Shown: in pieces, positions 1-64,000 of the stretch
How positions within the stretch are numbered: position 1 is the stretch's first letter
Layout of the letters: each line of letters opens with the position of its first letter
NCBI RefSeq assembly: GCF_000020325.1
Contig: NC_010730.1
Coordinates: 186,001 to 250,000, forward strand
DNA: 64,000 bases
DNA from: Sulfurihydrogenibium sp. YO3AOP1
GTDB lineage: Bacteria > Aquificota > Aquificia > Aquificales > Hydrogenothermaceae
Direction: 5' to 3'
Program-made: the position numbers and the translations under genes
Notes under the pieces: model-generated
Databases searched by the model: none
What the model was told of the DNA's origin: nothing
What the model saw: only the letters and a program-made list of their open reading frames with translations

Positions 1-87
1 AAAAACTTTAAGCTGCTTCTTAACTTCTTCCTGTCCTATAAAATCATCAAGCTTGAGCGGTCTGATTGAATGTTTTTCTGATATCAT
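1..87 (-). CDS. ruvB: RuvB Holliday junction branch-migration ATPase, N-terminal fragment (3' end outside window)
   Basis: Only the first 29 codons lie in the window. The ATG is at 87-85 and the frame runs off the left edge. The translation begins MISEKHSIRPLKLDDFIGQE, matching the conserved RuvB N-terminus (RP..LddfIGQe). RuvB is the hexameric motor that drives RuvA-bound Holliday junctions during recombinational repair. The gene is divergent from the EVE-domain gene at 118, leaving about 30 bp between the two starts. Identification rests on this short N-terminal signature only. Confidence 0.75.
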   Translation of the reverse strand, partial: MISEKHSIRPLKLDDFIGQEEVKKQLKVF

Positions 88-117
88 AATAGTATTATTT
101 TACCATGAGGTTTTTTA

Positions 118-513
118 ATGGCAAGGTATTATTTAGCCAAGACAGAGCCTGAAGAGTATTCATATGATATGTTAGAAAAGGAAGGTAAAACTGTTTGGAA
201 TGGAGTAAAAAATCCGTTAGCTCAAAAGTTTATAAAACAGATGAAAAAAGGTGATTTGGTTTTTATCTATCATACAGGAAAAGAAAAAGCTATCGTTGGA
301 ATTGGTAAAGTAGTGTCTGAGCCTTATCAAGACGAGAATGGTTTGTACGTTGTAGATATTCAGCCATACAAGAGATTGAATAAGAAATTAACTTTATCTG
401 AGATTAAAAAAATGAAAGAGTTTCAAGATTTTTATCTTGTTAAAATGCCCCGTTTATCTGTAATGGAAGTTCCGGACGATTTGGCTAATTTGATTTTAAA
501 GTTAACAGAGTAA
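118..513 (+). CDS. EVE-domain (PUA-like) protein
   Basis: This 131-residue protein begins MARYYLAKTEPEEYSYDMLE and carries the EVE-domain signatures: an N-terminal (Y/W)LxKtEP strand, W-N-G-V-x-N near residues 27-32, and GDLVFIYHTG near 45-54. EVE domains are PUA-related and are thought to bind modified nucleobases in DNA or RNA; the ligand here is unknown. The length fits a single-domain protein with nothing fused. A short AGG precedes the ATG. It is divergently transcribed from ruvB. The family assignment is firm and the function is not. Confidence 0.85.
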   Translation: MARYYLAKTEPEEYSYDMLEKEGKTVWNGVKNPLAQKFIKQMKKGDLVFIYHTGKEKAIVGIGKVVSEPYQDENGLYVVDIQPYKRLNKKLTLSEIKKMKEFQDFYLVKMPRLSVMEVPDDLANLILKLTE

Positions 514-949
514 GAAGTTAAGATTGATGAAAGATTTTTAATATTTTTGTAAAGATTTAAAACTTACTACATATCATGATGAGAAATTTAATAAAAGTAT
601 AAGACTCTTTGCCGGCTTCAGAATGACGAATAAAGTTATCCTTACTCTAATGTTTATAATTCAACCTTTCGCTGTCATCCCGAGGACTTTAGTCCGAAGG
701 ATCTCCTTTTTTAAAGAAGATGAGAAAGTGAGTAGAGGCAATTCATGAATTGCCCATACGGTGAATATGTGAGAGGTAAAAGGGAGGAGATTCTTCGCCA
801 GCTTTAGAATAACGATCAAAATGTTAATCAATTTTTAGACTTAGTTAAAATTTGAAACATCTTCCCCGTCACACATATCTTTTCACTACTCACACATCTT
901 CTTAATTCTGATAAAATTATCTATTAAAACAAAAAAACGGAGATAGGCG
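514..949. repeat. Intergenic mosaic of palindromic repeats
   Basis: This 436-bp gap holds no credible gene. It contains units that recur elsewhere in the window: a stem-loop at about 673-705 (GTCATCCCGAGGACTT... reading into ...AAGTCCGAAGGATC), the perfect 18-bp palindrome GGCAATTCATGAATTGCC at 737-754, and GAGATTCTTCGC...AGAATAACG at about 787-814. Much of the arrangement reappears in the same order at 14380-14530, so the units travel as a composite. Confidence 0.75.
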
Positions 950-1810
950 TTGGAGAAAAATAACTTTTTTGTCAAATCACATGGACTTGGTAATGATTAC
1001 ATCGTCTTGGACTCAGATAAAATAGATTTTAAGCTAACACAAGGTTTGATAAAAAAAATCTGCGATGTTCACTACGGGATAGGAAGCGATGGGATTTTAG
1101 TTAAATACGATTCAGATGTAGCGGATTTTAAGCTAAGGATTTTCAATCCGGATGGTAGCGAAGCAGAGAAAAGCGGAAACGGACTTAGAATTTTCTGTAA
1201 ATTTCTTTATGATTATGGCTATACAGACAACGAAGAGTTTACAGTTGAAACAAAAGGTGGTATTGTAAAAGCAAAAATAGAAGAAAAAAATAAATTTGGC
1301 AAGGCAAAAATTATAACCGTTGATATGGGAAAGGCTATTTTTAACGCAAAACAAATTCCAATCAATACAGACAAAGAAGAGTTTATATCAGAAAAAATCA
1401 CGGTTGGAGATAAAGAGTTTGAAGTTAACTGTGTATCTGTTGGAAATCCTCACTGTGTAATCATAAAAGAAAACCTTGATGAAGAAGAGATTAAAAAGTA
1501 TGGACCAATGATAGAAAATCATCCACTTTTTCCAAACAGGATAAACGTTCAGTTTGTTAAGCCTATAAGTAGAAATGAAGCACAGATTTTAATATGGGAA
1601 AGGGGGGCGGGATTTACTTATGCCTCGGGAAGTTCTTCGTGCGGGGTTGCATCTGTGCTTGTTAAAAAAGGTCTTGCAGATAGAGAAATTAAGATTAAAA
1701 TGATTGGTGGCGAGCTTAAAATTAGCATAGATGAAGATTGGAATATTAAAATGACCGGAGAAGTTCAAGAAATTTGCAGTGGCTACATCAGTAGAGAGTT
1801 TTTAGAATGA
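950..1810 (+). CDS. dapF: Diaminopimelate epimerase family protein with both catalytic cysteines replaced by serine
   Basis: The gene starts at TTG (950), preceded by CGGAGA at 939-944. The 286 residues follow the DapF fold: HGLGNDYIVLD near residue 11, FNPDGSEAE near 65-73 and WERGAGFTYASG near 216-227. DapF interconverts LL- and meso-diaminopimelate for lysine and peptidoglycan, using a two-cysteine acid/base pair. Here the first site reads KSGNG (Ser75 instead of Cys) and the second ASGSSSC (Ser226 instead of Cys). A Cys remains at 231 but is not in the canonical place. The gene overlaps thpR by 4 bp (ATGA). It may be a divergent epimerase or a superfamily member with another substrate; the family is clear and the activity uncertain. 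Confidence 0.8.
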   Translation: MEKNNFFVKSHGLGNDYIVLDSDKIDFKLTQGLIKKICDVHYGIGSDGILVKYDSDVADFKLRIFNPDGSEAEKSGNGLRIFCKFLYDYGYTDNEEFTVETKGGIVKAKIEEKNKFGKAKIITVDMGKAIFNAKQIPINTDKEEFISEKITVGDKEFEVNCVSVGNPHCVIIKENLDEEEIKKYGPMIENHPLFPNRINVQFVKPISRNEAQILIWERGAGFTYASGSSSCGVASVLVKKGLADREIKIKMIGGELKISIDEDWNIKMTGEVQEICSGYISREFLE

Positions 1811-2355
1811 AAAGAATTTTTATAGGCAGTTTTATTGATAGCAAAGGATTAAAAAAGCATTATACAGAGATTAAAAAAGATTTTTCGGGTGTTTTGACAG
1901 GTAGTTGGGTTAAACCTGAAAACTTTCACATAACTTATAAATTCTTAGGAAATGTAGAAGACGATAAGATAGAAGATATAAAAAATAATTTGTCTGAATG
2001 TATCAATAAAGAGATAGAAACGCAGATAGTCGTTAAAGGGCTTGGAGTTTTTCCAAATTTAGACCAGCCAAAAGTTTTATACTTTAAAGTAGAAGAAAAC
2101 CCAGTCCTTACAGAGATAAATAAGTATGTAGAAAATCAGATGGCAAATCTTGGATTTAAAAGAGAGATTAAAAGATTTGTACCTCACGTTACGATCGTAA
2201 GAATTAAAGAAGTGAAGCAACAATCATTTTTAGAAAAAATAAAAAAGTATGAAGACAAAGTCTTTTTTAAACAAAAAATAATAACAGTTGATATAATTGA
2301 AAGTATGCTAAATCCAAAAGGTGCAGTTTACAAAAAGGTATGGAAACTTATATAG
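1807..2355 (+). CDS. thpR: RNA 2',3'-cyclic phosphodiesterase (LigT/ThpR family)
   Basis: This 182-residue protein of the 2H phosphoesterase superfamily has its two HxT/S-x motifs visible as FHITYKFLG (around residue 38) and HVTIVRI (around residue 127). These histidines form the active site that hydrolyses 2',3'-cyclic phosphates on RNA; the family also shows 2'-5' RNA ligase activity in vitro. The length matches the family (about 180). Its start overlaps the dapF stop and its 3' end overlaps the smc start by 16 bp, so the three genes are almost certainly cotranscribed. Confidence 0.85.
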   Translation: MKRIFIGSFIDSKGLKKHYTEIKKDFSGVLTGSWVKPENFHITYKFLGNVEDDKIEDIKNNLSECINKEIETQIVVKGLGVFPNLDQPKVLYFKVEENPVLTEINKYVENQMANLGFKREIKRFVPHVTIVRIKEVKQQSFLEKIKKYEDKVFFKQKIITVDIIESMLNPKGAVYKKVWKLI

Positions 2356-5300
2356 ATAGAATCAACGTTTATGGCTTTAAATCTTATGGAGATAGACATT
2401 TAACCATTCCACTTGGTCCGGGATTTACTGCGATAGTAGGTCCAAATGGAGCGGGAAAAAGCAACATAGGTGATAGTATAGTTTTTTGTCTTGGTATTGC
2501 GTCAGCCAGGGCAATGAGAGCTTTAAAGCTTACAGATTTGATATTTTCTTCAAATGATAAATCAGCACCTTATGCAGAAGTTGAGATAGTTTTTAAAAAT
2601 CTTGGAGCATTTCCTATAAACTCAGAAGAAGTAAGAATATCAAGAAAAGTAGAGCTTAGCGGAAAATCTACATATAAAATAAATGGAAAAACAGTAAAAC
2701 AGCAGGAAGTAGAAGACTTATTAACTCAGGCAGGAATACCCATCCAAGGCTATAACATCGTCACGCAAGGAGATATTTATAAATTTGTAAACATGACTCC
2801 CGGAGAGAGAAGAGAGCTTCTAAGCGAGATAGCAGGAATAACCATCTATGAAGAGAAAAAGCAAAAAGCATTGGCAGACTTAAAAGAAGCGCAAGAGAAG
2901 GTAGACAATGTAAAGGCAGTTTTAAAAGAGATAGAGCATACACTAAAAAAATTACAGCAAGAAAAAGAAAACGCAATTTTAGCAATAAACATAGAAAGCC
3001 AGATAAAAGAGCTTGAAAATAGACTGCTTGGGGCAAAACTTTATCATCTACTCAGTCAAAAACAACAAGCCTTAGAGCATCTTCAAGACATAGAAAAAGA
3101 CCTGCAACAATTTTATAAATCAAAAGAAGAAAACATAGAAAAACAAAAACAGATACTAAATCAAATCAGAGATTTAGAAAATAAATTAAATGAAATTCAA
3201 AACTCATTTTTACCCATAAAAGAGCAGGAAGGTTCTATCACTGCAAGCATCAGAAGTTTAAACGAGAAAAAAGATACCCTTGAAAAAGAAATACAAAGCA
3301 TAGACTCAAAAATCAAACAGCTAATACAAGAAAAAGAACTGATAGTCAAAGATATACTGAAGCTTGAAGAAGAGATAAAAACACTTGAAAAACAGCTACC
3401 GGATATAGAAAAAGAGCTTTTAGAAGCAGAAAAAGAGCTTGAAGAAAAAAATAAAAAGCTTAAAGAGTATGAAATATTTGACTCTTCTGTTAAAAATGAC
3501 TTGGGAGAGATAGAAAGACAAGAAAAAGAGCTGCTTGACAAAATCAAAGAGTTAGAAAAGCAAAAAGTAGAATATCAACTAAAATACACAACCACAGTAG
3601 AAAAATCAGAAAACTACAAAAAAGAGATTGAAAACCTAAAACAAGAGATTGAAAACATAGAAAAAACCATAGAAAATATAAAATCAAACACAAAGGACAG
3701 TCAAAAAGAAGTTTTAAACATCACAAGTGAAATAAACAGACTAAAAATCAGAAAAGATGTTTTAGAGAAAAGATTAAAAGAAAACAGAGAAAAGCTTGAA
3801 AAAAACTTCCAAGAGCTTGCAAAAGTCCTTGCACAGCTAAGCAATATTAGAGAAGATAAAACATCTCTACTTTTTAAAAACATAGAAGGTGTTTATGGAG
3901 CTGTTTCAGAAATCATTTCAATAAAAGACCCAAAAGTCCAAACAGCCATTGAAGTAGCAGGTGGTGGAAGGCTTAAAAACGTTGTAGTTGAAAATGAAGA
4001 TGTAGCAAAAAAATGTTTAGATATTCTAAAACAAGAGAAAGCAGGAAGAGTTACATTTATTCCTTTAAACAAAATAAAGGTTCAAGACAATCCAAAATTA
4101 CCTTTGGCAAAAGGCGTTTTAGGTTATGCGATAGATTTTGTAAATTATGACAAAAAAGTTGAAAAAGCCATAAAGTATGTATTTCAGGATACTATTATCA
4201 TAGATACATTTGACACGGCTAAGGTTCTTGGAATTGGAAATTATAGAATGGTTACACTTGATGGCGAAGTCTTTGAAAAATCAGGAACAATAACGGGTGG
4301 CTCAGAAAAGCAAAGCATCACAATCGGAAGGTCATTTTTAGAAGAAGAGAGGAAAAAACTTGAAGAGATAGACCAAAAATTAAAAGAAGAAGAAAGAGCA
4401 ATAGAAAATGAACTAAAGCTAATAAATCAAAAAATCGCAGAGAATGAAAAAAATCTTGTAAAACTTCAAACAGAATCTCAAAGTGTAAACTCAAGAATAC
4501 AAGAATTAGAAAGAGAGCTGACAAACAAAAATTTAAGAATTGGACATATAGAAAATGAGATTTTCAATCTAAAAAAACAAAGTTTAGAACTTGAAAGCAA
4601 GATTGAAGAGATAAACAAAAGCATACAAAACTTAAATCTTATGCTTTCGCAGGTAAAAGATAAAAAAGAAAAAATGCTAAGCCGTATGGAAAGCATGGGA
4701 TTAAACAAACTAAGAAAAGAATGGGAGGAAACAACTCAAAAAGTTTACTCACTAAGAGACAAAAAGAAAGAGCTTGAGAACCAGATAGAAAAATTAAAAT
4801 CCAAAGTAGAAAGCCATAAAATAAGAGTGTTCCAGATAGAAAGCGAAAAATCTGCTTTAGAAAAAGAGTTTCACGACAAAAAATCAGAGATAGAAAATAT
4901 AAAATCGGAGATAGACAGCCTTACAAAGCAGTTGTCAGAACTTTGGAAAGGCTTAAAAGGACAGGAAGAAGAAAGAGAAAAGCTTATAAATACTATATCT
5001 AATCTAAAAGACCAGCTTAAAAACCTAAGATACGAAGAAGACAACATAAACAGACAGACAACTTTACTTTTACAAGACAAAGCAAAAGCAGAGCAAAAAA
5101 TAGCAGATTTAGAAGAAGAGATAATACTTCTTAAAGAAGAATACAGCGGCGAGCCAATAGAAGAAGATGTTAAAGAGATTGAGAAAAAATTAAAAGAGCT
5201 TCAAGAAAGAAGAAGAAATCTTGGATTTGTAAATGAAAAAGCTATTGAGGATTATGAAGAAGAAGAAAAAAGATACAACGAAATAAAAGAAAAGTTAGAC

Positions 5301-5858
5301 ACACTAATAAATGAGAAAAAAGCAATAGAAGAGCTTATAGAAAGCTTAGAAGAAAAGAAAGTTAAGGCGTTTATGGAAGTGTTTGAAAACATAAACAAAA
5401 ATTTAGCCAAGAACTTTAAGATCTTATCTCCATCAGGAAAAGCATACTTAGAGCTTGAAAACGAGCAAAATCCATTAAGCGGTGGTGTATTCTTAAAGGC
5501 AAGACCAAGGGGCAAAGATGTAAAAAGGCTTGAAATGATGTCCGGCGGTGAGAAAACATTAACAGCTTTGTCATTTTTATTTGCAGTCCAGCAGTACAGA
5601 CCGGCACCATTTTACTATTTTGATGAAGTAGATGCAGCACTTGATGATGCAAACGCAAGAAAAGTAGGTCAGTTAATGAAAGAGTTATCAAAAGAAGAAC
5701 AGTTTATAGTAGTTACCCATAGAGATGCAATGGCAAGCTTTGCAGACAGAATAATCGGCGTATCAGCAAAAGATGGCATATCTAACATTTATACATTGGA
5801 TATAAATCAAATAAGGGGAGAACAGTCTCAAGAAGTAAATGAAGAAGTTTTAACTTAA
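2340..5858 (+). CDS. smc: Chromosome segregation ATPase SMC
   Basis: This 1172-residue protein has the full SMC layout. An N-terminal Walker A (GPNGAGKSN) near residue 34 is followed by a long coiled coil (about 165-500). The hinge (about 505-660) begins near GVYGAVSEII. A second coiled coil runs about 665-1010. The C-terminal head carries the signature MSGGEKTL and Walker B YYFDEVDAALDD. SMC dimers with ScpA/ScpB compact and segregate chromosomes. The ATG at 2340 lies inside the end of thpR and no closer in-frame start is needed, because MERxxFxGFKSYG-like residues follow at once. Strong Lys/Glu/Ile codon bias explains the many antisense shadow frames here. Confidence 0.97.
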   Translation: METYIDRINVYGFKSYGDRHLTIPLGPGFTAIVGPNGAGKSNIGDSIVFCLGIASARAMRALKLTDLIFSSNDKSAPYAEVEIVFKNLGAFPINSEEVRISRKVELSGKSTYKINGKTVKQQEVEDLLTQAGIPIQGYNIVTQGDIYKFVNMTPGERRELLSEIAGITIYEEKKQKALADLKEAQEKVDNVKAVLKEIEHTLKKLQQEKENAILAINIESQIKELENRLLGAKLYHLLSQKQQALEHLQDIEKDLQQFYKSKEENIEKQKQILNQIRDLENKLNEIQNSFLPIKEQEGSITASIRSLNEKKDTLEKEIQSIDSKIKQLIQEKELIVKDILKLEEEIKTLEKQLPDIEKELLEAEKELEEKNKKLKEYEIFDSSVKNDLGEIERQEKELLDKIKELEKQKVEYQLKYTTTVEKSENYKKEIENLKQEIENIEKTIENIKSNTKDSQKEVLNITSEINRLKIRKDVLEKRLKENREKLEKNFQELAKVLAQLSNIREDKTSLLFKNIEGVYGAVSEIISIKDPKVQTAIEVAGGGRLKNVVVENEDVAKKCLDILKQEKAGRVTFIPLNKIKVQDNPKLPLAKGVLGYAIDFVNYDKKVEKAIKYVFQDTIIIDTFDTAKVLGIGNYRMVTLDGEVFEKSGTITGGSEKQSITIGRSFLEEERKKLEEIDQKLKEEERAIENELKLINQKIAENEKNLVKLQTESQSVNSRIQELERELTNKNLRIGHIENEIFNLKKQSLELESKIEEINKSIQNLNLMLSQVKDKKEKMLSRMESMGLNKLRKEWEETTQKVYSLRDKKKELENQIEKLKSKVESHKIRVFQIESEKSALEKEFHDKKSEIENIKSEIDSLTKQLSELWKGLKGQEEEREKLINTISNLKDQLKNLRYEEDNINRQTTLLLQDKAKAEQKIADLEEEIILLKEEYSGEPIEEDVKEIEKKLKELQERRRNLGFVNEKAIEDYEEEEKRYNEIKEKLDTLINEKKAIEELIESLEEKKVKAFMEVFENINKNLAKNFKILSPSGKAYLELENEQNPLSGGVFLKARPRGKDVKRLEMMSGGEKTLTALSFLFAVQQYRPAPFYYFDEVDAALDDANARKVGQLMKELSKEEQFIVVTHRDAMASFADRIIGVSAKDGISNIYTLDINQIRGEQSQEVNEEVLT

Positions 5859-5892
5859 TTCGCTGACGCTTATATCTCTTAATTTTCAATAT

Positions 5893-6135
5893 CTATAAAA
5901 CTTTTAGCACTGATTTAATTCTTTCATACTCTTGGGGTGTAATATCAAAAATTAAAGTATAATGCATCTTAGACACATCTAAGGGTGTAATTGTTCCGGT
6001 GAATCCGTCATCTATATCAAAAATTAATGTAATTTGTTCTTCTTTTGAGTCATAAAAAAATTCAATTACTTTTGAAAAATCAATAACAGTTTCATGACCC
6101 TCTTTTGTTTTTATTGCTACAAAAAGCTTGTTCAT
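5893..6135 (-). CDS. Small conserved-looking protein of unknown function (80 aa)
   Basis: The ATG at 6135 is preceded by a good ribosome site (AGGAGAG about 6 nt upstream), which supports real expression. The protein is acidic with alternating beta-like stretches (LFVAIKTKEGHETVIDFSKV, then ITLIFDID and YTLIFDIT) and no Cys, transmembrane segment or recognisable motif. The two similar IFDI strands suggest a small beta-sheet fold. It converges on smc, with 34 bp between the two stops, and is divergent from rluD. I do not recognise the family. Confidence 0.6.
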   Translation of the reverse strand: MNKLFVAIKTKEGHETVIDFSKVIEFFYDSKEEQITLIFDIDDGFTGTITPLDVSKMHYTLIFDITPQEYERIKSVLKVL

Positions 6136-6215
6136 TTTTACTCTCCTAAATTTATAATCTTAACATTATTCTATCAAAACTTGAAAAATAAAGCTTTTTC
6201 TAATATCTTATTTGT

Positions 6216-7172
6216 ATGGAAGAAATCATCAGTTTTAAAGTAGAAGAAGAGTTTTCAAATAAGAGATTAGACCAATTTTTAGCCTTAGTTTATCCTGAGT
6301 ATTCAAGGTCTTTTTATCAAAATCTTATAGAAAACAGATTTGTATTGTTAGATAACAATCCTGTTAGAAAATCATCAACAAAAGTAAAAACCGGGCAAGA
6401 GTTTACAATCATCATACCACCACCCGAGCCTTTAGAAATTGAGCCTGAAAATATTCCACTTGAAATCTACTACGAAGACGAAGATTTAGCAGTAGTCTAT
6501 AAACCACCCGGAATGGTCGTTCATCCATCGGTTGGTCATACATCGGGAACGCTGGTAAATGCTTTACTTTATCATTTTAAAAATGTATCACAGTATCAAG
6601 GAAAAGAAAGGGCAGGGATTGTTCATAGGTTAGATAAAGATACCGCCGGACTTTTGATTGTAGCAAAATCAGAATTTGCACATAAAGAACTTCAAAAAAT
6701 GTTTCAAGATAGAGAAATAGACAAAAAGTATAAAGCTATCGTTTCTGGAATAGTAAAAAAAGACCATGGCTTAATAGACTTACCTATTGGAAGGTCTATT
6801 TACAACAGGCAAAAAATGGGAACGGTAGCAACAAACCCTAAGGATGCACTAACAGAATACTGGGTAGAAAAACGCTTTGAAAAGCACAATCTAACACTTG
6901 TTGATATAAAACTTCACACAGGAAGAACACATCAAATAAGAGTTCATTTTTCAGCCATCGGACATCCGTTATTTAACGATTTTGTTTATGGATTTAAAAA
7001 ATCGAACTTATCATCAGACCTTGCAAAAAATTTATCAGATAAACTTAAATATCATGCACTTGTAGCATATAAACTAACATTCAGACATCCAAGAACAAAC
7101 CAAATGCTAAGCATAGAGCTTAAAAGCTTACCAAAAGAAATAGAAGAAATACTGCAGGAGTTAAGTAAGTGA
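6216..7172 (+). CDS. rluD: Large-subunit rRNA pseudouridine synthase, RluD type
   Basis: This 318-residue protein has an N-terminal S4 RNA-binding domain (about residues 14-75: KRLDQFLALVYPEYSRSFYQ) followed by the RsuA/RluA catalytic domain. The catalytic motif is GIVHRLDKDTAGLL near residue 135, whose Asp attacks uridine. The motif TGRTHQIRVHF lies near 231. S4 plus this core matches RluD, which modifies helix 69 of 23S rRNA (positions 1911/1915/1917 in E. coli); the exact targets here are inferred. Its stop overlaps the GTG start of the next gene. Confidence 0.9.
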   Translation: MEEIISFKVEEEFSNKRLDQFLALVYPEYSRSFYQNLIENRFVLLDNNPVRKSSTKVKTGQEFTIIIPPPEPLEIEPENIPLEIYYEDEDLAVVYKPPGMVVHPSVGHTSGTLVNALLYHFKNVSQYQGKERAGIVHRLDKDTAGLLIVAKSEFAHKELQKMFQDREIDKKYKAIVSGIVKKDHGLIDLPIGRSIYNRQKMGTVATNPKDALTEYWVEKRFEKHNLTLVDIKLHTGRTHQIRVHFSAIGHPLFNDFVYGFKKSNLSSDLAKNLSDKLKYHALVAYKLTFRHPRTNQMLSIELKSLPKEIEEILQELSK

Positions 7173-8839
7173 AAAAGAATTCATCTCTAATCAAAATTAT
7201 GTATCTTCTAATGCTCTTTCTTTTTTCCAATTCCTACGCACAAATAGATGAAGTAGTAAAGATTTATAAATCAGATTTTGAGCAGATAGATTTAGATAAT
7301 TCTTATGATTTAATCAAGAAAAATCAAAGCTTTGCAATCTCAAGCTATACAGCTTTAAAAATAGCTTCTTTTTTATCCTATCAACAAGATTATAAAATAA
7401 CCTTTAAATTCATTCAGCTTGTAGATGTAAACGCATTTTTAGAAGAAGATAAGCCTTTTTATCTTTATGTTTATGGAACTATTTTAAAAAACCTGCAAGA
7501 TTCAAAATATTTAGACATATTTAAACAGCTTGTACAAAACTACTGCCACAGCTACTATGGTTATAAAACATACTTAGAAATCTACCCATATCTAACGGAG
7601 AAAGAAAAATACAACGCCTTAGACACATGCTTAAAAAATAAACATTATGAAAAAGTTAAAAATCTATTGTTTACTCTAAAAGATGAAAACGCAGTAAATT
7701 ACTATCTTTTAAGTATTTCTCAAGACAAAGAGTTTTACTTTAATCAGATATCAAAAGATTCAGAATTTTATCTTAAAGCATTAAGTAAAATGAGCCATTT
7801 AAATCCTATATACGAACAAGAGTATTTAAGTGCTTTGCTTTTAAAAGATGATGTTAAAACATTTATAAACTTTATAAAAAATAAAGCTTTAAAAGCCTTT
7901 TATAAAGGAGATTATAACAGCTTTCAAAAATACTATGAAATGTTTTACAGCTTTAACGATAAAGAAGACAGTGATTTAGAATGGCTAAAATTTTTGTACT
8001 ATTACAAGTCTAAAGATTTAGACCTTGCAAAAACTAAGCTTTTAAGCTATAAAAAATTCTCAAATGATCCGTATCAAATAGAATATTGGAGTAAGCTAAT
8101 AGAAAACAAAAATATAAACGAGATAAATATTAAAGATAGCTATAAAGTCTCAGAATTTACGCCATATTTAAGTTTAATCGTGTACAAGACAGGTAAAAGC
8201 ATAACCATAAAAAAAGAAAATACTTGTCCTAACAAATATGGAGAGATATCAGAGATTTTAAATAAGCTAAAAAGTATTGACTATAAATTAGCTTGGATAG
8301 AAGGGGTTTATCAAGTTAAAAAAGGAAAATGTGAGGAAGTTTATTCAGTATTGCCGGAAGCCGGGGTTAAATGCTTTAATCAAATTCATGAGTGTAGTTA
8401 TGTAAAACCGTTTGGAAGTGTTGAGCCAAAGGAATTTGAGAATATCATTTATGCAATCATGAAGCAAGAAAGCTTTTTTAATCCTTATGCCATATCTTGG
8501 TCTAATGCTGTTGGTTTGACTCAGTTTATCCCAAAAACAGGTTATTATGCAGCAAAGCAGATAGGATTAAACGATTTTGACATGGTAGACTTATACAAGC
8601 CTGATAATGCTTTACTTTTTGCAAAATGGTATGTACAAAAACTTTTAAATATGTTTAACGGAAATTTAGTATACGTTTTTGCATCTTATAATTCTGGAGA
8701 GACAGCGGTTAAAAGATTTATAGATAAAAACAATATAAAAGATGAAGCTGAATTTATAGAGCTTTATCCATACCAAGAAACAAGAGACTATGTTAAAAAA
8801 GTGTTAAGGAATTATGTTATTTATAAATACAAGGAGTGA
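7169..8839 (+). CDS. Soluble lytic murein transglycosylase (SLT domain), exported
   Basis: The start is GTG at 7169, overlapping the rluD stop, with GCAGGAG upstream. A signal peptide covers about residues 1-24 (hydrophobic core IMYLLMLFLFSNSYA). Residues about 30-390 form an alpha-helical, tetratricopeptide-like region typical of Slt70-type enzymes. The C-terminal SLT domain begins near residue 425 with YAIMKQESFFNPYAIS (catalytic Glu in KQES), then GLTQFIP and ASYNSGETAV. These enzymes cleave the MurNAc-GlcNAc bond, forming 1,6-anhydro muropeptides. The N-terminal region is divergent, so no gene symbol is given. Confidence 0.9.
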   Translation: MKKNSSLIKIMYLLMLFLFSNSYAQIDEVVKIYKSDFEQIDLDNSYDLIKKNQSFAISSYTALKIASFLSYQQDYKITFKFIQLVDVNAFLEEDKPFYLYVYGTILKNLQDSKYLDIFKQLVQNYCHSYYGYKTYLEIYPYLTEKEKYNALDTCLKNKHYEKVKNLLFTLKDENAVNYYLLSISQDKEFYFNQISKDSEFYLKALSKMSHLNPIYEQEYLSALLLKDDVKTFINFIKNKALKAFYKGDYNSFQKYYEMFYSFNDKEDSDLEWLKFLYYYKSKDLDLAKTKLLSYKKFSNDPYQIEYWSKLIENKNINEINIKDSYKVSEFTPYLSLIVYKTGKSITIKKENTCPNKYGEISEILNKLKSIDYKLAWIEGVYQVKKGKCEEVYSVLPEAGVKCFNQIHECSYVKPFGSVEPKEFENIIYAIMKQESFFNPYAISWSNAVGLTQFIPKTGYYAAKQIGLNDFDMVDLYKPDNALLFAKWYVQKLLNMFNGNLVYVFASYNSGETAVKRFIDKNNIKDEAEFIELYPYQETRDYVKKVLRNYVIYKYKE

Positions 8840-8845
8840 GAAAGC

Positions 8846-9478
8846 ATGTTTACAGGATTAATAGAAGAAGTAGGGAAAATATCAGCTATAAATAAAAAGA
8901 ATGACGGATTAAAAATAAAAGTAGAGTGTAATAAAATTTTAGATGATATAAAGCTTGGTGATAGCGTGGCTGTTAATGGAGTCTGCTTGACAGTTGCAAA
9001 CATTGATAAAAACTCCTTAGACTTTGAAGTATCTAATGAAACTATAAAAAGAAGTAATTTTAAGTTTTTGAAAATCAATGAATATGTTAATTTAGAAAGA
9101 GCCATGACGCCATCAAGCAGGCTTGGGGGGCATATAGTACAGGGGCATGTTGATACAACGGGAGAAATAACTTCCATAACAAACCTTGGAAAGCATACAA
9201 ACATAAAAATCAAATTTCCTTCTGAGTATGATTATCTTGTGATAGAAAAAGGGTCTATTGCGATAGATGGGATAAGCTTAACCATTAATTATGTAAACGA
9301 TAATGTCATTGATTTAAACATCATACCCCACACATGGGAAAATACAAACCTAAAATACAGAAAGGTTGGCGATATTGTAAACATTGAATTTGATATTCTC
9401 GGCAAATATGTAGCAAAAATGTTAAATTTAGGAAAACAAAAAGAGGATAAACTCAAAAATCTACTGGAAAACTGGTAA
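8846..9478 (+). CDS. ribE: Riboflavin synthase, alpha chain
   Basis: This 210-residue protein begins MFTGLIEEVGKI, the hallmark N-terminus of riboflavin synthase. It consists of two tandem lumazine-binding barrels (about 1-95 and 96-195). Each contains a VNGVCLTV / IDGISLTI motif and a GGHIVQGHVD or NIIPHTWENT element. It converts two 6,7-dimethyl-8-ribityllumazine molecules into riboflavin and a pyrimidine. A ribosome site (AAGGAG) lies 10 bp upstream inside the preceding gene's end. No FMN riboswitch is visible in the 6-bp gap. Confidence 0.95.
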   Translation: MFTGLIEEVGKISAINKKNDGLKIKVECNKILDDIKLGDSVAVNGVCLTVANIDKNSLDFEVSNETIKRSNFKFLKINEYVNLERAMTPSSRLGGHIVQGHVDTTGEITSITNLGKHTNIKIKFPSEYDYLVIEKGSIAIDGISLTINYVNDNVIDLNIIPHTWENTNLKYRKVGDIVNIEFDILGKYVAKMLNLGKQKEDKLKNLLENW

Positions 9479-9479
9479 A

Positions 9480-10211
9480 TTAGACCAAAACAAAATCCTC
9501 TCCAAGAAAAACTCTTTTAACTTCTTGATTTTCTACGATTTCTTGAGGAGTTCCTTCTGCTATTACTCTCCCATGGGCAATTATGTAGGCTCTGTCTGTT
9601 ATCTTTAATGTTTCTCTAACATTATGGTCAGTGATGATTATTCCTATATTTCTTGATTTTAAAGATAGGATTAACTGGTTAATATCTTTTACAGAAACAG
9701 GGTCTACACCTGCAAATGGCTCATCCAAGAGTAAAAAAGAAGGATTTATTATCAAGCTTCTTGCTATCTCAAGCCTTCTCCTTTCACCACCTGAAAGGGT
9801 CGAAGCTTTTTGATGTTTAAGATGGTCTATATTAAACTCTTTTAAAAGCTCCTGCGCTTTTGATGTCATCTCAGAAACAGTCAAATTTTGAAACTCTAAA
9901 AACATCATAAGATTGTCCCAAACGGTCAAATCTCTAAATATTGAAGATTCTTGTGGTAGAAAGCTTATTCCTTTTTTTGCCCTTTCCCAAACAGGAAGGT
10001 CTGTAATATCTTCACCGTTCAGTAGAACACTTCCCTTTTCCGGCTTTAAAAAACCAAGTAAACACTTAAAAGTAGTTGTCTTACCGGCACCGTTTGGACC
10101 AAGTAGTCCCACTATTTCCCCTTCTTCTGCATACAAAGACACACCATTTACTACTGTTCTATTTTTAAAGCTTTTTTCTATATTTTTTAGCTCAAGCCTG
10201 CTTTTTTCCAT
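9480..10211 (-). CDS. lptB: LPS export ABC transporter ATPase LptB
   Basis: This 243-residue ABC ATPase has Walker A GPNGAGKTT near residue 37, signature LSGGERRRLEIARSL near 138, Walker B LLLDEPFAGVD near 159 and the switch His in ITDHNVRET near 195. The sequence matches the LptB subfamily, which powers LPS extraction from the inner membrane with LptF/LptG and the LptC-LptA bridge. lptC and lptA are in this window at 36869-37928. It lies just downstream of holA with a 1-bp gap, and converges with ribE. Confidence 0.92.
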   Translation of the reverse strand: MEKSRLELKNIEKSFKNRTVVNGVSLYAEEGEIVGLLGPNGAGKTTTFKCLLGFLKPEKGSVLLNGEDITDLPVWERAKKGISFLPQESSIFRDLTVWDNLMMFLEFQNLTVSEMTSKAQELLKEFNIDHLKHQKASTLSGGERRRLEIARSLIINPSFLLLDEPFAGVDPVSVKDINQLILSLKSRNIGIIITDHNVRETLKITDRAYIIAHGRVIAEGTPQEIVENQEVKRVFLGEDFVLV

Positions 10212-10212
10212 T

Positions 10213-11208
10213 TTAGCTCCTTACAAAGTTAAGAATAAACTCTTTTGAAGTCTCGTTTATATCTTGATAGTATATTTTTTGTGCCACTTCCAAGTTGTAA
10301 AGATTATCTAAAAGCTTAACCATCTCTTCCTTAGATAGATTTTTTAAAATATTTGAAATGTTTACCTTTTGTAATGGATGGTTTATTCCTGCTTTATTTA
10401 AAGCTTCTTCTAAACTGTTGCCGGCTTCTATTAAAATCTTTGTTTGTAAAGCTTTTTCTAACTGAGATAAGATTAAGCTTTGAATTTCAAAGGGATGAAC
10501 GCCGTTATTAAGCAGATTGATAAAAATCTTTAAAGCAGAAATATCTTTTTTAAAAAATTTGTCTAAAAAATTAAATACATTCTCTTCAAAAACAGGAGTA
10601 ACTACAGCATCTATATCTTCTTTTGTTATTTCTTTCTTATCTCCAACGTACAATAAAAGTTTTTCCACTTCATTTTTTGCTATTGTCAAATCGTTGTTTA
10701 AAAGGCTTGCAAGGTATTTTAAATTTTCATCTGAAACGGTTTTTCCTTCCTTTGCCAATTTGTTTTTTAAAGAAGTCAAAAATCCCTGAAAAGTTAATTT
10801 TTTAGAAATTACAACATCAACATTACCAAGTTTTAACAAAGATTTATAAGGCTCTTTATCCAACTTTTCTAAATTTACAATTAAAACCAATCTATCTGGT
10901 AGTTTTATATTTTTAATATCTTCTATGATTTGTTTTAACTCGTCCTTTTTAAGCTTATCTGTAAAGGCTTCAAAATCTCTAACAACTATTGCCTTTGAAG
11001 ATGAGAATAAATCTTTTGAAAAAAGATGATTTCTAAAAGATGTATAATCTAACTCATCTCCCCAGTAAACTTTTACAGGCAAAACCGATTTAAACTTCTC
11101 AACGACAAGAGCCTTTGTTAGATACTCATCTCCGTAGATAATTAAAACCGGCTTTAACTGACTTAAATTAAATTCTTTTAAAAGCTGGCTTGCTTTTATC
11201 TCACTCAT
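10213..11208 (-). CDS. holA: DNA polymerase III delta subunit
   Basis: This 331-residue protein has HolA features: a short N-terminal region, then the AAA+-like fold beginning PVLIIYGDEYLTKALVVEKF, then VVRDFEAF and LVLIVNLEKLDKEPYKSLLK, and a helical C-terminal domain with LLNNGVHPFEIQSLILSQL. Delta opens the beta sliding clamp as part of the clamp loader. As usual for delta there is no functional Walker A. It overlaps the lptE-like gene by 8 bp, the common lptE-holA neighbourhood. Confidence 0.88.
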   Translation of the reverse strand: MSEIKASQLLKEFNLSQLKPVLIIYGDEYLTKALVVEKFKSVLPVKVYWGDELDYTSFRNHLFSKDLFSSSKAIVVRDFEAFTDKLKKDELKQIIEDIKNIKLPDRLVLIVNLEKLDKEPYKSLLKLGNVDVVISKKLTFQGFLTSLKNKLAKEGKTVSDENLKYLASLLNNDLTIAKNEVEKLLLYVGDKKEITKEDIDAVVTPVFEENVFNFLDKFFKKDISALKIFINLLNNGVHPFEIQSLILSQLEKALQTKILIEAGNSLEEALNKAGINHPLQKVNISNILKNLSKEEMVKLLDNLYNLEVAQKIYYQDINETSKEFILNFVRS

Positions 11209-11731
11209 TTTTTGTAAGCACCGCTTGGGTTCTTATCTTAATCAATTCTCCAATTTCTTCAAAAGCGTAAATTTTTTCAATATCAGACCTTAAACCGGCA
11301 CCTACATACTGAGTATTTTCTTTAATCATCCGGTCTATAGCAACATTTCCATGTTTATCTTCTACTTTAAGCCTTAAATCAATGCTAACTTTATAAACGT
11401 TAGCCCTTTGAGCCGGAGAATATCCAAGTGGTATAAAATTAAGATTCACAACATCTGCATACACAAAATATTCAGTACTATCACTGCATTCTAATTTGTT
11501 TCCGGATTGTAAAATCCCATCGCTTATGCTTTTGGTCAAAACATCTCTTAAAGTCGGTTCTGGATAGTTTACATTTACTGATTTTAAACAGTAGATTTCA
11601 GGATTTTTATTTTTTATTGCTGTATATTCTTTAATAGAGCATCCGTTTACGAGCATATAAATAAAAACTAAACTCAACAGTAATATACCTTTAATAAGAA
11701 GTTTAAAGGAAATTCTTGACTTACCTTTCAC
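11201..11731 (-). CDS. lptE: LptE-like outer-membrane LPS assembly lipoprotein
   Basis: This 176-residue protein has a lipoprotein signal: a hydrophobic segment (about residues 10-29) followed by the lipobox-like VNGCSIKEY with Cys at about 31. The mature part has the LptE/RlpB pattern: INVxxPEPTLRDVLTKSI followed by EYFVYADVVNLNFIPLGYSP and YKVSIDLRLKVED. LptE plugs and assembles LptD in the outer membrane. Support comes mainly from the lipobox, size and position directly upstream of holA. Primary-sequence similarity in this family is weak, so the call is moderately sure. Confidence 0.65.
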   Translation of the reverse strand: MKGKSRISFKLLIKGILLLSLVFIYMLVNGCSIKEYTAIKNKNPEIYCLKSVNVNYPEPTLRDVLTKSISDGILQSGNKLECSDSTEYFVYADVVNLNFIPLGYSPAQRANVYKVSIDLRLKVEDKHGNVAIDRMIKENTQYVGAGLRSDIEKIYAFEEIGELIKIRTQAVLTKNE

Positions 11732-12231
11732 TCTCTTGCCTCTCTTAACTGTCTAACTTTTTCTTCTAATTTTGACTTTACAAATGGTGTAACCATTGAG
11801 CTAACATCTCCATCATGAAATGCAACATCCTTTACGATGGTTGAACTTATATGAATAAGTTCTTGAGATGGCATCATGAAAAATGTTTCTACTTTGTCAA
11901 GTTTGTAGTTTGTCATTGCTATTTGAAGCTCATACTCAAAATCTGTAAAAAGTCTTACTCCTCGTACAATGATTTTAGTGTTATACTTTTTCATAAAATC
12001 TACCAAAAGCCCGGAAAATCCTTCTACAATCACCCTGCCTTTATACTTTGAGACAGCATCTTCAAACATTTCTATTCTTTCTTTCAAAGTAAAAAGTGGT
12101 TTTTTCTTTGGATTTTCAGCTAAAGCAACTACAACAGTATCAAAAATATTTAATGCTCTATCTACTATATCTAAATGTCCAAAATGAACAGGGTCGAACG
12201 TTCCAGGGTAAACGCATATTTTGGCTGTCAT
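11728..12231 (-). CDS. coaD: Phosphopantetheine adenylyltransferase
   Basis: The protein is 167 residues from the ATG at 12231. A TTG 12 nt upstream would overlap the GGAG ribosome site, so the ATG is preferred. It begins with ICVYPGTFDPVHFGHLDIV, containing the HxGH nucleotidyltransferase motif, and has the ISSTIVKD motif near residue 125. CoaD transfers AMP from ATP to 4'-phosphopantetheine, the penultimate CoA step. It overlaps the rsmD stop (ATGA) and the downstream lptE-like start by 4 bp each, so translation is probably coupled. Confidence 0.94.
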   Translation of the reverse strand: MTAKICVYPGTFDPVHFGHLDIVDRALNIFDTVVVALAENPKKKPLFTLKERIEMFEDAVSKYKGRVIVEGFSGLLVDFMKKYNTKIIVRGVRLFTDFEYELQIAMTNYKLDKVETFFMMPSQELIHISSTIVKDVAFHDGDVSSMVTPFVKSKLEEKVRQLREARE

Positions 12232-12701
12232 TGTTTTCTCCAAAAACTAATAACCGTATCTCCATATTTTCTTGATTCTAAATAAAAATCCGGTTCAATA
12301 CTGCTTAGGTCGTTTTTAAATCTGTGTTCTACTATTAACATGCCGCCATTTCTTAAAACTCTTAAACCTCCTTTAATTAGTTTATCATAATATTTATAAT
12401 CGTAAGGTGGGTCTGCAAAAACAATATCAAAGCTCTCATCGGGTTGGTCTTTTAAGTATTTTAAAACATCTTTTGATACAAATTTAACATTTTCAACATT
12501 CTTTAGCTTTTCCTTTATCTGATTAATTCTTTCTCTTTCTATATCTACAAAGACTACAGATTTTACACCTTTTTCTAATGCAGTCATTCCAATTTGACCG
12601 GTTCCGGCAAATAAATCTAAAAAGTCTTTACCTTTCACGCTATAAAGAATATTAAACAAAGCTTGCTTTACTAAGTTTGACGTTGGTCTTAACTCTCTCA
12701 A
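12228..12701 (-). CDS. rsmD: 16S rRNA (guanine966-N2)-methyltransferase RsmD, short N-terminus
   Basis: This 157-residue Rossmann methyltransferase has FLDLFAGTGQIGMTALEKG (SAM site, about residue 23) and the catalytic DPPYDYKYYD (about residue 97). It starts at a TTG (12701) behind CAGGAGA; an in-frame TGA just upstream excludes a longer form. The usual RsmD N-terminal strand (RIIGGxxKGRxL) is therefore missing, while RPTSNLVKQALFNIL is present. It heads the rsmD-coaD-lptE-holA-lptB run. The function follows family knowledge. Confidence 0.88.
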   Translation of the reverse strand: MRELRPTSNLVKQALFNILYSVKGKDFLDLFAGTGQIGMTALEKGVKSVVFVDIERERINQIKEKLKNVENVKFVSKDVLKYLKDQPDESFDIVFADPPYDYKYYDKLIKGGLRVLRNGGMLIVEHRFKNDLSSIEPDFYLESRKYGDTVISFWRKQ

Positions 12702-12770
12702 ATTCTCTCCTGATTTTTCTCATAAATTTGCATATATGATGTAATTATTATATTATTTTATTCTACAAGC

Positions 12771-12921
12771 ATGCTTTGGGTGAGAAATTAGTGGTTTTTA
12801 TAAAATTTAAAAAGGAGATATTTCGGACTTACGTCCTTGGGATGAGAGGAACAATCTAATTTCGTTATTCTTAGGCGTAAATGAAGAATCTCATACTTTT
12901 ATTGAATTTCTTACACAATGT
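12771..12921. repeat. MITE-like intergenic repeat, degenerate copy
   Basis: The left terminus reads GCTTTGGGTGAGAAATTAGT (about 12773) and continues into TTTTTATAAAATTTAAAAA, as at 40397 and 42297. The middle carries the TTCGGACTTACGTCCTTGGG stem. The right side ends in a decayed inverted copy of the terminus (AATTTCTTACACAATGTA, 12905-12922). It lies between the divergently transcribed rsmD and the tlpA-like gene. Confidence 0.6.
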
Positions 12922-12962
12922 ATTAATTATATATTTGTATAAGGCATGTAAGGAGGAATTAA

Positions 12963-13427
12963 ATGAAAAGGATTATTTTACTTCTAATTGTTTTATTTAA
13001 CATATCTTATGCTGAGTTAAAAGCACCGGATTTTCAGCTTAAAGATGAGGATGGGAAAATAGTTAAATTATCAGATTTAAAAAATGATGTAGTTTTAATA
13101 ACTTTTTGGGCTACTACTTGTCATTCTTGTAAAAAGGAACTGCCAGAACTTCAATCAAAGCTTTATCCAATCTATAAAGACAAAGTAAAATTTTATGCTA
13201 TCGTCATAGATACTGACAATGTGAGTAAAATCAAGCAAGTAAAGAAAGAATGGGGCTTTTCATTTCCTGTTTTAATTGGCAACTATGAAGTAATGGAAAA
13301 ATATAGAATAATAGGAACTCCAATAACTTATATAATTGGAAAAGATAACAAGATTGTAAAAATCTTTATCGGTCCGCAAGATATCAATAAGTTCAAAGAA
13401 GTATTAGAAAAGGCTTTAAAATCTTAA
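12963..13427 (+). CDS. TlpA/ResA-like exported thioredoxin
   Basis: This 154-residue protein has a signal peptide (residues 1-17, KRIILLLIVLFNISYA) followed by a thioredoxin fold. The active site is WATTCHSCKKELP (CxxC at about residues 60-63), and the cis-Pro is in RIIGTPITYIIG near 121. Such periplasmic reductants keep cytochrome c or other cysteines reduced. It sits 13 bp upstream of ccdA, which supplies electrons across the membrane, so the pair probably forms a thiol-reduction module. A strong GGAGG precedes the ATG. Confidence 0.9.
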   Translation: MKRIILLLIVLFNISYAELKAPDFQLKDEDGKIVKLSDLKNDVVLITFWATTCHSCKKELPELQSKLYPIYKDKVKFYAIVIDTDNVSKIKQVKKEWGFSFPVLIGNYEVMEKYRIIGTPITYIIGKDNKIVKIFIGPQDINKFKEVLEKALKS

Positions 13428-13440
13428 ATAGGAGTTAGTG

Positions 13441-14286
13441 ATGGAAAATATTACCGTTTTAGCAGCGTTTTTAGGGGGTATATTAGCATTTTTATCTCCT
13501 TGTGTTTTGCCAATCATTCCGGGTTATATTGCTTATATTTCAGGAATTACTGCTTCAGGTCAGCAAGAAAAAACATTTGATTGGAATGTAATAATTTCTG
13601 CTGTAGCTTTCGTAATTGGTTTTTCTATAGTCTTTACATCTCTTGGTGCTGCTTCTACGTTTGTAGGTCAGTTTTTGCAGGAGTATAAATCGATTATATC
13701 CAAAATGGCTGCAATAATTGTAATTTTGCTTGGCATTCATTTTACAGGTATCCTACAATCCGAAAAGGCAAAGCAGATTGTTGGACTTATTTTGGGTTTA
13801 ACGTTATTGTTCTACGGTTATGATTATTACACATCAAAAGAGATTTTTGGAACCGGGTTTTATGTTTTCTTGGTAGGTGTAGCACTTGCGTTGTTTTATT
13901 TTACCGGTATTTATAAAATACTTTATGAGCAAAAAACTACAGAAGTAAAGAAAAAACCACCTGGACCAATTGGGGCCTTCTTGGTAGGTATTGCTTTTGC
14001 TCTTGGTTGGACACCTTGCATAGGTCCAATTCTTGGAGCAATTTTATTAGTAGCTTCTCAACAAGAAACAGTAGCACAAGGGACAATTTTATTGTTTGCA
14101 TTCTCTATGGGTCTTGGAATTCCATTCATTCTAACAGCAGCTGCGATAAATGTATTTTTTAAATTCTTTAATGTAGTTAGAAAATATTTTGCAGTTATTG
14201 AGTTTATAGGTGGAATTTTACTTATTCTAATAGGTATTCTTTTAATGACGGGTAATTTTGAAAAAATTTCTTCTATGCTTGGATAA
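13441..14286 (+). CDS. ccdA: Cytochrome c biogenesis / thiol-disulfide electron carrier CcdA
   Basis: This multi-pass membrane protein is about 281 residues long. The ATG at 13441 is chosen over the GTG at 13438 because AGGAG at 13430-13434 spaces better. Two Pro-Cys redox elements typical of CcdA/DsbD are present: FLSPCVLPIIPGYIAYISG near residue 20 and GWTPCIGPILGAIL near 192. Several hydrophobic helices lie between and after them. It moves reducing equivalents from cytoplasmic thioredoxin to periplasmic partners, here most likely the adjacent TlpA-like protein. Confidence 0.93.
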   Translation: MENITVLAAFLGGILAFLSPCVLPIIPGYIAYISGITASGQQEKTFDWNVIISAVAFVIGFSIVFTSLGAASTFVGQFLQEYKSIISKMAAIIVILLGIHFTGILQSEKAKQIVGLILGLTLLFYGYDYYTSKEIFGTGFYVFLVGVALALFYFTGIYKILYEQKTTEVKKKPPGPIGAFLVGIAFALGWTPCIGPILGAILLVASQQETVAQGTILLFAFSMGLGIPFILTAAAINVFFKFFNVVRKYFAVIEFIGGILLILIGILLMTGNFEKISSMLG

Positions 14287-14669
14287 GTGTGTTGTATAAG
14301 TTAAAAGAAGTATGGGAAATAGATTTCAAAAAGGATTGTTGAGATTCTTTGCTGTAGCCTTAGAGTGATACATTATTACCTTTGTCTGTCATCCCGAGGC
14401 CGAAGGCTGAAGGATCTCCTCTTTTAAAAAGGTGAGAAAGTGAGTAGAGGCAATTCATGAATTGCCCATACAGTGAATAAGCAAGAGGTAAAAGGAAGGA
14501 GATTCTTCGCACGGCTGCAGAATGACAGAGTATGGGTATGAAGGTAGAGATTCTTTGCATAGCTGCAGAATAGCACCATTGAGTAGCTTTTGTCAGCTAG
14601 CTAAAGGAGTCTCATATCTTTCATTTTTTTAATTTTCTCAAACTGGTATGACTTATGCAAGGTATTAAA
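14287..14669. repeat. Intergenic mosaic of palindromic repeats
   Basis: No gene is seen here. A composite at 14380-14530 repeats the arrangement at 670-820: GTCATCCCGAGGCCGAAGGC..., the palindrome GGCAATTCATGAATTGCC (14449-14466), then GAGATTCTTCGC...CAGAATGACA. A second unit, TAGCTTTTGTCAGC followed by AGCTAAAGG and GTCTCATA (about 14583-14615), recurs in inverse orientation near 45326-45371. Confidence 0.75.
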
Positions 14670-15383
14670 TCAATCCTTACTTATCACTTTTAACTTCTTC
14701 ACAATCTCTTCAAATGTAAACTTGTCAGGCACTACATCAACTTTAAATCCTTGACTTTCTATAAAATTTTTTGTAGTTTTTCCAATAGCGACAGTCAGCA
14801 TTTTGTCTAAAAGCTTTTTTGATTCTTCTTTAAAAATATTTAAAAAACCTTTAAAAGTTGAGGGACTTGAAAATACTATTGCATAAACCTTTTCATTCTC
14901 TATTAATGACTTTATTTCGTCAACATTTTCAGGAATGTTTAGCTTCGTTTCATACACCGGAATAAGGTCTATCTTGAAATTGCTGTTTAAAAGTGTGTCC
15001 ATTCCTTCTGATGCTCTTATTAAAGCTATTTTTTTATCTTTAAATGTATCTATGTTTTTTTCAAAATATGCTTTAAGGCCTTCTGCACTGAAGACTTCCG
15101 GAACGATTATATCTTTATATCCAAGTTTTTCTAAGTATTTTGCTGTTTTTTCTCCAACAGCTATGATTTTTTTATCAATCTTTGGAATTTGAGAAAAGAA
15201 ATACTTGACTGCATTTTTACTTGTAAAGATTAAATATTTATAATCTTCAAGATTAAAATTTTTAATTTCTACCGGCTCAAATCTGATTAATGGAAAAGAT
15301 ATAGGATTAAATCCTGCTTTTATGAATAAATCTTTTACTTCTTCAAAACCTGACGCTTCTCTCGTGATGATTATGTTTTTCAT
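14670..15383 (-). CDS. hemD: Uroporphyrinogen-III synthase
   Basis: This 237-residue protein has the two-domain HemD pattern. It has the N-terminal IIITREASGFEEV and YLIFTSKNAVKYFF near residue 48, IAVGEKTAKYLEKLGY near 73, and a second repeat with AIVFSSPSTFKGFLN near 168 and VAIGKTTKNFIESQGF near 196. It closes and rearranges the linear tetrapyrrole hydroxymethylbilane in haem/sirohaem synthesis. It overlaps the potassium channel gene by 4 bp. hemA lies separately at 37909-39234. Confidence 0.85.
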   Translation of the reverse strand: MKNIIITREASGFEEVKDLFIKAGFNPISFPLIRFEPVEIKNFNLEDYKYLIFTSKNAVKYFFSQIPKIDKKIIAVGEKTAKYLEKLGYKDIIVPEVFSAEGLKAYFEKNIDTFKDKKIALIRASEGMDTLLNSNFKIDLIPVYETKLNIPENVDEIKSLIENEKVYAIVFSSPSTFKGFLNIFKEESKKLLDKMLTVAIGKTTKNFIESQGFKVDVVPDKFTFEEIVKKLKVISKD

Positions 15384-16924
15384 TGAGATTCGCCTTTTGG
15401 TATTAAAAATATTGCATCACTTTCTTGAATTTCAAAATCATCTTCCGGATTTAAGATTATTTTTTTACTTCTTTCTACTGCAATCGGTAAATAGCCATCT
15501 TTTCTAACGATTTTTATAATCTCTCCGAAAGTTTTATAACTTCCAAGTTCTCTAACTTTTACTTTTTGAATTCCTGTCTCTACATCTAATAACGTTTCTA
15601 TTAAGTTTGTTGCACCCGGATTTAATAAACTTGAAAACATTATCTTTCCTACTATCTGACCATGAATCAAAACTTCCCTTGCTCCAACTCGTTTTTTAAA
15701 AATTTCTGCATCTTCATCCAAAAGAACTTCTATATAAAGTTTTACTGTTGGATTAAGCGTTCTAATAAGCATACCTGCTAAAGCTGTTCTTGCATCTATA
15801 TCTCTCTCAGATAGATTTAGTAGCTTTTCACCGACGATGATTACATCTGAAGCATTTTCTATTCCAACATCTAAAAGATTTTTTTCTAAGATAAAATCCC
15901 CTTTTTTATAAATGATATACCTTGATAATTCTATTCCTAAGTCTTTTTTATCATAGTTTGTTAAAAGCACAACAGGTTTTTCTTTATCTATATCGCTTTC
16001 CATTATTTTTTCAAGGATTTCTTCAGATGTTTCATTGTATCCACAAATAACTATGTGGTCTTTTAAATCTCTCATGACTATTTCTCCTTCCTTCAACTCT
16101 AAAAGTTTGTTTATAAAAGAAACAGAAAAACCCGCCGTTAAAACTGATACTAAAATAACATTAATAATTACCATTAAAGATGCTGCAATCTTTCCTACAT
16201 CAGAAATAGGAACTATATCTCCATATCCAACTGTAAAAGATGTTATGATACCCCAGTAAATGGCTGCCCAGATGCTGTCAAAATTTTTATTTCCTGCGTT
16301 ATGTTCATAGATGTATGTTAAAAAAGAGAAGAAAATAATATTTACAAACAAACTTGAAAAAGTAAATGTAAAGACAAAGCCATTTTCTTTAAACGCAAAA
16401 AAGAAATTTCTAAATACAGAAGAGTATCTTAAAAGTTTTAGTAGTCTAATTAGTTGGAATATCCTAAGCATTCTTAAAGGTCTTATGATTGGCAATATTG
16501 CAAGAAGGTCTACGATTGAATAAGGCTTTATCATCCACTTAAGCTTTGGCTTTAAAGCATATAAAAAGGCATTAAAATATACTTTTAAATTTCTTTGTTT
16601 ATGTTCAGTTAAATAATCTTTAAAATCTTCTGTAAAATCAGAAACAACCCACCATCTAAGTATGTATTCAATCAAAAAGAAAAATAATGCAAACTCTTCA
16701 AAGTCTATAAGAAAAGTATGTAAATCATGAGGAAGCTTTTCACTTTTTGGAGATATTAATAGAAAAACCGTAATTGAGGATGTTAAAACTAAAAAAATTG
16801 CAAAGATAGAATAGATATGATTTAGAGAATTTCTATCATTTTCTAAAAGATTGTATAAAAACAGTTTGAATCTTTTTACAAATGTTTTGTGATTTAATCT
16901 TTTTCTTTTTAACTTAAACATCAC
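15380..16924 (-). CDS. Voltage-gated-like potassium channel with RCK/TrkA-N domains
   Basis: This 514-residue protein has six predicted transmembrane segments in residues about 35-265. An arginine-rich S4-like helix (RPLRMLRIFQLIRLLKLLR, about 146-164) is followed by a pore with the selectivity filter SFTVGYGDIVP near 229. A cytoplasmic TrkA-N fold follows (HIVICGYNETSEEILEKI, about 292) and a TrkA-C-like end. The arrangement matches Kch/KvAP-type K+ channels gated by ligand binding to RCK domains. Ligand and voltage dependence are inferred from family. Confidence 0.88.
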   Translation of the reverse strand: MMFKLKRKRLNHKTFVKRFKLFLYNLLENDRNSLNHIYSIFAIFLVLTSSITVFLLISPKSEKLPHDLHTFLIDFEEFALFFFLIEYILRWWVVSDFTEDFKDYLTEHKQRNLKVYFNAFLYALKPKLKWMIKPYSIVDLLAILPIIRPLRMLRIFQLIRLLKLLRYSSVFRNFFFAFKENGFVFTFTFSSLFVNIIFFSFLTYIYEHNAGNKNFDSIWAAIYWGIITSFTVGYGDIVPISDVGKIAASLMVIINVILVSVLTAGFSVSFINKLLELKEGEIVMRDLKDHIVICGYNETSEEILEKIMESDIDKEKPVVLLTNYDKKDLGIELSRYIIYKKGDFILEKNLLDVGIENASDVIIVGEKLLNLSERDIDARTALAGMLIRTLNPTVKLYIEVLLDEDAEIFKKRVGAREVLIHGQIVGKIMFSSLLNPGATNLIETLLDVETGIQKVKVRELGSYKTFGEIIKIVRKDGYLPIAVERSKKIILNPEDDFEIQESDAIFLIPKGESQ

Positions 16925-17078
16925 ATTTCCTTATAAAGGTGAGATATAAAAAGTATGTTGGGGCAATTCATGAATTGCCCGTACGTAAAAGGTGGAATGT
17001 AATATATTAAAAAAATGTAAGATTCTCTGCCGGCTTCAGAATGATAAAAAATGACTTTTCATTTTCTCACCTAATCAC
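16925..17078. repeat. Short palindromic repeats between kch-like and fabL-like genes
   Basis: The segment holds the perfect 20-bp palindrome GGGCAATTCATGAATTGCCC at 16961-16980 and a GATTCTCTGCCGGCTTCAGAATGAT unit at about 17021-17044, which also occurs near 604-630. No gene is present. Confidence 0.7.
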
Positions 17079-17858
17079 TTATCTTCCACCCCTAACTAAA
17101 GATAATCCACCGTCAACTACTATAGTTTGACCTTGTATCCATCTTGCATCCGGAGTGCATAAAAATCCAACCACCCCGGCTAAATCTTCCGGCTGTCCCA
17201 TTCTACCAAGTGGCGTTAGCTTGATTGTTCCTTCTTTAACTTCTTCATAGTTCGGAAAAAGCTGGATTGCTTCTGTATCTATTGGTCCACCGGATACACA
17301 GTTTACATTAATTCCCATTGGACCAACTTCTACTGCTAAGTATCTAACAAGTGTTTCTAATGCTGCCTTTGCTGAACCGTGTATTGCATAATTTGGCATA
17401 TAATCCCTTGTCCCGGTTGATGAAATAGCTATAATCTTTCCTTCTCTTCCTTCCATAAGCTTAACGGCTCTCTGAGAAGACCATATAAAACCAAAGGTTG
17501 TTATGTTGTATATTCTTAGAGTGCCTTTTTCTTTAAGTCTTAAAAATGGTGCAAAACCACCGATTACTTCTCTTCCTGATGCTACTGCGTTGCTTACAAA
17601 AATATCTAAGTAGCCAAATTTTTCTGTGATTTCATCAAATACTCTGTCAATCTCTTCCTTAACTCCAAAATCTCCTTGAACTATATAAGACTTTCTTCCA
17701 AGCTTTTCTATCTCTTGTTTGACTTCTTCAGCCTTTTCTTTGTTTTTATAGTAATTAATAATTACATCGGCTCCCATAGAAGCCAATTTTAAAGCTATTG
17801 CTCTTCCAATTCCTCTGCTTGCTCCTGTTACAAATGCCAACTTTCCTTCTAAAACCAT
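17079..17858 (-). CDS. fabL: Enoyl-[acyl-carrier-protein] reductase, FabL-like SDR
   Basis: This 259-residue short-chain dehydrogenase has the N-terminal TGASRGIGRAIA cofactor motif. The catalytic pattern YAIHGSAK gives Tyr-x6-Lys, the spacing of enoyl-ACP reductases rather than the Tyr-x3-Lys of classical SDRs. The stretch NCVSGGPIDTEAI and the end RWIQGQTIVVDGGLSLV resemble Bacillus FabL. It would reduce enoyl-ACP in fatty acid elongation, probably with NADPH. A less specific SDR function cannot be excluded. It is 12 bp downstream of trpD, so likely cotranscribed. Confidence 0.75.
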   Translation of the reverse strand: MVLEGKLAFVTGASRGIGRAIALKLASMGADVIINYYKNKEKAEEVKQEIEKLGRKSYIVQGDFGVKEEIDRVFDEITEKFGYLDIFVSNAVASGREVIGGFAPFLRLKEKGTLRIYNITTFGFIWSSQRAVKLMEGREGKIIAISSTGTRDYMPNYAIHGSAKAALETLVRYLAVEVGPMGINVNCVSGGPIDTEAIQLFPNYEEVKEGTIKLTPLGRMGQPEDLAGVVGFLCTPDARWIQGQTIVVDGGLSLVRGGR

Positions 17859-17870
17859 ATCAATCCCCCT

Positions 17871-18881
17871 TTATGAGAAATTTCTTAATTTTTCAAGAAC
17901 TTCATAGCCTTTTTTATTATAAATAGTCTCTTTTGCCAGATCTATTCCATCTTTTATAGAATCAACAAGACCTATAACTTTTAAAGCAAATGCTGAATTT
18001 AAAGCCACAAAATCTGTTTTTGAAGAATAATCTTTGCCTTGTAAAATACTTAAAGCAATCTCTTTATTACATTCTACATCTCCACCTTGAATTTCAAAAA
18101 TCTCAGCTCTTTTTAATCCAAAATCTTCCGGTTTTACTGTATAAAAGTTTATATCAGATTCATTAATTTCTCCAACATAAGTTTCTGCTGTGATAGATAC
18201 TTCATCTAACCCATCTAATCCATGGACTACGTAAGCTTTTTTTACTCCAAGATTTTGTAAGACTTTTGTTAGTGGTTCAACTAAGGATTTATCATATACG
18301 CCCATCACTTGATAATTTGCATCAGCCGGATTTGAAAGTGGTCCAAGAATGTTAAAAATTGTTCTAACGCCTATCTCTCTTCTTTGTTTTATTACATTTT
18401 TCATTGACGGATGGAACAATGGAGCAAACATAAAACCAAGGCCTATTTCTTCAATCTGCCTTGAAACTTCTTCCGCTGTAAGCTCTATTTTTATTCCCAA
18501 AGCTTCCATTATATCTGCACTTCCGCATTTTGAAGAGATAGACCTGTTACCATGCTTTGCAACTTTACCACCTGCTCCCGCCACAACAAACGCCGATATT
18601 GTAGACACGTTAAAAGTGTTTAACCTATCTCCACCTGTCCCGCATGTATCCACAAGTTTGCTTTTATCTTTAACTACAACTTTAACAGCTTTTTCCTTCA
18701 TAATTCTTGCTGCTGTTTCTATTTCAAGAACAGACTCTCCTTTCATCTTCAAGCCAATTAAAACAGCTCCAATCTGTGCATCGGTTAGATTACCTTCCAT
18801 TAGATTATCAAAAAGATAGGTCATCTCTTCTTTTGTTAGGTCTTGTCTTTCTGTAAGTTTTTTTATAATATCTTTAATCAT
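17871..18881 (-). CDS. trpD: Anthranilate phosphoribosyltransferase
   Basis: The protein is about 336 residues from the ATG at 18881; a second ATG at 18884 and an in-frame TTG at 18893 are alternatives. The TTGGAG at 18893-18888 best serves 18881. Motifs include [17 protein letters not shown] (PRPP-binding GTGGD), [21 protein letters not shown] and [12 protein letters not shown]. It attaches phosphoribose to anthranilate in tryptophan synthesis. It overlaps the end of rnhB by several bases. The amidotransferase trpG/pabA is elsewhere in the window (32408-33010). Confidence 0.95.
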
Positions 18882-19467
18882 CATTAACTCCAAGATTAAA
18901 GCTTCTTCTATGGATTGGAGTAATGCCGAATTTTTTTATCTCTTGATAATGTTGTTTAGTTGCATAGCCTTTATGTTTATCAAAAGAGAAGTTAGGATAT
19001 TTTTCTTTATACTCAATCATTATTCTATCTCTAACTACTTTCGCAATTATACTTGCTGCTGCTATTGTATGAGATATTTCATCTCCTTTGATTAAAGGTA
19101 GGTGATTTATACTTTCATCTAATTTTACAAAATCAACTAAAGCTATATCCCATTTTGATTTTAAAGATTTTAGATTGTTTTCCATGTATATTTTTGCAGC
19201 ATTTGATATGCCAAACTTATCTATTTCTGTATTTTCTACGATTGTAATATTTATTTCTTCAGCATAATCATGAATTTTTTCAAAGAGATACTCTCTTTCT
19301 TTTTCTGAAAGACCTTTTGAATCAGTATGTATGAATGGTTTTTGATGCTTAGGAAAAATGACTGATGCAATAACAAGAGGACCGGCTAACGGTCCCCTTC
19401 CTGCTTCATCTATACCAACAATTTTTTCATAACCTTGACTAAAAAGTTCTTTTTCAACATTATCCAT
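18874..19467 (-). CDS. rnhB: Ribonuclease HII
   Basis: This 197-residue enzyme has the signature [19 protein letters not shown] (first catalytic Asp-Glu) near residue 17, the [11 protein letters not shown] region near 111 and the conserved [15 protein letters not shown] near 137. It removes ribonucleotides and RNA primers from DNA. It overlaps rplS by 8 bp, the rplS-rnhB neighbourhood common in bacteria. Confidence 0.93.
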
Positions 19468-19861
19468 TATTTTCTTTAGAAGCTTGAGATTCTGCTTGTC
19501 TTTTCTTGATTTCCCATTCTTTAAGCTCTTTAATTTTAGCAGCTTTACCTTTGAGATTTCTGATGTAGTAGAGTTTAGCTCTTCTAACTTTACCGCGTTT
19601 AACCACTTCTATTTTTTGAATAGATGGACATGCTATTGGAAAAATTCTTTCCATTCCAACGCCGTAAGAAACTTTTCTAACTGTAAAAGTTTTCCCCGTT
19701 CCGCTGCCTCTAACTCTTATAACTAAACCTTCAAAAATCTGCGTTCTTTCTTTTTCACCTTCTTTAACTTTTAAGTGAAGTCTTACAGTATCTCCTACTT
19801 TAAATTCAGGAATGTCTTGTGGTAAATATTTTTGTTCAATTTCTCTAATTAATTGGTGCAT
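19460..19861 (-). CDS. rplS: 50S ribosomal protein L19
   Basis: The frame is open to 19996, but the real start is the ATG at 19861, preceded by GGAGGAAG and giving [13 protein letters not shown], the normal L19 N-terminus. At 133 residues it has the conserved [30 protein letters not shown] and [21 protein letters not shown]19 sits at the 30S-50S interface. The C-terminal tail (about residue 115 on) is a short Lys/Gln/Glu extension. The upstream codons in the longer frame are repeat-derived and were excluded. Confidence 0.95.
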
Positions 19862-20196
19862 AATTCTTCCTCCGCTGAAAAATTTTAAAGAAATATTATA
19901 GCACAAGAAATTTATTTTAAACATCATGATATGAAATGCGAGAAAGTGAGAGGTGGGGCGTTTATAAAGTTTATCTTTTAACCTGACACACTTCACTCAT
20001 AAATTCTTTCGTCATCCTGAAGCCAAAGACTGAAGGATCTCCTCTTTTAATGTTTTTTAAAAAAACGGGATTCTTTGCCGACAACAGAATGGCAAAAAGG
20101 CAAATATTATTCTTCATCTCTGCTGCAAAAAGTGATAAGTGAAACGCTGATAAAATTCCTTACATATCACTCATCACTTTATCTTTACTCTTTTAT
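19862..20196. repeat. Intergenic region with palindromic repeats
   Basis: The 335-bp gap includes the rplS leader at its left end. From about 20010 it holds GTCATCCTGAAGCCAAAGAC..., a GGATCTCCTCTTTTA stretch and GATTCTTTGCCGACAACAGAATGGC at about 20070-20094. These are diverged versions of the units at 514-949 and 24170-24415. No gene or tRNA was seen. Confidence 0.65.
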
Positions 20197-22497
20197 CTAT
20201 ATATTCTCCATAATTAACTTAATAGCTTCTTCTTCTGGCATTGGTTTTGCAAAATAAAATCCTTGTAGATAATCAGCTCCAAGTAAGGATAAAAGTTTTA
20301 CCTGCTCCTCTGTTTCTACACCTTCAGCTATTGTTTTTAATCCAAAATCTTTAGCTAATCCAATTATGAATTTTACTAACGATAAGTCTTGTCTACTTCT
20401 TGCAATGTTCCTTACAAAAGACATATCTATTTTCAGTATATCAATAGCTAAATCTCTTAAATATGTTAAAGATGAATATCCTGTTCCAAAGTCATCTATC
20501 GCTATTTTTATGTTTTTATTTAAATCTTTAATGTCTTTAAATATCTTCTTAGATTTTTCTATATCTTTTATGACATTTCTTTCTGTGATTTCTATTACTA
20601 AGTTATTTTGAGTTTCTATTGGCAAAGATTTTAACCTTTCAACAAAGTTTTTATCTGATAGTTCATCTGATGTTAAGTTTAATGAGTATCCAAGCAGTCC
20701 TTTTGGTGATAGGTTTAGAGATATTGTTCTATCTTTTTTATCATTCAAAGAGTTAAATTTTTTTATCTTTTGAGAAACTTCTTCTAAAGCCCATTCTTCA
20801 AATTTTGTGATATATTTGCTGTTTTCAAGATAATCTATAAACTTTATAGGTGGATAAACAGTTCCATCTTCGTCTACTATCCTGACTAATGATTCAAATC
20901 CTGCTACTGAAAAGTCTTCTGATTTAAAGTATGGCTGGAAGTAAAATTTAAATAATTTCTTTTTAAATGCTTTTTCTACAATCTTTTCAGCTGTTAGATA
21001 TTCTTCTAATTTTTTATTTAACTGTGATTCATAGAATTTTATTACATTTTCTCCTTCTTTTTTAGCTGTGTTTAAAGTGAGAACAGCGTTATTATAAAGC
21101 TCTTCAAATGTTTGACCATCTTCATTGTATAAGACAATTGAAGCGTTGTAAGAAATATGAATTTTGCCTTTGGAAGTATTTAAATCTTTATCTAAAGCAT
21201 CTCTAATCTTATAAATAAGTATTGACTCGTTTTCTATATTTGGAATAAGTATTGCAAACTCATCACTTCCAATTCTGGCTGCATATCCATCTGGAAATTC
21301 TTTTTTTAGATTTTTTGCTACTTCTTTTAAAATTTCATTGCCTGTTTCAAATTCATAAGAAGCATTAACTACAGACATGTTATAAATGTCTATCAATATT
21401 AATCCAAATTTTTCGTATATTTTGTTTTTAATTATTTCTGAGAATTGAATTTTAAATGATATAAAATTTGGAAGCTCAGTTAAACTATCATAGTATTTAT
21501 ATTTTTCTATTTCCTCTGAAAGTAGTTTCTCTTGTGTTATATCTCTTCCAATGGAAACAAATTTAAGTGTTTTATTTTTTAATTTAATTGGATAGATGGT
21601 TTGGTCTATATAAATTAGTCTTCCATCTTTTGTTTTATTTACAAATACTGCTGAAAATGGTTTGCCCGACAATATAGTGTTCCATAATTCTTTGTAAAAT
21701 TCTATATCCTGTATTCCAGATTTAAATATTCTTGGATTTTTGCCAATTATTTCTTCTTTTGTGTATCCTGTCAAATCTATAACATATTGATTTACATACT
21801 CTATTGTTCCATTTGAATCAGTGATTAAAAGCCACATTTTTGAATTATCTACAGCCTTTCTTAAAAGTATATTTTCTTTATCTTTTTCTATTTTATTTAA
21901 AGCAAAAGATATATCTTGTTTAAGTTCTTCAAATAAAGTTAGAAAGTCTTTTCTAAATACAAATGGCTTTGTTGAATAGATAGTAATTACTAAATAAACT
22001 TCTCCATTTTTTTCTACCGGAATAGCTAACGATGAATATATGTCTCTTTTTAGAAGCTGATTTTTCCATGGAGTCATAAATTCTGACGTTAATGTATTTT
22101 CATTTATAATAATTCTATTTTCTCTGTAAGCTCTTCCTGATTGACCTCTTCCCTCCGGCAGGTCTTCTCTGACACTTACAACTAAATTATCTATATATCC
22201 ATCGTCTTTGCCATACTTACATACTGGCTTAATAAAGTCTCCTTCTCTCTTTCCAATCCACACAAATTTAAAATGATTTTTTTCTACAAGGCTTTCACAT
22301 ATTCTTTGAAATAATTCCTCTTCTGTTTCTGCAGATATAATTAGCTGATTAATATCTTTTAAGCTTTCTATAAGAATCCTCTGTATTATTAAATTCCTAA
22401 CTATTTTTCCAAGTTCATGATATTCTTTAAGTTTATTGATTTCGTCTTGAGAAATCTCTTGTAAATCTAATTCTTGGATAAATGTAATTATATTAAA
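20197..22497 (-). pseudogene. GAF-PAS-GGDEF-EAL cyclic-di-GMP signalling protein, 5' end detached by inversion
   Basis: The frame is open from 22497 down to 20197 (766 codons) but has no ATG, GTG or TTG upstream of the GTG at 22263. The stretch above 22263 is clearly coding: INQLIISAETEEELFQRICE then WIGKREGD is a GAF-domain start. After the GAF comes a PAS (WLLITDSNGTIEYVNQ), then GGDEF (RIGSDEFAIL, one substitution in GGDEF) and EAL (FESLVRI instead of EAL, but IAIDDFGTGYSSL, EITE and AEGVETEEQ are intact). GGDEF makes and EAL degrades c-di-GMP. The first seven residues (FNIITFI) duplicate residues 187-193 of the oppositely oriented gene at 22516 within a 20-bp inverted repeat. The simplest reading is that the N-terminal PhnD-like part was inverted away. 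From GTG 22263 a 688-residue protein lacking half the GAF might still be made. Confidence 0.75.
22478..22497 (-). repeat. Inverted repeat, left copy, of putative invertible segment
   Basis: Read on the minus strand this is TTTAATATAATTACATTTAT, identical to 23074-23093 on the plus strand. Both copies are translated in the same frame (FNIITF). A TTCC stands next to both copies on the side toward the enclosed segment; at this left copy seven extra bases lie between it and the repeat. Confidence 0.85.
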
Positions 22498-22515
22498 TTA
22501 TAAAGGAAGAGGTTC

Positions 22516-23139
22516 ATGATTACCTTTAGAGTTTGTCCGCATGATACAAAAGAGGGACTGGAAAAATGGCTTAAAATCTCAGATAAAATAAAGCAAATTT
22601 TTAAACAAGAAGTAGATTTTAAACCTTATAAAAACTTCTACGAAGAAGAAGCATTAATATCAGTAGATAATTTTAAACCAGATATATATTATGCAAGCTT
22701 TGATGCTGCTTTAATTCTTTTACAAAAAAATTACAAACTTATAGGAAGATTTAAAGGTTATTACGATAAATTTCTTTTAATTAGTTTAAATAATCAAAAG
22801 GATTTCCAAAATATAGCAATAGTTGATAAACTTAGTTCTTATTGTATTTTAAACAAAACAGGTCTTTATAATAAAGAAGTTATTTTATATGAATCTTTTG
22901 ATGAAATCATAAATTCTTTATTAAATGGAAAAGCTGATGCTGGAGCGATATTTAAGGAATATTATGATGAATTAGGTCAAGAAATTAAAGATAAGCTAAA
23001 AATCGTAGAAGAAATAGATTTGGATATAAGCCATTACTTTTTGGTATCAGAAGAATTTTATGAAAAGAATTCCTTTAATATAATTACATTTATATTAACA
23101 TATAATACCACATATACCATTTATCCCATAAATAAGTAA
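22516..23139 (+). pseudogene. PhnD-like periplasmic-binding sensory domain, detached 5' part of the GGDEF/EAL gene
   Basis: This 207-residue frame has the ATG at 22516 behind AAAGGAAGAGG. Residues about 2-190 resemble PhnD/SBP-like sensory domains (VCPHDTKEGLEKWLKISDKI, then PDIYYASFDAALILL and KADAGAIFKEYYDEL), which appear at the N-terminus of several bacterial GGDEF and kinase sensors. Residues 1-186 are unique; 187-193 (FNIITFI) are the shared inverted repeat. The last 14 residues (LTYNTTYTIYPINK) are low-complexity and look like intergenic DNA read by chance. There is no room for a promoter in front, since the other reading frame begins 19 bp away. Confidence 0.65.
23074..23093 (+). repeat. 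Inverted repeat, right copy, of putative invertible segment
   Basis: TTTAATATAATTACATTTAT, a perfect inverted match to 22478-22497. It marks the point where the PhnD-like frame stops looking like protein. Upstream on the minus strand (23094-23287) is AT-rich DNA with promoter-like TATTAT and TATAAT runs that would drive the flipped, rejoined gene. Confidence 0.85.
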
Positions 23140-23287
23140 ATTCTATGATAATTTATAATTTCTTAACTTTAACAAAACAACAAGTCATATAATAAATATA
23201 TTATCATACAACTTTACTCGTCTTTATTTTACAGCAACTTGAGTTTATCTTAAAGGAATAAAACAAAAAATTTAGTATTATAAAACT
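23094..23287. other. AT-rich intergenic region, likely original promoter of the split sensor gene
   Basis: After the chance tail of the PhnD-like frame ends at 23139, no gene is visible. Read on the minus strand it contains TATA-rich stretches, for example TGTGGTATTAT about 10-20 bp before the inverted repeat, compatible with a sigma-70 -10 box. If the adjacent 0.6-kb segment were flipped, this DNA would lie immediately upstream of the rejoined ATG. It is also downstream of the DUF445 gene's stop at 23288. Confidence 0.35.
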
Positions 23288-24076
23288 TTACCAATCCAAA
23301 TTTAAAATTCCTAAGAATATTCCAATTACAAAGCCTAAAACTGCTCCATTAAATCTTATCCACTGTAATTCATCCCAAGAAGCTTTTTTAACTGCATCTA
23401 TAAACTCTTCATCTGATATGCTTTCAAGTCTTTTCTTTATTAAATCAACAATAAAATCGTGATTCTCCAATATAATTTTTGTTATTTCTTCTTTAAGCTC
23501 GCTATTTAAAGATTTTTTTATATTCTCATCATCTTTAATCTTTTTTAAAAGCTCGTCAACTATGCTTTCTAAATTTTTGTCTAAATACTTAGCTAAAAAC
23601 TTTTCTGCAAAATCATAAAAAGCGGTCTTTACAAAAGCTCCCAATGGAAGTTCTTTAAACTCTTCAAGATAATCTTTTTTTTCTTTTATTTTTTTCTCAA
23701 TTACAGACTTTAAAAAATCAACAACTTTCTTTTTTGTTTCTGGATTTTCTATTTTTGAGATTATATCTACATCAAACCTAATGTTGCTGAGTTCTTTTTC
23801 TATTACTTCTTTGCTTAATAAAAAGTTGGCTACAAAATCAATAACTTTGTTTTCTATACTTTTTCTTTTTCTTAAAATTATATCCGTGTGTGGTCCAAGC
23901 TTGTAGAATAGCCCATAGACGGCATAAGAATCTGCAATAAATCCAACAAAAGACGCCTCAAGCCCAAACTTTAATATTTTTAAGATGGCAATTTCTGGAT
24001 ATTTGCTACTTAAATAAATAACTCCAATCAAAACGAAAAACAAAATTAAAAAAGTAATATTTAACTTTTTCTCCAT
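23288..24076 (-). CDS. DUF445 family membrane protein
   Basis: This 262-residue protein has an N-terminal hydrophobic helix (TFLILFFVLIGVIYL, about residues 8-22), a second hydrophobic stretch with FVGFIADSYAVYGLFYKLG (about 42-60), a long charged helical middle (about 90-235) and a C-terminal helix (AVLGFVIGIFLGIL). The layout and the WIRFNGAVLGF end match DUF445 (YjiN/YheB-like), whose role is unknown. The gene is monocistronic by appearance. Confidence 0.75.
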   Translation of the reverse strand: MEKKLNITFLILFFVLIGVIYLSSKYPEIAILKILKFGLEASFVGFIADSYAVYGLFYKLGPHTDIILRKRKSIENKVIDFVANFLLSKEVIEKELSNIRFDVDIISKIENPETKKKVVDFLKSVIEKKIKEKKDYLEEFKELPLGAFVKTAFYDFAEKFLAKYLDKNLESIVDELLKKIKDDENIKKSLNSELKEEITKIILENHDFIVDLIKKRLESISDEEFIDAVKKASWDELQWIRFNGAVLGFVIGIFLGILNLDW

Positions 24077-24417
24077 TTTATTTGATGGTAGTAAATAAGA
24101 GGTTAGGAAATAGGTTTTTCATTTACTCACTCCCAATCTATCGTGCTTTAAAATTTTAACTAAGTTTAAAAATTAATTAATCCTTTGATCGTCATCCTGC
24201 AACCGGCGAAGAACCTCCGCCTTCATGCCCATATTCCGTCATTATGCAGCCGGCGAAGAACCTAATACTTTTCTTTTTAAGTCAAAAAATCAAAAGAGGA
24301 GATCCTTCGGACTAACGTCCTCAGGATGACAAAGAACGACCAATGGTGTCATTCTGAGTAAAGCGAAGAATCTCATTACAAAAATTTTTACAATACTCTC
24401 GCACCTCATTTTCTCAC
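24077..24417. repeat. Intergenic mosaic of palindromic repeats
   Basis: The gap contains GTCATCCTGCAACCGGCGAAGAACC (about 24190-24214) and a second ATGCAGCCGGCGAAGAACC (about 24244-24262). GAGATCCTTCGGACTAACGTCCTCAGGATGAC follows at about 24298-24330, then GTCATTCTGAGTAAAGCGAAGAATCTC (about 24348-24374). The third unit folds into a stem (ATCCT..GGAC/GTCC..AGGAT). No gene is present. Confidence 0.75.
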
Positions 24418-27213
24418 TTATTTATTCTTTCTTCTTTCCATTCTGTTTTTATACTTTATTACTTTCTTTTTCTTCTCTTCTGGCTGAATGTTTGTTTCTG
24501 CTTTTTGAAGTATTTTCTCAGCTTCTTTTTCTTTTTTAGCTCTTTCTTCTTCTATCTCTTCTTCAGATTGAACTTGGAGTTTGTATAAGTATTCAAGTGT
24601 GTTGTATTTTAGTTTAAACATCATATCTTCAAACAAGTCAAATGCTTCTTTTTTGTATTCAACAAGTGGGTCTCTTTGTGCATAGCCTCTTAAATATACG
24701 CTTTCTCTTAGTCTGTCTAAGTTGTGTAAATGTTCCTTCCAAAGATTATCTAATACTTGAAGAGTCATGTATCTTTCAAACTCTCTCATTAAAGAACTGC
24801 CAAGTTTTTCTTCTTTTTGATTGTAAAACTCTTCAAGTTGTTTTAATATGTATTCTTCTAATTCTTTTCTGTCCCATTCTTTGTCTGTTGGAATATCTAT
24901 ATCTACCCCAAGCCATTCTTTAAATGTTTTCTTTAGCTCTTCTAAATCCCATTTTTCTTGATATTCTTCAGCTGGTGCGTATTTATCTAAAAAGTATAAA
25001 ACTACATCAGTTAGCCAAAGTTTTATTTCATCTTTTAAGTTTATTCCTTCTAAGATATCTCTTCTTAGAGAGTATATAACTTGACGTTGTTTGTTCATTA
25101 CATCGTCAAACTCTAAAAGCCTTTTTCTTATTTGGAAGTTTTGACCTTCTACTCTTTTTTGTGCGTTTTCTATTGCTTTTGATACCATCGTGCTTTCTAT
25201 TGGTTCGTTTTCCGGTATTTTTAGCCTATCCATCAATGCAATCAATCTATCTCCGCCAAAAAGTCTTAGTAGATCATCTTCAAGAGATAGGAAAAATCTT
25301 GAACTTCCTGGGTCTCCTTGTCTTCCTGCTCTACCTCTAAGCTGGTTGTCTATTCTTCTGCTTTCATGTCTTTCTGTTCCTATTACAGCAAGACCGCCAA
25401 GCTCTATAACCTTTTGCTTTTCTTCAAGCGTAATTCTTTGTGCTTCTTTTAAAGCTTCGCTGTACTGCTCTTCTGTTGCAGTTTCTGGAGTTAACCCTTT
25501 TTTCTTTAATATCTCTTTTGCCAAAAAGTCTGGGTTTCCACCAAGTAAAATATCTGTTCCTCTACCTGCCATGTTTGTAGATATTGTTACAGCTCCTAAT
25601 CTTCCAGCCTGAGCTATAATTTCTGCTTCTCTTTCGTGATTTTTTGCGTTTAATACGTTGTGTGGAATGCCCTTCTTTTCCAAAAGTCCTGATAAAAATT
25701 CAGAAGTTTCTACAGAAACAGTTCCGACAAGAACAGGTCTTCCTTGTTTATGTAGTCTTTCTATCTCTTCAACTACTTGATTGAATTTTTCTTTTTTGGT
25801 TTTATATACAAGGTCTGGATGGTCAACTCTTTTTACAGGTTTGTTTGTTGGTATTACAAGCACATCAAGGTTGTAAATCTCTTTAAACTCTAAGGCTTCT
25901 GTTTCTGCCGTACCCGTCATACCGGCAAGTTTTTTATACATTCTAAAATAGTTTTGGAACGTAATAGATGCCAAGGTTTGGTTTTCTGCTTGGATTTTTA
26001 CACCTTCTTTTGCTTCAATTGCTTGATGTAATCCATCAGACCATCTTCTGCCGGGCATAAGTCTACCGGTAAACTCGTCAACGATTACAACTTCTCCATC
26101 TTTTACAACATAATCCCTGTCTCTATGATAAAGGTAGTTAGCTCTTAAAGACTGATTTATTGCGTGCAGGATTTCTATATTTTTTGGGTCATACAGGTTT
26201 TCAAGGTTAAAATATTTCTCTGCTTTTTCTACGCCTTTTTCTGTTAAAACTGCATTTTTATTTTTCTCATCTACGATAAAATCTTCATCTTTTGTAAGTG
26301 TTTTAACAAATGCATCTGTCATGTAATAGATAGAAACATCTTCACCAGATGGTCCGGAAATGATAAGCGGTGTTCTTGCTTCGTCTATTAAAATAGAGTC
26401 TACTTCGTCTATGATAGCATAGTGATGTCCTTTTACCTGTACCATTTGGTCTTTTGAAAATACCATATTGTCTCTAAGATAATCAAATCCAAACTCATTA
26501 TTTGTTCCGTATGTAATATCTGCTTCGTAAGCCGATCTTCTGTCTGAATCTACAGCAACAGTGAAATAATCTTTTTTTGCTTCTACATCATACTTTTCTG
26601 GTGGTAAAAGCTCTCCAAAAAATCCTTTTTCCCAAACTCTTTTATCAAGCTCTACTGCTTTTTTGAATTTTTCTTCATCAGCCCACTGGATAAGATAAGA
26701 AACATTGTTTGTATTTATTACTCCAACAGATAAGCCTAAAAATTTATAGATAGAACCCATTTGAGTTGCATCTCTCTTTGCAAGATAATCGTTAACCGTT
26801 ACAAGATGAACACCTTTTCCGGTAAGAGCATTAAGATAGATTGCAATTGCTGCAACAAGCGTTTTACCTTCACCGGTTTTCATTTCTGCAATCATACCTT
26901 TATGTAAAGCCAAAGCACCGATAAGCTGAACATCAAAAGGTCTAAGCCCAAGAGTCCTTTTTGACGCTTCTCTGGCAATAGCAAAGGCTAAAGGAAGCTC
27001 TTCAATGATTTCTCCTTGTGTAATTGCCTCAGAAAGGTGCGGGTTACCTCTAATTTTTTCTTTTAATTTATTACTTTCTTCTATAAGCTCTTTATTACTT
27101 AAAACATCAAGCTCGGGCTCTAACTTATTTATCTTATTTACGATTTCTCTTAATCTTTTGATCTCTCTTTCGTTTTTTGTTCCAAAGATTTTTTTAACTA
27201 AATATCCTATCAA
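24418..27213 (-). CDS. secA: Preprotein translocase motor SecA
   Basis: This 931-residue protein has all major SecA elements. Near the N-terminus it has [27 protein letters not shown] (Walker A) and [40 protein letters not shown] carries the DEAD box. [26 protein letters not shown] and [31 protein letters not shown] follow. It drives Sec-dependent export through SecYEG. The C-terminus is a Lys/Glu-rich tail without the Cys-rich zinc motif that binds SecB in proteobacteria. An insert near residues 197-220 ([20 protein letters not shown]) in nucleotide-binding domain 1 is also seen in some thermophile SecAs. Confidence 0.97.
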
Positions 27214-27246
27214 TTTTAAAACCTCTTTAAGTTATTCTAATATTCT

Positions 27247-27520
27247 TATTATATATTATACACGTCGGATGAGAAATTGGGTAAAAGTAAGAGATTCTTT
27301 TTGGCGGCTGCAGAATGACACCATTAGAACGTTCTCTGTCAACCTGAGGCCGAAGGCCGAAGGATCTCCTATTTTAAAAATTAAGGAAGTAGGAGATTCT
27401 TCGCTTCGCTCAGAATGACATCATTCGGAAGCTCCTCGTCATTCCGAGGACTTTGGTCCGAAGAATCTCATTTTAAATTCTATGAAAACTCCTAATTTCT
27501 CATCCAAGGTATTATATATT
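27247..27520. repeat. MITE-like element with inverted termini and flanking direct repeats
   Basis: The left terminus GGATGAGAAATT (27267-27278) and right terminus AATTTCTCATCCAAGGTATT (27494-27513) are inverted copies. The 11-bp direct repeat TATTATATATT flanks at 27247-27257 and 27510-27520, though AT-richness weakens its value as a target duplication. The interior has three palindromic units: GATTCTTTTTGGCGGCTGCAGAATGAC, a CTGAGGCCGAAGGCCGAAGG stem and ATTCTTCGCTTCGCTCAGAAT. It lies between the secA start and the lspA stop. Confidence 0.7.
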
Positions 27521-27521
27521 T

Positions 27522-28013
27522 CTAATTCGTAATTCTTCTTTTCTTCCAAAAAAGCTCATACCCAATAAATAAAGCTATACCTATCGTAATAGAAGCATCT
27601 GCTACATTGAACGCTGGCCAGTGATGGTCGTTTATATAAAAATCTAAAAAATCCCTTACCTGACCCAGCATAAACCTATCATAAAGATTTCCAACAGACC
27701 CACCGCAGATTAAAGCTAAACTTAAGACCTCTAAATTAGATAGCTTTGCATTTGACTTAAAAACATATCCAGCAGTGATTACCGCAGCAATGATAGAAGA
27801 GCCTACAAGCATTAATTTTCTTATAGTCTCCGGAGCTTCTGCTAACATTCCAAAAGCAGCACCTTTATTCCAAACCAAAACCAGATTAAAAAGTCCGGGT
27901 ATAATCTCAATAGCCTTATCTGCTAAATACTTTTCTGCTAAGCTTTTAGTTGTTAAATCCAAAACTATAATAACAAAAGAAATGCCTAAAAACGTTAAAA
28001 CCTTCTTATTCAT
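27522..28013 (-). CDS. lspA: Lipoprotein signal peptidase (signal peptidase II)
   Basis: This 163-residue membrane protein has four predicted helices. The catalytic aspartates lie in CGGSVGNLYDRFMLGQVRDF (about residues 103-122) and FNVADASITIG (about 134-144). LspA cleaves prolipoproteins ahead of the lipidated Cys; LptE-like at 11201 is one predicted substrate. Its start is 4 bp from the stop of the DksA-type gene, so the two are cotranscribed. Confidence 0.95.
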   Translation of the reverse strand: MNKKVLTFLGISFVIIVLDLTTKSLAEKYLADKAIEIIPGLFNLVLVWNKGAAFGMLAEAPETIRKLMLVGSSIIAAVITAGYVFKSNAKLSNLEVLSLALICGGSVGNLYDRFMLGQVRDFLDFYINDHHWPAFNVADASITIGIALFIGYELFWKKRRITN

Positions 28014-28017
28014 TTAA

Positions 28018-28452
28018 TTACTCAGAAGGTACAGTTTTGTTTTCTTCCTCCTCTCCACCAAGAGCAGGAGGTATGATGTTATATAGCATCTCTTCTTCGT
28101 TCTTTTGTTGGAAAGCTCTAACAATTTCTTCATTTTGGCTACAATCAATGCAGAGTCTTACCCATGGAATTGCTTCAAGTCTTTTTTCTCCAATAACTGC
28201 ACCGCATTCTTCACATATTCCATATGTTCCGTTTTCTATTTTTCTTAAAGCCAAGTCTATTAAAAATAAAGTTTCTCTATCTGCTTGGTTTAATCTATAA
28301 AACGTTTCTCTACTAAGCTCTTCTGTTACGTTATCCGCATCATCACCAACACCGGTCTTTTCATTTAAATCATTTTTTAATGCTTCTTCCATAGATTTTA
28401 ATATCTGCTCTCTTTTTTCTAAGAGTTGTTTTTTTATTTTTTCTAAATCCAT
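28018..28452 (-). CDS. dksA: DksA/TraR-type C4 zinc-finger protein
   Basis: This 144-residue protein has an N-terminal coiled coil (about residues 1-75) and a C-terminal C4 zinc finger. YGICEECGAVIGEKRLEAIP then VRLCIDC gives C-x2-C-x17-C-x2-C. Members bind the RNA polymerase secondary channel and modulate ppGpp responses. The coil-tip Asp pair typical of true DksA cannot be placed firmly (TGVGDDADNVTEE near residue 34 is the candidate). The ribosome site is GGAGG. It lies directly upstream of lspA, a pairing seen in other bacteria. Confidence 0.85.
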   Translation of the reverse strand: MDLEKIKKQLLEKREQILKSMEEALKNDLNEKTGVGDDADNVTEELSRETFYRLNQADRETLFLIDLALRKIENGTYGICEECGAVIGEKRLEAIPWVRLCIDCSQNEEIVRAFQQKNEEEMLYNIIPPALGGEEEENKTVPSE

Positions 28453-28505
28453 TTAAGAAACCTCCTTTAAAATAAATCAATATAATATGAAAAAAATATA
28501 TAATT

Positions 28506-29567
28506 TCAAGATTGTTTTTTATATAAGCTCAACATTTTTTGCTGCTCTTTTCTTATATAACTAAATATATCCTTTTGGATACTTTCTTTAATTTCTTTAA
28601 ATTTAATACCGTAACAAATAATCTTTTGCTTTTCATAAACATTTACAACATCACCTGTCAACTGAAAATCTTTTTCCTCTAATGTAAATGTTAATATAAT
28701 TTCATCCCCAATTCGTAGGTTTAATGTATTTTTTTCTTCTACACTTACGCAAAATCTTGCACCAGATGGGCTTATATCAAGAATTCTACCAATATGCCAC
28801 TTTATGATTTCTTTATCATCTTCCTTTATTTTTTTACCTAATACAGCTTCTATATCTGTATCTATTCTCGGATATTCTCTTCTTTGTATTCTTAGAATTT
28901 CAAATGTGTGAGGAAATTTTAATATAACATTTCCACTTTCTTTCAAGATATCCTCTATTTGCCCCTCAACAACATAAGCACCATCTGATTTTCTTATAAA
29001 AGATATTTTTACCTTATCACCAACATTTAAATTCGGTACATTTTTATCAGTTATTGCCCAGTACATATATAATTCATCTTTGTCATATAAGACAACATTA
29101 AAACTTCTTCCATCTTCTAATTTAATCCTTCCTCCTTGGAAAAGATCAATATCTTTTGTGACAGTGATTGGAACAAAAGATGGTACGACATCAAATCCAA
29201 GCTTTTCTCTCATATCTTTGATTAAATTTTCATTAAAATTTGGATTATCCTTTATATAAAGGTCAACAACTTTCTCAAATGGTGATTTAAACTCTAAAGC
29301 TAAAAATGGGTCTCTACCCATCTTTTTAGAATAATCCCAAAGAATAGATACTTGCTCATCGCTCAACTCTTTCTCTTTAGCATATTTTACAAATTCTGAA
29401 TAATGGTATTTCGCTTTAAGTTTTTTACTTAAACTATTTAAAAATAAAACAGCGAGAATAATAATTAAAATTATAAAAAGCAAAAAAACTATTGCATTTA
29501 TATCAACACCAGATAATTTTTCTACGGCTTTCTGATAACCTTCTACAACTGGTTTTCTCTCAGGCAT
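28506..29567 (-). CDS. Membrane-anchored PilZ-domain (c-di-GMP effector-like) protein
   Basis: This 353-residue protein has an N-terminal transmembrane helix at about 22-46 (INAIVFLLFIILIIILAVLF), a helical linker and a flagellar-brake-like N-terminal barrel (about 150-225). The PilZ domain begins with RIQRREYPRIDTD (RxxxR motif, about 230) and has DISPSGARFCV (D/NxSxxG, about 268). These are the two c-di-GMP-binding elements of PilZ proteins. It could read the c-di-GMP level set by proteins such as the split GGDEF/EAL gene at 20197. The output is unknown. Confidence 0.8.
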   Translation of the reverse strand: MPERKPVVEGYQKAVEKLSGVDINAIVFLLFIILIIILAVLFLNSLSKKLKAKYHYSEFVKYAKEKELSDEQVSILWDYSKKMGRDPFLALEFKSPFEKVVDLYIKDNPNFNENLIKDMREKLGFDVVPSFVPITVTKDIDLFQGGRIKLEDGRSFNVVLYDKDELYMYWAITDKNVPNLNVGDKVKISFIRKSDGAYVVEGQIEDILKESGNVILKFPHTFEILRIQRREYPRIDTDIEAVLGKKIKEDDKEIIKWHIGRILDISPSGARFCVSVEEKNTLNLRIGDEIILTFTLEEKDFQLTGDVVNVYEKQKIICYGIKFKEIKESIQKDIFSYIRKEQQKMLSLYKKQS

Positions 29568-29608
29568 TTTTAACCCATCCCTACATTTTATTCTAAGTTT
29601 TTGTTAAA

Positions 29609-29615
29609 CTATAAT
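29609..29615 (+). promoter_or_regulatory. Candidate -10 box for alr
   Basis: TATAAT at 29610-29615 lies about 26 bp upstream of the presumed alr start and 14 bp upstream of its GGAGGG ribosome site. The -35 region is weak. It sits in the 73-bp gap between the divergent PilZ gene and alr. Confidence 0.4.
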
Positions 29616-29640
29616 ATCACAATTTTATGGAGGGTTTAAG

Positions 29641-30711
29641 ATTAGCTTTTATAGAAGTTTTGCTGAAATAAATTTAGAAAATTTAAAGCATAATGTAAAA
29701 AATTTATACTCTTTTTCAAAGAAAAAAATTTTTGCAGTGGTAAAAGCAGATGCGTACGGTCATAATGCGGTTTTGGTATCTAAATATCTACAAGAATTAG
29801 ATTTTATAGAATCTTTCTGCGTTGCTACTCCTTTAGAAGGGAAAGAATTAAGAGAAAATGGAATTTTTAAAAATATTCTTATTCTTGGCGGGGTTTTAAA
29901 AGAAGAGATTGAGATTTTAAATCAGTACAACTTAATTCCCGTGATTTCAGACTTTAACCAGTTGGAAATCGCAAGAAAGCTAAAAAATAGAAAAATACAT
30001 CTAAAATTTGATACTGGAATGAGAAGGCTTGGGTTTTATTTAGAGAATGTGGATAAAATAAAACCACTTTTAAAAGAGTTTGAGATAGAAGGAGTACTAA
30101 CTCATCTATCAAGTGCTGATACTGATAGAGAGTATACAATAAATCAGATTAAAGAGTTTAAAGAGATTTTAAATCTTCTTGATGTTAAGCCAAAATACAT
30201 ACACGTTCAAAACTCAGCCGGCGTTGTTTATGAGTGTGATTTTTGCAATGTTATAAGGGTTGGTCTTGCTATGTATGGGGAAAAGCCTTTTGAAAGTTAT
30301 CCGATAGAGCTAAAACAAGTAATGAGTGTAAAATCTAAAATTATTTCTATTAAAGATGTAAAATCAGGGGATAGAGTTTCTTATAATGGAAGCTTTGTAG
30401 CCAAAAAACCTATGAAGGTTGCCATAGTACCATTTGGTTATGCAGATGGTCTTCCAAGAAGTTTATCCAATAGATGGTTTTTTTTAGTAAATGGTAAAGA
30501 AGCTCCAATTCTTGGTAAAATAACAATGGATATGACAATAGTTGATGTTTCTGAAATTGAGAATATAAATATTGGTAATGAGGTTGTGATAGTTGGAGAA
30601 AGTGGCAATAAAAGAATAACCTTTGGAGATATTGCTAACATTGTAGGAACTATTTCATACGAAATCATGTGTGGTATCTCAAAAAGGGTTGTAAGGTGCG
30701 AAAAATGTTAA
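29641..30711 (+). CDS. alr: Alanine racemase, probably initiating at ATT
   Basis: The protein is 356 residues if translation begins at ATT 29641, six bases after GGAGGG (29629-29634). The next standard start, GTG 29737, would remove SFAEINLENLKHNVKNLYSF, the conserved Alr N-terminal strand and helix, and leave almost no leader. No ATG, GTG or TTG exists in frame between. The PLP lysine lies in VVKADAYGHN, the catalytic Tyr is within VSYNGSF, and MTIVDVS is present. Alr makes D-alanine for peptidoglycan. It overlaps the following regulator gene. Confidence 0.88.
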   Translation: MSFYRSFAEINLENLKHNVKNLYSFSKKKIFAVVKADAYGHNAVLVSKYLQELDFIESFCVATPLEGKELRENGIFKNILILGGVLKEEIEILNQYNLIPVISDFNQLEIARKLKNRKIHLKFDTGMRRLGFYLENVDKIKPLLKEFEIEGVLTHLSSADTDREYTINQIKEFKEILNLLDVKPKYIHVQNSAGVVYECDFCNVIRVGLAMYGEKPFESYPIELKQVMSVKSKIISIKDVKSGDRVSYNGSFVAKKPMKVAIVPFGYADGLPRSLSNRWFFLVNGKEAPILGKITMDMTIVDVSEIENINIGNEVVIVGESGNKRITFGDIANIVGTISYEIMCGISKRVVRCEKC

Positions 30712-32060
30712 ATATTTTGGTTGTAGATGATGAAAAAAATATTCAAAGTTTGATTAAAGATATTCTCAGCGATGAAGGTCATTCTGTAAGCGTTGCCGGA
30801 AGTTTGACATCTGCAAAGGATTTAATAAAAAAAGAAGTTTTTGATTTGATATTCTTAGATGTATGGCTACCTGATGGAGACGGTATATCTTTGATTTCTT
30901 TTATAAAAGAGCATCAGCCAAACAGCTTTATAGTTATGATTTCCGGTCATGCAAACATACCTATAGCCGTTCAAGCAATAAAGGAAGGTGCTTTCGACTT
31001 TTTAGAAAAACCGCTATCTACAGACACGATTTTTGCAGTAATAGAAAAAATAGAAAAAGAAATAAAATTGAGACAAAGCCTTCAATTCTATAAAGAAAAA
31101 GAAGAAAGTCAGATTGAAATCATCGGAAATAGTGAAAAGATAGTTCAATTGAAAAAACAGATAGAAAAAGTAGCAAAAACAAATGCATGGGTAATGATTC
31201 TTGGAGAAAACGGAACCGGTAAAGAACTTGTAGCAAAATCCATTCATTATCAATCTAGCAGAAAAGATTATCCATTTGTAGATATAAACTGTGCTGCAAT
31301 ACCTGACGAGCTTTTTGAAGCAGAATTTTTTGGATACGAAAAAGGAGCGTTTACTAATGCTTTCACAAGAAAGATAGGGAAGTTAGAGCTTGCAGACAAA
31401 GGAACGTTATTTTTAGATGAAGTGGCAGATATGAGCCTATCTGCCCAAGCCAAGCTTTTAAGAGTTTTAGAAGAAAAAGAATTTTCAAGACTTGGAAGTA
31501 ATACGAAAATAAAGGTTGATTTAAGAGTAATCTCAGCAACAAACAAAGATATACAAAAAGAAGTAGAAAAAGGCACTTTCAGACAGGACTTAGCTTTTAG
31601 ACTATCAGTAATTCCATTAACCGTACCACCACTGAGAGAAAGAGGAGAAGATATAATCTTACTTGCAGAGTACTTTATAAAGAAATTTTCAATAGAAAAT
31701 AAAGTAGAACCACCAATACTGACTGATGAAGTAAAAAGAACTTTTTTAAACTATTCTTGGCCCGGAAATGTAAGAGAGCTAAAAAATCTAATGGAAAGAA
31801 TTGTTATTTTTAACAGTGGTGATTATGTTTATAACAAAGACCTACCCCCAAACATGTTTGGTAAAACTACTGCCCATGAAGAAAAAAGCATTCCAATTAC
31901 AATAAGACCTTTGAAAGATGCAAAAGAAGAACTTGAAAGAGAGATGATTAAAAAAGCCTTGGAAGTATACAATAAAAATTTAAAAGAAGTTGCAAAGGCT
32001 CTTGATATTGATTTATCGTCTTTGTATAGAAAAATAAAACAGCATCAGTTGGAGGAGTAA
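30705..32060 (+). CDS. NtrC-family sigma-54-dependent response regulator
   Basis: The protein is 451 residues from the ATG at 30705; the frame extends upstream but only this start leads directly into the receiver. Receiver domain: ILVVDDEKNIQSL and phosphorylated Asp in LIFLDVWLPDGDG (about residue 53). AAA+ sigma-54 domain: GENGTGKELVAK (Walker A), LFEAEFFGYEKGAFTNA (the GAFTGA loop reads GAFTNA) and GTLFLDEVADMS (Walker B). The Fis-type helix-turn-helix is at the C-terminus (LKEVAKALDIDLSSLYRKI). It resembles NtrX/AtoC regulators. No cognate histidine kinase is in the window. It overlaps alr by 7 bp. Confidence 0.92.
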   Translation: MLNILVVDDEKNIQSLIKDILSDEGHSVSVAGSLTSAKDLIKKEVFDLIFLDVWLPDGDGISLISFIKEHQPNSFIVMISGHANIPIAVQAIKEGAFDFLEKPLSTDTIFAVIEKIEKEIKLRQSLQFYKEKEESQIEIIGNSEKIVQLKKQIEKVAKTNAWVMILGENGTGKELVAKSIHYQSSRKDYPFVDINCAAIPDELFEAEFFGYEKGAFTNAFTRKIGKLELADKGTLFLDEVADMSLSAQAKLLRVLEEKEFSRLGSNTKIKVDLRVISATNKDIQKEVEKGTFRQDLAFRLSVIPLTVPPLRERGEDIILLAEYFIKKFSIENKVEPPILTDEVKRTFLNYSWPGNVRELKNLMERIVIFNSGDYVYNKDLPPNMFGKTTAHEEKSIPITIRPLKDAKEELEREMIKKALEVYNKNLKEVAKALDIDLSSLYRKIKQHQLEE

Positions 32061-32062
32061 AA

Positions 32063-32248
32063 ATGCCATACGTTGAAGTTAAGGTAACTGGAAGACTAAC
32101 AAAAGAACAAAAAGAAAAAATCGTAGAAGGTATTACAAAAGTATTAGAAGAGGTTGCAAACAAACCACCACAATCTACTTATATAGTAATTACAGAAGTA
32201 GACAGAGAAAACTGGGCAAAGGGTGGAAAATTATTGTCTGATTTATAG
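32063..32248 (+). CDS. 4-oxalocrotonate tautomerase family protein
   Basis: This 61-residue protein has the catalytic Pro directly after Met (MPYVEVKVTGRLTKEQKEKI), the defining feature of the tautomerase superfamily. The size matches the 4-OT type that assembles as a hexamer. Arg/Lys residues expected in the pocket are partly present. It follows the sigma-54 regulator with a GGAGG ribosome site in the 2-bp gap region. The substrate is unknown. Confidence 0.88.
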   Translation: MPYVEVKVTGRLTKEQKEKIVEGITKVLEEVANKPPQSTYIVITEVDRENWAKGGKLLSDL

Positions 32249-32407
32249 GGAGAGTGTTCCAAATTTTTTTAAGCTTCCCTTTCCGTGTCATCCTGAAGCC
32301 AAAGGCTGAAAGATCTACTCTTTTAAAAAGAGAGAAAACGAGATTCTTCGCTTACGCTCAGAATGACAGTGTTGGTTTTTGGAACAGTCTTTCTTGTTTT
32401 TTGATAT
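32249..32407. repeat. Palindromic intergenic repeat
   Basis: GTCATCCTGAAGCCAAAGGC... (about 32287) and GAGATTCTTCGCTTACGCTCAGAATGAC (about 32340-32367) form the same composite as at 20010-20094, between convergent genes. The TTCTTCGC/GCTCAGAA part can form a hairpin and might act as a bidirectional terminator; this is inference. Confidence 0.6.
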
Positions 32408-35344
<2,937 letters not shown>

Positions 35345-35345
<1 letters not shown>

Positions 35346-35956
35346 TACTTTCTTCCTACAACTAAAAAAATTGGATACTCTCTTTCCATGCTCTCTCTTT
35401 GTTTTTTAACTATATGCGCTATTTCAGACTTGATTTCTTTAAATCCGGCTTCTTTAAGTTTATTTTCCATCTCTTGTATTTCAAACCCAAAATGTTCAAC
35501 CCCTTCATTGTCATCATGAAAGCTGCCATCTTCTTTAACAAGGTCAGCAATCGCAATATAACCATCTTCATTTAGATAATCGTAAAGAATTTTTAATATC
35601 TGACTTATATCCTTTATATGATGAAAAACCATAGAGCTAACGATTAAGTCGTACTTTTCTGATAGTTTATCTGTATAAATGTCTAAATTGAGACATTTCA
35701 TATTTTCGATTTGATTTTCTTTAATTTTTTTATCAAAAACCTCTATCATTCCTTTTGATGTATCAATTCCTGTAATCTCTCCAACATAAGGCTGTAAGAA
35801 AAAGGACAATAATCCGGTTCCACATCCAAAGTCTAAGACTTTCATGTTTTGATTTAATGGAACCAACTCTTTTATTTTTTCAGCTACATTTTTTGCTATA
35901 TTGACTCTTGCAGGTTTTTCATCCCATGTAAACGCTGCCATATCAAATCTATTCAT
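35345..35956 (-). CDS. Class I SAM-dependent methyltransferase
   Basis: This 203-residue Rossmann methyltransferase has SAM motif I VLDFGCGTGLLSFFLQPY (about residue 40), motif II GITGIDTSKGMIEVF-like EITGIDTSKGM and post-motif YDLIVSSMVFHHIKD. It resembles UbiE/Coq5-type or generic methyltransferase-11 enzymes; the substrate cannot be told from sequence. It is embedded between an ATPase gene and murF with tiny gaps, which says cotranscription rather than function. Confidence 0.8.
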
Positions 35957-35959
35957 AGA

Positions 35960-36868
35960 TTATCCTCCTAAAAATCTTAAGACAAGATATATTAAAATTA
36001 AGATAAATGCTGGGATGACTAATAAGATTATAGTTTTTAAATATTTTTTTTCTCCTTTTTCCTCTTTCAAAAGAGATTTCAATGCAGATCTTATATGGTG
36101 AGGTTTTATTACTTGGCTATTTTCCAAATATGCAGACATTAAAGCTTTTGACATAACTGAATTTATTAATCTTGGGATTCCTTCAGTATTTTTATATAAT
36201 TCTTCAAAAACTTTTGGGTCAATATTTATATTCTCACCATTTGCTATTTTTAAACGATGCATAACGTATTTTTCAACTTCTTTTAAGTTTAAAAAATTTA
36301 GGAACATTTTATTTGTAATTCGATGGTCTAACTGTCTAAGTTTAGGAAGCTTTAATTTTTCTTCTAACTCTGGCTGACCTACTAAAATAATTTGAATTAA
36401 TTTCTCTTTTTCAGTTTCTAAATTAGATAGCAATCTTAACTCTTCTAATGTTTCTACTGGCATAAGCTGTGCTTCATCTATTATGATTAATGTTTTTATG
36501 CCTTTTTTAATATTTTCAAGTAAAAATAATTTCAATATTTTTAATATTTTATCTTTGGAAATATCCTTATCATATTCCAGAGAAAACTCATCCATCAATG
36601 TCTTTAAAAACTCTTCTGGTTGAAGGTTTGGATTTAAAATCAATGCATAAATATATTTATCTGGTAGGTCGGATAAGAATTTTCTCAAAATGGTAGTTTT
36701 TCCTGTTCCAGGTTCTCCAACGATTACACAAAAACCTTCTCCATTTTCAACAACGTATTTTAATAAATTTTTGGCAGTTCTATGAGTTAAAGATTCGTAG
36801 AAAAAACTTGGGTCGGGTGTTATTTTAAATGGATCTTCTTTTAAACCAAAAAAATCTAAATAACTCAT
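35960..36868 (-). CDS. ExeA/GspA-like AAA ATPase with C-terminal membrane anchor
   Basis: This 302-residue protein begins YLDFFGLKEDPFKITPDPSFFY, the typical N-terminus of ExeA-type ATPases. It has Walker A VIVGEPGTGKTTIL (about residue 48) and Walker B TLIIIDEAQLMPVETLEELR (about 128), and ends with a hydrophobic helix (TIILLVIPAFILILIYLVLRF, about 277-297). ExeA-like proteins couple ATP hydrolysis to envelope assembly in secretion systems, though many have unknown roles. Its start is 1 bp from the end of lptA, suggesting a link to the cell envelope. Confidence 0.85.
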   Translation of the reverse strand: MSYLDFFGLKEDPFKITPDPSFFYESLTHRTAKNLLKYVVENGEGFCVIVGEPGTGKTTILRKFLSDLPDKYIYALILNPNLQPEEFLKTLMDEFSLEYDKDISKDKILKILKLFLLENIKKGIKTLIIIDEAQLMPVETLEELRLLSNLETEKEKLIQIILVGQPELEEKLKLPKLRQLDHRITNKMFLNFLNLKEVEKYVMHRLKIANGENINIDPKVFEELYKNTEGIPRLINSVMSKALMSAYLENSQVIKPHHIRSALKSLLKEEKGEKKYLKTIILLVIPAFILILIYLVLRFLGG

Positions 36869-37408
36869 TTACTCTTGTTTTTCCTTTGGAAAGATTATAC
36901 TTCTTACTCTCTTAGTTTTTGAAGTTGCTATAGCTTTTTCCTCATCTATGTAATAGTAAATTTCATCACCTTCTACAACGTTTTTATCTTGATGAACTTC
37001 TGCATTATTTCTAAGAATTATCAAATTTTTATCTTTATAGTATTCTGCTTCTTTACCTTTACCCCATTTGTTTTCTTGCTCAAAATAAACATTACCGGTA
37101 GCTATTATTTTAGAGACATCACCTTTATCGTCTAAAAATATTTTCATCATATCTGCATTTAATTTAATATTTCCCTTTATAGCTTCAACTTTTCCTGTGT
37201 ATATAGCTATTTTATCTTTGTTAAAGTATTCCAACTTATCAGCTGTTATTACCACCGGCTCTTTTTTATTCGTTTCTTTTTTTTCTTGACTGTATGCAAC
37301 CAACACAAAAAATAAAATAATAAAAAACGCTAATTTATAAATACGGCTGGCAAAAAATTCAAGGAAAGTAGGGGATTCTTTGTTAATTAAAAAATTTATA
37401 TCATGCAT
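36869..37408 (-). CDS. lptA: LPS-transport periplasmic protein LptA (OstA-like)
   Basis: This 179-residue protein has a hydrophobic segment at about residues 26-40 (KLAFFIILFFVLVAYSQ), probably a signal peptide preceded by a long N-region. The OstA/LptA fold follows: PVVITADKLEYFNKDKIAIY, GKVEAIKGNIKLNADMMKIF, IIATGNVYFEQ and NVVEGDEIYYYIDEEKA. LptA bridges inner and outer membranes for LPS transit. It overlaps lptC by 8 bp. The LptB ATPase is at 9480. Confidence 0.9.
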   Translation of the reverse strand: MHDINFLINKESPTFLEFFASRIYKLAFFIILFFVLVAYSQEKKETNKKEPVVITADKLEYFNKDKIAIYTGKVEAIKGNIKLNADMMKIFLDDKGDVSKIIATGNVYFEQENKWGKGKEAEYYKDKNLIILRNNAEVHQDKNVVEGDEIYYYIDEEKAIATSKTKRVRSIIFPKEKQE

Positions 37409-37928
37409 CTTTTCCTCTCACTGTTGTTTTAACATTTTGTAATCTTATGTTTTCTTCTTCAAAATTAAAAAACAAATTCTTTCCTACGGTTTGCATTTTT
37501 TCAGAATTAATATAATTTTGACTATAGTTGTACGCAATCTTTCTTTCTGTATCTATAAATAATTTATCGGTCGTAAGTTGAAGATTCTTAGATATAACTT
37601 TTACATTATTATAAATATCAATTATTTTTTGCTGTCCGTAATATGTTGCTAAATCTCCTGTTAAATCAAAAGACCTATCATCGCTTTTATAAATTAAATA
37701 CGGCTTTTCTATATGAACGTTTTCCTTAACCTTTACCATCTTTTGCCCTGTCAGTTTATACTCTTTATCTGACTTAGATATGTATATAAAATTTTCTATT
37801 GTGTTATTTGTATATCTTAATCTATTTAGATTTTCTCTTTCTATATAGTCGTTAATTTGATTAAAAATGTAAGAAATGACAAGAAAAATCAAGCCTAACA
37901 AGAAGATTCTACTGCTCTTCTCTAACAA
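37401..37928 (-). CDS. lptC: LPS export protein LptC
   Basis: The protein is 175 residues from a TTG start inside the end of hemA (ribosome site AGGAG about 10 nt upstream). One N-terminal membrane helix ([15 protein letters not shown]) is followed by the beta-jellyroll pattern [35 protein letters not shown] and [19 protein letters not shown]. LptC anchors LptA to the LptB2FG transporter. The sequence is divergent, but the fold pattern and adjacency to lptA make the call good. Confidence 0.8.
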
Positions 37929-39234
37929 TATCTTCTATCTCCTCTAAATTCTTGCCTTTTTTTCTGAAATCCCATTTTGAGCTAAACATATCTTCAAAAA
38001 TTTTTACTACTTCTGTATTTCCTTCTTTTGCAGCTTTATCTTTGATATACATAGTTGGTCTGTGAAGTAGTTTGTTTATCAAAGACCTCATTGCCAAATC
38101 AATGGTTTCTCTTTCTTTTTCATTTAGATAAGGCATTTGTTTAAACAATTTTTCCAACTGCTGTTGTCTAAGCTTATCTGCATAATCTCTAACACTTGAA
38201 ATAATAGGACTAACTTTTAGAGCATTTAACCATTTGACAAACTTCTCTACTTCTTCGTCGATTATAAATTCGGCTCTTTGAGCTTCTATTTTTCTTTCTT
38301 CTAAGTTTGAATTTACTACCTGTTTTAAATCGTCAATGTTGTATAAATAAACACCTTCAAGCTCGTTAACACTCTCTTCAACGTTTCTTGGAACAGAGAT
38401 ATCTATTATAAAAAGTGGGTCTTTTCTGCTTTTTATTGCTCTTTTAACATCTTCTTTTTTTAGAATTGGTTCTTTTGCACCTGTTGAAACGATTATAATA
38501 TCTGCCTCCGGTAAAAATTCTTGAATTTTTTCAAATCTAATTGCACTTCCGCTGAATTTGTCTGCAAGTTCAACAGCTTTTTCAAATGTTCTGTTTGACA
38601 CAAAAATATGTTTTACATTTAGAGAATGAAGGTGCTTAGCTGCAAGCTCAGCCATCTCGCCAGCACCAATTATAAGCACATTTTTATCTTTCAAATCTCC
38701 AAAAATCTTCTTTGCAAGCAAAACAGCTGCATAGCTTATAGATACAGCCCTTCTTGATATACCGGTAGAAGTTCTGATTTTTTTTGATACGTTTAAAGCT
38801 TTATCAAATAATCTTGTAAGAATATGACGGACGGCTTTATACTCTTTTGCTTTTGTAAACGAATCTTTAAATTGACAAACAATCTGTGGTTCGCCTATCA
38901 CCATAGAATCTAAGCTTGAAGAAACTCTAAATATATGTCTGATTGCTTCTTTGTTTGTATAGAAAAATAAATAATCTTTTAAAGTATTGACAGGAACAGT
39001 AGAATACTGAGATAGAATTCTTAAAATCTCTTCTTTTACTTTTTCTATATTATCGTTAGATACTCCGTAAAGCTCAACTCTGTTACAAGTAGAAATTACG
39101 CAGATTTCATATATATCTTCAATAGAATTTAATTTTTCAAGAATTAAGCCGTAATTGTTTTCTGTTATGGCTAACTTCTCTCTAATCTCTACCGGCGCTG
39201 TTTTATAGTTAAAACCTGTTGAGAATATAACCAT
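37909..39234 (-). CDS. hemA: Glutamyl-tRNA reductase
   Basis: This 441-residue protein has the catalytic motif [15 protein letters not shown] (Cys near residue 49), [17 protein letters not shown], the NADPH-binding [18 protein letters not shown] (about 187) and a C-terminal dimerisation helix with [13 protein letters not shown]. It reduces glutamyl-tRNA to glutamate-1-semialdehyde, the first tetrapyrrole step in the C5 pathway. It heads the long minus-strand run lptC, lptA, ATPase, methyltransferase, murF, gap, trpG. Confidence 0.96.
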
Positions 39235-39298
39235 CTTTACTCCAAAAATATGATTAAAAATATTATAGCATCTTATAAGATATGCTAAAATTTAGCCT

Positions 39299-39934
39299 AT
39301 GAATATACTAAATCCGCAAGTAGAAGCTTACATAGAACAGTTAAACAGAATTGCCTTCATTGAAGATGAAGAAATCTTAAAAGAAATGGAAGACTATGCT
39401 CATAAAAATGACTTCCCTATCATTGATAGAACAGTTGGAAGACTAATTTATCTAATTACAAAGTTAAAAAATCCAAAATTAGTCGTAGAGCTTGGTTCTG
39501 GTTATGGATATTCTGCTTATTACTTTGCAAAAGCTATGAATGGCGGAAAGGTTGTATTAACAGACTATCAAGAAAGAAACCTATCTATGGCAAAATCGTA
39601 TTTTGAAAGATTTGGTTTGTTAGATAAAACAGAGTTTAGAGTAGGAAATGCTATTGAGATAGCAAAAGAGTATAAAGATATTGATATTTTATTTCTGGAT
39701 TTAGAAAAAACTAAATATCTTGAAGCTATTTTAACATTAAAAGACAATCTTAAAGTTGGTAGTTTAGTTATCGCTGACAATACGCTATGGTATGGCAAAG
39801 TTGCACAGGATAATCCAGATGAAAAAACAGCAAAAATTAAAGAATTTAATGAGCATATGTTTAAAAATAAAGAGTTTTTTAGTGTTTTAATTCCTTTAAG
39901 AGATGGTGTTCTAATTAGCAATAAGATTGAGTAA
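39299..39934 (+). CDS. O-methyltransferase (caffeoyl-CoA/catechol type family)
   Basis: This 211-residue protein has the family's SAM motif VVELGSGYGYSAYYFAKAM (about residue 61), VVLTDYQERNLSMAKSYF, IDILFLDLEKTKYLEAI (metal/catalytic region, about 128) and LVIADNTLWYGKV. The layout matches the O-methyltransferase 3 family, including Leptospira and cyanobacterial members; the substrate is unknown. It is divergent from hemA, with the two starts about 65 bp apart. Confidence 0.85.
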   Translation: MNILNPQVEAYIEQLNRIAFIEDEEILKEMEDYAHKNDFPIIDRTVGRLIYLITKLKNPKLVVELGSGYGYSAYYFAKAMNGGKVVLTDYQERNLSMAKSYFERFGLLDKTEFRVGNAIEIAKEYKDIDILFLDLEKTKYLEAILTLKDNLKVGSLVIADNTLWYGKVAQDNPDEKTAKIKEFNEHMFKNKEFFSVLIPLRDGVLISNKIE

Positions 39935-40189
39935 AAAAGCGATAAATTAACAATTCTCACAACGGCTATGCTCAATTATTAAAGCTAAGAATAACAATAG
40001 CTAAAACTATTTTTTAGATAGTATTTATAACTGGCTTTACTCATGTATTTTATAAATTTTTTAGACAATAGCTTCAAATTTCACCTCTCTTGTTCCAAAT
40101 CGGACAGTCATTTGTTCTTTTTTGGACAGTAAAATATAAAAGTGTTTGTATTTACATAATAGAAAATTGGCATAAATTTTTAATATCAC

Positions 40190-40360
40190 TTATAGCTCCT
40201 GCTGCACTTTTTCTTCAAGACCCACCTCCTGCAAGAATTTTGGAAGTTGGCCACCGGCTAACTTCCCTTTTTTATTAAAGATTCCAAGCTGAGAGATTTG
40301 AACAAATTGGCAAATACTATACAGTTCATGAACTTCAGTACAAAATAATTCGTAAATTAC
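40190..40360 (-). pseudogene. Possible C-terminal remnant of an unidentified gene
   Basis: A 57-codon open stretch on the minus strand ends in TAA at 40190-40192. It reads like protein (for example GIFNKKGKLAGGQLPKFLQE, then VGLEEKVQQEL) with a charged amphipathic C-terminus, but it has no plausible start and an in-frame TAG at 40363-40361. The opposite strand is also partly open, so direction is uncertain. Higher G+C around 40200-40260 sets it off from neighbours. Parent gene not recognised. Confidence 0.3.
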
Positions 40361-40396
40361 CTATCAAATGGATTAATAGGTAAAGTCTATGTTTTT

Positions 40397-40583
40397 ATAT
40401 ACCTTGGGTGATAAATTAGTGGTTTTTAATAGAATTTAAAAATGAGATCCTTCGGTCTTATGGCCTCAGGATGACAGGGTAAGTGTAGGAGTTATTCATG
40501 AATCGCCCTTACGAAAGTAAAGTTATCATTATGCAGTCGGCGAAGAATTTCCAACTTTTACCTAATTCCTCACCTGAAATATA
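40397..40583. repeat. MITE-like element
   Basis: The left terminus ATATACCTTGGGTGATAAAT continues into TAGTGGTTTTTAATAG, nearly the same as at 42297. The right terminus AATTCCTCACCTGAAATATA (40564-40583) is an imperfect inverted copy. The interior carries GAGATCCTTCGGTC...CAGGATGAC, a degenerate TTATTCATGAATCGCCC palindrome and CGGCGAAGAA. Confidence 0.65.
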
Positions 40584-40629
40584 GGACAAAATCTATGTGA
40601 TTATACCTTGAGATTAAATTTATGAAAGT

Positions 40630-40649
40630 GGCAAGCTCTAAGGCTTGCC
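40630..40649 (-). terminator. Hairpin downstream of the ahcY-YdcH-like operon
   Basis: GGCAAGC-TCTAAG-GCTTGCC forms a perfect 7-bp stem with a 6-nt loop, 12 bp past the stop of the YdcH-like gene. The following T-run is weak on the minus strand (ACTTTCAT), so intrinsic termination is plausible but not certain. Confidence 0.5.
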
Positions 40650-40661
40650 GTTGTGTGAGTG

Positions 40662-40889
40662 TTATCCTTGAGTTTTTGATAAGAATTCTTTAATTTTTAA
40701 TTCCATCATATCTTTTAAGAAAAGCTTTCTTCTTTTTAATCTTTCTTCTTCAGCTTCAATTTCTGGGTCTGGTGGAAAATGTTTTTCAAGCTTTTGAACT
40801 TTCCATTCTAATTCTTGATGCTCTTCATACATTTGCTTAAATTCTTCATCTGTCTCTAATAATTTTTTGATTGCTTCTTCTCTTGTCAT
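40662..40889 (-). CDS. YdcH-like small helical protein (DUF465)
   Basis: The protein is 75 residues from the ATG at 40889, chosen because AGGAGG lies 7 nt upstream; the frame extends 11 codons further without a ribosome site. The sequence is a charged helical hairpin: a helix of about residues 1-35, a turn with FPPDPEIEAEEERLKRRKLF, then a second helix. The turn with EEERLKRRKLxLKDxM resembles DUF465/YdcH proteins, of unknown function. It follows ahcY by about 22 bp. Confidence 0.7.
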   Translation of the reverse strand: MTREEAIKKLLETDEEFKQMYEEHQELEWKVQKLEKHFPPDPEIEAEEERLKRRKLFLKDMMELKIKEFLSKTQG

Positions 40890-40911
40890 GTCTGCCTCCT
40901 TGAATAGTTTT

Positions 40912-42659
<1,748 letters not shown>

Positions 42660-43403
42660 TTAAAATCCATTTTCTAATAAATTCCAAACATAATCAGTAT
42701 ATTTTTTTTCTTTGGGATTTTCATAGATAATTAAAGGTGCTTCTACAATTTCTCCACCTTCTTTTGAATTTTTAGATGCTTCTACTAAAAAATGGGTAGC
42801 TTTTTCATTGATTGATGGATGAACAAATCTGTAACGTTTTGGCTGAATATTATATTTTTTTAAAAGCGATACGGTTTCTGAAAATCTTTCTGTAATGTTT
42901 ATAAGATGAAGCTTTCCTTTATTTTTAAGAAGATACCAGCTTCCATAGATAAAATCTTCCAGCTTAGCTAAAGCTTCGCTTCTTGCTATCTTTTCTTGAA
43001 TATTTTTATAATTACCCTCTTTAAAATACGGTGGATTAATTACTACATAATCAAAATACTGATGATTATAAATCTTTTTTACATCCTTAACATTTCCGAG
43101 TGCTATTTGAACATGGACGTTGTTAATTTGAAAATTTCTTTTGGCAATATCAAATAAATCTTCCTGAACTTCTAAAGCATAAAGTTTAAGATTTTTATAT
43201 TTAAGACTAATTAGAATTGGTATGATACCGCTTCCCGTTCCTATATCTATGATTTTTCCGGATGATTTGATGTTTAAAAAATCAACAAGAAGAAGGCTAT
43301 CAATATTAAACCTATAGCCTTCCCTTTTTTGAATGATTTTTATCTTTCCTCTAATAAAAGGTGAGATATCTTCATCTTCTTTTATTAGAATTTCTTGATT
43401 CAC
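42660..43403 (-). CDS. trmN6: TrmN6/YfiC-like tRNA1(Val) adenine-N6 methyltransferase
   Basis: This 247-residue methyltransferase has the N-terminal [15 protein letters not shown] motif, SAM site [20 protein letters not shown] (about residue 54) and catalytic [18 protein letters not shown] (NPPY, about 118). The combination matches TrmN6, which makes m6A37 in tRNA1(Val). The C-terminus is extended relative to E. coli and may shift specificity. The start overlaps typA's stop by 4 bp. Confidence 0.8.
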
Positions 43404-45226
43404 TTTCTTTTGTTTGCTTCTAAAATTTTCTTTCTTATTCTTATAGCATCCGGCGTTACTTCTATAAGCTCATCTTCATTAATCCATTCCATGGCTCTTT
43501 CAAAGTCCATCTTTTTAGCCGGGATGATTTTAATGTTTTCATCAGAGCCGGAAGCTCTCATGTTAGTTAATTTCTTTTCTCTTGTTACGTTTACATCAAG
43601 GTCATTATCTCTGCTGTGTTCTCCTACAATCATGCCTTCGTAAACTTCTGTACCCGGTTCTATAAAGAAAACTCCTCTATCTTGTAATCCAAAAATTGCG
43701 TATGGTGTTGCTACACCTTTTCTATCAGCTATCAATGCTCCGTTTTGTCTTGTTTTAATCTCTCCCTGCCACTCTTCCCAGCCTTCAAAGATTGTGTTGA
43801 TTAAGCCTTCGCCTCTTGTATCTGTTTTAAACTCTGACCTGTATCCAATCAGTCCTCTTGATGGAACAATAAATTCAAGCCTTACCCTTCCAAATCCATG
43901 ATTAATCATGTTTATCATTCTGCCTTTTCTTGAACCAAGCTTTTGAGTAACTGTTCCTACGTACTCTTCCGGAATATCTATTAAAACCCTTTCTACCGGC
44001 TCTAATTTTTTACCATTTTCTTCTTTTACTATAACTTCCGGTTTTGATACTTGAAACTCATAGCCTTCCCTTCTCATCATTTCAGCCAGTATGGATAGCT
44101 GTAATTCTCCTCTACCCATTACTAAGAATGAGTCTGGATTTTCTGTGTCAGATACTCTTATAGCAACGTTAGTTAATGTCTCTTTGTACAATCTATCTCT
44201 TAAATGTCTTGATGTTAAAAATTTTCCGCTTCTTCCTGCAAATGGAGAATCGTTTACTGAGAATATCATAGATATTGTTGGCTCTTCTACTGTTATTGGA
44301 GGAAGTCCTACAGGATTTTCAGCGTCAGCTATAGTTTCTCCGATGGTTATATCTTCCAATCCTGCTATTGCTACTATATCTCCTGCTTTTGCTTCTTTTG
44401 TTTCTACTCTTTTGAGTCCTTCGTAAGTATATAATGTTCTTACAGTTCCTTTAATTATTGTTCCATCTTTTTTTACCACTGACACTTGTTGATTTACTTT
44501 TACAGAACCATTAAAAATTCTTCCAATTGCTAACCTCCCGACGAAGTTGTCATAATCTAAGGATGTAATCAGAAATTGTAATCCCATGTCCGGGTCATAA
44601 GATGGTGCCGGTATATATTCTATGATTTTATCAAACAATGGTTTTAAATCTTTTGAATCATCTTCAAGGTTTTCTTTTGCGATTCCGTCTCTTGCTATCG
44701 TGTAAAGAATTGGAAATTCAAGCTGCTCTTCCGTTGCGTCTAAATCTATAAATAAATCGTAAACTTCATTTATCACTTCTTGAATTCTTGCATCCGGTCT
44801 ATCTATTTTGTTTATAACAACGATAGGTGTTAGATTAGATTCTAACGCTTTTCTTAAAACAAATCTTGTCTGAGGAAGTGGTCCTTCTGATGCATCAACA
44901 AGAAGTATTACACCATCAACCATTTTTAATGTTCTTTCTACCTCTCCGCCAAAATCAGCGTGCCCCGGAGTATCAACGATGTTAATTTTATAGTTTTTAT
45001 ATCTTATAGCTGTATTTTTTGCCATAATTGTGATACCACGCTCTCTTTCTAAGTCGATATTATCCATAACTCTTTCCGCTACTTCTTCATTTTCTCTAAA
45101 AGTACCACTTTGTTTAAGTAGTGCGTCAACAAGCGTTGTTTTTCCATGGTCTACGTGGGCAATAATAGCAATATTCCTAATATCTTCCCTAACTGCTTTT
45201 GGTACTCTTTTCTCTTCTAATAACAT
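43400..45226 (-). CDS. typA: Ribosome-associated GTPase TypA/BipA
   Basis: This 608-residue translational GTPase has G1 [15 protein letters not shown] (about 22), effector [12 protein letters not shown]3 [15 protein letters not shown]4 [11 protein letters not shown], and the TypA-specific C-terminal domain including [30 protein letters not shown] and [13 protein letters not shown]. TypA aids 50S assembly and growth under stress. It lies upstream of and overlaps trmN6. Confidence 0.97.
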
Positions 45227-45703
45227 TTTTTCTCCTTGTGAAATTTAAAAATAAAACTTATTATTATATCATTTTTTGTATAAGTCATATCAGTTTAGGA
45301 AAATTAAAAAAATAAAAAAATAAAATTATGAGACCCTTTAGCTTGTTGCTTGCTGACAAAAGCTAACCAATGGTGTCATTCTGAGCATAGCGAAGAATCT
45401 CCTGTTTTTCTTTTTAAAAAAAGCGATCCTTCGACTTTACAGCCTCACGATAATAGAGAAAAGAATAATGACATTCTTCTGAAGCTACAGAGAAGACTAT
45501 GCTGGTTTTTTTATACTCCTACTTTGTCATTACGAGCGATAGCAAAGAATCTCCGTTTTTTATGCCCCTAATCTGTCTTCTGCACTACAGCGAAGAATCA
45601 CTTTTTTCACTTTCTCACCTCTCACCCCTCACTTTCTTACTTCATTTAAATTAGTTATGCTAAAATTAAATCAATTATGGAAATAAAAGGGGATTTGTAA
45701 GGA
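45227..45703. repeat. Intergenic mosaic upstream of comM
   Basis: It contains an inverse copy of the TAGCTTTTGTCAGC unit (45326-45371), GTCATTCTGAGCATAGCGAAGAATCTCC (about 45376-45403), a decayed GCGATCCTTCGACTTTACAGCC stem and GTCATTACGAGCGATAGCAAAGAATCTCC (about 45525-45553). The last 60 bp are AT-rich and probably hold the comM promoter. No gene is present. Confidence 0.7.
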
Positions 45704-46557
45704 ATGCTTTCTGTTGTCAAAAGTGGTGGAACGTATGGAATAAATGGCTATGTTGTAGATGTTGAAGTAAATATTTCTCAAGGACTGCCACAGTTTACAG
45801 TTGTAGGACTACCGGATACGGCAGTAAAGGAAAGCAGAGAAAGAGTCAGGTCTGCAATAGAAAATATAGGATATAAGTTCCCGGTTAAAAAAATTACAGT
45901 AAACCTTGCACCGGCAGACGTATTAAAAATAGGGACGTTGTATGACCTGCCAATATCCATAGGCATTTTAGCATCTTCCGGAATAATTAACGAGAACGAT
46001 TTGAAAGATACAGCTTTTATTGGTGAGCTTGCTTTAAATGGAGACTTAAGAGGTGTTAAAGGAGTATTACCGATTGCAATCAAGCTAAAAGAAGTTGGCT
46101 TTAAAAGATTTATAGTTCCATTAGAAAATGAAGAGGAGGCAGCAATCGTAAATGGCCTTGATGTTTATGGATTTGCTAATCTTAAAGAAATTGTGGTGTT
46201 CTTAAACGGAAATTTAGAAAAACAGCCTAAAAAGATAGATGTTGATGAAGTTTTAGAATGTAGTTTAGACCATATAGGAGATTTTGCAGAAGTAAAAGGG
46301 CAGTATACAGTCAAAAAGGCTCTTGAAATTGCAGCGGCAGGATTTCATAATCTGCTAATGATTGGCTCGCCGGGCTCGGGTAAAACCATGCTTGCAAGAA
46401 GATTTTTATCAATACTGCCTCCACTCACATTCCAAGAAGCAATAGAAGTAACAAAAATACACAGCATAGCAGGAGTTTTGAAAGACAACATTGTAAGATG
46501 TAGGCCATTTAGAGCACCACACCATACGATTAGCGTATTGCACTTATTGGTGGGGGA
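45704..46557 (+). pseudogene. comM: ComM (YifB, Mg-chelatase-like) 5' half, interrupted by transposon and frameshifted
   Basis: It encodes the N-terminal part of ComM, a hexameric helicase for branch migration in natural transformation. Seen: YGINGYVVDVEVNISQGLPQ, VVGLPDTAVKESRERVRSA, then Walker A MIGSPGSGKTMLARR and CRPFRAPHHTIS. After HHTIS (46534) the expected reading (D/A-x-ALIGGG) is recovered only if one base is added at 46535/46536: the DNA reads GTATTGCACTTATTGG where GATATTGCA... would keep frame. The Tn7-like element begins at 46558. Together with the 3' half at 56048-56713 the gene would encode about 506 residues, the normal YifB length. Confidence 0.92.
46553..46557. repeat. Target-site duplication, left (GGGGA)
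   Basis: GGGGA precedes the left terminal repeat and is repeated at 56043-56047. Joining the two flanks at one copy restores GGT GGG GGA AGT TTT CCA of comM. Five base pairs is the duplication size of Tn7-like elements. Confidence 0.93.
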
Positions 46558-46624
46558 TGTAAAACTCAAAAATTATTGCGAAAACTCAAAATATATTGCG
46601 AAAAATACAAAAATTATTGCAAAA
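46558..46624 (+). repeat. Left transposon end: terminal repeat and three TnsB-type sites
   Basis: The outer repeat is 46558-46583. Three tandem copies of a roughly 19-bp motif are visible: CTCAAAAATTATTGCGAAA (46565-46583), CTCAAAATATATTGCGAAA (46585-46603) and TACAAAAATTATTGCAAAA (46606-46624), spaced 20-21 bp. Their regular spacing and sharing with the right end mark them as transposase (TnsB) binding sites. Confidence 0.88.
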
Positions 46625-46721
46625 CATTTATAAATAGTAATTTTTTATTTAGATATCTACGCTATTTAACAGTCAGTCAATTTTTCTTTCCTGCACCTAT
46701 TTATTCAAAAGGTAGGCTAAA

Positions 46722-48173
46722 ATGAATAGTGAAGCTTTTAATATTCTTAACAATGAATCTAACAAAAAAATCATTCAAGCACAGAAAAAGTCTACTTTGG
46801 TAGTTTGCGGTTATACAGATTTAAATTTTAGTCATGTAAGCGATGCTACTATAAAGGTCATATTAAGAGATAAAAGCAGTGGTAATTATCTAATAGCACA
46901 TAAAATACCTGTAAAGTCTTTGAGTTTATTGCCTATCGGAACTGAAATATATAAGAATGAAGTAAAATATACGGAGTTTCGGGAAGTAAATATAAAGCAT
47001 AATTTTTATAAATTTAGAGCATATAAGTATGATGAATTAAGCGGAAAAGAGAAAGATGTAATTTCAAAGTCTATATATGGAGATATTACTAAATGGAGCA
47101 GTGGAAAGTTTGTTGTTAAAAAGCCATATTTTTATATTTTCCCACAAAACAAGGATAGCATAATAATAATTCCTGACTTTCTACTGCTTATACCATTTTA
47201 TTTTCCCGACGATATTATCAGCAATATTACAATAGGGTTTAAACAACTTGATAGTTATATTGATATTAATAAGGTTGATTGCAATAATAAAACTCTTTCA
47301 TTGAAAAAGCATGTTCCTGAAAGTTCCAAGCTTTCTATCGTTCTTCTGTATCTGTATGCTTGTCATGAAGAGGCAAGAAAGAGACAAGGAGAGATTTTAA
47401 TTTATCATAACATAATTAAAATGAAAAAAGCACAAACAGAGGAGATAGAATTAGAGCATAAATCTATTGAAAACAAAGAAATAGAATTTTATTATAAATT
47501 TCCTTTTAACATGGAAACTGAATATATTTTTGAGGGCGAATATATTAATAACATATTTATTGCTTACAGGATACATCCAATAGATTTTGGTATAAAGATT
47601 TTTTACAGGTATTCTGGGAAAGGTGAGACAGGTCATCCAATTTCATCTTCAAAAAGGTATTTTAAATTAAAAAAAGTTAATGATATTAATATGAAGGGAA
47701 GTGATGTATATCACCCATTAAAATCGGGCATAGAAGATAGAGAATTTGCAAATAAAGGTTTTAGATATATAGGTCGATTAGAAAAATTAGAGCCAGAGAA
47801 AAAGTCAAAAAATCATACCAATAATAGTCTCATTCCGATAACTGAATACAGCAATGAAGAAATTGATGAAGGTGGTTTTGGTTTTGAAAAGAGCAAAGAT
47901 GGTTATGCATCTAAAATGAAAAGCGTAGAAAATGACGATGTTGATGGTTTGATAGATGCTTTAAGAAAGCATAAAGGAATAAAAAATTTTATAGATTTAG
48001 GTTCTTGGAGAGAGTGCAGAGTTATTTATTTTGTTTATAAAAGCAAGCATGTTTTAGTTGTGTTTCCTGTTATTAAAAATTCAGGTTCTTATGTATTTTC
48101 ATCAAGTAGTTTTAATTTTAAAGATAGTTTTAAGTGGATCGTAGAGGAGATTTTAAGGATAAGCTCGACTTAA
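46722..48173 (+). CDS. Transposon-borne protein, candidate divergent TnsE
   Basis: This 483-residue protein has AGGTAGG before the ATG. It has no signal peptide, zinc finger or nuclease motif. By eye its order of elements resembles Tn7 TnsE. A middle region has a PDF...L segment and VPESSKLSIVLLYLYACHEE followed by FYYKFPFNMETEY. The C-terminal fold has VDGLIDALRKHKGIK, then CRVIYFVYKSKHVLVVFPVI, a Ser-rich strand and FKWIVEEILRIS, aligning in pattern with the TnsE C-terminal domain (residues about 440-510). TnsE directs Tn7 to replicating and conjugating DNA. Against this call, it is transcribed opposite to tnsABC, at the other end. The alternative is an unrelated cargo protein, perhaps a partner of the adjacent methyltransferase. 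Confidence 0.5.
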   Translation: MNSEAFNILNNESNKKIIQAQKKSTLVVCGYTDLNFSHVSDATIKVILRDKSSGNYLIAHKIPVKSLSLLPIGTEIYKNEVKYTEFREVNIKHNFYKFRAYKYDELSGKEKDVISKSIYGDITKWSSGKFVVKKPYFYIFPQNKDSIIIIPDFLLLIPFYFPDDIISNITIGFKQLDSYIDINKVDCNNKTLSLKKHVPESSKLSIVLLYLYACHEEARKRQGEILIYHNIIKMKKAQTEEIELEHKSIENKEIEFYYKFPFNMETEYIFEGEYINNIFIAYRIHPIDFGIKIFYRYSGKGETGHPISSSKRYFKLKKVNDINMKGSDVYHPLKSGIEDREFANKGFRYIGRLEKLEPEKKSKNHTNNSLIPITEYSNEEIDEGGFGFEKSKDGYASKMKSVENDDVDGLIDALRKHKGIKNFIDLGSWRECRVIYFVYKSKHVLVVFPVIKNSGSYVFSSSSFNFKDSFKWIVEEILRISST

Positions 48174-48260
48174 CTTTTTGATAATAATCTTAATTTCATT
48201 CTCTAAAACTTCTAATTTAATCAACCCATTCTCCCTGTAAACTTTCTTTTCGTTTACCAT
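48153..48260 (-). CDS. Possible 35-residue ORF downstream of the methyltransferase
   Basis: The ATG at 48260 reads MVNEKKVYRENGLIKLEVLE, ending in KKLSRAYP at TAA 48153. It is Lys/Glu/Ile-rich and could form one amphipathic helix. It lies 15 bp after the methyltransferase stop but has no ribosome site (AT-only spacer) and overlaps the 3' end of the convergent gene. It may be the end of a lost cargo gene or chance. Confidence 0.2.
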   Translation of the reverse strand: MVNEKKVYRENGLIKLEVLENEIKIIIKKLSRAYP

Positions 48261-48275
48261 AATTATATATTATAA

Positions 48276-49607
48276 TTATATATTATACAAGGAAGCAAAA
48301 TAATTATTTAATTTCTTTTCAATTTTTTGTAAATCTATATTTTTATCATTGATTTTATAAAAATCAAAAAGTTCCTTTACTAATTGAAGGTATTTCTTAA
48401 AAAGTTTGTGATCTTTTAGAGCATATATGACAAAGAGTTCTTTATTTTTTTCTACAAAGTCTTTATTAACCAAAGGCGAAATATTACCAAAAATGAATAA
48501 GTCTTCTTTTTGTTTTTTTATCTTCGAAACAAACTTTTTTAGGCAATAAAGATATGCATATTTGTAAAAATTTTCTTTATTAACCGGTATTCCATTACTA
48601 TGTTCTTTATCTAAAAACGTGGTATTTCTCAAGGTAGAATTCAAATCTCTAAAAGTGTAGTAATAGATGTTTATAGAGGACAGCTTAGGTTCATTCTTGC
48701 GAGGTGGGTATTTATGTATATACCCATCTATAGTTTCATAATTACTTAATATAAATCTTTTATTACTATTTAGCAGTTTAAATTCAAAATCTCTAATATA
48801 GTCATAATTCATTCCTTCTTTGTTTTTCTCATATAATGCTATTACTACAGGGAATTCAGTATCCTTTGTAAATAAAAATTCTTTGCTTGAGAAGATATAA
48901 CCATCTTTTATACGGTAGGAATTTGTAAAACCTTTAAGCCTTTTGAAGTTTGCCTCTTTAATGAGATAAGACAGTGGGTGTAGTATACAGATAATATCAG
49001 CATCTAACTTGGCGTAAGCTTTCAAAAATGCAATTCCCATATCTCTATCGTAAACATCTTCATCGCACTCGATCTTTCCTTTTTCGTTTTTCTTATAAAG
49101 AGATGTTGTATCGTTATATGGTGGATTGCCAACGACAATGAGAAATTGTTCTTTGCCTATTTTAAATTTTTCTCTACTTACATTAACTAATGAATTTGTC
49201 TTAAAAATTTTTTCATGTGAAAAATATTGCTTGAGAAATGAGATTGCTTTATCGTCGTAATCAGCAGCTCTATAATCAATACTTAAAGCTAAGCACGGAA
49301 ATAGAAAAGCTCCGCCCCCAGCAGCAATGTCGGCTACGACTACATCATTCATATTATTCAAATAAGGATTTATAAGTTCAAAAACTTTATCAACGACATG
49401 TGGGGGTGTATAAAATGCACCAAGTTTGATTCTTTCATTTTCATACAAGTGAATAGCAGCAAATGGGTTTAATTCTATCATGCTATCCTTTCTTGAATTA
49501 TTATTTTTGTGCAAGTTAACTTTTTTGAATTTAAATAAGTATCTATTATTTTTGCTTAAAACCTTGTTATAACTAAATACTTCTGAATGGTCTGCATAAT
49601 AATTCAT
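48276..49607 (-). CDS. N6-adenine DNA methyltransferase (Eco57I-like), transposon cargo
   Basis: This 443-residue protein has AGGAGA before the ATG. SAM-binding motif I reads VVADIAAGGGAFLFPCLALS (about residue 89), preceded by GAFYTPPHVVDKVFELI, typical of type I/IIG adenine methyltransferases. Catalytic motif IV is IVVGNPPYNDTTS (about 157), followed by DADIICILHPLSYLIKEANF. There is no fused endonuclease domain, and no restriction gene is obvious in the element. It may be an orphan epigenetic or anti-restriction methyltransferase that protects the transposon in new hosts. Recognition sequence unknown. Confidence 0.85.
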   Translation of the reverse strand: MNYYADHSEVFSYNKVLSKNNRYLFKFKKVNLHKNNNSRKDSMIELNPFAAIHLYENERIKLGAFYTPPHVVDKVFELINPYLNNMNDVVVADIAAGGGAFLFPCLALSIDYRAADYDDKAISFLKQYFSHEKIFKTNSLVNVSREKFKIGKEQFLIVVGNPPYNDTTSLYKKNEKGKIECDEDVYDRDMGIAFLKAYAKLDADIICILHPLSYLIKEANFKRLKGFTNSYRIKDGYIFSSKEFLFTKDTEFPVVIALYEKNKEGMNYDYIRDFEFKLLNSNKRFILSNYETIDGYIHKYPPRKNEPKLSSINIYYYTFRDLNSTLRNTTFLDKEHSNGIPVNKENFYKYAYLYCLKKFVSKIKKQKEDLFIFGNISPLVNKDFVEKNKELFVIYALKDHKLFKKYLQLVKELFDFYKINDKNIDLQKIEKKLNNYFASLYNI

Positions 49608-49748
49608 TTATAATCTCCTGCCAGATTAAAATTTATAAAAAATAAATATTTTTATCAAGCAAACATTAAATTTTCCAAAATATAATAATACCTTACTTAT
49701 AACTTTTTCTTGTTCTTATATTATCATTATAATATAATTATATAATGT

Positions 49749-51050
49749 TCATGCTCTTTTATGGGTATAGTTCTTTTTTGAAAAATTATACATGCTACCT
49801 TGTTTAGTTTCGCTATTTTCTACTATTTCTTTCAACACCTTTACCTTCTTGCTACTACAAAAATCTATCCCAGTCCATTTTGTTAAATTTCTCAAACTAA
49901 CTCTTATACCGTTTTTCTGCATCCATTTAACAGCATTTCTAATCATTTCCTCAGTTACTATTTGATTATTTATACCTACTTGGTAATTGCTTATCAAATC
50001 AATATACCAATAAGGCGGATTATAATCGCTTCCTTCTTTAAATGTATTTAAAATATAAAAGGATAAATTATTATCCTTTACAAACTTATCAAAGCTTTCT
50101 CTATCCTTCAAAATGTCGTATATTGCTGTAAATAGAGAAATACCTTCCTTTACTTCTAAGAAATCTTCAATAAACCTACTTTTGATTTCTTTTTTACTTT
50201 TCAAAGGATAGTTATGTAGCTCAATTTCTGTTTGCAGTGCATCGTCTTTTCTATATTCATCTAAGTAAATTAACTTGGCTAACTTTTTTACAGTCCAAAA
50301 GTAAAAAATTGAGTAATAAGGTTTGTTTTCAAAAATAAAATAGCCATCATTTAAGATCTCTAACATTTTCTTTTGGTTTTCTACAGCCTTAGATTGGCTT
50401 GGTATTTTTTTGCTTTCTGCCTTATGAAATTCAAAGCCACAAAAAGGACAGTTAAAGAACTTTATGCCTTTTTTCCTTTTTGTTATTGTAATTGGGTTAT
50501 TACAGGATGGACATCTATCAAGTAAATAGCAGTTGTGTTTTTCGCATACATTTACAAATAATAATCTCCATTGTTTTTTGAAATAGTTGTTTTCTCTCAG
50601 ACAGTAGGGACAATATTTTAAGCCGTAAGATTTTGAATAACTTCCTTTTATCTTTACTGTTGATATTAAGTTATTTCTTGAATTATCTCTTATTGTTTCT
50701 GACAGATAACTTTCATAACTTTTTAGTCCTGTGTTGTATATGATAGTTTTACTTATTCTTGTTCTTTGACTAAAAATTTCTGCTAACTCAGAGTCCAAAA
50801 CTAAATCCGTATCTCTTGCTGTTAGTCTTTTATCCCTAAGAAAAGGAAAGTATATGTTTAGAAAAGTGGATACTTGGCAGTCAAATTTGGCAGAAAGTCT
50901 TGCAATCCATGATGAGAAAAGCTCATCTTTGAAAGGTGTTAGTGGATTTGGAATAACTGCATTGGCTAATGTTTCTCTGTAATCGTCTTTTTGGACTCTA
51001 TATCTGTATAAGAAGCTTCTATCTGAATAAAATCTAAATTTTTCGTTCAT
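49749..51050 (-). CDS. tniQ: TniQ/TnsD-family target-selection protein
   Basis: This 433-residue protein has N-terminal TPFKDELFSSWIARLSAKFD (TniQ signature PxxxELLxSWxxRLA) and zinc-binding clusters KYCPYCLRENNYFKKQWRLL, HNCYLLDRCPSC and FNCPFCGFEFH (about residues 147-208). A longer C-terminal part has a possible helix-turn-helix (EEMIRNAVKWMQKNGIRVSL). The length is intermediate between short TniQ and TnsD (about 500), consistent with a DNA-binding targeting protein. It probably recognises comM as the attachment site. The upstream ATG is 20 bp past the end of the TnpB element; before that insertion it would have followed tnsC directly. Confidence 0.9.
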   Translation of the reverse strand: MNEKFRFYSDRSFLYRYRVQKDDYRETLANAVIPNPLTPFKDELFSSWIARLSAKFDCQVSTFLNIYFPFLRDKRLTARDTDLVLDSELAEIFSQRTRISKTIIYNTGLKSYESYLSETIRDNSRNNLISTVKIKGSYSKSYGLKYCPYCLRENNYFKKQWRLLFVNVCEKHNCYLLDRCPSCNNPITITKRKKGIKFFNCPFCGFEFHKAESKKIPSQSKAVENQKKMLEILNDGYFIFENKPYYSIFYFWTVKKLAKLIYLDEYRKDDALQTEIELHNYPLKSKKEIKSRFIEDFLEVKEGISLFTAIYDILKDRESFDKFVKDNNLSFYILNTFKEGSDYNPPYWYIDLISNYQVGINNQIVTEEMIRNAVKWMQKNGIRVSLRNLTKWTGIDFCSSKKVKVLKEIVENSETKQGSMYNFSKKNYTHKRA

Positions 51051-51070
51051 TTTAGAGATTCATTCATATC

Positions 51071-51080
51071 TCTTGTGCGT
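51071..51080. repeat. Direct repeat at right boundary of TnpB element
   Basis: TCTTGTGCGT, repeated exactly at 52405-52414 on the other side of the TnpB gene. Removing everything between, plus one copy, joins tnsC codons Y-A-Q-E to an ATA codon and a TGA stop right before tniQ. Confidence 0.8.
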
Positions 51081-51250
51081 GACCCCTCCCTCACTTATAA
51101 AAGCGAGGGCTTCCTGCTTCATCGATGACGTCTACCTTGACATAGGGATTTGACCCTAATATCTTGGTAGCTAATGCCATCTCCACAGGCTTAAGATCGG
51201 AGCGGTCCACCCCTACGACCTGATTTTGGCTCAGGTCAAGCCCTTTCTTC
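51079..51250 (-). ncRNA. Candidate omega (guide) RNA region of the TnpB element
   Basis: The last about 150 bp of the TnpB gene and the following hairpin are visibly richer in G and C than the surrounding DNA. Potential stems are GACCTGA/TCAGGTC (51217-51223 with 51231-51237), TAGGG/CCCTA (51143-51158) and an end hairpin CCCTC..CTT/AAG..GAGGG (51088-51109). Active TnpB systems make a guide RNA from exactly this place, overlapping the 3' end of the gene, with the guide read from DNA beyond the element's right end. Here that would be host sequence beginning GCACAAGAGATATGAATGAA. RNA structure was not computed. Confidence 0.4.
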
Positions 51251-52356
51251 AAAATATTAATGGCAGAGTTTAGGTCTCTGTTTATTGTGTTTCCGCATAC
51301 AGGACAACAATAGATACGGTTAGAAAGGCTAATTTTTTGCTTATATCCACAAACGCAGCACTCTTGAGTAGTAGCCTCAAATCTATCTACAGGAATAGTC
51401 GCAAGTCTGTCTTTCAGTCTTGCTTTTAGCATCCCTATTCCTGAGTGTTGGATTTGAGAACCGAACCACCCTTCCTGCCATGATTTTATGTTATCGTCTT
51501 GATAGATAACCGTTCCGTAATGTCTAAAAAGTGCTAAAAGTTTATTATGTATCTCTTTTCTTTTATTTGTTAATCTCTCATGTTCTCTTTGAATTTTCTT
51601 TTGTGTTTTTATCCAATTTTTAGAACCTTTCTTTCTTCTTGCTAATTCTTTTTGCAATTTCTTTAATCTTTTACTTTCTTCTATTTTAAAATCAACCGTT
51701 AAGCCGTTAGATAGCGTTAATTTATTTGCTACTCCAAAATCTATACCTATAGCATCTCCTACTTTATCTCTCTCAAAATATTCTTTCTTCACATAGCAAG
51801 TTAAATAAACATAATAACCACTTGGCTTTTTAATAAGCTGTGCGTTTGCAATTTCATAATCTTGTGGAATTTGGTGTAATCCCAATACTCTAAACCAACC
51901 AAGCCCTTGAATTCTAACTTTATTTCTTTCAAAATCTATATCAAAACTAACCTTGTATTGTTTTAGACTTATAGAAGATATTGATTTTTTGAATTTTAGC
52001 CTTCCTACTTTATGTCCGTTTTCTTTTAAAGATTTTAGAGCTTTTAAATTATTTTTTACTCTGTCTTGAATCACTTGTTTTAACTGAGATCCTAAATATT
52101 TTATTTCTCTTTTTTCAAACTCATTTCCTACTTTTATCTCTACTTCTTTGATTTCTTTAGTAGAGATGTTTATTCTATTTATATCTGCTACAATCCAATT
52201 ATATAACCACTTTGCTTCTAAAAATACTCTGTTAAGCTTTTCTTCTTTGACTTTTGATAGATTTTGGATTTTGAGCTGATAAATAACAGGAATAAGGTTT
52301 TTCCTTCTCTCTTTGGTTTCCTTAATTGTTTGTTTTATTTTTTCTGCTTTGGTCAT
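51091..52356 (-). CDS. tnpB: TnpB (Cas12-ancestor) RNA-guided nuclease-like protein with RuvC-II Glu to Gln change
   Basis: This 421-residue protein has an N-terminal OrfB_IS605-type domain (about 20-190), RuvC-I AIGIDFGVANKLTLSNG (Asp206), RuvC-II GTVIYQDDNIKSW, a zinc finger (CC-x-CG at 333-337, CCPVCG at 350-355) and RuvC-III INRDLNSAINIL (Asp361). The RuvC-II catalytic glutamate of the family (I-x-x-E-D/N-L) is Gln286 here, encoded by CAA at 51501-51499, one base from GAA. Two of three metal ligands remain, so DNA cleavage is probably lost or weak while RNA-guided binding could persist. The C-terminal tail EAGSPRFYK is typical of intact IS-borne TnpB. The start ATGA overlaps the tnsC stop, so its translation is coupled to tnsC. 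Confidence 0.93.
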   Translation of the reverse strand: MTKAEKIKQTIKETKERRKNLIPVIYQLKIQNLSKVKEEKLNRVFLEAKWLYNWIVADINRINISTKEIKEVEIKVGNEFEKREIKYLGSQLKQVIQDRVKNNLKALKSLKENGHKVGRLKFKKSISSISLKQYKVSFDIDFERNKVRIQGLGWFRVLGLHQIPQDYEIANAQLIKKPSGYYVYLTCYVKKEYFERDKVGDAIGIDFGVANKLTLSNGLTVDFKIEESKRLKKLQKELARRKKGSKNWIKTQKKIQREHERLTNKRKEIHNKLLALFRHYGTVIYQDDNIKSWQEGWFGSQIQHSGIGMLKARLKDRLATIPVDRFEATTQECCVCGYKQKISLSNRIYCCPVCGNTINRDLNSAINILKKGLDLSQNQVVGVDRSDLKPVEMALATKILGSNPYVKVDVIDEAGSPRFYK

Positions 52357-53330
52357 TGTAGTATAATTATATTACAATTCATTTCACCTTGCAAGGTGGA
52401 GCCTTCTTGTGCGTAAATTTTTGAGTTGTCTACAGTTATATAATCAATTTCATTAAATAGCTTTATATCTATTTTTTCCTTCTTTTTTTCTATAGCTCTT
52501 ATAGCCATTTTGTTTATTATTGAGATAACATCTCCTGTTATCCCATTTGTCACTTGGTGTATTTTTGTAATGAATTTTTCATCTGCAAAGATGTAGGATT
52601 TTTCTTTTAGAGGTAGTGTTATTTCGATCGATTTAAGGAAGGCTATGAATTCGTTATCTATTTCCCAATTTTTAATTTTTATAGGCTTGAATCTACTTTT
52701 TAGCTGATGGTCTCTGTCTACCAAGGATACCGCTTCCCCTACACCTACTAAAACAATAGGAATTCTTAATATATTTGATAAGTTTTTTATTGCATTGGTG
52801 AATTCTTTCTGCTGGTTTGCCGAACCTGTTAGTCCATTGTGAATTTCATCAATTATCAGCATCTTTACTTGGAAATCCTCTATGTATGTTGCTATCTTGA
52901 CTTCCTTTTGTGTATCGCTATCTGTTGTTCTGAAAGGAACTTGCAATGCTGTTAGGATATTGTCATATAATACTTTATAGTTTGCTTTCACTGGAGCCAA
53001 TGCATACAAAACAGGAATTTTTGTTTGTATGTCATTAAGATCGTCTTGGTTGTTTTTCATTTTTGCATATCTCTTAATAGTATAGGTTTTTCCCATATTT
53101 CCGTCTCCTGCAAATAGATACGACTGCATTCTGTCCTCTCTTGGTGCATAGTATAACTCATCAAGCATTTTGAACATAGCTTCGGCTTTGCTGTGTCTGA
53201 TAAATTTTGGCTTTCTGATAAACTCTATTCTTTCTTTATCTGCTGCATTATCTCTGATTTCCTTGACAATTGGCGGAATTAAATGTTCGTAGTCTTCATA
53301 AAAATTGTTGTTTTCTACTTTTTGGCTCAT
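52353..53330 (-). CDS. tnsC: TnsC/TniB AAA+ transposition regulator, C-terminus rewritten by IS insertion
   Basis: This 325-residue ATPase has Walker A FAGDGNMGKTYTIKRYAK (about residue 72), Walker B VKMLIIDEIHNGLTGSANQQ (about 154), sensor IPIVLVGVGEA and LKSRFKPIKIKNW. TnsC polymerises on DNA and passes the target chosen by TniQ to the TnsAB transposase. The natural protein very likely ended ...NSKIYAQEI: the last 16 residues (GSTLQGEMNCNIIILQ) are encoded by the left end of the TnpB element. The changed tail is short and may be tolerated. It is 14 bp downstream of tnsB. Confidence 0.93.
   Translation of the reverse strand: MSQKVENNNFYEDYEHLIPPIVKEIRDNAADKERIEFIRKPKFIRHSKAEAMFKMLDELYYAPREDRMQSYLFAGDGNMGKTYTIKRYAKMKNNQDDLNDIQTKIPVLYALAPVKANYKVLYDNILTALQVPFRTTDSDTQKEVKIATYIEDFQVKMLIIDEIHNGLTGSANQQKEFTNAIKNLSNILRIPIVLVGVGEAVSLVDRDHQLKSRFKPIKIKNWEIDNEFIAFLKSIEITLPLKEKSYIFADEKFITKIHQVTNGITGDVISIINKMAIRAIEKKKEKIDIKLFNEIDYITVDNSKIYAQEGSTLQGEMNCNIIILQ
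52385..52398. repeat. Perfect palindrome at left end of TnpB element
   Basis: CACCTTGCAAGGTG is a 14-bp perfect palindrome between the tnsC frame and the tnpB start. It occupies the place of the left-end hairpin that TnpA recognises in IS200/IS605 elements. Confidence 0.7.
52405..52414. repeat. Direct repeat at left boundary of TnpB element
   Basis: TCTTGTGCGT, an exact copy of 51071-51080; on the minus strand ACGCACAAGA, encoding part of the tnsC residues Y-A-Q-E. Confidence 0.8.
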
Positions 53331-53344
53331 GTTTTTATCTCCTA

Positions 53345-55201
53345 TTAATCAAATTCTATGTCAAAGGGTTTTATTTCGTTTGTTTTTTTAATTTGTGGTT
53401 TTTCTTCTGTTTTATCGATAGGTTTTTCTAATTTTTCTGAAATTTCTTTGGAACTTAATTTGGTCTTATTGCTTTCTATTTGTTTTCTCATTAGTTTTGT
53501 TTTTTCTCTTGCTTCTTCTTCCATCTTTCTTAGTTCTTTAATTGTTTCATAAATTTTATATGATGTTATTTTTTCTCTCCTTTCTCTTAATATCTCTTTT
53601 GCCTTGTCTAATTCCCACAAAGTAGTTCCTATCGGAATCGGTGTTTTGCAGTAAGCTTCTATATAATCCTGTAAATTTTCATCGTAGAAATATATTTTTG
53701 TTATGTCTTTTGGATCATACTTGATTTCATATTTTTTATTATCTCCTGCGTATCTTACAAGAATATCTGAGTAGTAGTGCAGATCTTTAAATCTTATTCC
53801 TTCTTTTGATACATTCCTGTAATCAGATTTCAGCAGTGATATTCTTGCTATTCTTAATTCATCTTGGCTTAAGATTCTTATTCCATGGTTTGATTTAGTT
53901 AATCCTTCTTTAAATTTTTCATAAGGTGTTAATCCTTGCAGTCCATCATGCGGTTTTTGATGATAGTAATTAACTATCCAATAAACGATAAATTTCTCAA
54001 GTTCTTTTAAAGTAAATACAGCTTCTTTTTCTGGATTGTATTCTCTCTTTTCTTTTGTGTTAGAAAAGGTTGTTCCGCTTACGTTGTGTAGCTCTTTGTT
54101 TAAAGTTTTTATAAATCTTTCAACGTGCCCGCCGTAGAATGGTTTTCCTACAGGTCTATATACTAAGTTTATTCCCAGAGTCATGCAGAATTTTTCAAGA
54201 TTAGTTCCGTCAAATTCTGCTGCATTATCTGTGTGAATGTTAACAGGTAAGCCATAAATATCCCATTTTCCTTCTATTCCAAGTGTTTCCAAGTAATGAT
54301 TTTTGTTTATCAGTCCCATATATATAGCCTGTCCTACTGAATAATAGCTTGGAGGGTCTAATGATATATAAATTCCATATACCATTCTGCTGTAAACGTC
54401 TAAGGCTACTGTTATGTAAGGTCTTCCAATAGGTTTTCTGTCTATTTCTGATACTACTTGAATATCTAAAGGAGTATGGTCTATTTGTATCCATTCTAAT
54501 GGATAGTTTGCTTCAAATGAATTTTTTGCAGGATTTATTGTGCTTAAATACTTGTTTCTGCCTTCACGTTTTTTGTATATTGTTTCTCTGTCTATTTCTT
54601 TTAGATAGTAAAGTAATGTGGTATAGGCAATAGGTTTTAGCTTTTGGCTTATAAGTTCAGCATTAATTTCCTCGTAAAGCCTTTTAGCAGATATTCTTTG
54701 ATGAGTTAAATATCTTTCTTTTATCATTTTATCAACTATTTCTAAAGCTTTTTCTCCTATTCTTTTTTTACCTTTGCCGCCACGCCTTTCGTATCTTGGC
54801 AATAGTCCATATATAGTTTCTCCACTTTTTTTGTATCTTTCCATCCATCTGTATATGGTAGATAGATGGACATTGCATTTTTTGGCAATTTCTTCTCTTT
54901 CCTTAACTGATTTAGCATTCATAACAGCTTTGACTATTTCAAGTCTTCTCTGTGCCTCTTTTGATAGTTCTTCATCTATCTTGTCGAAAGGAGTTAGTTT
55001 TTCGTCTTCTTGCTTGTTCTTTTTTTCATATTGTTCCAATAACTTTTCTTGTAGATTAGATAATGGTATAGTAATTAATTGATTATAGTTCGTATCTCTT
55101 AAAACTACGTCTATAGTATTGTTTTCAGTATTTATGCTATAATTCTCAATTATGTATTCTTTATCAAGCTCAATCACTTTTCCTTTCTTAATTTCTATCA
55201 T
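53345..55201 (-). CDS. tnsB: TnsB DDE transposase
   Basis: The 618 residues comprise an N-terminal helix-turn-helix region (IAKKCNVHLSTIYRWMERYK, about 113-132) and a second DNA-binding domain (about 140-205). The retroviral-integrase-like catalytic core has WIQIDHTPLDI (first Asp, about 238), NIHTDNAAEFDG (second Asp, about 317) and GGHVERFIKTLNKELH (Glu, about 352). A Mu-type beta-barrel follows, then a Lys/Glu-rich tail that in Tn7 contacts TnsC. TnsB cuts and joins 3' ends and binds the end repeats. It starts 16 bp after tnsA. Confidence 0.95.
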   Translation of the reverse strand: MIEIKKGKVIELDKEYIIENYSINTENNTIDVVLRDTNYNQLITIPLSNLQEKLLEQYEKKNKQEDEKLTPFDKIDEELSKEAQRRLEIVKAVMNAKSVKEREEIAKKCNVHLSTIYRWMERYKKSGETIYGLLPRYERRGGKGKKRIGEKALEIVDKMIKERYLTHQRISAKRLYEEINAELISQKLKPIAYTTLLYYLKEIDRETIYKKREGRNKYLSTINPAKNSFEANYPLEWIQIDHTPLDIQVVSEIDRKPIGRPYITVALDVYSRMVYGIYISLDPPSYYSVGQAIYMGLINKNHYLETLGIEGKWDIYGLPVNIHTDNAAEFDGTNLEKFCMTLGINLVYRPVGKPFYGGHVERFIKTLNKELHNVSGTTFSNTKEKREYNPEKEAVFTLKELEKFIVYWIVNYYHQKPHDGLQGLTPYEKFKEGLTKSNHGIRILSQDELRIARISLLKSDYRNVSKEGIRFKDLHYYSDILVRYAGDNKKYEIKYDPKDITKIYFYDENLQDYIEAYCKTPIPIGTTLWELDKAKEILRERREKITSYKIYETIKELRKMEEEAREKTKLMRKQIESNKTKLSSKEISEKLEKPIDKTEEKPQIKKTNEIKPFDIEFD

Positions 55202-55217
55202 TAGCTTAGCCTCACGT

Positions 55218-55850
55218 TTAGTTTATACATATTAGAGTATTGCTGTTTAATCCATTTTCAATATTTAATATTTTAAGTTCTTTGTTAGCTATTAGTGACA
55301 GTATATATCCCTTTATTTTTGCATTTTCTATTGCATCGTAATAAGTAGCTAAATTGTTAAACAGGTCTTGAAAGGAGATTTTTTCATGACTTTTAACAAT
55401 CTCTAAAATTTTCTCTTTATATTCTGCTGGAACTTTTGTTTGAGTGTGCTGATGGAGTGCCATTGAAACTTGCAGAATATTTTGATTTATATCTTCTTCC
55501 GTTATAATTAAAAACTCTATATTGTTTTCTTGGCAGTATTGTTTTAACGTTTCTATTTTCTTTGCTAATTTATCGTCCATGTTTTTTACTTTTTCTAACG
55601 GTTTTACTTCTACAAGCTGTTTTTTGTCTTTCCTTTCAACTAAAACATCTGGAACGTATAAATCTACCTTTAGTGGCTGTGGTAAGTATCTAATAACATC
55701 TTCATCTATTTCAAGCGTATAAAAATAGTTTCTTTCAAGTAGTGATTCGTGGTATACAACTATTTTATTTTTATAGCTATACATTTTTCCCCTAACAGAA
55801 ACTCTTTTTGTTGGAATGTTTCTTACACCCACTTTTTTCTTTCTTTTCAT
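55218..55850 (-). CDS. tnsA: TnsA endonuclease subunit of the heteromeric transposase
   Basis: The protein is 210 residues from the ATG at 55850 behind GGAGAT. A TTG at 55883 in the same frame lies inside a TnsB-type repeat and is not favoured. The nuclease core shows HESLLERNYFYTLEID (Glu), DLYVPDVLVERKDKKQLVEV (Asp, then E-x-K in LVEVKP), the restriction-enzyme-like triad of TnsA (Glu63, Asp114, Lys132 in Tn7). TnsA cuts the 5' strands, giving cut-and-paste rather than replicative transposition. The C-terminal domain (about 120-210) is helical. Confidence 0.9.
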   Translation of the reverse strand: MKRKKKVGVRNIPTKRVSVRGKMYSYKNKIVVYHESLLERNYFYTLEIDEDVIRYLPQPLKVDLYVPDVLVERKDKKQLVEVKPLEKVKNMDDKLAKKIETLKQYCQENNIEFLIITEEDINQNILQVSMALHQHTQTKVPAEYKEKILEIVKSHEKISFQDLFNNLATYYDAIENAKIKGYILSLIANKELKILNIENGLNSNTLICIN

Positions 55851-55875
55851 TTCTATCTCCAAACTATTTCCAAAT

Positions 55876-56042
55876 TTTCGCAATAATTATATCAAATTTT
55901 CTAAAATTTTGCAATAAATTTTGTATTTTAAGAATAATTTTGCAATAATTTTTGTGAGTTTAGTGAAAAGAGTTTTTTAGGAAATTGTTGATTATCAATG
56001 ATTTAAGTAAAATTAATTTCGCAATAATTTTTGAGTTTTACA
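55876..56042 (-). repeat. Right transposon end: terminal repeat and four TnsB-type sites
   Basis: The outer 26-bp repeat is at 56017-56042. Four copies of the motif, read on the minus strand toward the interior, are CTCAAAAATTATTGCGAAA (56018-56036), CTCACAAAAATTATTGCAAA (55939-55958), TACAAAATTTATTGCAAAA (55907-55925) and ATATAATTATTGCGAAA (55876-55892). The innermost lies 26 bp upstream of the tnsA ATG, where transposase binding could repress tns transcription. Confidence 0.85.
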
Positions 56043-56047
56043 GGGGA
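56043..56047. repeat. Target-site duplication, right (GGGGA)
   Basis: Second copy of the 5-bp duplication found at 46553-46557, directly after the right terminal repeat. Confidence 0.93.
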
Positions 56048-56713
56048 AGTTTTCCAAAACCCGGTGAAGTGTCTTTGGCACACAACGGTGTTTTGTTTTT
56101 AGACGAACTACCAGAATTTAAGAAATCTACCTTAGAAGTTTTAAGACAACCGCTTGAAGATAAGGTTGTTTCTATATCAAGGGCATCAGGAAAAATAGAA
56201 TTTCCTGCAAATTTTCAGCTTATAGCAGCAGCCAATCCTTGTCCATGTGGCTATAAGCTTGACCCTAAAAAAGAATGCAGATGTACGCCGGCAGAAATAA
56301 AAAGGTATCTCGGCAAAATCTCAGGACCACTTTTAGATAGAATAGACTTGGCAGTAACGGTTTTACCGGTAGCACCAGAAGAGCTTGCAAACAAACCAGA
56401 AGGCGAACCTTCGGCTAAAATAAGAGATAGAGTTTTAAAAGCGGTAGAGATACAACGAAACAGATTTAAAAACGAAAATATCAAATTTAACAGTCAAATG
56501 ACACCAACACATATTGAAGAGTATGGAAATATCACAAAAGAAGCAAAAGATGTAATGCTTAATGCTACAAAAAGATTTAATCTTACAGCAAGAAGTTTTC
56601 ATAAAGTTTTGAAAGTGGCAAGGACTATAGCAGATTTAGAAAACAGCGAAAAAGTCTTACCTAAGCATGTTTTTGAAGCTATAAATTATAAAGTAAATGA
56701 GAATCTATTTTAG
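56048..56713 (+). pseudogene. comM: ComM (YifB) 3' half
   Basis: 221 codons continue ComM from SFPKPGEVSLAHNGVLFLDE (Walker B in VLFLDELPEF), then FQLIAAANPCPCGYKLDPKK, the DRIDLAV motif and the helical C-terminal domain (FNLTARSFHKVLKVARTIAD). It has no start of its own; open codons upstream (to 55985) belong to the transposon end. The frame is intact to its stop, so decay here is less advanced than in the 5' half. Loss of ComM would be expected to reduce transformation with divergent DNA. Confidence 0.93.
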
Positions 56714-56781
56714 ATTTAAAGTTAGTTAAGATATAAGATGTATGAAGCAGTCAAGCGAAAAGCGGTCAAAATAATAACAGC

Positions 56782-57348
56782 TTACTCTTTCACTCTCTCA
56801 TCTGTCTTTAAAATAAAATTATCAACAACATCCAAGATGTCTTCACCAACGTAATCAGCCGTGGTTGTATCTACATATTTCATACCTTGCCCTGTTTTTA
56901 CAAAAGCTGCTTTTACGCCTTCTTTATGTGCAGCCAAAATATCATTCTCTTTATCACCTATTAAAAAAGACTTTGTAGGATCGACACCGAATTCTTGAAT
57001 AGCTTTCCTTATCATTCCACTTTCCGGCTTTCTACAATCACATTTAATAGCGTATTTTTCAACTATACCATCCTCATGATGCGGACAATAATAAACCTTT
57101 TCTATTTTTATTCCTTCCTTTTCAAACTCTTTTAACATAAATTCAGTAAGTTTTAAAAAATCCTCTTCTGTATAGTAGCCTACAGCTATTCCAGATTGAT
57201 TTGTAACGATAAAAAGCTTATATCCTGCATCTTGAAGTTTTTTTAAAGCTTTAAAAACGTTTGGATAAAACTCAAAATCTTCAATTCTATGAACATACCC
57301 TTTATCAACGTTTATAACTCCATCTCTATCTAAGAATACTGCTTTCAT
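56782..57348 (-). CDS. gmhB: D-glycero-D-manno-heptose 1,7-bisphosphate 7-phosphatase (HAD family)
   Basis: This 188-residue HAD phosphatase begins AVFLDRDGVINVDKGYVHR (nucleophile DxD), with VTNQSGIAVGYYTEEDF (about 47), the zinc-loop YYCPHHEDGIVEKYAIKCDC (Cys/His ligands, about 107) and FLIGDKENDILAAHKEGV. These are GmhB features. It dephosphorylates heptose bisphosphate for LPS inner core, fitting the lpt genes in the window. It abuts the DUF2784 gene upstream. Confidence 0.9.
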   Translation of the reverse strand: MKAVFLDRDGVINVDKGYVHRIEDFEFYPNVFKALKKLQDAGYKLFIVTNQSGIAVGYYTEEDFLKLTEFMLKEFEKEGIKIEKVYYCPHHEDGIVEKYAIKCDCRKPESGMIRKAIQEFGVDPTKSFLIGDKENDILAAHKEGVKAAFVKTGQGMKYVDTTTADYVGEDILDVVDNFILKTDERVKE

Positions 57349-57711
57349 TTACAAACCCCTGCTGCAGTTTTTATACACATAAAAATGAACTAAAACTAAA
57401 ATCAACGTCGCAATAAATATTATAGCTGGTTCTATTTGAATATAAACGATTTTTTCTAAGTAAAATGCGATAAATCCGCCTTCATAACCTTTTAATCCAG
57501 CTTTTTGTTTAAACCAAATTTCAAGATATGTTAAAGGACATTGAAGTTCAAATATTTGAAGAAATATCGAAAATCCTAAGCCAAAAATATGAAGATACTT
57601 GAGTGTTTTGTACTTTATACCGATAAACGAGCCAAAAATTAAAAATAAGATCCAAAGAAAGTGAATTAAAATAGTTAATTCGGATAAGAATAAAAATATA
57701 CTTTTATCCAC
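57349..57711 (-). CDS. DUF2784 family membrane protein
   Basis: This 120-residue protein has three predicted helices. The first carries a conserved-looking His (ILIHFLWILFLIFGSFIGI, about 15-33); then LKYLHIFGLGFSIFLQIFEL, the motif CPLTYLEIWFKQKAGLKGYE (about 58-77) and a C-terminal helix. H...W/CPLTxLE...GYxGGFIxxYLE is characteristic of DUF2784. Function unknown. The end overlaps no gene, and the start overlaps moaD's stop by 8 bp. Confidence 0.8.
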   Translation of the reverse strand: MDKSIFLFLSELTILIHFLWILFLIFGSFIGIKYKTLKYLHIFGLGFSIFLQIFELQCPLTYLEIWFKQKAGLKGYEGGFIAFYLEKIVYIQIEPAIIFIATLILVLVHFYVYKNCSRGL

Positions 57712-57946
57712 CGCTCACAGGTGGGATGATTGCAATCATATCGTTATCTTGTAAATTATAGTCCATAGTCTCATAACTTTCATTTACAGCAAACATAGAT
57801 CTTTTCAAGATCTCTTTAATATCTGGATATTTTTTGGCTAACACATCAACTAAATCTTTTAGGGTTTTTCCTTCAAACTCTATCTCTTCTTCATTTTTTC
57901 CAATTTTATCTTTAACTTGTGAAAAATATAAAACCTTAACCTTCAT
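57704..57946 (-). CDS. moaD: Molybdopterin synthase small subunit MoaD
   Basis: This 80-residue ubiquitin-fold protein starts VKVLYFSQVKDKIGKNEEEI and ends NDMIAIIPPVSGG. The terminal Gly-Gly is thiocarboxylated and donates sulfur to precursor Z in molybdopterin synthesis. moaE is not in the window. It overlaps the RibD-type reductase by 11 bp. Confidence 0.92.
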   Translation of the reverse strand: MKVKVLYFSQVKDKIGKNEEEIEFEGKTLKDLVDVLAKKYPDIKEILKRSMFAVNESYETMDYNLQDNDMIAIIPPVSGG

Positions 57947-58601
57947 ACTTAACTTCCCATTCCGTGATAAGATGAGATCCTCTCATAAAATGTGCTCTAA
58001 GTTTAAGTTTTACAACTTCTTCTAAGGATTTAAATCCTTCACCACCGACCAATGTAGGAGTATCTGTTCCACCTACTATAAAAGGCATATGGATGATTCT
58101 TATCTCATCTACCAAACCATTTTTTATTAAGTTCCAATTTAAAGTAGACCCACCTTCTACCATTAAATTACGGATTCCTTTATTGTATAGAATATCCATC
58201 ATTTTGATTAAATCTACTTCTTCTTTTCCGGCTACAATTACTTCAACTTTTTCAGACAACGCTTTTACTCTTTCTTCCGGAGCTTTTTCTGTTGTTACAA
58301 TGATAGTTGGAGAATCTTTTTTGAGAATGTTTGCATCCAGGGGAATATCTGCAGTTGATGTTGGTATTATTCTTGTTGGATTTTTTCCTGATACATACCT
58401 TACTGTGAGATATGGATTGTCTGTTCTGATAGTTTCTGCTCCTACCATTATGCCATCAACTTTTGCCCGTGTTTCGTGAAGGTATCGATTAGCTTCTTCA
58501 TCCATAAATTTCATGATTTCTTTTGAAGAAACACCTTTACTAAGTGTTAACTTACCATCTACCGTAACTTCAGATACAATTATTACATAAGGTCTTTTCA
58601 T
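57936..58601 (-). CDS. Stand-alone RibD-type pyrimidine reductase (riboflavin pathway)
   Basis: The 221 residues correspond to the C-terminal reductase domain of RibD without the zinc deaminase. Seen: PYVIIVSEVTVDGKLTLSKG, RAKVDGIMVGAETIRTDNPYLTVR, NPTRIIPTSTADIPL, and NLMVEGGSTLNWNLIKNGLVDEIRI. It resembles archaeal/fungal-type 2,5-diamino-6-ribosylamino-pyrimidinone 5'-phosphate reductases. It may supply the reduction step for the riboflavin synthase at 8846, if a separate deaminase exists elsewhere; this is inference. Confidence 0.85.
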   Translation of the reverse strand: MKRPYVIIVSEVTVDGKLTLSKGVSSKEIMKFMDEEANRYLHETRAKVDGIMVGAETIRTDNPYLTVRYVSGKNPTRIIPTSTADIPLDANILKKDSPTIIVTTEKAPEERVKALSEKVEVIVAGKEEVDLIKMMDILYNKGIRNLMVEGGSTLNWNLIKNGLVDEIRIIHMPFIVGGTDTPTLVGGEGFKSLEEVVKLKLRAHFMRGSHLITEWEVKYEG

Positions 58602-58610
58602 GATTTCCTC

Positions 58611-59237
58611 TTAGTCATAATCTTTGTTGTACTTGATGTACAAGTATACTATTCTTTGTAATAAAGAAAGAGTAGTCAATGCCGTTATTACTACAAATCC
58701 AAACTCAAGACCACCAAAGATTTTAAAATGTTCAAATATAGAAAAAACTATTATTGTAAGCAATGTCTCCGGTCTTCCAAAAAATCCTACACCTTCTAAT
58801 GGGTCATCTATCTTTCCTTTTGTTCTGTTAGAAAAGCCAATTTCTGCGTATGCAACGGGTTTTATGAATGTGTGGAGCATATTTGCTGTTATTGCTATTG
58901 CTGTTAAATATGGTGTTGAGTATGTAATGCCAATAAAAAATAGTAAAAAACCATCTACAAATTTGTCAGCAAGCCAGTCAAACACTGCACCAAACTTAGA
59001 TGCTTTTTCTCTTTCTCTTGCAACGACACCATCCAAAAGGTCAAAAAATCCGCTTATAAATAGTAGTGTTGCACCAAGAAGTGGCTTTTCTTTAAAGAAA
59101 GAGATTGCGGCAAAAACTCCGATGATAACAGATATTATGGTTATAATGTTAGGTGTGATTTTGGTCCTCCTTGCAAGGAGGACTCCAACAGGTTCATATA
59201 CTTTTTTTAACTGTTTTCTTTTTGATGTTAAGTTCAT
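58611..59237 (-). CDS. CDP-alcohol phosphatidyltransferase family protein
   Basis: This 208-residue membrane protein has the family signature D-G-x2-A-R-x(8)-G-x3-D-x3-D seen in FDLLDGVVAREREKASKFGA followed by VFDWLADKFVD (about residues 66-97), and five to six hydrophobic helices. It resembles archaetidylinositol-phosphate synthase-like members, but the alcohol acceptor cannot be told. The gene contains a perfect 20-bp palindrome at 59164-59183. Confidence 0.85.
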   Translation of the reverse strand: MNLTSKRKQLKKVYEPVGVLLARRTKITPNIITIISVIIGVFAAISFFKEKPLLGATLLFISGFFDLLDGVVAREREKASKFGAVFDWLADKFVDGFLLFFIGITYSTPYLTAIAITANMLHTFIKPVAYAEIGFSNRTKGKIDDPLEGVGFFGRPETLLTIIVFSIFEHFKIFGGLEFGFVVITALTTLSLLQRIVYLYIKYNKDYD

Positions 59238-59257
59238 TTCCTAAATCCTGCTAATTT

Positions 59258-60478
<1,221 letters not shown>

Positions 60479-60483
<5 letters not shown>

Positions 60484-61084
60484 CAGACACTAAAGATTCA
60501 ACTTTTTTATTTTCTAATAAGCTTTTAAAGAGCTTTTCAGCCCCTTCTTCGGACAAAATCACAATATTTAAGTTTAAAGAAGCATTTCCTAAGTCTAAAT
60601 CACTTTTTCCGTTTTTTACTACAGAAACATACCTTGTTAAGCTATCACCTCTTAAAGATGTAATTTTAACTTTATCATAATTCATAGGTTTATCCAATTT
60701 TACTTTAACAGAAATTTGTTGCTGTTTTAGATTTTTTAATCTAAAGAATTCTGAATTAGACAATGTTTTAAGTCTATCGTATATATCTTCTGCATAATTG
60801 ACAGTTATACATTGAGAAGAGTAAAGACTGTTTACTTTATATGTTTTAAAACATACATTGTAAGCTTTTCCTTCCCAGCTTATAGATGGGTAGATTGTAA
60901 AAAGATAATCTTTCCCTTTTTGTATAGCTTCAGAAGATTCTAAGTTTTGAGATAAGAATTGTGTAAAAACCTCACCATAGCCTTCTGGTAAATTTTCTAC
61001 GCTTGTTTTAGCTATACCTATCTCTTGAGCAAAAGAAATAGTGGCTAAGCTTAAAACTGTTAAAAAAATATTAGAAGCTTTCAT
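60479..61084 (-). CDS. Exported protein of unknown function
   Basis: This 201-residue protein has a clear signal peptide (MKASNIFLTVLSLATISFAQ). The mature part is mixed and mostly polar with two Cys (YNVCFKTYKVNSLYSSQCIT, spacing 13) that could form a disulfide. There are no membrane helices or lipobox. It lies directly after ilvN (their boundary is 60484/61085) but is unlikely to be a branched-chain enzyme. Family not recognised. Confidence 0.7.
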
Positions 61085-61648
61085 TTACTCTTTGTCTCCC
61101 TTTTCCATCTTTATGTTAGCAGACTCTCTAACCATAGCAAGCGTTCCAGTTCTTGCCATTTCTTTAACGCCAAAAGGTTTAATAAGATTAATAAAAGCTT
61201 CTATCTTTTCATTATCTCCCGTAATTTCTACTGTGTAGCTATCTGTTGATACATCTACAACCTTTGCTCTAAAAATTGAGACAAGCCTCATTATTTCATC
61301 TCTCGTTCTGTCGTCGGCAGTGTATATCTTTATCAGTGCAAGCTCTCTTTCTATGTGCGGTAAATCTGTAATATCTTTTACTTTTAGTGTTTCTATCAGT
61401 CTTCTAAGTTGTTTTATGATCTGTTCTATTACTCTTTCATCACCTTCTACTACTATTGTAATTCTTGCAATGTCTGGCTCATGGGTTCTGCCTACAGTTA
61501 AGCTTTCTATATTATAGCCTCTGCCGGCAAAAAGTCCAGTTATCCTTGCTAAAACGCCAAAGTTATGCTGAACTTTTACGGTGATAATATGTTTTCTTAT
61601 TACTTTTTCTGGCTCTGGTCTAACCTTTAAAACTTTAATATCGCTCAT
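61085..61648 (-). CDS. ilvN: Acetolactate synthase small (regulatory) subunit
   Basis: This 187-residue protein has an N-terminal ACT domain (HIITVKVQHNFGVLARITGL, then FAGRGYNIESLTVG, about 20-55) that binds the feedback inhibitor valine, and a C-terminal ALS_ss_C domain (ELALIKIY, then DEIMRLVSIFRAKVVDVS, VEITGDNEKIEAFINLI, about 108-170). It activates and confers feedback control on IlvB. It starts 3 bp after the ilvB stop, so it is translationally linked. Confidence 0.95.
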   Translation of the reverse strand: MSDIKVLKVRPEPEKVIRKHIITVKVQHNFGVLARITGLFAGRGYNIESLTVGRTHEPDIARITIVVEGDERVIEQIIKQLRRLIETLKVKDITDLPHIERELALIKIYTADDRTRDEIMRLVSIFRAKVVDVSTDSYTVEITGDNEKIEAFINLIKPFGVKEMARTGTLAMVRESANIKMEKGDKE

Positions 61649-61651
61649 TTT

Positions 61652-63400
61652 TTACCCCACTAAGTACATAGTCTCTGCTTCGCCTTTTTGGTTAGGTGTT
61701 AATATCATTTCTCTGTAGCTTTTTCCGGCTGGTACCATTGGTAAAACATTCTCTTCCTTATCAACCACAAAATCCATTAAAACAGGTCTATCGTTTATTT
61801 CCATAGCTTTTAATAATACTTCCCTAACTTCTGATGGTTTTGTTGCTCTAAGACCTACAGCACCAAAGCTTTCTGCCAATTTTACAAAATCCGGCTGAAC
61901 AGATAAACATACGCTTGCATACCTGCTATCGTAGAAAAATTGTTGCCACTGTCTTACCATTCCAAGAAATCCATTGTTTATTATGGCTATTTTTACCGGA
62001 ACTCTATACTGAACAGCTGTTGCTAAATCTTGGACATTCATTATGAATGAACCATCACCTTCTATGGCAAATACTGTTTTATCCGGTCTTCCTATTTTAG
62101 CTCCAACAGCAGCCGGAAAACCAAATCCCATTGTTCCAAGACCGCCTGAGTTTAAAAATTGTCTTGGGTACTTATATTTATAAAACATTGCAGCCCACAT
62201 TTGATGCTGTCCTACGCCGGCAGAGATGATAGCCTCTCCATTAGTTATATTGTATATCTCTTCTATTACCGCTTGGGGTTTTATTATTTTATCAGACTTT
62301 CTGTAATTTAATGGATGCTTTTCTTTCCATTCGTTAATCTGTTTAAGCCATTGCTCTCTTGCTGCAATCCATTCAATAGGTTTTTCTTCTAACTCTTTAA
62401 TAAGCTTTCTTAAAACATTCTTAACATCACCAACGATTGGAACGTCAACTGTTATGGTTTTACTAATAGATGCCGGGTCTATATCAATATGAATGATTTT
62501 AGCTTCCGGTGCAAATTCATTGATCTTTCCTGTAACTCTATCGTCAAATCTTGCTCCTACAGCTATAAGTAAATCGCTATGATAAACAGCCATATTTGCG
62601 TAATATGTTCCATGCATTCCAAGCATGTGTAATGAAAGAGGGTCAGTTTCTGGAAATGCTCCTTTGCCCATATTTGTAGTAGTAACCGGTATTTGGGCCA
62701 AGTGTGCTAATTTATAGATTTCTTCTGCAGCATCTGAAAGGATGGCACCACCACCAACGTATAACACCGGTCTTGTTGCTTTTCTAATCAGTTCTGCAGC
62801 TTTTTTTATCTGAACCGGGTTTCCTTCTGTATGTGGGTTGTATCCGGGTAAAGATTCTCTAACTTCTTCATCTGTTGGCATTTTGTAAGTTGTTTTTTGT
62901 TGAGTTATGTCTTTTGGGATATCAACTAAAACAGGTCCGGGTCTTCCGGTTCTTGCTATATAAAATGCCTGTCTTAAAATAAGGGGTAAATCTTTTATAT
63001 CAGTTACTAAGAAGTTATGCTTTGTGATTGGTCTTGTGATACCTATAACGTCTGCTTCTTGAAATGCATCAGTTCCTATATAATGTCTTGGAACCTGACC
63101 TGTTATTGCAACAAGTGGAATTGAATCCATGTATGCAGTAGCTAATCCTGTAACAAGATTTGTAGCTCCAGGACCTGATGTGGCTATAACTACCCCTACT
63201 TTTCCGGTAGCTCTTGCATATCCATCGGCCATATGACATGCAGCCTGTTCGTGTCTTGTCAGTACGTTTCTAAATGGAGCATCAAACAATGCATCGTAAA
63301 CTTCCATTATTGCTCCACCAGGTAAACCAAAAACAGTATCAACGCCTTCTTTTATTAAAACATCAACTACTATATCTGCTCCTCTTTTTTCTTTAGTCAT
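61652..63400 (-). CDS. ilvB: Acetolactate synthase large (catalytic) subunit
   Basis: This 582-residue ThDP enzyme has the N-terminal [14 protein letters not shown], the catalytic Glu in [20 protein letters not shown] (about residue 44), the FAD/ThDP middle region [20 protein letters not shown], and the ThDP-binding [20 protein letters not shown] with [20 protein letters not shown]. It condenses pyruvate with pyruvate or 2-oxobutyrate. It heads the ilvB-ilvN-(secreted protein) run. The 91-bp leader shows no attenuator that I could recognise. Confidence 0.97.
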
Positions 63401-63491
63401 GATAAAAACTCCTTTTTAAATAAAAATCTTCTTTAAATGAATAAATATTATAAAGCTTTTTGAATAATTATTATGATTTTTATTATTCTCT

Positions 63492-63998
63492 CTATCTTTC
63501 CAATACGCTTATACTCTCAATATGATAGGTTTGAGGGAACATGTCTATTAATTTAACTTTTTTTAACTTAAATCCATTTTCTACAAACTGTCTCAAGTCT
63601 CTTGATAAAGTTGACGGGTCGCAGGAAACGTAAATAATTTTTCTAACTGTTTGAATTTGTGAAATTTCGTTTACTATTTTTCTGTTTAAGCCGCTACGGG
63701 GTGGGTCAAAAATTACTACTTCTGGTAGAAAGTCTTTTGCATACTTTAAACCTTTTTCTGTTTGGGTTTTTAAAAATTTTACATTTTTTAATTTGTTGTG
63801 TTTTATGTTTGCTTTTGCATCTTTTACGGCTTCTTCGTTGCTTTCTATTCCAAGGGCTTCTTTTACATACTTTGATGCTGGTATTGTTAGCGTTCCAACT
63901 CCACAGTAAAAATCTACCAATTTTTTAAAACCCTTGTCTTTAATTTCACTGACTACTTCATCAATCAGATTTTTTATCTGATATACATTTACCTGAAA
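63492..63998 (-). CDS. TrmA/RlmD-family RNA 5-methyluridine methyltransferase, C-terminal part (5' end outside window)
   Basis: The frame is open to the right edge of the window. It begins in the conserved FQVNVYQIKNLIDEVV segment, then SAM motif VDFYCGVGTLTIPASKYV, VEALGIE-like EALGIESNEEAVKDAKANI, VIFDPPRSGLNRKIV and the nucleophile loop IIYVSCDPSTLSRDL (catalytic Cys). This is the catalytic half of RumA/TrmA enzymes that methylate U to m5U in 23S rRNA or tRNA; which target is unknown because the N-terminal TRAM/FeS region is missing. A TTG at 63920 is an internal codon, not a start. Confidence 0.9.
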   Translation of the reverse strand, partial: FQVNVYQIKNLIDEVVSEIKDKGFKKLVDFYCGVGTLTIPASKYVKEALGIESNEEAVKDAKANIKHNKLKNVKFLKTQTEKGLKYAKDFLPEVVIFDPPRSGLNRKIVNEISQIQTVRKIIYVSCDPSTLSRDLRQFVENGFKLKKVKLIDMFPQTYHIESISVLER

Positions 63999-64000
63999 AA

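What the first reader, a model, noticed from the sequence alone, without database searches (positions are those of the whole stretch)
51071..52414. RuvC-damaged TnpB lodged between tnsC and tniQ of a Tn7-like transposon
Seen directly: the element reads tnsA-tnsB-tnsC-tnpB-tniQ on one strand, with tnpB overlapping the tnsC stop by ATGA. The TnpB RuvC-II glutamate is Gln (residue 286, CAA), while Asp206, Asp361 and the zinc finger are intact. Known: type V-K CRISPR-associated transposons arose when a TnpB/Cas12 protein with a dead RuvC became part of a Tn7-like operon (Cas12k), and nuclease-dead TnpB proteins have been recruited as RNA-guided regulators (TldR). Inference: this locus could be an early capture of an RNA-guided DNA binder by a Tn7-like element. 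More simply, it may be a recent IS insertion with one inactivating mutation. Intact hairpin ends favour a recent insertion.
Basis: partly seen in the sequence, partly recalled or inferred. Interest (0 to 1): 0.92.

Follow-up and report, generated by a model that had tools for sequence, protein, structure and literature searches.

The report
Insertion sequence in a Tn7-like transposon
A small, ordinary mobile element carrying an RNA-guided nuclease gene (tnpB) has jumped into the last codons of one gene of a larger transposon; its odd active-site residue is shared by all its relatives, so this is not a newly captured guided targeting system.

Summary
The gene order, the Gln at RuvC-II and the ATGA overlap are all real. 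They do not show capture of an RNA-guided binder. (1) A same-genus genome (G103) carries the same Tn7-like element at the same comM site, 94% identical in TnsC, without tnpB. Its tnsC ends ...IYAQEI-stop, tniQ follows, and the TTTAC target is intact. The window carries a 1,334-bp IS200/IS605-type solo-tnpB element (51079-52412) at exactly that TTTAC. The tnsC tail and the ATGA overlap are IS sequence. (2) Gln286 is no fresh lesion. All 37 distinct clade members aligned have Q-x-[D/E] at RuvC-II, all 23 outgroup TnpBs have E with no acid at +2, and the tree splits them with 100/100 support. This looks like a rearranged active site; such TnpB clades are published, and one member cleaves DNA. (3) The clade is under purifying selection (window versus an 82%-identical copy in a viral contig, dN/dS about 0.07) and keeps a covarying guide-RNA scaffold. 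(4) Five other related Tn7-like elements lack tnpB, and the other tnpB copies lie away from tns genes. Ordinary; low interest.

The parts
51079..52412 (-). solo-tnpB IS200/IS605-type (IS1341-like) insertion sequence, 1,334 bp, inserted 3' of TTTAC at the end of tnsC
   Evidence: Empty site in G103 L034/L049; family ends after T(T)TTAC and at TCAC in relatives, fixed by near-identical copies L013 and L061 at different loci
51091..52356 (-). tnpB, 421 aa; RuvC D206, Q286-D287-D288, D361, zinc finger C333/C336/C351/C354
   Evidence: Pfam OrfB_IS605 and Cas12f1-like_TNB; NCBIfam guided_TnpB above cut-off; AF2 model pLDDT 84, top fold hit TnpB 8h1j
51079..51218 (-). predicted omega/reRNA scaffold ending in TCAC, overlapping the tnpB 3' end
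   Evidence: Covariation over 33 relatives: 94.4% of cells paired, 15 of 22 pairs with both-side changes; weak sub-threshold RAGATH-18 resemblance
51059..51078 (-). predicted guide segment GCACAAGAGATATGAATGAA, that is the tnsC-tniQ junction itself
   Evidence: Sequence directly 3' of the scaffold; guide placement inferred from known TnpBs
52413..52417 (-). TTTAC target / TAM-like site flanking the IS left end
   Evidence: Present in the IS-free sister tnsC
52353..53330 (-). tnsC (TniB AAA+), last residue Ile replaced by 16 residues read from the IS left end
   Evidence: Pfam TniB; compare G103 tnsC
53345..55201 (-). tnsB transposase
   Evidence: Pfam rve and Mu-transpos_C; dN/dS 0.07 against G103
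55218..55883 (-). tnsA
   Evidence: Pfam Tn7_TnsA-like_N
49749..51050 (-). tniQ
   Evidence: Pfam TniQ; dN/dS 0.12 against G103
46558..56042 (.). whole Tn7-like element in comM, 26-bp perfect terminal inverted repeats, 5-bp target duplication GGGGA (46553-46557 and 56043-56047)
   Evidence: TIR search; intact comM in G101

Best explanation
A non-autonomous IS200/IS605-type element, solo tnpB plus its guide RNA, inserted 3' of a TTTAC in the last codons of tnsC of a comM-resident Tn7-like transposon, most likely after the split from the G103 element. TnsC keeps all but its last residue and gains a 16-residue IS-encoded tail; tniQ stays intact. The TnpB belongs to a mobile clade whose RuvC-II acid moved from the usual Glu position to two residues downstream (Q-x-D/E). 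It most likely still acts as an RNA-guided nuclease that maintains its own IS, using the flank as guide to cut IS-free sites. Shown: empty site, clade-wide Q-x-[D/E], purifying selection, conserved RNA structure, absence from related Tn7-like elements. Inferred: cleavage activity, guide use, mobilisation by a TnpA in trans.
For: Empty site in the same Tn7-like element of G103 with TTTAC intact. Family ends T(T)TTAC| and TCAC| in about 30 relatives. Gln286 in 37 of 37 clade members with D/E at +2, and Glu with no acid at +2 in 23 of 23 outgroup members; the split is one branch with 100/100 support. Every viral-contig Q-type TnpB aligned repeats the pattern and every E-type one lacks it. Window against the 82%-identical L102 copy, located in a viral contig without Tn7 genes in its flanks: dN/dS 0.07; other Q-type pairs mostly 0.08-0.20. 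Covarying guide RNA scaffold. TnsC followed by TniQ with no tnpB in five other Aquificota elements. Published: RuvC-II-rearranged TnpB clades exist, and one RII-r5 ortholog cleaves dsDNA (PMC10278001). Own genome has one Y1 tnpA.
Against: Cleavage by this TnpB was not tested, and a clade-wide loss of nuclease activity is not excluded by sequence. G103 could in principle have lost the IS by precise excision, although the more distant elements also lack it. An 8-nt match between the left tip and the right flank (GCACAAGA) is unexplained; it may be chance, since the 82%-identical copy has CACAAGAAGG natively at its left end.
Confidence: 0.95

Rival explanations
1. Early capture: a nuclease-dead TnpB has become the RNA-guided targeting subunit of the Tn7-like element, as in the origin of Cas12k transposons.
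For: Position in the operon and the ATGA overlap; non-canonical RuvC-II residue.
Against: Sister element at the same comM site lacks tnpB; the overlap is made of IS sequence; IS ends are present; the same Q occurs in copies at unrelated loci; no CRISPR-like array; no other Tn7-like element found has it.
Confidence: 0.02
2. The whole Q-type TnpB clade has lost DNA cleavage and works as an RNA-guided DNA binder that benefits the IS in some other way.
For: Canonical RuvC-II Glu absent in all clade members.
Against: A new acid two residues on is invariant; D206, D361 and the zinc finger are kept; a published RuvC-II-rearranged TnpB cleaves dsDNA (PMC10278001).
Confidence: 0.2
3. Recent IS insertion carrying one fresh inactivating mutation (E286Q).
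For: Single copy in the genome.
Against: Gln is invariant in the clade and predates the insertion by far; window copy against L102 dN/dS 0.07.
Confidence: 0.01

Closest known systems
IS200/IS605 solo-tnpB elements (IS1341 group)
   Same: Single tnpB, subterminal hairpins, target-specific insertion 3' of TTTAC, guide RNA scaffold overlapping the gene's 3' end
   Different: RuvC-II Glu replaced by Gln with a D/E two residues on; some clade members elsewhere have what reads by eye as a Y1 tnpA directly upstream
TnpB clades with RuvC-II rearrangement (RII-r3, RII-r5)
   Same: Canonical RuvC-II Glu position not Glu, other catalytic residues kept; one RII-r5 ortholog is active (PMC10278001)
   Different: Which published clade this one falls in could not be tested; the defining paper is not held
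Type V-K CRISPR-associated transposon (Cas12k)
   Same: Cas12/TnpB-like gene next to tnsC and tniQ
   Different: Here TnsA is present, there is no CRISPR-like array, and TnpB sits inside its own IS and is absent from sister elements
comM-targeting Tn7-like elements (Tn6022 group)
   Same: Insertion into comM, TnsABC plus TniQ-type proteins
   Different: No recombinase-like TnsF recognised among the element's genes; insertion is upstream of the Walker B region

Membership tests
IS200/IS605 solo-tnpB element | Insertion 3' of a short fixed target without loss of target sequence, empty site recoverable | tested here: met
   TTTAC in G103 empty site and at window left junction
IS200/IS605 solo-tnpB element | Conserved subterminal hairpin ends shared with relatives at other loci | tested here: met
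   Left end after T(T)TTAC, right end hairpin plus TCAC in about 30 relatives
IS200/IS605 solo-tnpB element | TnpB protein with OrfB and zinc-ribbon domains | tested here: met
   Pfam and NCBIfam guided_TnpB above cut-off
Active RNA-guided TnpB | Canonical D-E-D RuvC triad | tested here: not met
   RuvC-II is Gln with D at +2; clade-wide
Active RNA-guided TnpB | Guide RNA scaffold with conserved structure at the 3' end | tested here: met
   Covariation, 94.4% cells paired against 45-58% when slid
Active RNA-guided TnpB | RNA-guided DNA cleavage | not testable with these tools
   Needs biochemistry
RuvC-II-rearranged TnpB (RII-r clades) | Non-canonical RuvC-II residue as a clade trait, not a single lesion | tested here: met
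   37 of 37 Q-x-[D/E], one branch 100/100
RuvC-II-rearranged TnpB (RII-r clades) | Position inside the published RII-r3 or RII-r5 clade | not tested
   Reference sequences and defining paper not held
Type V-K CAST | Effector stably kept in the transposon | tested here: not met
   Absent in G103 sister element and four others
Type V-K CAST | CRISPR array in the element | tested here: not met
   Only end repeats and short AT-rich pairs found
Type V-K CAST | TnsA absent (own knowledge) | tested here: not met
   TnsA present at 55218-55883
TldR-type domesticated TnpB | Immobile, IS ends lost, catalytic residues degraded relative to mobile relatives (own knowledge) | tested here: not met
   IS ends present; Gln shared with mobile multicopy relatives
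Tn7-like transposon in comM | TnsABC plus TniQ, inverted repeats, 5-bp duplication, insertion in comM | tested here: met
Tn6022 group | TnsF target selector (inactive tyrosine recombinase, PMC10293859) | tested here: inconclusive
   No recombinase domain found; the one unassigned gene (46722-48173) has no Pfam, NCBIfam or PADLOC hit

The most novel reading that the evidence does not exclude
The rearranged-site TnpB is active, and its guide, taken from the tnsC-tniQ junction, matches the IS-free sister Tn7-like element (17 of the first 18 bases after TTTAC in G103). The IS could then cut and home into competing Tn7-like elements, spreading through a transposon family like a drive. Co-option of TnpB for Tn7 targeting itself I put at about 0.02.
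Probability: 0.1. Interest if true: 0.4.

Novelty: new member of a known kind. Interest (0 to 1): 0.12.

Why it matters
It removes a tempting candidate for an intermediate in the origin of RNA-guided transposons and shows how a chance IS insertion can mimic an operon capture, down to an ATGA overlap. As a by-product it gives a clean pattern (Glu to Gln with a new acid at +2, one transition on the tree) that makes a directly testable prediction about how the TnpB active site can be rearranged.

Tried and rejected
Capture by the Tn7-like element: rejected by the empty site and by the IS origin of the overlap. A fresh E286Q lesion: rejected by clade-wide Gln. A junction-repair explanation for the 8-nt match between left tip and right flank: dropped after the 82%-identical copy L102 showed CACAAGAAGG natively at its left end. 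A search of viral contigs for close TnsC relatives found none. The PNAS paper that classifies rearranged TnpB clades is not held, so the published clade name could not be assigned. No coordinates of the predicted model were available, so the geometry of D288 relative to D206 and D361 was not measured; DSSP only shows Q286 in strand 280-287. Cas12f/Cas12u PADLOC hits reflect general TnpB homology.

Full report
Observation. On the minus strand the window has tnsA, tnsB, tnsC, tnpB, tniQ, each supported by Pfam. TnpB residue 286 is Gln (CAA), D206 and D361 and the four zinc-finger cysteines are present, and tnpB ATG overlaps the tnsC stop as ATGA. The window lies in a 1,838,442-bp single-contig genome; the size fits Sulfurihydrogenibium sp. 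YO3AOP1 (own knowledge, not tested).

The empty site. A TnsC search over 136 genomes of the phylum gave 7 with a match; the closest is G103, same genus, 94% identical. Its locus reads tnsA-tnsB-tnsC-tniQ with no tnpB, and its tnsC ends ...DNSKIYAQEI-stop. At the DNA level G103 reads AAAATTTACGCACAAGAAATATGAATGG; the window reads AAAATTTACGCACAAGAAGGCTCC... on the left and ...GGGGTCACGCACAAGAGATATGAATG on the right. So the window carries an insertion exactly after TTTAC. The 16 residues after TnsC Glu309 (GSTLQGEMNCNIIILQ) and the ATGA overlap are IS sequence, not an evolved gene junction. The surrounding transposon is 93.8-95.6% identical between the two genomes, and both copies sit at the same comM position, while G101 has intact comM, which gives a 5-bp duplication GGGGA and 26-bp perfect inverted repeats for the whole element.

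Ends of the IS. In about 30 relatives the left end follows T(T)TTAC and the right end is a hairpin followed by AGG..GTCAC. Two nearly identical copies in one genome (L013 and L061) diverge exactly at these points. The window IS therefore runs 51079-52412.

Gln286. The TnpB search gave matches in 69 of 136 genomes, and a genome-contig scan added Bacillota, Coprothermobacterota and other relatives. Of 60 distinct long sequences aligned, the 37 close ones all have Gln at this position and Asp or Glu two residues later; the 23 others all have Glu and no acid at +2. The tree separates the two sets on one branch with 100/100 support. TnpBs from viral contigs repeat the pattern without exception. Published work describes clades with RuvC-II rearrangement, warns against presuming them inactive, and reports one active RII-r5 ortholog (PMC10278001).

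Selection and RNA. The nearest relative found, L102, is 82% identical and lies in a viral contig with no Tn7 genes within the fetched flanks; its own frame is broken by a frameshift. Window against L102 gives dN/dS 0.07 at dS 1.4, so the ratio is rough. Other Q-type pairs give mostly 0.08-0.20; one near-identical pair has too few changes to judge. The 140 bases up to TCAC form a structure with 15 of 22 pairs showing both-side changes over 33 sequences, 94.4% of cells paired against 45-58% for slid versions. By eye, the window row forms the main helices fully. Rfam gives only sub-threshold matches to RAGATH-18, a family known as guide RNA of IS607 TnpBs (PMC11061315).

Is tnpB kept with Tn7 genes elsewhere? 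Not in anything found here. Five other Aquificota elements have tnsC directly followed by tniQ, and none of the fetched Q-type tnpB loci other than the window's own carries tns genes in its flanks (flanks are mostly 1.5 kb). No CRISPR-like array is present in the element.

How it works, most likely. A Y1 transposase in trans (one is present elsewhere in this genome, beside a Glu-type TnpB whose right end also finishes in TTCAC) placed the IS after TTTAC. The TnpB-RNA complex, with the flank as guide, would cut IS-free copies of the site and so favour the IS. The insertion and the conserved parts are shown; the enzyme activity and the source of transposase are inferred.

Verdict. An ordinary IS insertion in a comM-resident Tn7-like transposon, with a clade-wide, already described kind of active-site change. 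Low interest for the question asked.

Noticed in passing
46558-56042 and L056 (G131): Tn7-like elements in at least two Aquificota families sit inside comM (L056 has comM halves on both sides); the window's element has no recognisable TnsF recombinase-like selector, suggesting comM targeting by TniQ or an unrecognised protein.
   Followed up: partly
46722-48173: A 483-aa gene next to the left end, with no Pfam, NCBIfam or PADLOC match, is found only here and in the G103 element (91% identical) among 136 phylum genomes.
   Followed up: partly
48276-49607; L049 326-2449: The two sister elements carry different methyltransferase genes at the same cargo position (Eco57I-like here, a larger N6-methylase-like protein in G103), pointing to cargo exchange.
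   Followed up: no
51071-51078 and 52405-52412: The eight bases after the right end (GCACAAGA) equal the first eight of the left end; the left tip is similar in the 82%-identical copy, so this may be chance or a site preference.
   Followed up: partly
L102 2001-3258: The closest relative of the window TnpB (82%) lies in a viral contig with ParB-like and Mu-like transposase genes (read by eye) and is broken by a frameshift.
   Followed up: partly
45704-46560: The comM fragment left of the transposon has lost one base relative to intact comM of G101 (AGCGTATTG against AGCGATATTG), as expected for a decaying gene.
   Followed up: no
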